10,486 nucleotides of DNA. Source: an uncultured Ruminococcus sp. (GTDB lineage: Bacteria > Bacillota > Clostridia > Oscillospirales > Ruminococcaceae). Location of the stretch: contig CADBQZ010000234.1 of the NCBI GenBank assembly GCA_902796865.1, positions 1 through 10,486 of the forward strand. The letters run 5' to 3'. Both the position numbers and the translations under genes were made by a program. The notes under the pieces are model-generated. The model was not told the DNA's origin and ran no database searches. It was given only the letters and a program-made list of their open reading frames with translations. Shown here in pieces: positions 1-10,486 of the stretch (positions are counted from its first letter, which is position 1; the number at the start of each line of letters is the position of its first letter).

Positions 1-90
1 ATGTACCGCTTCATACTTCTTGTCGAGCAGTGTGCTTAACGTGGTCTTGCCGCAGGCAGAAGCACCTATAAAAACATATATCTTATCCAT
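1..90 (-). CDS. P-loop nucleoside/nucleotide kinase-like protein, N-terminal fragment
   Basis: Only the first 30 residues are in the window; the gene runs off the left edge. The start reads MDKIYVFIGASACGKTTLST, a beta strand followed by a Walker A loop (G-A-S-A-C-G-K-T-T). This is the usual opening of small P-loop kinases that phosphorylate nucleotides or small molecules. The ATG (90-88) overlaps the stop codon of the upstream phosphoesterase gene in the string ATGGATAA, so the two are probably translationally coupled in one operon. An AGGAGG lies six bases upstream of the ATG. The exact substrate cannot be told from this fragment; guanylate-kinase-like or other AAA-type kinases are possible. 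The P-loop call is secure, the family is not. Confidence 0.75.
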   Translation of the reverse strand, partial: MDKIYVFIGASACGKTTLSTLLDKKYEAVH

Positions 91-1054
91 TTAAAACCTC
101 CTGTTCACTCATCTTACGTTCAAGGTAATCACGGCATGTCTTTTCTATAACAGCTCTTGCCTCCGAAGCACTCATATCCAGCTCACAGCAGGCTGCATGA
201 AAGTGACCTCCGCCGCCGTGTATCCTGCATATCTCATCTACCGAATAATCTCCGCTGCTCCTCATTGAACATCTCATTCTTCCGTCAGGGAGCTCTCGTA
301 TCGTAATTCCGATACACACTCCCTCGATCTGCTCAACAAGGCTATTTATGCCTTCAATATCTGAATCAAGCACACCTGCTGTTTCAAGATCCTTCAGCAT
401 GATGACACCCGTCACAACCTTATCATCACAGGTGAAATGAAAGCTTTCACGCAGAATGTTTTCAATTTTCATTCGTCCAGCAGTCTTTACAAAAGTATTG
501 ATTCTACTTATGTGATAAATATCAGCCCCTGCTTTTGCAAGATCGGCGGCAATCTCAAAGGTTTGCGCTCTGGTATCTGTAGTTCTGAAACAGAGCGTAT
601 CAGTCACGATAGCAGTATAAAGCAAACTTGCGATCTCTTTTGTGACGGTAACACCCATCTCTTTGATGATCTTGTAGATTATCTCACTGCAGGCTCCGCA
701 ATCGGTCTCAACATAACGGTAATCGACCTCGTCAAAGGTGTTGTGATGATGGTCTATGCAGAATGTGAAATTCTTGTCCGAATATGTGCCGACTCTCTGA
801 CGGGAAGCGGAATCAATGGCTATATATACAGGATAGTTGACCTCATCAAGCCTGATCTTATCCGTCATATATCGGTGAATACGAGGGGTATCATCCTGCC
901 CTTTGACGGTACACTTCTTTCCGATAGACTGTAATGCAAGAGCCAATGCAAATGCCGAGCACACACAGTCACCGTCAGGTCGGATATGATAGACCACACA
1001 GTAGTTATCGTATTCTTTGAGCTTTTGAGCCATTTCTTTAATAGATATGTCCAT
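83..1054 (-). CDS. DHH/DHHA1 family phosphoesterase (NrnA-like oligoribonuclease / pAp phosphatase)
   Basis: A predicted cytoplasmic metal-dependent phosphodiesterase of 323 residues, the usual length of NrnA-type enzymes, which hydrolyse short RNA oligonucleotides and, in many members, 3'-phosphoadenosine 5'-phosphate. The DHH motifs are visible in order: H23-x-R-P-D27-G-D29, the acid of IDSAS (D81), the signature D101-H102-H103, and D152 in the TDT segment. The C-terminal DHHA1 substrate-binding domain carries GGGGH at about 280-284. I chose the ATG at 1054 and not the one at 1063, because the AAGGAG ribosome site abuts the first ATG directly but sits nine bases from the second. It is the first gene of a leftward operon with a P-loop kinase, overlapping by 8 bases. 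Transcription probably starts near 1218. Substrate choice (nanoRNA, pAp or pApA) cannot be read from the sequence. Confidence 0.9.
   Translation of the reverse strand: MDISIKEMAQKLKEYDNYCVVYHIRPDGDCVCSAFALALALQSIGKKCTVKGQDDTPRIHRYMTDKIRLDEVNYPVYIAIDSASRQRVGTYSDKNFTFCIDHHHNTFDEVDYRYVETDCGACSEIIYKIIKEMGVTVTKEIASLLYTAIVTDTLCFRTTDTRAQTFEIAADLAKAGADIYHISRINTFVKTAGRMKIENILRESFHFTCDDKVVTGVIMLKDLETAGVLDSDIEGINSLVEQIEGVCIGITIRELPDGRMRCSMRSSGDYSVDEICRIHGGGGHFHAACCELDMSASEARAVIEKTCRDYLERKMSEQEVLNG
97..102 (-). promoter_or_regulatory. Ribosome binding site of the P-loop kinase gene
   Basis: AGGAGG on the minus strand, six bases before the ATG at 90-88. It lies inside the last codons of the preceding phosphoesterase gene, which supports the overlapping start. 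Confidence 0.8.
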
Positions 1055-1063
1055 TGACAACAT

Positions 1064-1069
1064 CTCCTT
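1064..1069 (-). promoter_or_regulatory. Ribosome binding site that decides the phosphoesterase start
   Basis: AAGGAG on the minus strand. It directly touches the ATG at 1063-1061 (no spacer) and stands nine bases from the ATG at 1054-1052, so the downstream ATG is the better start. Confidence 0.75.
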
Positions 1070-1083
1070 AGGTTTAATTTTGC

Positions 1084-1117
1084 AAAAACGGAAAAAGCAC
1101 TTAAAGAGTCCTTCCGT
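1084..1117 (-). terminator. Terminator-like hairpin in the phosphoesterase leader (possible attenuator)
   Basis: On the minus strand ACGGAA (1117-1112) pairs with TTCCGT (1093-1088), with a further ACT/AGT pairing possible inside. The 3' arm runs into TTTTT (1088-1084). The position, between the promoter and the start codon of the gene, would suit conditional termination. The outer stem is only six base pairs, so it may be weak or fortuitous. Confidence 0.35.
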
Positions 1118-1172
1118 GAAAATAAATTAAAGCATATCTTATCAAAGTGGTTGAAGCTGACAAGCTAAGCTT

Positions 1173-1193
1173 TTATCTTCTCTTTCGGAACAT
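1173..1193 (-). CDS. Candidate leader peptide MFRKRR
   Basis: A six-codon reading frame in the leader of the phosphoesterase operon: ATG TTC CGA AAG AGA AGA TAA, encoding Met-Phe-Arg-Lys-Arg-Arg. GGAG (1206-1203) lies nine bases before the ATG, a normal ribosome-site spacing, and the predicted transcript start near 1218 lies just upstream. Three of six codons are arginine (CGA, AGA, AGA). Together with the downstream terminator-like hairpin this has the layout of a translation-dependent attenuator, but such a short frame can arise by chance. No homologue is known to me. Confidence 0.25.
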   Translation of the reverse strand: MFRKRR

Positions 1194-1224
1194 TGTCGGT
1201 ATCTCCGTAATATTTGATGCTTTT

Positions 1225-1253
1225 ATTATACCGTTGTTTGCTCCGTGTGTCAA
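1225..1253 (-). promoter_or_regulatory. Consensus sigma-A promoter of the DHH operon
   Basis: On the minus strand TTGACA (1253-1248), a 17-base spacer and TATAAT (1230-1225): both hexamers match the consensus exactly. Transcription would start near 1218 and give a leader of roughly 160 bases before the phosphoesterase ATG. It is divergent from the rightward promoter about 65 bases away. Confidence 0.85.
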
Positions 1254-1275
1254 GCTGATATGAGAATTGTATTTG

Positions 1276-1313
1276 TTGCTATTTCACAAAAAGTACAGTA
1301 TTTATTATAGCAA
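1276..1313. repeat. Inverted repeat TTGCTAT / ATAGCAA between the divergent promoters
   Basis: TTGCTAT at 1276-1282 is mirrored perfectly by ATAGCAA at 1307-1313. The arm starts are 31 bases apart, about three helical turns. The right arm ends five bases before the -35 box of the rightward promoter. It could be a regulator operator, but in AT-rich DNA a 7-base match with a long gap can be chance. Confidence 0.3.
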
Positions 1314-1318
1314 TATTA

Positions 1319-1347
1319 TTGACAAAAACCAAAAACCGTGCTATATT
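1319..1347 (+). promoter_or_regulatory. Strong sigma-A promoter of the kinase-nuclease operon
   Basis: TTGACA (1319-1324), a 17-base spacer and TATATT (1342-1347). The -35 is perfect and the -10 has one mismatch. The transcript would start near 1354 and have a short leader of about 35 bases. A second TATAAT at 1354-1359 has no -35 at proper distance. The region 1070-1367 otherwise holds no gene beyond the leader-peptide candidate. Confidence 0.8.
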
Positions 1348-1376
1348 TTAGTATATAATTAATAATTATGTTATTT

Positions 1377-1382
1377 AGGAGG
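1377..1382 (+). promoter_or_regulatory. Ribosome binding site that decides the start of the kinase-nuclease gene
   Basis: AGGAGG six bases before the ATG at 1389. The earlier in-frame ATG at 1368 lies upstream of this site with no ribosome site of its own, and only about 14 bases after the predicted transcript start, so 1389 is the likely start. Confidence 0.85.
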
Positions 1383-1388
1383 CGGAAA

Positions 1389-4300
1389 ATGAAAAATAAT
1401 CGAATTCTACTTACCCCCGGTCAGATGATAACAGCCGAGAATAAAGAACAGGGCGTTGTTCAGGCATTTACAATAAAACGCATATTAGGGGAAGGCGGTT
1501 CTTTCTGTGTTTATTCTGTCGTTGACAGCTACGGTAACAGCGGCACTCTCAAGGAATATTATCCGTATTCTCTTAGTATGTTTCTTGAACGTGCTGATGA
1601 TGCAAGTATTATAACAAAGAATATCAATACGAAAAAAGCTCTTGAACGTGGACGGATCAGGATAGAGAAAAGCTACCGCAAAATAAGAGCTATTCTTTCA
1701 GAAAATGAGTCTACAAGAAATTTCTTTGTTTCAGGAAAACTGTTTTATGGTGTAAACAATACACTCTATATTTATTATGAAAATGATATGATCGGCAATT
1801 CGTTCGATCGTTATCTCTCTTTGTCTGATTTTAAGAATCTTGAACAAGAAAAAAAGCTTGTAAATATAATGGAGATCATTTCAGATCTGGCAAAGAAGAT
1901 CGATGCAGTAAACAACACAGGCGATGGGTATTATTTCTTTGATATCACACCGTACAATTTCATGGTTCTGTCTGCTCCTTCGGGAGAGCCGATCAACAAT
2001 AATACATATCTGGTAGATATAGATACGATCACAAGCACTGATGAGATAATTAATCGGACAAGCACTGCTGTGGGCAGAATAGAAACAGGCTTTCATTCCG
2101 AGCTTATACTTGCGGATATGGACTGTCTGCGAGAGAATCTTGAGCTTGCAAAGGAGGCAGATGCATACTCTGTTATGGCTGTACTTTTTTATGCTTTAAC
2201 AGGAAAAAAACTGAACGAAAACAGAAACGAGATAATTGACTGTTTCAGAAAAGCAAAAATGATAAAGCAAAGTAAGATATTAAGTGAGGAACAGAAAGAG
2301 CACCTGATAGCACTTTTGGTATCATTATATGAAAAAACAGCTTTGAATCATTTGACGAATCGAAATTACAGACCGTTTTCATGTGAGGATATCATAGTCG
2401 GGCTTGACGAAATAATAAGATTACTTACAAGGATAATGCTGAATAATAACGAGGATCAAGGCAGCGGTACACTTGCCAACAAGGACGATTCTGTTAATGC
2501 AGAGCTTATGTTTTCAAATATGCTATATAAATATCCATTGTATGACTATACAAAAGGAGACGAGATCAGAGTCCTCATTCTTGGTTTTGGCGTTTATGGC
2601 AAGGCTGCCTTTGGTGCTGCTTTTTCAAATGGTCAGATATTACAGGAGAACGAATCCGTCTTTAGCTACAGAAAACTCAGGATCGCACTGGTTGAGAAGA
2701 GTATAGATTTTCAAAAGTTTTTTAATGAGAAGATGCCCGGTCTTGCAGGATTTGCAGATATTTCACAGGATTCATGGAGCGATAATGAGAGCGAAAGCTT
2801 GGGCAATAACATATATGCTGATATTTCTTATCATAACAACATCGTGACGGCGAAAAACATAAAGGATATTGTGGATCGTTATCCGGCTGATTATATTATT
2901 TGTGCAATGGATAATGACGATTATAATCGTACGATAGCGAATAAAATCTCGTCTATTTGTAAAGGCAGATGTTTTATTGGCTGCATACAAACCCATAGAA
3001 TGAGCGATGGGGATAGCAGCGAGTATAGGAGAAAAGTTTATCCGATTTCACCAATCAGCAAGGCGGAGGAGATCTATTCAGGACTGATGAGACTTGCACT
3101 GAATTATCATATCCTTTACGATAAAAACAAACACAGACGAACAAATATTAATTCACTTAAAGCAAGCTTCAATGATAAAAAGAAAGATTTTTATTCGTAT
3201 CAGTCGAATTTTGCTGCTGCATTAAATCTGAAGTACAAGCTACACAGTCTAAATATAAAATGGAGAGAAGACGACCGCTATTCTATGGCAGAAGAATTCA
3301 GCAAGACATTACAGGATAAAAATGCAATGCCATACTTGATAGATATGGAACACAGACGCTGGGTTGCAAACAATCTTGTACAGGGGTATCTGCCTCCTGA
3401 ATCGGTGGATAATAAGTACCAATATGACTATTCATTTATGTTTAAAGTCAACAATGTGCGGGTGACCGAAAAGACTTCTCAAAAGTACAGTGTTCCGCTT
3501 TATCATACCGCAATGGTATCATCAGATTGTGATACAGGTTCTTGTATACCTTATGGACTTGATTGGGACAAAGATGACTGGTATGATGATCCGTCATATC
3601 TTTCAGGTCTGGACGAACTTGACAAGGTCTCTCTGCTTGTACATCATTATCTCAGGGATAACAGGGATCATTATGATGAGAAATGTGATTATCATTTTGA
3701 TAAACTGGACGAAATGTTCAAAAATGATCAGGAGCTTTATGAAAGCTTCAAGGAATTAAAAGACCTCTATATGCTTGTCAAAAAGGATATTAAGTATGGA
3801 GCGGAAAACCACGGTTATGAGTCAGAACGGTTCATAAGTATAATAAAAGCCAGAAAGGATCAGAGCAATGATCCTGATTTCATAAAAATGTTTGAAGACG
3901 GTATAGATCATCTGGAACAAATATGCAGTCTGCTGTTTGTTCGCCTCGAATACCTGACATATAAGGATTATAAAAGCTATGACCGCCTGTTTATAAAGAA
4001 CATTCCATTTATACTCAAATACAGTGATTTTGCATTGATCCAGAATATTAGGGACGCTCAAGATAATAATGTGCTGTGGGGACTGAAAAATCCGCTTGAG
4101 TTTGATGCGTCCAGAATAATATATTTGGAGATGATAGAGACCGACTTAAATATGACGATCAGATCTGTGCATTCGCAAATGAGAAGTTATGTTAAACAGT
4201 TCAGTAATATTCTGGTGTTCCAAAAATGCAGAAGATTTTTTGATGATGTTAAGCTTCACATCATAATATACGACAGAGATTCCAAGTTTGATATTCTTGA

Positions 4301-5762
4301 ACTAAAAAACATAATAGCAGATGAGTGTGACAGACATTTGATCGACAGTAAAAGAATAATTGTACACTTGATAAACAAGCTTTCCAATCTTGACAGCATT
4401 GTAAAAAGAATTATTCCTAAAACCGAAAGTGTAGTACCGATCAATGGTTTTAAAAAGTCATCTGTGTTTTATAGAATACTAAGAGATATGAAGACGAAGG
4501 AGATATTTGATTACAGAGATTGCATTATTCATAAGAGTCTGAATATCCGTGAGTATATGTCGCTTTACGACTCGGCGGTAATGCAAGCAAATCAAGCGAT
4601 CAATGAGACTTTTGATTATTTAACTATGTGGTCTTTGTTTTCGAGAAGATATATCTATGAAGGTATACAGGGATATCAGAGCATTGAGCCTGCTGCGATA
4701 TGGAACCAGACCTGTCAGATGATCAATCAGTCTTTAAGAGGAGAAACTCTGTTGTGCGGTATAGTGAATCCTGTGATAAACGGCACATACGATCAGTTCT
4801 TTTCAAGGAACTATCGGTTGGGTGGAGTGGAAGAAACAATACGAGAATTCTTATTAACTGCACAACGATATAATCTTATTGCAAATCCACGGATCATAAA
4901 GCTGAATGATAATGAATCTGTTGAACCAGTATATTCGGTTCGTTTTAATTATTCTTTGGATATATACCCTGACTATAAGAATGGTAAGCAAAAGGATCTT
5001 GGAAATAAAATTGATGAGGTAATAACAAGAATTATAAACAAAAAGCCGTTTGAGATCATTCAGTCTGATACGGAGAATCCCCAATATTTTGATTATTATA
5101 TCATCCGTAAAAGCTTTTATCTGGATCCATATAAATCAGATGAAAAAAATAGCATTAATTATAATGCCAAGTATATAGAACGCTTGATCGATCAGCTTGT
5201 TGCAAATCGTTTTATCATCAGGACAACAGAAGCAAAAGGTGATACCACTATAACCCGTTACAGTATTGAGAACAGACGCTTACTTGATATCCTTTCTAAA
5301 GGAGGAGCACTGCTGGAATACTTTATTTACTTTGCATTAAAGCATTCAGGTGAGTTTTCTCAAGTGGCTCAGAGTGTTTTGTTCAGGTGGAATAAAAATG
5401 ATATGGCATCATCCATAAACGAATTGGATGTTTGTTCCGTTAAGGGAATGAAAGCAATGTTTGTATCTGCAAAAGCTTGCCAGAAGATCGAAAGAGAAAT
5501 GATCAATGAGATATATACTTATTCATCTCAATTAGATGCCATCCCGGTCCTTGTTTCGGGACATGGCGGTACAGATAAGTTGAAAACAATTAATATGGTC
5601 AAGGATATGGATAATATGTATTTGATTTGTTATGATGATTTTCATTCGGAAAACATACCGATGAACGGAGGTAATAAATTAGCACACAGATTAAAAATGT
5701 CAGCAGAGGCAGATGAGAAGCTTCTTTCAGAAAAACTGATTGATGTGTTCAATAATAATTAA
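1389..5762 (+). CDS. Multidomain kinase-like / TrkA-N-like / RyR-like / PD-(D/E)XK (Card1-like) nuclease fusion
   Basis: A 1457-residue protein, first gene of a two-gene operon. Residues about 20-345 resemble a protein kinase: glycine loop G34-E-G-G-S38, lysine K55 in LKEYYP, catalytic-loop D185-I-T-P-Y-N190 (HRD written FFD), metal acid D210 in VDID, and D258 of helix F. Residues about 393-545 look like a Rossmann/TrkA-N domain, with G399-F-G-V-Y-G404 and the strand ending CAMDND. Residues about 630-770 carry an RyR-like pattern (M-E654-H-R-R-W658, then LDELDKVS). Residues about 870-1050 alternate strands and helices (RIIYLEM, LHIIIYDRD, RIIVHLI, then INGFKKSS) and may be a divergent CARF-like fold. 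From about 1258 a winged-helix-like stretch leads into a nuclease-like end: GG-A-L-L-E1310-Y, N-E-L-D1347-V, V-S-A-K1362. That resembles Card1/Can2 (DUF1887) nucleases, though the usual acid of (D/E)-x-K is serine. I see no signal peptide or membrane segment, so it is probably cytosolic. Domain calls are by eye. The combined role, a ligand- and phosphorylation-controlled nuclease effector, is inference. Confidence 0.75.
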   Translation: MKNNRILLTPGQMITAENKEQGVVQAFTIKRILGEGGSFCVYSVVDSYGNSGTLKEYYPYSLSMFLERADDASIITKNINTKKALERGRIRIEKSYRKIRAILSENESTRNFFVSGKLFYGVNNTLYIYYENDMIGNSFDRYLSLSDFKNLEQEKKLVNIMEIISDLAKKIDAVNNTGDGYYFFDITPYNFMVLSAPSGEPINNNTYLVDIDTITSTDEIINRTSTAVGRIETGFHSELILADMDCLRENLELAKEADAYSVMAVLFYALTGKKLNENRNEIIDCFRKAKMIKQSKILSEEQKEHLIALLVSLYEKTALNHLTNRNYRPFSCEDIIVGLDEIIRLLTRIMLNNNEDQGSGTLANKDDSVNAELMFSNMLYKYPLYDYTKGDEIRVLILGFGVYGKAAFGAAFSNGQILQENESVFSYRKLRIALVEKSIDFQKFFNEKMPGLAGFADISQDSWSDNESESLGNNIYADISYHNNIVTAKNIKDIVDRYPADYIICAMDNDDYNRTIANKISSICKGRCFIGCIQTHRMSDGDSSEYRRKVYPISPISKAEEIYSGLMRLALNYHILYDKNKHRRTNINSLKASFNDKKKDFYSYQSNFAAALNLKYKLHSLNIKWREDDRYSMAEEFSKTLQDKNAMPYLIDMEHRRWVANNLVQGYLPPESVDNKYQYDYSFMFKVNNVRVTEKTSQKYSVPLYHTAMVSSDCDTGSCIPYGLDWDKDDWYDDPSYLSGLDELDKVSLLVHHYLRDNRDHYDEKCDYHFDKLDEMFKNDQELYESFKELKDLYMLVKKDIKYGAENHGYESERFISIIKARKDQSNDPDFIKMFEDGIDHLEQICSLLFVRLEYLTYKDYKSYDRLFIKNIPFILKYSDFALIQNIRDAQDNNVLWGLKNPLEFDASRIIYLEMIETDLNMTIRSVHSQMRSYVKQFSNILVFQKCRRFFDDVKLHIIIYDRDSKFDILELKNIIADECDRHLIDSKRIIVHLINKLSNLDSIVKRIIPKTESVVPINGFKKSSVFYRILRDMKTKEIFDYRDCIIHKSLNIREYMSLYDSAVMQANQAINETFDYLTMWSLFSRRYIYEGIQGYQSIEPAAIWNQTCQMINQSLRGETLLCGIVNPVINGTYDQFFSRNYRLGGVEETIREFLLTAQRYNLIANPRIIKLNDNESVEPVYSVRFNYSLDIYPDYKNGKQKDLGNKIDEVITRIINKKPFEIIQSDTENPQYFDYYIIRKSFYLDPYKSDEKNSINYNAKYIERLIDQLVANRFIIRTTEAKGDTTITRYSIENRRLLDILSKGGALLEYFIYFALKHSGEFSQVAQSVLFRWNKNDMASSINELDVCSVKGMKAMFVSAKACQKIEREMINEIYTYSSQLDAIPVLVSGHGGTDKLKTINMVKDMDNMYLICYDDFHSENIPMNGGNKLAHRLKMSAEADEKLLSEKLIDVFNNN

Positions 5763-5767
5763 GACTG

Positions 5768-5775
5768 AAAGGAAG
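5768..5775 (+). promoter_or_regulatory. Ribosome binding site supporting a TTG start
   Basis: AAAGGAAG, eight bases before the TTG at 5784. No in-frame ATG or GTG lies nearer, and the next in-frame methionine is well over 100 codons on. The gap from the previous stop is 21 bases, so gene 2 is probably translated from the same mRNA, with a less efficient TTG start. Confidence 0.65.
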
Positions 5776-5783
5776 TTAGTATA

Positions 5784-8700
5784 TTGAATAATTATGAATA
5801 CACTTCGCTGTTTTCTGATAATTTTGATAATGTTTTTGTTCCATATCTAAGTGTTGATAAGCTGGACAGCATACGACAAAAGCTGAAGGATAAACAAGAA
5901 TGGGTAAATGATTTCAAGGTGTTGGTCAGAAAGGCTTTTGAGTATGATTACTATCGTGAAAACGGAGATTTCCCTGCGATAAATGAAAATAGTGAAAACG
6001 AGTATATTAGAAAAAGGATCCGAAATGTCAGGAGTAATCATTCAGGAGTAATCAGAGAAAAAGAAAGAAAACTCCAGGAAATTGATGTGAGCAAAACAGA
6101 AACAATCAACACTGTGATAAAACCTCTTTTAAAAGATGATAATGGCTATTCCTACCTGTGCAGGATTCTGGAGCTTAAAAATCACAGCGAAATGACAGCT
6201 CAATACAGTAGTCTTCTGGAATACAGCCTTAGTGACAGTTGGCTCAAACCGAGAGAATATTTTGAGAGATATCTTATACCGAAAAAAGATCAGGAAATGC
6301 ACACGGATCATCTTTCAAAAACTAAATTTCTGGTAGAGCTGACGAGAGCATTGTGCAGCTGTGCTGAAAGAAATACGGGGAAATGGTTGACCAGTGCCCG
6401 CCCCAAATTCTGTCTTCACGATCTCACAGCTCTTTTTGACCATGGGATTGAGAATTATTCCGACAGAGAGATACTTGAAATATTCTCACAGCATCTTGTA
6501 CAGGCGGAAATGGATAAGGATTATATACTGAAAACACTGAACGGTATAATAAATGACATACGTTCAAAGGACAATCCCTCAAAACAAAAGATCATAGTAG
6601 CGGAACAAATTGAGAAGATATTATCAGATAATTCAATTGTTTCATCAAGTGAGACTTCGGTCGAGTTTGGGCTGGAGTCCTTTGCTGAGATTGAAAAAAG
6701 AATATATGCACTCAGGGATGATTACGAGAATTCGATCAAGCCTTTTATAACGGCTATCGAAAACTTTAAGAAAAACAGCATTGTTATGCAGAAAGACTAT
6801 GTTGTTTACACCCTAAAAAATATAATAAAACCAAAGAGTGCTAAAGCACAAAAATGCCTTGAAGAGATAATATGCATTTCCGAAATGGATTTTGATGAAG
6901 CCAAATCGAAAGGAGCAAAGCTGTATCACGATTTCATCGATCAGGAGAAACAATGTCTGAAATGCAAGACTGAAAAATCAAATAAAGTGGATAATGCCTT
7001 GAAAAAAGAATTGACAGAGCTTGAGAAATTCAATAAGAACTGCACATATGCGGAAGAATCAGTCGATAGCAGTAAAAACACAAATAATAAAAGCAATTCA
7101 AAAAATGGCAACGAGCATTATGATGAGATAAACTTTCGTATCGTATATTACTATGCCAAGGCATACAGCTTTTTATATCCGCATGATGAGCTAATGCATA
7201 GAGTGTTTGTTAAGCTTGACGGGATAAATGACAGTGCAAAGCTTAATGAGCCATATAAGCATCTGATATATCTGTTGGCAGCTGACAGGACAGATGAATG
7301 TCTATCGTCGGTAAAAACGATCAATGCTCTGAGAGAGTTCATTTACGACTGCTGTTTTGCACTCAGAGAGAAACGAGATCGTGAGGCTGTGCAATATTAT
7401 CGTTTACAGTTGGATAGGTTTATCCCAGCAGAGAAGCGTAATTCGGATATCATCTCACAATGGTATAAGACTTTGAATGAAAATCGGAACTTCAATTATT
7501 CAGAGCTTGAAGTATTCAGAGGAGATATAGGCAAATTCAAGCAGTCCTGTAATGATGAAAGTTTATCAAAAGGATTAAGAAGTATTCTTAAAAGCATTAA
7601 TGAATATGAGCGGATCTCAGAGACCGATAGAATAACTGAACAGCTTTTTACCTTTGCTTTTGAACAGCCTGCGGTTAATTACAGATCTGTTGAAGAGTTG
7701 GTTTATTTCAGAGTTCTCGAAAACCACGGCAGCATAAAAGATGCTAAAGAGCCGATCATGAGACTGTGGAAAAAGAAATCGAGCAAGGAAAAGATATCAG
7801 ATAATGCTGAAAATGAACGGTTTACTGTAGACTATCAGGATATGTATTACAGTGAATTTGCATATTACGATGATATTGATAAAATGATAGATGATCTTGA
7901 GAAAAACGGTTTTGCAGTTGTCAAGCTGTCGGCTGCGGATATTCGCAAGACAGCTAATGCATTGTTCAATTATTTAATAAACAGTGTTGTCGTGCTCCTT
8001 TTGAACAGCAGTAAAAATGAGTCTGTCCGTATGATGCTGGATTCATATAAGTGTAGAATGAAAGATGACAGCAAAACATATAATTTACTGATGAATAGCT
8101 TGAACGAAACCGGCTATGTTAAAGTCTACAATATTATTTCATCAAAGCAGCAGGCTGTTTCATACAGCTTGCTTGAGGAAAATGCTTTAAAGGATTTATG
8201 TAATGATAAAACTGATATTGATGGTATATTGGATGAAATAAAGAAAGGGCTGTTCAATATATTACATCCAAGCTTTGTTAAAAGTATCGATACTTATACC
8301 GCAATGAATGTAAACGATCTGTCTTTCAAGGCACCGTTAGTAAGCAGAGCTTCACTTATTAAAGCTTATACAGCGATGAGCATACTTTCTGGCACAGACG
8401 ATCTAACAGCATTTAAGAACACCATAAACCGAATCCTTGAACTGTGCGGCTTTGCCCAGATGGATAAGAAAAACGCCTTGGACTGTTATATGATTGCCGT
8501 GTACTATTATCAATTAAATTTGGGCGATACGGTTTTGATCAGTAAAGGGTATAAGGGGTGCAAAGAAAAACTCGACCAGCTTAAAGGCAAGCTGATGATA
8601 ACATTCCCTGATGATCTAAAATCACAGCTTGATAAGGGTACAATGTTTTTATCGGAAATAGACTATGAGAATGATAAGGTTTCTTTTAGTGACTCGGTAC

Positions 8701-9851
8701 ACTCGAATATCTGGAACAAGTATATTAAAAAAGTCAGTTTAAGAGATGCAGATTATATCTATATTCCATACTATGGGTTCGTATTGAACGATGAAGGCGG
8801 AGAAAGATATTTGCTCGTTTTAGTTTATCCTGTAAATATCAGCAATGAGGATAATTCTGAAAACAGAAAAGAGCCTGAAGCATGCTGGGGTATATTGTTT
8901 GATTGCATCAGAAATGAACAAGGCATTGAAAAAGTGTTTAATCTGGAGAATTTATGCATAAGTCCGCAGAATGCACATATCAAAGATCGTAAGTATATCG
9001 TTTATATTCCTCATAAAGAGTTCTTCAGGATAGTAAATGCTGTTTCACCATTCAAGAAGATAGTTGCAGCAGATAGTTATCCTATTTTAACTTTTCATTC
9101 ATTTGAGATAAAGAACATGCAAAATAAGGATAATATACTATGCTTATTTGCGGTTGGTCATACAGATGATGGAACCCGACAAATCCTGGGCGGATGGACC
9201 TTTGTAAAGGAGAAGTTTAATAAAAACTGCTGGGAAACTATTTTTTCGGATCTGAAAGAAAAGGGCATCACAGATGTAGGACTTGTATGCACGGATTTGC
9301 CAAATAACTTTGAACAAGCCTTGGAGAAAGAGTATCCAAAAGCGAAAGCACAATGCTATAGCTATATGATACAGCTTATTTCAGAGAACAATCTGAAAAG
9401 ATTCTGCACCAAAACTCCAAAGACCAGGATTAATTATCTTAATGATGAAGACAAAGAAAAGAAGCCCCACAAAATATTATTAAAAGAGCTCATAAAAATA
9501 CAAAGAAACTTGATATGTGCAGATAAGGAAAAGGATGCAGAGAAGTTGTGCGATAAATTGCTGCTGAAGAATAAGGATCCATATTATGATCAAATCTGGC
9601 ATGGAGAAGCATTTAATAAAGAAAAGGTATTGTCATTCTATGAGCTGAATAAAACAACTCGTGATTATCTGTTAAAAGAATATAAGAATGATAGTGACCG
9701 CTCAATTGTACTTAAAAAAGTTAAATTGAAAATCAAAAGTCAGATCGAAGCAGGTGTTATGGATAAAGGCGATGATATCAGTATCGAAACAGCGGAGAAA
9801 ATGCTTGGAGAAATACTGCTGAAGTATTCAAAGGAAATAAGACCTCATTAG
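5784..9851 (+). CDS. Large unknown protein with a C-terminal degenerate IS256/Mutator transposase-like domain
   Basis: A 1355-residue protein with a TTG start, 21 bases after gene 1 and cotranscribed with it. The first roughly 1000 residues match no family I recognise. They are mostly charged and probably helical, with a low-complexity Asn/Ser/Lys linker around 420-445 and a helical stretch after it. Residues about 1095-1345 resemble the RNase H-like core of IS256/Mutator transposases: a strand (LTFHSFEIK), then LFAVGHTDDG, ILGGW, a W-containing helix, LKEKGITDV, the strand ending C-T-D1171, a helix ending EYPKA, Q1190-C1191, and much later Y1286-E-L-N1289. By this alignment the first catalytic Asp is His1105, the second is kept (D1171), the final Glu is Thr1292, and the family histidine after the cysteine is Tyr1194. 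The domain is therefore probably not a transposase but a nucleic-acid-binding or structural leftover. I see no terminal inverted repeats. The likely role is as partner of the upstream nuclease fusion; what it does is unknown. Confidence 0.7.
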   Translation: MNNYEYTSLFSDNFDNVFVPYLSVDKLDSIRQKLKDKQEWVNDFKVLVRKAFEYDYYRENGDFPAINENSENEYIRKRIRNVRSNHSGVIREKERKLQEIDVSKTETINTVIKPLLKDDNGYSYLCRILELKNHSEMTAQYSSLLEYSLSDSWLKPREYFERYLIPKKDQEMHTDHLSKTKFLVELTRALCSCAERNTGKWLTSARPKFCLHDLTALFDHGIENYSDREILEIFSQHLVQAEMDKDYILKTLNGIINDIRSKDNPSKQKIIVAEQIEKILSDNSIVSSSETSVEFGLESFAEIEKRIYALRDDYENSIKPFITAIENFKKNSIVMQKDYVVYTLKNIIKPKSAKAQKCLEEIICISEMDFDEAKSKGAKLYHDFIDQEKQCLKCKTEKSNKVDNALKKELTELEKFNKNCTYAEESVDSSKNTNNKSNSKNGNEHYDEINFRIVYYYAKAYSFLYPHDELMHRVFVKLDGINDSAKLNEPYKHLIYLLAADRTDECLSSVKTINALREFIYDCCFALREKRDREAVQYYRLQLDRFIPAEKRNSDIISQWYKTLNENRNFNYSELEVFRGDIGKFKQSCNDESLSKGLRSILKSINEYERISETDRITEQLFTFAFEQPAVNYRSVEELVYFRVLENHGSIKDAKEPIMRLWKKKSSKEKISDNAENERFTVDYQDMYYSEFAYYDDIDKMIDDLEKNGFAVVKLSAADIRKTANALFNYLINSVVVLLLNSSKNESVRMMLDSYKCRMKDDSKTYNLLMNSLNETGYVKVYNIISSKQQAVSYSLLEENALKDLCNDKTDIDGILDEIKKGLFNILHPSFVKSIDTYTAMNVNDLSFKAPLVSRASLIKAYTAMSILSGTDDLTAFKNTINRILELCGFAQMDKKNALDCYMIAVYYYQLNLGDTVLISKGYKGCKEKLDQLKGKLMITFPDDLKSQLDKGTMFLSEIDYENDKVSFSDSVHSNIWNKYIKKVSLRDADYIYIPYYGFVLNDEGGERYLLVLVYPVNISNEDNSENRKEPEACWGILFDCIRNEQGIEKVFNLENLCISPQNAHIKDRKYIVYIPHKEFFRIVNAVSPFKKIVAADSYPILTFHSFEIKNMQNKDNILCLFAVGHTDDGTRQILGGWTFVKEKFNKNCWETIFSDLKEKGITDVGLVCTDLPNNFEQALEKEYPKAKAQCYSYMIQLISENNLKRFCTKTPKTRINYLNDEDKEKKPHKILLKELIKIQRNLICADKEKDAEKLCDKLLLKNKDPYYDQIWHGEAFNKEKVLSFYELNKTTRDYLLKEYKNDSDRSIVLKKVKLKIKSQIEAGVMDKGDDISIETAEKMLGEILLKYSKEIRPH
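6028..6054 (+). repeat. Two-copy 13-base direct repeat inside gene 2
   Basis: TCAGGAGTAATCA occurs at 6028-6040 and again at 6042-6054, a repeat unit of 14 bases. It lies early in gene 2, near codons 82-91. Because 14 is not a multiple of three, loss or gain of one unit would shift the reading frame. Confidence 0.7.
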
Positions 9852-9908
9852 AATATTCATTCTAATTCTTGGCACAAAACTTATACTATAATTTTGTTTT
9901 TTGCAATA

Positions 9909-9952
9909 GCAGCGTTTGTTTTCTAAAAAGAAATTCAAACGCTGCGTTTTTT
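9909..9952 (+). terminator. Intrinsic terminator of the two-gene operon
   Basis: A perfect 10-base stem, GCAGCGTTTG (9909-9918) with CAAACGCTGC (9936-9945). It can be extended inside by TTTC/GAAA, and TTTTTT follows at 9947-9952. The T-run is on the plus strand only, so it ends the rightward operon. Its T-run touches the stop codon (9953-9951) of the converging phosphatase gene. The 57 bases between the gene 2 stop and the stem hold nothing else I can support. Confidence 0.9.
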
Positions 9953-10486
9953 ATTGTTTAGGCGAAACAGAAATGATGGTAGTATCATCAGGGTACATAA
10001 AGGAATCAAAATCATTCCAATCAGTTGCATTAAGAACAGCTTCTTTGAATTTCTGATTTCTTCTTATCATTACTTCAAAACCATCACTGCAAAGCAATAG
10101 ATTATCTTTTATCAGTGTTCTGAAGATATGACATTTTTCGATAGCTTCATTGCTGTTAATAAACGTGTTTTTCAATTTGTTCGGATTGGTGTGTCTATAC
10201 AATGTTTTTGACGTGTATTCATATATGAAACTGTCACCTATTTGCAGAATAGTGGCTTGTTCAGACTGCATATTCAACAAGCACAGTAATAGAGTGCAGC
10301 AGTAATTGTTATAATCGTGTCTTTTTTGTTCTGCTTTTTCTTTCAGGCATTGTTGAATGAAAAATATGGTTGAAGATATTATATGTTCATCATCAGAGTT
10401 TGTTATTATTTCACAATTATTGACCCAGTTCTCAACGGCAGCTGAGCAAGCAGTAAAAGATGCTTGTTTACTGTTAAGATATCCGC
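9951..10486 (-). CDS. PP2C/PPM-type serine/threonine protein phosphatase, C-terminal part
   Basis: The gene enters from the right edge; 177 codons and the TAA (9953-9951) are visible and the N-terminus is missing. The frame stays open to the edge, so a TTG or ATG near 10280-10269 is not its start. Motifs fit the C-terminal half of PP2C phosphatases, which remove phosphate from Ser/Thr with two metal ions. In order: a CCTLLL strand, a strand ending I-G-D-S (codons near 10233-10238), LLLCSDGF (near 10080), and the closing P-D-D-T-T-I-I-S-V (near 9970-9985), where the Asp binds metal. The N-terminal DG motif lies outside. Spacing is typical but divergent, and no membrane segment is visible. It converges on the kinase-containing operon with about 100 bases between stops. 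It may reverse phosphorylation by the kinase-like domain of gene 1, or belong to another operon to the right. Confidence 0.75.
   Translation of the reverse strand, partial: GYLNSKQASFTACSAAVENWVNNCEIITNSDDEHIISSTIFFIQQCLKEKAEQKRHDYNNYCCTLLLCLLNMQSEQATILQIGDSFIYEYTSKTLYRHTNPNKLKNTFINSNEAIEKCHIFRTLIKDNLLLCSDGFEVMIRRNQKFKEAVLNATDWNDFDSFMYPDDTTIISVSPKQ

Follow-up and report, generated by a model that had tools for sequence, protein, structure and literature searches.

A multidomain protein with kinase-like, RyR-like and nuclease domains as a candidate ADP-ribose-signal-gated defence effector

The locus analysed here (hereafter the window, the whole stretch of 10,486 nucleotides) raises the question of what would switch on a single protein with a kinase-like domain at one end and a nuclease at the other. 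Its gene (1389..5762, + strand) encodes 1457 aa from the ATG at 1389 to the stop at 5762, in a frame open from an ATG at 1368; an AGGAGG ribosome-binding site (1377..1382, + strand) serves the ATG at 1389. Upstream lies a promoter-like site (TTGACA-17-TATATT, 1319..1347, + strand) with 11 of 12 consensus letters, the region holding 6 such sites against 1.6 expected from shuffles. From the N to the C terminus, and all on the + strand, the protein comprises a protein-kinase-like domain (residues 1-368, 1389..2492), a TrkA-N/KTN Rossmann domain (residues 371-557, 2499..3059) with the TrkA-N/RCK Rossmann fold, an RyR-like domain (residues about 561-757, 3069..3660), a CARF-like domain assigned on fold only (residues about 878-1050, 4020..4538) and a Card1/Can2-type PD-(D/E)xK nuclease (residues about 1258-1402, 5160..5594). 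The original prediction had named four of these domains in a single protein (kinase-like, Rossmann/TrkA-N, RyR and Card1-like nuclease), and these calls hold; it had overlooked the CARF-like domain before the nuclease. It had also noted that no described protein is known to place a kinase in front, and we likewise found no published description of a kinase/TrkA-N/RyR-like/CARF/nuclease protein in the open-licence literature.

Proteins of the same order were sought, and the effector core was found at 22 loci, the window's and 21 others (counts without L055 and L068, duplicates of L021 and L023), among which the window's sequence has diverged furthest. The effector of L064 is broken across three frames and was compared piecewise; set A2 excluded L024 and L064, sets A5 and A6 had 16 members each, and the tree was built with FastTree from 21 sequences, leaving out L064. 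Genes in the flanks were called by a longest-frame rule (at least 70 aa) and grouped into families by phmmer links at an E-value of 1e-4, and the Pfam scan took in part of the flanking proteins. The effector is rare and patchy, occurring in 4 of the 197 genomes of the window's taxonomic family. At the level of the phylum, a search with A1 gave matches in 137 of 398 genomes; among the matches listed, short stretches (kinase, nuclease, other) were dropped, the exceptions to these being G442 and the genome of the window itself. The effector pattern matched 57 times among viral contigs, with 0 confirmed cases, and plasmids gave no match for the window's protein or that of L071.

The CARF-like and nuclease halves can be aligned with the greater part of the Card1, Can2, Cdn1 and VC1899 chains, with the fold of a CARF domain plus PD-(D/E)xK nuclease. 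These halves are what the known proteins share with ours, in which the kinase, TrkA-N and RyR-like domains precede them. An intact E/E/D/E/K nuclease motif is present in 17 of 22 members, and 5 lack part of it. In the window, E1310, E1345, D1347 and K1362 are kept and the Glu of ExK is replaced by a serine (S1360). According to PMC7969007, the Can2 substitutions E302A/K304A and E276A/D278A both abolish activity. Since its ExK Glu is missing, the nuclease of the window's copy may be weak or dead. Card1 and Can2 are also linked to type III CRISPR, unlike the family described here: Csm1/Cas10 was over the cut-off in one of 20 effector genomes, which was not the window's, with ten more showing matches below the cut-off, in line with the earlier remark that no CRISPR genes were in sight. 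SMODS was over the cut-off in 2 of 20 effector genomes; the cyclases sought were Csm1/Cas10 and SMODS, and the scan of the flanks took in part of their proteins.

The RyR-like domain carries E654-H655-R-R-W658, H706, D742 and D745, of which H655, W658, H706 and D742 are invariant in 22/22 members and D745 is present in 20/22. A 2026 preprint (PMC13232231) describes phage RyR proteins that bind or destroy TIR-made cyclic ADP-ribose, and gives H75, W78, H100 and D117 as the ligand residues of one of them, RyDEP. In a HMMER alignment to RyR3, which ends before the Asp, EHxRW and the His of HxCIV pair with the ligand-equivalent residues. H706 lies at 48 and D745 at 39 residues further on, versus 22 and 17 in RyDEP; because these later spacings differ, H-x-x-W alone is equal in spacing. 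Compared with the PDB, the profile of this domain matched ryanodine receptors in 16 of 16 cases at E-values up to 10 (best whole-sequence E-value 0.011, best single stretch 0.98), and hhalign to stand-alone RyR proteins gave an E-value of 4.6e-5 for one pair (probability 68). Among 268 neighbourhood proteins, the same profile ranked all 7 stand-alone RyR proteins right after the effectors, with two others among them, at weak E-values of 0.02-0.41. In the reverse direction, the stand-alone RyR profile missed the RyR-like segment of the window's protein. Against PF02026, L023 reached 13.3 bits, below the gathering cut-off of 27.4, the window had no match, and 0/20 members matched at an E-value of 0.01 or lower. 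We claim no RyR fold support because VIA-align barely covered this segment in the model of the effector. The RyR assignment is a weak one, its profile evidence being low-scoring but specific.

TIR genes flank the effector at 5 of 22 loci. They were absent from the available flank at 16 loci (that of L024 being almost wholly missing), and, among the 16 other loci with a searched genome, occurred elsewhere in that genome for 14; G605 and G610 had no TIR match anywhere in the genome. Over-cut-off TIR matches in 19 genomes fell within effector flanks in 14 of 57 cases versus about 0.45 expected, with 5 of 19 loci TIR-flanked (P 4e-5, genome kinship and defence-island clustering ignored). At the genome level, TIR was present in 17/19 effector genomes versus 50/197 genomes of the window's taxonomic family, whose four effector genomes are all TIR-positive (P 0.004, the baseline being one family, with kinship and island clustering ignored). 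Stand-alone RyR genes flank 7 of 22 effectors, and 7 of the 15 copies in 19 genomes lie within these flanks, each the sole copy of its genome (P 5e-12, kinship and island clustering ignored). The window's short contig carries no accessory, TIR or RyR gene; another contig of 3.9 kb from the same genome encodes TIR352 and TIR-Sel1 side by side, which are full-length homologues of the TIR protein beside the effector of L067 (E-value 7e-75) and of the one beside the effector and RyR gene of L071 (E-value 3e-224), respectively. Each is found full-length in 1 of 197 family genomes, namely the window's own. TIR, NACHT, Sel1 and HamB-like helicase genes lie near some family members. Defence islands are known to gather unrelated systems.

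In the kinase-like domain, the window retains K55, D185, N190 and D210, and the catalytic motif HRDIKPSN of most relatives reads FFDITPYN, with the H, R and K of HRDxK lost. The family kinase profile matched kinases in the PDB (best E-value 5.9e-11), and Pfam Pkinase matched 14 of 20 members, the window being outside those 14. The K, D, N, D set is complete in 15 of the 18 kinase-bearing members, the exceptions being L065 and L069 (Arg for Lys) and L064 (Glu for the last Asp). The remaining 4 of 22 members have no counterpart of the kinase, which is thus optional in the family; its loss is nested in the tree, where L071 groups with the kinase-bearing L058 and L062 (support 0.998). An accessory protein is encoded at 16/18 kinase-bearing versus 0/4 kinase-less loci (P 0.002, genome kinship and defence-island clustering ignored). 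Its model (from L058) is almost all helices (pLDDT 81), a Foldseek search of this model against the PDB found no relatives (best E-value 1.3), and four accessory proteins scanned had no over-cut-off Pfam match. A PP2C gene lies directly upstream of the effector at 11 of the 21 non-window loci. Locus L058 combines accessory, PP2C, effector and RyR genes, and L071 a 1027-aa effector with RyR and TIR genes. The window itself encodes a PP2C-type phosphatase (9951..10484, - strand, E-value 1.3e-13), truncated by the contig end, which resembles those upstream of the relatives' effectors (best E-value 6.9e-8, to that of L024).

Because its relatives adjoin TIR genes, the protein is probably an undescribed anti-virus effector switched on by an immune signal. 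We propose, with middling confidence and from sequence comparison, a nuclease defence effector gated by an ADP-ribose signal, with an optional kinase/phosphatase module and an RyR off-switch at some loci. Upon phage infection, a TIR enzyme would make an ADP-ribose-type signal, which the RyR domain would hold through H655, W658, H706 and D745; binding would free the C-terminal CARF-nuclease half to cut DNA or RNA, stopping phage growth or the cell. The kinase, with the co-inherited accessory protein and PP2C, might set the threshold or relay the signal by phosphorylation, and stand-alone RyR proteins would switch the system off by binding or cleaving the signal. Nuclease output would possibly be weak in the window's copy, or else the kinase or ORF2 (see below) could serve as output. 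The RyR residues, the neighbouring TIR and RyR genes, and the linkage of kinase, accessory protein and PP2C agree with the original prediction that both a ligand and phosphorylation gate the effector; the prediction falls short in that the kinase is optional.

The original prediction noted that Card1-type nucleases are activated by cyclic oligoadenylate; as ligand here, an ADP-ribose signal that a TIR enzyme makes and the RyR domain reads appears likelier, though the real receptor could be the CARF-like domain. A cyclic oligonucleotide bound by CARF might activate the nuclease as in Card1, Can2 and Cdn1, leaving the RyR and Rossmann domains structural or regulatory, which we deem unlikely given the few genomes with Csm1 (1/20) or SMODS (2/20) over the cut-off (the two cyclases sought) and the first CARF strand and loop of the window, which have diverged from the family. 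Gating by phosphorylation, in which the accessory protein or kinase senses phage, the kinase phosphorylates the effector itself or proteins of phage or host, PP2C returns the system to rest and the ligand domains tune it, strikes us as rather unlikely. It would resemble the kinases of Pgl/BREX-2, MADS or PD-T4-6, and draws on the joint inheritance of kinase, accessory protein and PP2C, on matches of the PADLOC models PD-T4-6, MkoA and mad6 to L021 and L022 (both kinase-bearing relatives scanned) and of PglW to L022, and on the five degenerate-nuclease members, which are all kinase-bearing and span at least four lineages. However, the four members without kinase, accessory protein and PP2C keep the Rossmann, RyR and CARF domains and a complete nuclease motif, so the kinase cannot serve as the central trigger across the family, and the window's kinase has lost most of HRDxK.

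The RyR domain might also destroy rather than sense the signal, because in RyDEP the ligand-holding residues also catalyse its cleavage; the protein would then cleave or sequester ADP-ribose signals and restrain TIR immunity, as phage RyR proteins do (PMC13232231). This we find distinctly improbable: the fused nuclease, with its complete active site in most members, argues for an executing role, and the small RyR proteins at 7 loci would serve as the sponge. A housekeeping or stress protein with no immune role (e.g. potassium or NAD-linked regulation), suggested by the TrkA-N fold, is most improbable in view of the rare and patchy occurrence, the TIR, NACHT, Sel1 and HamB-like helicase neighbours and the Card1-type nuclease domain. 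An elaboration of the ADP-ribose-gated effector, in which the host protein acts as a logic gate reading an ADP-ribose signal (RyR), a cyclic nucleotide (CARF), phosphorylation and perhaps NAD(H)/ATP (TrkA-N) before the nuclease acts, is tentative and fairly doubtful. On that reading, RyR domains would be host receptors of TIR signals, with a dedicated RyR off-switch playing a part like that of ring nucleases in type III CRISPR, and the RyR proteins of phages would be their captured counterparts.

TIR-signalled and CARF effectors are of a known kind, and the combination of domains found here is apparently undescribed in the open-licence literature. Known Thoeris effectors are of the SIR2-SLOG (ThsA), macro-TM and caspase-like types. 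As in Thoeris (TIR ThsB plus a signal-gated effector), a TIR gene lies beside the effector at some loci (5/22), and the RyR residues would fit a cyclic ADP-ribose receptor. The family has no SIR2-SLOG or macro effector (SIR2, SLOG, macro and caspase Pfam matches in 0/20 members at an E-value of 0.01 or lower); its receptor would be RyR-like and its output a nuclease, and the window's TIR genes are not adjacent. Among defence kinases are PglW of BREX-2/Pgl, mad6 of MADS, PD-T4-6 and MkoA of Mokosh, with which our family shares the PADLOC model matches and the upstream PP2C; here, the kinase shares one chain with RyR-like, CARF-like and nuclease domains. RyDEP and RyR R12 (PF02026) have in common with the family the H-x-x-W, H and D ligand residues, and stand-alone RyR genes occur beside the effectors. 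RyDEPs are small proteins of phages and act by cleaving the signal or sequestering it (PMC13232231), whereas here the domain forms part of a nuclease protein of the host and has diverged beyond the reach of the Pfam model. The family offers the host side, a conserved RyR-like pocket within a nuclease effector, at some loci beside TIR and small RyR genes. If the proposal is true, TIR immunity would gain a nuclease as output and phosphorylation as a further layer. It would also bear on whether the equivalent pocket of the animal ryanodine receptor reads cyclic ADP-ribose.

As for the other genes of the window, ORF2 (5784..9851, + strand, 1355 aa, TTG start) begins 21 bp past the effector stop, is convergent with the PP2C gene, is probably co-transcribed with the effector and is possibly its partner within one operon. 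Its residues 1089-1195 resemble the IS256/Mutator transposase core; this part matched in 18 other genomes, and full-length relatives were found in 0 of the 197 family genomes and in none of the viral contigs. ORF2 was also considered as a disguised accessory protein and rejected (hhalign probability 17; absent from hmmsearch with accessory profiles at E-values up to 10). A DHH/DHHA1 NrnA-like gene (83..1063, - strand), divergent from the effector, probably lies outside the system.

We analyzed the window, which is the complete contig CADBQZ010000234.1 (10,486 bases) of an assembly of 1.77 Mb (276 contigs, 89% complete), starting from its 1457-aa effector gene (1389-5762, plus strand). A good promoter-like site and an AGGAGG lie upstream of the ATG at 1389, from which residues are numbered here (counting from 1368 gives 7 more). 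Pfam models returned no match for this effector on its own, and the PADLOC CARF_PDDEXK models matched its C-terminus (best E-value 6.6e-11). Matches were found in 19 of the 197 genomes of the window's host family, four of which encode the long core, with a kinase in the window's own genome (G000), G168 and G113 and without one in G190. A four-member alignment was then searched against one genome per species (84,980 species), yielding 19 confirmed loci of which 17 were new, and a search of 398 genomes of the phylum gave one further locus (G442) among the matches listed, for a total of 22 distinct effector loci. According to database records the hosts are Oscillospiraceae and other Clostridia, Selenomonadaceae, Synergistaceae and one planctomycete, with a gut or rumen origin stated in 8 of 19 records. 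Members share 18-23% identity with the window's effector; despite this low identity, family profiles retrieve kinases, ryanodine receptors and Can2/DUF1887 nucleases. No publication on this domain architecture was found in the open-licence literature.

The segments of the original prediction were borne out, the kinase-like and RyR-like ones by profiles, TrkA-N by fold comparison (VIA-align on a structure model with pLDDT 68 and pTM 0.63) and the Can2/Card1-kind nuclease by both. The kinase-like domain (residues 1-368) has conserved K55, D185, N190 and D210, and its catalytic-loop motif reads FFDITPYNF in the window and HRDIKPSNF in most relatives. It is followed by TrkA-N (371-557, by fold), the RyR-like domain (about 561-757) and, by fold, a complete CARF-nuclease like VC1899, Can2 and Card1 (878-1457). 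The stretch before the nuclease, which had been marked and left unnamed, is predicted to be CARF-like from the modelled fold, the sequence profile of this part being significant for the nuclease only. Of the 22 members, 17 have an intact nuclease motif and five a degenerate one; all five carry the kinase and fall by tree into at least four lineages (the window, L021, L056, and L022 with L066). In the window the ExK Glu is missing, with S1360 instead, and the nuclease step is therefore less secure for this copy; in TsuCan2, alanine at the ExK pair eliminates activity (PMC7969007).

Rossmann, RyR and CARF parts were found by alignment in every unbroken copy and the kinase is absent from four members (L023, L067, L070 and L071), so the family core is the receptor plus the CARF-nuclease. 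The kinase-less loci likewise lack the PP2C gene and the accessory gene. The latter encodes a protein of roughly 520-1100 aa and lies upstream of the effector in 16 of the 22 loci, or 16 of the 18 kinase-bearing ones (P 0.002); it is split in L053 and truncated at the edge of the L024 locus. The accessory's predicted fold is almost all helices and gave no PDB match, and no Pfam family exceeded the cut-off in the four proteins scanned. PP2C genes (identity confirmed with Pfam for L058, L063 and the window) occur in 12 of 22 loci, 11 times between accessory and effector; the window's (9951-10484, minus strand, cut) lies downstream on the opposite strand. L071 is nested in a kinase-bearing clade (support 0.998), and the kinase module was therefore lost, or moved, more than once. 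Kinase, accessory and PP2C thus form an optional control module, which may sometimes provide the output.

According to a 2026 preprint (PMC13232231), RyR-domain proteins of phages either bind 2'cADPR and 3'cADPR or cleave them; one of these proteins, RyDEP, uses H75, W78, H100 and D117. All 22 members of the effector family have H655, W658 and H706, and 20 have D745; the H-x-x-W spacing equals that of RyDEP, whereas H706 and D745 lie farther downstream. The family's H-x-x-W and second His pair with the same RyR3 residues in the HMMER alignment. All 16 PDB matches of the segment profile (E-value up to 10) were ryanodine receptors, in a weak search (best whole-sequence E-value 0.011, best printed stretch 0.98). 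Against 268 neighbourhood proteins, the profile ranked the seven stand-alone RyR proteins next below the effectors (E-values 0.02-0.41), although an L067 protein of 1047 aa scored ahead of them and one PP2C fell among them; the reverse search with the stand-alone profile placed three effectors on top and missed the window's segment. Because the effector segment stays below the Pfam RyR cut-off, we term it RyR-like. The stand-alone proteins keep H-x-x-W and Asp at RyDEP spacing and have, in 7 of 7, Thr at the position of the phosphate-binding H100, a difference that may separate sponges from cleaving enzymes. The 1047-aa protein (L067, 14325-17468, minus strand) adjoins a TIR gene, has no Pfam match and carries a second RyR-like segment (residues 881-985, E-value 4e-9 against the family RyR profile); it is perhaps another RyR-type effector.

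Small stand-alone RyR genes occur in 7 of 22 loci (PF02026 E-value 6e-32 in L058) and TIR genes in five (L063, L064, L067, L069 and L071), counts that do not bear on L024, whose flank is barely covered. Genome-wide counts in the 19 scan genomes placed 14 of the 57 TIR matches above the cut-off in effector flanks (about 0.45 expected), along with 7 of 15 stand-alone RyR genes (about 0.11 expected), each of the seven being the sole such gene of its genome. TIR genes are present in 17 of the 19 scan genomes, the exceptions being G605 and G610, and in 50 of the 197 genomes of the window's family; this comparison is rough, since the baseline is one family and the scan genomes span several. The window's genome has no PF02026 match and carries two adjacent TIR genes on a separate 3.9-kb contig (C174), the first homologous over its full length to the TIR gene next to the L067 effector and the second likewise to the TIR-Sel1 gene adjoining the effector and RyR gene of L071. 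Among the 197 family genomes, both the first over its full length and the second at E-value <= 1e-20 were found in the window's own genome only, two further genomes sharing the TIR domain alone with the first; two rare TIR genes whose homologues adjoin effectors in other loci therefore co-occur with the window's effector. The TIR pair is preceded by a frame end (C174 1-270; L085) that may belong to an Eco47II-type restriction enzyme, which it resembles. In L069, two TIR genes (2365-4602, plus strand), one with two TIR-like stretches and one fused to a VWA domain, lie immediately upstream of accessory and effector.

From the observed domains, residues and linkage we infer a ligand, a direction of control, a target and a role in immunity: a TIR enzyme would produce an ADP-ribose-type signal, the RyR domain would bind it, and the CARF-nuclease half would then be released to cut nucleic acid, while phosphorylation would tune the effector and small RyR proteins would terminate the signal. 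Such a system would work like Thoeris with the CARF-nuclease as effector, but no known Thoeris effector type is present here and the TIR genes of the window's genome lie on a separate contig. A link to CRISPR finds no support, Csm1 exceeding the cut-off in 1 of 20 effector genomes; SMODS did so in two. RyR and TrkA-N pairs are said to have been described by Burroughs and colleagues in 2015 as part of nucleotide-centred conflict systems.

The effector is followed after 21 bp by a 1355-aa frame, ORF2 (5784-9851, plus strand), whose C-terminal residues 1089-1195 match the IS256/Mutator transposase core (NCBIfam E-value 9.5e-15), the remainder having no assignment; a defence gene may here have acquired a transposase-like domain. 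No full-length relatives were found in the 197 family genomes or in viral contigs. The convergent genes ORF2 and PP2C have an inverted repeat between them (9909-9952) that, with its long loop and T run, resembles a terminator; it is absent from the output of a terminator scan allowing loops up to 8. Related DHH-type genes adjoin the systems of the window (DHH/NrnA-like, 83-1063, minus strand) and L022 (14031-14984, minus strand). Since enzymes of this type break down small nucleotides, these genes could conceivably help to remove the signal, or they may lie there by chance. The effector of L064 (4162-7930, plus strand) is split into three frames (671, 87 and 488 aa) by decay or assembly error, with an RyR gene and the genome's only TIR match alongside. 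The L021 effector, whose nuclease is degenerate, is followed by two DEAD-box helicases (L021 13142-19901, plus strand; present in full in L055 at 14241-21186) that may share its operon; HamB (Hachiman) models match the first of them (E-value 2e-23).
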